This document shows, piece by piece, positions 1 to 5,127 of a stretch of 5,127 nt of DNA (its first letter is position 1; each line of letters opens with the position of its first letter). The notes beneath the pieces were generated by a model, which was given only the letters and a program-made list of their open reading frames with translations, did no database searches and was not told the DNA's origin. Both the position numbers and the translations under genes were made by a program. The stretch is taken from contig QMPN01000226.1 in NCBI GenBank assembly GCA_003648575.1, forward strand, positions 1 through 5,127. The letters run 5' to 3'. Origin of the DNA: Bacteroidota bacterium (lineage in GTDB: Bacteria > Bacteroidota > Bacteroidia > Bacteroidales > B18-G4).

Positions 1-257
1 ATTGCTGAGGCAATGTCCTTGTAGATAGCTGAGACGAACACGATGTCGCCTTCCTCAGCTGTATAGGAGTAGCTCCATCGGTCTTCGGCGCTTGCGGCCT
101 CTATCTTTTCACTGATGAGAGTACCATCCGCTATGCGGTAGTTTACATCAAAGCCGGAGATCGATTTTGTGATGATATAAGAAACCTGCTTTTCCTTTGT
201 CTTTTCGCATGAGAAGAGGATAATTACCAGGGGGATTATGTATAAGATCTTCTTCAT
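1..257 (-). CDS. Small lipoprotein, MmpS-like, 3' end beyond the window
   Basis: This is the first 85 codons of a minus-strand gene that runs off the left edge. The start is ATG at 257. A type II (lipoprotein) signal peptide is visible: Lys-Lys at residues 2-3, a hydrophobic core, then the lipobox Leu-Phe-Ser-Cys with Cys17 as the lipidated residue, so the protein should be anchored in the inner or outer membrane facing the periplasm or the surface. The mature part contains DVNYRIADGT (about 37-46) and WSYSYTAEEGDIVFVSA (about 61-77). I recognise this pattern from short Bacteroidota lipoproteins annotated as MmpS-family transport accessory proteins (beta-sandwich, typically 110-150 residues). 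The family call is from memory and moderate. Only 4 bases separate it from the stop of the TonB receptor gene, so the two are probably co-transcribed. Apart from the lipobox Cys, no His, Met or Cys-rich metal motif is seen in the visible part. Confidence 0.8.
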   Translation of the reverse strand, partial: MKKILYIIPLVIILFSCEKTKEKQVSYIITKSISGFDVNYRIADGTLISEKIEAASAEDRWSYSYTAEEGDIVFVSAIYKDIASA

Positions 258-261
258 CTTT

Positions 262-2373
262 CTAAATATTAAAATAAATACTCATGTAAAACACCCTGCC
301 GGGTTCATACAAATTTCCTTTTCCGCCAATGATCCTCCTGTTGAGGTGTTCATAGTATGCTTTATCCAGGATATTGGAAACGCCGCCTGTAACTTTCAGG
401 TATGTATTGAACTTATAGGCAAAATTGAAGTTCAGCAGGACAAAGCCGGGCGATTCCTCTTCCATATAGGCAGCGGAGATATCATTTTGTGCTGCCACCA
501 TCCTTACATTGACATTCGGAACCAGGCGGCCGTCAAAGAACTTATAAAACACATCCACAGCACCTTCCAGTGGAGGGATCTCAGGCAAAGGATCGTTCTT
601 AACAGTTTCCTTTCCTGTCACCTCTCCATTCTCAATAATGTACTTTGTAGCTTCCGGGTTGACGCCCCATGTACAGGCAGCCCTCGCCCTGACACCCCAT
701 TTTTTTGATACAGGCGACTGATAAGTAAGCTCAAAGCCACGAAGGAATACATAATCTTCATTGTAGAATTGTTTCACCCCATAAACCCCTGTTGTTTGTG
801 GCTTTGCCACCGACTCGGGCAGTAGTTCGGCAGTGATATAATCAGTCACATAAGAGAAAAAGATGCCTCCTTCTATCGTACTGGCACCAGGGAAAGCCAG
901 CTTTGCCGACAGATCAACTTCGTTGTTGGCTTCCGGCTTCAACTGTGGGTTGCCGAGGTAGTCATAGTTATCGTAACCAATGGGGAGGAACATGATGTAG
1001 CGCTCGTTCATATCCGGGCTGCGGACACCGCGCCCCAGAGACAGATTAAGTGAAAACTTTTCACTGATGTAGTATTGGCCACCTACACTGGCGCTGATGT
1101 TAGTATAATCTGATTTAACCTCTGTATCCTCATACACCACGTTGCCCATTTTTACCAATTTCATCTCCCCTGAATTAGCCCTGTTATAGTCGATGCGGGC
1201 AGCGGCATCCATTACGAATTCCCCAAATGTCCTTCGATATAAGATAAACAATCCATTATTTTGTATCTGGGCATCATTCCAGAGCTTTTCCCTCATCACC
1301 GGCATTGTCGGCTCTAATATTTTGGTCTTTACACGATCGCCATCCTTTAGGATATGCTCATAATCTGTTCCAAAGACGAAAATATTTTCTCCGAAGCTGA
1401 AGCTGCCTTCCACGCGAAAACCGTAATTGCGGGCCTGTATATCAGAAACAGCAACTACGGTATCGGAGAACGGGCGCTGCTTATTATCCATCAGGTGGCT
1501 GACATCAGAAATATATACCTTGGCATTGAACTCATCAAAATTATTGCCGATACTTATCGCTTTATAGTCCAGGGACATAAGCCTTGTATCATCCTTGCGC
1601 TCGTCCATAGGCAAAGCCGGGAACATCACATCTCTCCCATATGACTGATCGAAAGAAATCATCACGTAATTATTCTTGAATGGGCTGACACCTAATTGTG
1701 CTGTGTAATTATACTTTTCAAATTCTGACCTGACCTCATTCCCATTGCCATCTTCATAATTTCCATATTTCTTTATGTTTCCCGACAGGGAGAAGTAAAC
1801 CTTATCATTTCCGCCATCTATCGACAAGCGGTTCTTGAAGCCGTTCCAGTTGCTCTCATAGCCCATCATCGCCCCCACATTGATTTTAAACTCCCTTTGA
1901 GGCAGGGGCCGAATGGTTTTCATATTTACCACCCCACCAAAGTTTGGCCCGTAGCGCAGTGCAAATGGCCCTTTTATCACTTCCAGTGCCCGAATATCAT
2001 CGATATCGATATGGGCTACCGCAGCATCCATACGGTTGGGGCATCCCCCCTCTATCTTTTGTCCGCCATTCAGCTGCACATTCAACTGGCTGTACTTAAA
2101 GCCCCTTATTACAGGATCCAGGGCGGTGCCGCCTTTGCGGATACCATTCACATTGGGAATGCTCCTCATCAGTCCTCCAATATCATGTGCAGGAAGGACA
2201 TCGATCTCCAGGCGATCAAGGCTGATCACAGGATAAGCCTGAGGAGGCCTCTGTGTATCGATGATCTCGAATGTCTCCAGCCTAACCAGTGTATCAGGTT
2301 CCTCCTGCTGAGCCTGAACATGCCTTGCGACGAGCAGTATGAATAAAAGTCCCAAATAAACCGGTGTTTTCAT
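262..2373 (-). CDS. TonB-dependent outer-membrane receptor, OprC/NosA-type (copper)
   Basis: A 703-residue TonB-dependent transporter, complete. It should move a metal ligand across the outer membrane using TonB-ExbB-ExbD energy. The order is signal peptide 1-21 (ends HVQA, then QQEE), a possible TonB box near 29-36 (LVRLETFE), a plug domain to about 155 with VIKGPFALRYGPNFGG (132-147), then a 22-stranded-type barrel. The barrel contains RSPDMNERY (451-459), GNPQLKPE (474-481) and a C-terminal strand FYMSIYFNI. CPNRM at 111-115 gives CxxxM and HLM at 293-295 gives HxM. In Pseudomonas OprC the copper ligands are Cys143/Met147 and His323/Met325. The spacing between the two Cys-to-His positions is nearly the same (182 here, 180 there). 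The only other Cys is C567. Upstream in-frame ATGs at 2430 and 2391 were rejected because 2373 gives a clean signal peptide and the candidate promoter box at 2394-2401 would place transcription initiation after 2391. Metal specificity is inferred. Confidence 0.9.
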   Translation of the reverse strand: MKTPVYLGLLFILLVARHVQAQQEEPDTLVRLETFEIIDTQRPPQAYPVISLDRLEIDVLPAHDIGGLMRSIPNVNGIRKGGTALDPVIRGFKYSQLNVQLNGGQKIEGGCPNRMDAAVAHIDIDDIRALEVIKGPFALRYGPNFGGVVNMKTIRPLPQREFKINVGAMMGYESNWNGFKNRLSIDGGNDKVYFSLSGNIKKYGNYEDGNGNEVRSEFEKYNYTAQLGVSPFKNNYVMISFDQSYGRDVMFPALPMDERKDDTRLMSLDYKAISIGNNFDEFNAKVYISDVSHLMDNKQRPFSDTVVAVSDIQARNYGFRVEGSFSFGENIFVFGTDYEHILKDGDRVKTKILEPTMPVMREKLWNDAQIQNNGLFILYRRTFGEFVMDAAARIDYNRANSGEMKLVKMGNVVYEDTEVKSDYTNISASVGGQYYISEKFSLNLSLGRGVRSPDMNERYIMFLPIGYDNYDYLGNPQLKPEANNEVDLSAKLAFPGASTIEGGIFFSYVTDYITAELLPESVAKPQTTGVYGVKQFYNEDYVFLRGFELTYQSPVSKKWGVRARAACTWGVNPEATKYIIENGEVTGKETVKNDPLPEIPPLEGAVDVFYKFFDGRLVPNVNVRMVAAQNDISAAYMEEESPGFVLLNFNFAYKFNTYLKVTGGVSNILDKAYYEHLNRRIIGGKGNLYEPGRVFYMSIYFNI

Positions 2374-2393
2374 AGCATTGTTATTCGTCATAG

Positions 2394-2401
2394 CAAAGGT
2401 A
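2394..2401 (-). promoter_or_regulatory. Bacteroidota -7 promoter box for the receptor operon
   Basis: The minus strand reads TACCTTTG followed by C, an exact match to the TAnnTTTG -7 consensus. If the last G sits at -7, transcription starts near 2387, leaving a leader of about 14 bases before ATG at 2373 and excluding the earlier ATG at 2391. A TTG that might serve as the -33 element (plus-strand CAA at 2428-2430) is 26 bases away, farther than usual, so only the -7 part is well supported. Confidence 0.5.
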
Positions 2402-2444
2402 AGAATTTTAAGATATTTAAAATAAATCAATGTGTTATTTAGAG

Positions 2445-2452
2445 CAAATTTA
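2445..2452 (-). promoter_or_regulatory. Alternative -7-like box upstream of receptor
   Basis: The minus strand reads TAAATTTG, also fitting TAnnTTTG. It would give transcription from about 2438 and a leader of about 65 bases. The surroundings are A/T-rich, so a chance match is likely; no TTTG is seen at the expected -33 distance. Confidence 0.18.
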
Positions 2453-2464
2453 TAATAGGGCTCA

Positions 2465-2485
2465 GATTATGGATTATAGATTGTA
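2465..2485. repeat. Three copies of a GATTRTR heptamer
   Basis: Three consecutive 7-base units, GATTATG, GATTATA and GATTGTA, occupy 2465-2485. They differ in sequence from the AACCAGY array that begins a few bases later but share its period. A similar A/T-rich heptamer type returns at 3834-3847 (ATGATTA, GTGATTA). Confidence 0.65.
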
Positions 2486-2489
2486 AGCA

Positions 2490-2671
2490 ATACAGCCACC
2501 AGCAACCAGTAACCAGTAACCAGTAACCAGTAACCAGTAACCAGTAACCAGTAACCAGCAACCAGTAACCAGCAACCAGCAACCAGCAACCAGCAACCAG
2601 CAACCAGCAACCAGCAACCAGCAACCAGCAACCAGCAACCAGCAACCAGCAACCAGTAACCAGTAACTAAC
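2490..2671. repeat. AACCAGY heptamer tandem array, 23 exact units
   Basis: From 2504 to 2664 there are 23 uninterrupted 7-base units of AACCAGT or AACCAGC with no other change. The last base alternates in blocks: seven T units (2504-2552), one C, one T, twelve C units (2567-2650), then two T units. Degenerate units flank it: ATACAGC (2490), CACCAGC (2497) and AACTAAC (2665). Homogeneous blocks of one variant are what slipped-strand duplication would produce. The array ends 18 bases before the -7 box of the smr gene. Three units make 21 bases, so both strands read as 7-residue peptide repeats in every frame, which explains the spurious reading frames here. Confidence 0.97.
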
Positions 2672-2682
2672 ACCAAATGAAT

Positions 2683-2690
2683 TATCTTTG
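2683..2690 (+). promoter_or_regulatory. Bacteroidota -7 promoter box for the DUF2027-Smr gene
   Basis: TATCTTTG followed by CA matches TAnnTTTG exactly. With the last G at -7, transcription starts near 2697, downstream of the in-frame ATG at 2677 and about 7 bases before ATG at 2704. This argues that 2704 is the true start and that the mRNA is almost leaderless. No TTTG -33 element is visible at the usual distance; that position falls at the edge of the heptamer array. Confidence 0.55.
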
Positions 2691-2703
2691 CAAAAAGTGT
2701 AAT

Positions 2704-3765
2704 ATGAGATTCAAAGTTGGTGACAAGGTAAAATTTCTGAATGAGACGGGCGGCGGTATCGTCAGCAAGGTAGTAAGCAGCAGCCTCGTATATGTTGCAA
2801 CAGAGGATGGCTTCGAACTTCCGACAGCAACGGGCGACATTATAAAGATCGATCCGGAAAGCAAGGCAGAGAGGATGTTTTCAGAAGATTTCGATGTAGA
2901 TATAAGCAAAATTACTGAATCCCATGCAGCGGCTCCTTCATCTCTTCCGGCAGGCAAGATCAAGGCAGGTGCTATAGAAACACCCGGCTATTACCTGGCA
3001 TTTATCCCGGCCGACCAGCAATGGTTCATCACAGGCGATATAGAGGTTCGCATCATCAATCACTCAAAGAGCGACATCCTTTATAACGTCCTTTTGGAGG
3101 ATGAGGATCAGGATTACTTTGGCTTCGATTACGGCTCGGCGCAAGCCGGATCATCTGTTATAATAGATAATATCGACCGTGAAGCGCTGGCGGGCTGGAC
3201 TGACGGGATCGTACAGATACTGGTACATTCAGAGGGTGAAGCATTTCTTCCGCTCCACTGCAACTTCCATATCAAAGCCGGGAAGTTCAGCAGTGAAGGC
3301 AGCTACCAGGATTCCGGATTACTAAGAGAAAAAGCCATCATTTACAAGCTGGCTGATCTCAAGGCAAACAAGCTAATACCGGGAAAACGGCATGCTGTGA
3401 AAGTGGAAGAAGAGCCTGTTGAAGTAAAGGCCCGTGAACATAAGAAAGAAAGCCTGATAGGAAGGCATGCAGTGGGGCCCCATGCCGCGGTTGTTGACCT
3501 GCACATCGGCGAGATAGTTGATAATATCGCCGGTCTCAGCAGCCACGATATGTTTCTGCTGCAGATCAATTTCTTCAAAAAAACCCTCGACAGTGCTCTT
3601 GCCAACAACTTCCGCAAGGTAACCTACATCCATGGCGTCGGCAATGGTGTTCTGAAGAATGCCATCATTGAAAAACTCAGGGAGTACGAAGGACTTGAAA
3701 ATAAAAGCGCCAGCCTGGCGGAATATGGGCAGGGAGCGATTGATGTGTTGTTGTATTATAAGTAG
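2704..3765 (+). CDS. DUF2027 and Smr domain protein
   Basis: A 353-residue soluble protein with no signal peptide or membrane segment. The N-terminus (about 1-50, FKVGDKVKFLNETGGGIVSKV then VATEDGFELP) looks like a small KOW/SH3-type barrel. Residues about 90-195 form a beta-rich region typical of DUF2027, with the motif GYYLAF (95-100). A charged linker (about 205-260) leads to a C-terminal Smr domain with VDLHIGE (264-270) and HGVGNGVL (310-317), the latter being the classical HGxGxGxL signature. Smr domains of MutS2 and SmrB act on nucleic acids, including mRNA at stalled ribosomes; the role of this Bacteroidota family is not known to me. The first motif is DLHI rather than the canonical DLHG. 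Starting at ATG 2677 would add nine residues with a CKKC that is just translated promoter sequence, so 2704 is preferred. It is divergent from the receptor gene. Confidence 0.88.
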   Translation: MRFKVGDKVKFLNETGGGIVSKVVSSSLVYVATEDGFELPTATGDIIKIDPESKAERMFSEDFDVDISKITESHAAAPSSLPAGKIKAGAIETPGYYLAFIPADQQWFITGDIEVRIINHSKSDILYNVLLEDEDQDYFGFDYGSAQAGSSVIIDNIDREALAGWTDGIVQILVHSEGEAFLPLHCNFHIKAGKFSSEGSYQDSGLLREKAIIYKLADLKANKLIPGKRHAVKVEEEPVEVKAREHKKESLIGRHAVGPHAAVVDLHIGEIVDNIAGLSSHDMFLLQINFFKKTLDSALANNFRKVTYIHGVGNGVLKNAIIEKLREYEGLENKSASLAEYGQGAIDVLLYYK

Positions 3766-3820
3766 GGTGCAGGGGACAGGGGACAGGGGATGGGGGACAG
3801 GGTGCAAGGTGCAGGGTGAG
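3765..3820 (+). repeat. G-rich GGGGACA-type heptamer array
   Basis: Eight consecutive 7-base units begin on the last base of the smr stop codon. Unit starts are 3765 (GGGTGCA), 3772 and 3779 (GGGGACA), 3786 (GGGGATG), 3793 (GGGGACA), 3800 (GGGTGCA), 3807 (AGGTGCA) and 3814 (GGGTGAG). The period is strict while the unit drifts. The sequence is unrelated to the AACCAGY array on the other side of the gene. Confidence 0.85.
3772..3802 (+). other. Putative G-quadruplex motif after smr stop
   Basis: The plus strand has five G-runs: 3772-3775, 3779-3782, 3786-3789, 3792-3796 and 3800-3802. They are separated by loops of 3, 3, 2 and 3 bases. This far exceeds the usual G3N1-7 rule for a four-tetrad G-quadruplex. 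Being on the coding strand, it could form in the 3' UTR of the smr mRNA as well as in DNA. Whether it forms in the cell is inference. Confidence 0.7.
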
Positions 3821-3966
3821 TGATGAGATCCAAATGATTAGTGATTAATATTGAATGTTAATTGAGAGCAATGAGTTTAGATTTACGAGTTAATTAAGGA
3901 GGCTGCTAAGACTCAGACCTAAATCCAAAATCCTTAATTCATAATTACCCAACGCCTAAAGCCCAA
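3821..3966. repeat. Degenerate A/T-rich heptamer-periodic tract
   Basis: The 7-base phasing continues past the G-rich array with decayed units. Examples in one phase are ATGATTA (3834), GTGATTA (3841), ATATTGA (3848) and ATGTTAA (3855), then TTGAGAG (3862), TTTAGAT (3876) and TTACGAG (3883). A second family follows: CCTAAAT (3918), CCAAAAT (3925), CCTTAAT (3932) and TCATAAT (3939), then CGCCTAA (3953) and AGCCCAA (3960). Neighbouring units resemble each other more than distant ones do, as expected for old tandem duplications. The periodicity is seen by eye and the middle (about 3897-3910) is unclear. Confidence 0.55.
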
Positions 3967-3968
3967 TA

Positions 3969-3995
3969 GCCTGTCCTGAGCGAAGTCGAAGGGCC
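3969..3995. repeat. Short dispersed-repeat-like element with CCTGAGCGAAGTCGAAGG core
   Basis: The core at 3975-3992 is partly self-complementary: outer CCT pairs with AGG and inner CGA with TCG. I recognise this core, and variants of it, as a short sequence that recurs in intergenic DNA of many Bacteroidota and some other phyla. That recognition is from memory and no second copy exists in this window. Confidence 0.4.
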
Positions 3996-4011
3996 TTGCC
4001 CCATTTTTTTT
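3991..4011 (+). terminator. Weak terminator-like stem plus T8 run
   Basis: GGGC (3991-3994), loop CTT, GCCC (3998-4001), then CA and eight T bases (4004-4011). The four-pair G/C stem is short for an intrinsic terminator, but the T-run is good. It is the only such candidate after the smr gene. Its last T is also the first base of the next -7 box, so the T-run might belong to the promoter instead. Confidence 0.3.
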
Positions 4012-4018
4012 ATCTTTG
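4011..4018 (+). promoter_or_regulatory. Bacteroidota -7 promoter box for the DUF3078 gene
   Basis: TATCTTTG followed by CA is identical to the box before the smr gene. It predicts transcription from about 4025 and a leader of about 53 bases, rich in A and without a Shine-Dalgarno sequence, as is usual in this phylum. No -33 TTTG is seen at the standard distance; the T8 run lies directly upstream. Confidence 0.6.
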
Positions 4019-4077
4019 CAAACAGCACTTTTATCATCACAAAAACATCAACTTATTAAACCAATAAAATCAAAAAC

Positions 4078-5019
4078 ATGAAGAAACTATTTACTATTGC
4101 AGTTGTGCTATTATTTGCGACAAGCATTTTTGTAAATGCCCAGGAAGAGACTGAAGTACCTGAGGTACCTGAAAAACCATGGAAGATCGGCGGAGATGCA
4201 TCCCTTACTGTCGGGCAAACAGCCTTTGTAAACTGGTCAGCAGGTGGGGTGAGTTCATTCTCCCTGAATGGGTTATTGAACTTTCATGCCAATTACCAGG
4301 AAAACAAACTCCTCTGGACCAACAACCTGATAATGGCCTATGGGATGTATAAAGAGAAGGACGATGAGCGGTCTAAGAACGATGATAAGATCGACTTTAC
4401 ATCGAATTTCGGTTACGAAATGACCAAAAACTGGTACTATTCAATAACGGCCGGATTTAAGTCGCAGTTTGATAAAGGATTTCCCGAAAACCAGGACACC
4501 TTATATAACTCCAACTGGTTAGCTCCTGCATATTTCACGCTTGGACTTGGCCTTACATACAAACCCAATGACAATATTCAGCTGATCCTTGCTCCCGCCA
4601 CCTACAGGCTCACGATCGTGAACAACCAGCGGCTGGCTGATGCAGGGGAATATGGATTAGACGGTGCAGAGTATATCAACGATACAGTACTTACAAAGCA
4701 TGGCAGTAAATTCAGGCATGAATTCGGTTTCAACCTCAAGTTCATGTATTCAGTGACCATCGTGAAGAATGTAGATTTCCAGACCAACCTTGAGCTATTC
4801 TCCAACTACCTTGAGAATCCGCAGAATATTGATGTATACTGGGACAACTACTTCACTTTCACCATTAATAGCTGGCTTGCAGCAACCCTTACCACCAGCC
4901 TGATCTACGATGATGATATCAACATCACCGACAAAGACGGCAACAGCGGCCCAAAGACTCAGTTCAAGCAAACTTTCGGACTCGGACTGGCATATAAGCT
5001 GGGGCATCAGAACGAATAG
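4078..5019 (+). CDS. DUF3078 outer-membrane beta-barrel protein
   Basis: A complete 313-residue protein. A Sec signal peptide (1-21, MKKLFTIAVV onward, ending VNA before QEET) exports it. The mature chain opens with an acidic Pro/Glu segment (22-34). Then come family hallmarks I recognise from DUF3078 proteins of Bacteroidota: WKIGGDASLTVGQ (35-47), FVNWSAGG (50-57), NWYYSITAGFKSQF (118-131), LAPAYFTLGLGLTYKP (148-163), LAPATYRLT (171-179), KNVDFQTNLELFSNYLENP (230-248) and LIYDDDI (275-281). Alternating hydrophobic strands fit an outer-membrane beta-barrel. Its substrate is not known. ATG at 4078 is the only start that gives a signal peptide. It has its own promoter box and appears monocistronic in this window. 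Confidence 0.9.
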   Translation: MKKLFTIAVVLLFATSIFVNAQEETEVPEVPEKPWKIGGDASLTVGQTAFVNWSAGGVSSFSLNGLLNFHANYQENKLLWTNNLIMAYGMYKEKDDERSKNDDKIDFTSNFGYEMTKNWYYSITAGFKSQFDKGFPENQDTLYNSNWLAPAYFTLGLGLTYKPNDNIQLILAPATYRLTIVNNQRLADAGEYGLDGAEYINDTVLTKHGSKFRHEFGFNLKFMYSVTIVKNVDFQTNLELFSNYLENPQNIDVYWDNYFTFTINSWLAATLTTSLIYDDDINITDKDGNSGPKTQFKQTFGLGLAYKLGHQNE

Positions 5020-5020
5020 A

Positions 5021-5062
5021 ATACAGAATATACAATATACAGTATACAATATACAGTATTCA
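5021..5062. repeat. RTATACA heptamer array behind the DUF3078 stop
   Basis: Six 7-base units begin two bases after the stop codon: ATACAGA, ATATACA, ATATACA, GTATACA, ATATACA and GTATTCA. The array is A/T-rich and contains the palindrome GTATAC (5042-5047). No intrinsic terminator is visible between it and the right edge. Confidence 0.85.
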
Positions 5063-5071
5063 AATTGGAGC

Positions 5072-5100
5072 TAATTGCGTTCATACTGCGCAAAGCAATC
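5072..5100. repeat. Imperfect palindromic element, ATTGCG and CGCAA arms
   Basis: TTGCG (5075-5079) faces CGCAA (5089-5093) across a 9-base loop, and GCAAT (5095-5099) can alternatively pair with ATTGC (5074-5078). On the minus strand it reads GATTGC then CGCAAT at the far end, which recalls GATTGCTTCG-type intergenic repeats known from many genomes. The resemblance is loose, and the short stem could be chance. Confidence 0.22.
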
Positions 5101-5113
5101 AGTGTGGCTTTTC

Positions 5114-5127
5114 TATTGTATATTGAA
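5114..5127. repeat. Inverted copy of the RTATACA heptamer type, cut by window end
   Basis: TATTGTATATT at 5114-5124 is the exact reverse complement of AATATACAATA at 5027-5037 inside the preceding array. The window ends three bases later, so it may be the start of a further heptamer array in the opposite orientation, or one arm of a long inverted repeat of about 100 bases. Confidence 0.4.

What the first reader, a model, noticed from the sequence alone, without database searches (positions are those of the whole stretch)
2465..5127. Heptamer-periodic intergenic DNA with a different 7-base unit at each site
At least five separate non-coding stretches share a 7-base period while their units differ: GATTRTR (2465-2485), AACCAGY (2490-2671), GGGGACA-type (3765-3820), ATGATTA and CCTAAAT types (3834-3966), and RTATACA (5021-5062). 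A common unit length without a common sequence suggests a mechanism that fixes the length (for example a polymerase or repair step that slips by 7) rather than a spreading element. Cyanobacterial STRR heptamers are the nearest known parallel; I know of no established description in Bacteroidota.
Basis: partly seen in the sequence, partly recalled or inferred. Interest (0 to 1): 0.72.

Follow-up and report, generated by a model that had tools for sequence, protein, structure and literature searches.

The report
Heptamer repeat arrays between Bacteroidales genes
The DNA between genes in this bacterium is rich in short tandem repeats whose unit is nearly always 7 (sometimes 8) letters long, a known but unexplained bacterial pattern whose repeated words, in close relatives, also recur at many sites and change from species to species.

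Summary
Period 7 is real in the three gaps examined, though two of the named units are weak or degenerate. No genome is held for the window, so the genome-wide test was run on relatives, and it passes: in G001, the nearest relative, 22.8 kb of gaps hold 26 blocks of period 7, 10 of period 8 and none of 5, 6 or 9; relative G007 (32.6 kb) and E. coli (12.8 kb) hold 1 and 0 of period 7. Isolated two-copy duplications also peak at 7 (46 against 2.6 in shuffles).

'Common length without common sequence, not spreading' fails in the relatives. Units recur between gaps far above chance. CTGGATA x3 has 523 matches in G001 and 12 in its roughly 90% identical relative G002. Gaps share array-plus-unique segments. 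Aligned gaps of the two genomes hold different units.

Best reading: duplication with a 7-8 nt step, plus copying between gaps, under weak constraint. Heptamer excess, its polymerase explanation and Bacteroidetes examples are in print (PMC4692102, PMC4679880). Not found described: an inward G-strand polarity of arrays, firm only in G001.

The parts
2465..2485 (+). Three GATTRTR units; weak period 7
   Evidence: TRF 2464-2482, score 31; stretch 2431-2489 lag-7 z 1.4, 38 of 400 shuffles
2493..2667 (+). AACCAGY array, 23 exact successive units at 2504-2664, T and C variants in blocks
   Evidence: TRF 25 copies, 96%; recount; unit order
3765..3827 (+). GGGGACA/GGGTGCA heptamers that change step by step in one phase; exact part 3770-3802
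   Evidence: TRF 3770-3802, score 52; reading in sevens
3821..4077 (.).
   Evidence: lag-7 0.38, z 3.6, 0 of 400 shuffles
5016..5063 (+). RTATACA array, also a 14-base unit TATACAATATACAG (5029-5063)
   Evidence: TRF; lag-7 0.52, z 5.8 in 5020-5127
262..2364 (-). Flanking gene: TonB-dependent receptor (Plug and beta-barrel)
   Evidence: Pfam PF07715, PF00593
2677..3765 (+). Flanking gene: DUF2027-Smr protein; the true start may be the ATG at 2704, as in L001
   Evidence: Pfam PF09640, PF01713; start compared by eye
4078..5019 (+). Flanking gene: DUF3078 protein
   Evidence: Pfam PF11276

Best explanation
The gaps are weakly constrained DNA that is continually rebuilt by two processes. (1) Locally, a replication or repair slip copies the last 7 (less often 8) bases again; repeated slips make an array, mutations make the unit drift along it, and further slips homogenise it. 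(2) Arrays, with bits of neighbouring sequence, are copied between gaps, probably by recombination or template switching at the short homology that arrays offer, so one unit can become a genome's favourite (CTGGATA in G001). Arrays decay, so related species hold different units at the same place. Genes are largely spared because a 7-base step breaks the reading frame. SHOWN in relatives: length specificity, recurrence of units, shared composite segments, different units in aligned gaps, near absence from coding DNA. SHOWN in the window: period 7 in the gaps. INFERRED: slippage as the elementary step, recombination or template switching as carrier, weak constraint, an enzyme footprint as the cause of 7-8, and that the window's genome behaves like its relatives.
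For: Sharp peak at 7 with 8 second, in arrays, with a copy-number threshold and in isolated two-copy duplications: 7-base 46 vs 2.6 shuffled in G001, 21 vs 2.7 in G002, 30 vs 3.6 in G009. Outside exact arrays the lag-7 excess falls with distance in G001 (lags 7, 14, 21, 28: 39, 18, 11, -2 per thousand), as local copying predicts. Same-unit gap pairs far above shuffled units in three genomes. Array-plus-unique segments shared by 9, 7 and 18 gap pairs in G001, G002, G009 and 0 in G007. Ten aligned G001/G002 stretches with an array in either genome: three have arrays in both, none with the same unit. Coding DNA: 2 period-7 blocks in 145 kb of G001 against 26 in 22.8 kb of gaps.
Against: No enzyme was found that tracks the pattern. 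Simple slippage does not predict the inward G-strand polarity of arrays seen in G001. The direction of change (gain in G001 or loss in G002) is not polarised by an outgroup. Shared composite segments could in part be old duplications. Two-copy duplications may be remnants of decayed arrays rather than births, and 6-base ones are slightly raised in G001 (17 vs 10.3). The window's own genome was not available.
Confidence: 0.6

Rival explanations
1. One reading: a polymerase or repair step of 7 acts independently at each site, with no spread of units.
For: Length peak at 7; many distinct units, 34 among 48 records in G001; GGGGACA not found in 14 relatives.
Against: Recurrence of units, 523 against 12 matches of CTGGATA x3 in two close genomes, shared array-plus-unique segments, and a steady minority of period 8. 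A sequence preference of the slipping enzyme could explain recurrence but not the shared unique parts.
Confidence: 0.2
2. [quoted passage not shown]
For: MacGregor 2015 proposed a translational role for TAACTGA (PMC4679880, passages) and Rehm 2015 studied G-quadruplex forming heptamers (PMC4692102, passages). The window's array ends close to the likely start of the Smr gene.
Against: Units differ between aligned gaps of close relatives and many units coexist in a genome. The window's AACCAGY and RTATACA and G001's CTGGATA have no run of three G, so a quadruplex role cannot be general (the GGGGACA array at 3770-3802 could form one). Expression was not tested.
Confidence: 0.1
3. A reverse transcriptase of the telomerase-like kind writes the repeats from an RNA template and they enter the chromosome.
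For: DRT10 makes short tandem-repeat DNA with words and lengths that vary by system (PMC12632851, abstract and sections 7 and 8 read); G-rich strands run inward in G001 gaps.
Against: G001, the richest genome, has no PF00078 match in its draft assembly; matches in 2 of 7 genomes, G002 and G009. The number of different units per genome would need many templates. Insertion of such DNA into chromosomes is not described in the sections read.
Confidence: 0.04
4. Chance, low-complexity composition or assembly artefact.
For: Most genomes searched are fragmented drafts.
Against: Shuffles give almost no such blocks; AACCAGY arrays lie inside long contigs, e.g. G167 C16 (364 kb) and G181 C3 (873 kb); degenerate DNA carries the same period.
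Confidence: 0.02

Closest known systems
Heptanucleotide long simple sequence repeats of prokaryotes (Mrazek et al. 2007, seen only as reported in PMC4692102 and PMC4679880, passages)
   Same: Excess of 7-base units, mostly in intergenic DNA, with a proposed polymerase-contact cause; published as the most abundant long class in most genomes examined.
   Different: Here a minority of period 8, two-copy duplications with the same peak, shared composites between gaps and turnover between close relatives were measured. A later survey (PMC4060949, passages) found repeats of long units mostly normally represented across phyla, so the strength here is lineage-specific.
TAACTGA intergenic direct repeats of Beggiatoaceae, Cyanobacteria and five Bacteroidetes (PMC4679880; passages and section 12)
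   Same: Intergenic heptamer arrays in Bacteroidetes, some gaps with several heptamers, close relatives with shorter gaps without obvious repeats.
   Different: One unit of interest there; here many units and other words (AACCAGY, CTGGATA).
GGGAATC-type repeats of Xanthomonas and GGGGA(C/T)T of Nostoc (PMC4692102; passages)
   Same: A favoured heptamer at many intergenic sites of one genome, with length and sequence variation between close relatives.
   Different: Those are G-quadruplex candidates; the main units here have no run of three G.
Cyanobacterial STRR heptamers
   Same: Several tandem heptamers in one genome (Calothrix, as mentioned in PMC4692102).
   Different: Not compared by sequence here.
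Dispersed element of four GGGACCG heptamers at 49 places in Geobacter metallireducens (PMC2700814, passages)
   Same: A heptamer array found at many places of one genome.
   Different: A fixed element of four units, also inside genes; here array length and unit vary and coding DNA is largely spared.

Membership tests
Heptanucleotide long simple sequence repeats of bacteria | Tandem 7-base units longer than chance allows | tested here: met
   TRF 2493-2667 and others; shuffles
Heptanucleotide long simple sequence repeats of bacteria | Period 7 commoner than neighbouring periods over the genome | tested here: inconclusive
   Met in three relatives, G001, G002, G009; the source genome is not held; not met in samples of G003, G007, G008
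Heptanucleotide long simple sequence repeats of bacteria | Intergenic rather than coding | tested here: met
   Window arrays lie between ORFs; G001 26 blocks in 22.8 kb of gaps, 2 in 145 kb coding
TAACTGA direct repeats | Unit TAACTGA | tested here: not met
   Window units are AACCAGY, GGGGACA and RTATACA types
Xanthomonas/Nostoc G-quadruplex heptamers | Unit GGGNATC or GGGGAYT | tested here: not met
   No such unit in the TRF list; GGGGACA at 3770-3802 is similar but not the same
Cyanobacterial STRR | Defined STRR consensus heptamers | not tested
   No sequence comparison was run
DRT10 / telomerase-like repeat synthesis | A reverse transcriptase in the genome | tested here: not met
   No PF00078 match in G001 (draft assembly); 2 of 7 genomes have one
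DRT10 / telomerase-like repeat synthesis | Noncoding RNA with an A-B-A' template | not tested
   No candidate was looked for

The most novel reading that the evidence does not exclude
Gaps in this lineage grow directionally: a process with a 7-8 base step adds repeats so that the G-rich strand runs 5' to 3' away from each flanking gene, giving two inward-facing runs that meet in the middle, as if two DNA ends had each been extended and then joined; the unit words spread between such sites and form species-specific dialects.
Probability: 0.08. Interest if true: 0.85.

Novelty: new variant of a known kind. Interest (0 to 1): 0.45.

Why it matters
Why bacteria favour tandem repeats of seven is unexplained. 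The peak seen here (7, then 8, with little or nothing at 5, 6 and 9, also for isolated two-copy duplications) suggests that the length is set when a repeat is born. Relatives with and without the pattern make a comparison of genes or of mutation spectra possible. Spread of units between gaps, and their replacement between related species, also matter when gaps are read as regulatory DNA.

Tried and rejected

Y-family polymerase (PF00817) as cause: over the cut-off in 6 of 7 genomes that I class as array-rich (G001, G002, G009, G006, G167, G154; G224 has only a weak fragment) and in 1 of 3 array-poor (G008; not G003, G007). Over the order, 16 of 21 genomes with AACCAGY x4 have a match against 226 of 274 without (the 295 genomes taken to be the same draw, genomes not printed as matches counted as lacking one). 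No association; rejected.

Mismatch repair loss: MutS_I in 9 of 10 genomes, missing only in G002. No association.

Reverse transcriptase: 2 of 7 genomes, not in G001. Not supported.

Polarity as a general rule. For: G001 array blocks G-rich/C-rich in the left half 19/3 and in the right half 2/9 (first sample, p 2.5e-4); 21/8 and 6/20 (sample chosen for CTGGATA, p 3.9e-4); units outside the CTGGAT/CTGGTT family 16/2 and 2/8, 13/4 and 2/14, whereas that family itself shows none (3/1 and 0/1; 8/4 and 4/6). CTGGATA arrays lie nearer their 5' side gene in 18 of 24 gaps. Against: G002 7/1 and 4/6 (p 0.066); G009 11/6 and 2/7 (p 0.097, rho -0.45, p 0.009); G167/G224/G154 5/4 and 1/1; AACCAGY arrays in 18 gaps 10 against 7 with one tie; gap-wise count G002 12 of 24, G009 19 of 31. 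In the sample chosen for CTGGATA the non-array DNA is also skewed (51 of 73), though not in the first sample (24 of 42), G007 (53 of 113) or E. coli (21 of 42). Kept only as a lead.

Rfam found nothing at gathering scores; promoter/terminator scans were near or below shuffles. Literature searches for heptamers; only 20 of 94 and 15 of 114 papers were listed.

Limits: genes were called as ORFs of 100 or more codons, so small genes count as gap. Sampled contigs were the first by number (cut at 20 kb), plus the Smr loci L001, L002, L003, L028; samples of G003, G006 and G008 are small. E. coli control is two 50-kb stretches.
Full report
OBSERVATION. Three gaps of the window were tested, the last cut by the window end; all three show period 7 beyond 400 dinucleotide shuffles. 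The strongest array is AACCAGY, 2493-2667, with 23 exact successive units at 2504-2664 and its two variants in blocks. GGGGACA (3770-3802) and RTATACA (5016-5063) are real. GATTRTR is three units and not above chance by itself; the ATGATTA and CCTAAAT stretches are degenerate period-7 DNA, not arrays. Read in sevens from 3765 the units change step by step (GGGTGCA, GGGGACA, GGGGACA, GGGGATG, GGGGACA, GGGTGCA, AGGTGCA, GGGTGAG, TGATGAG), so some 'different units' may be stages of one series.

SETTING. The neighbours are a TonB-dependent receptor, a DUF2027-Smr protein and a DUF3078 protein. No whole genome is held for the window. A scan of genome contigs with the Smr protein gave three relatives: L001 and L002, MAGs titled Bacteroidales bacterium and Bacteroidetes bacterium (72% identity), and L003 (45%). 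They lie in genomes G001, G002 and G003. G001 and G002 are about 90% identical to each other in most aligned blocks. The order Smr-DUF3078 is kept in L001 and L002, but the gaps hold other repeats: CTGGATA and TTCGTTA before the Smr gene in L001, GAGACTTT-type 8-mers and CAACACC after it, AGTGCCT after it in L002.

IS 7 ENRICHED? I counted exact runs of at least 12 matches, a threshold equal for every period, merging runs of one period. G001 (22.8 kb of gaps): 26 of period 7, 10 of 8, none of 3-6 or 9-11. G002 (22.7 kb): 12 and 4, with one each of 5 and 9. G009 (33.0 kb): 21 and 7, none of 5, 6, 9. G006 (3.7 kb): 2 of period 7. G003 (4.7 kb): none of 7, one of 9. G008 (3.2 kb): none. G007 (32.6 kb): 1 and 3. 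Loci of 28 other relatives (20.5 kb): 3 and 3. E. coli (12.8 kb): none. A threshold in copies gives the same peak: G001 26 of period 7, 7 of 8, 1 of 5, 0 of 6 and 9. Isolated two-copy duplications peak at 7 in G001, G002 and G009 (46, 21, 30 against 2.6, 2.7, 3.6 shuffled); G007 has 6 against 2.3 and E. coli 1 against 1.2; 6-base ones are slightly raised in G001 (17 against 10.3).

DO UNITS SPREAD? Same-unit pairs of gaps exceed units with shuffled letters in the three array-rich genomes: 32 against 1.6, 8 against 0.37, 18 against 0.88; yet 34 of the 48 G001 records are distinct units. Over whole genomes, CTGGATA x3 with up to 2 mismatches has 523 matches (overlapping ones counted) in G001, 12 in G002, 27 in G003 and 0 in G006, G007 and G009; the reversed control has 0 in all six; the G001 matches that were printed (a truncated list) lie on 31 contigs. 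The window's AACCAGY x4 is in 21 of 295 genomes of the order, the reversed control in 7 of 295, so even an arbitrary heptamer is now and then a genome's word. RTATACA x3 is in 2 of 14 genomes (control in 1), GGGGACA x3 in 0 of 14. Pairs of gaps also share segments that join an array to at least 14 bases of unique sequence: 9 pairs among 73 gaps in G001, 7 among 78 in G002, 18 among 126 in G009, 0 among 155 in G007; examples.

TURNOVER. In five pairs of overlapping G001/G002 contigs, ten aligned stretches hold an array (exact run of 9, period up to 9) in either genome; three have arrays in both and none of these share a unit (one of the ten spans 2.9 kb with a gene, one has only a 6-base unit). 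One gap has GAAGAGGR 8-mers in G001 and CGATTGAR 8-mers followed by GAAGAGG copies in G002; another has CTGGATA x12 against CCGGATA/CCGGGTG. One more site keeps related short CTGGATG copies in both genomes (L001 7058, L002 3156).

POLARITY. In G001, array blocks in the left half of a gap are mostly G-rich on the top strand and those in the right half C-rich, in two separate samples, and this is carried by units outside the CTGGAT/CTGGTT family. In G002 and G009 the direction is the same by blocks but not significant by Fisher test; other tests there, and AACCAGY arrays of other genomes, show little or nothing (all counts in Tried and rejected). The pattern equals 'C-rich on the sense strand upstream of genes, G-rich downstream', so selection on transcripts could also make it.

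MECHANISM. Birth by a 7-8 base slip, drift and homogenisation along the array, copying between gaps through short homology, and decay fit best (0.6). The cause of 7-8 was not found: Y-family polymerase, MutS and reverse transcriptase do not track the pattern. The telomerase-like DRT10 (PMC12632851; abstract and sections 7 and 8 read) is the nearest enzyme known to me that writes short repeats with variable words, but G001's draft has no reverse transcriptase match.

KNOWN OR NEW. Heptamer excess, intergenic position and the polymerase-contact idea are in print (PMC4692102 and PMC4679880, passages), and heptamer arrays in Bacteroidetes too (PMC4679880 section 12). A heptamer element at 49 places is described for Geobacter (PMC2700814, passages). 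A survey of 2014 found repeats of long units mostly normal over phyla (PMC4060949, passages). In some searches I saw no description of the two-copy spectrum, of shared array-plus-unique segments or of the polarity; the 2007 paper was not available and most subscription papers are not held.

Noticed in passing
window 3970-3993: A stretch CCTGTCCTGAGCGAAGTCGAAGGG; a similar one (CCCTTCGACAAGCTCAGGACAGG) precedes a CTGGATA array in L163. From memory this kind of short dispersed repeat is widespread; no search was run.
   Followed up: no
G001 loci L008, L015, L024, L146, L150, L154, L161: A dispersed short element with GCTTTAGCGTAGGTG, in several gaps placed directly before a CTGGATA array.
   Followed up: partly
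G001 and G002 gaps, e.g. L010 5603-5793 and L093: Period-8 arrays (GAAGAGGR, CGATTGAR, GAGACTTT, AACAGATT types) are a steady companion of period 7.
   Followed up: partly
L003 11083-11118 and 11411-11455: G003's gaps show 9- and 8-base repeats rather than 7; its sampled contigs have no period-7 block, although CTGGATA matches occur elsewhere in the genome.
   Followed up: no
G241 and G253: The backward-read AACCAGY control pattern matches 36 and 22 times in these two genomes, so they carry arrays of another word.
   Followed up: no
window 3770-3802: The GGGGACA array has several G-tracts close together and could form a G-quadruplex; the other window units have none.
   Followed up: no
window 2677-3765: DUF2027-Smr gene; the Smr domain is also known from MutS2 (recalled). 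No link to the repeats was tested.
   Followed up: no
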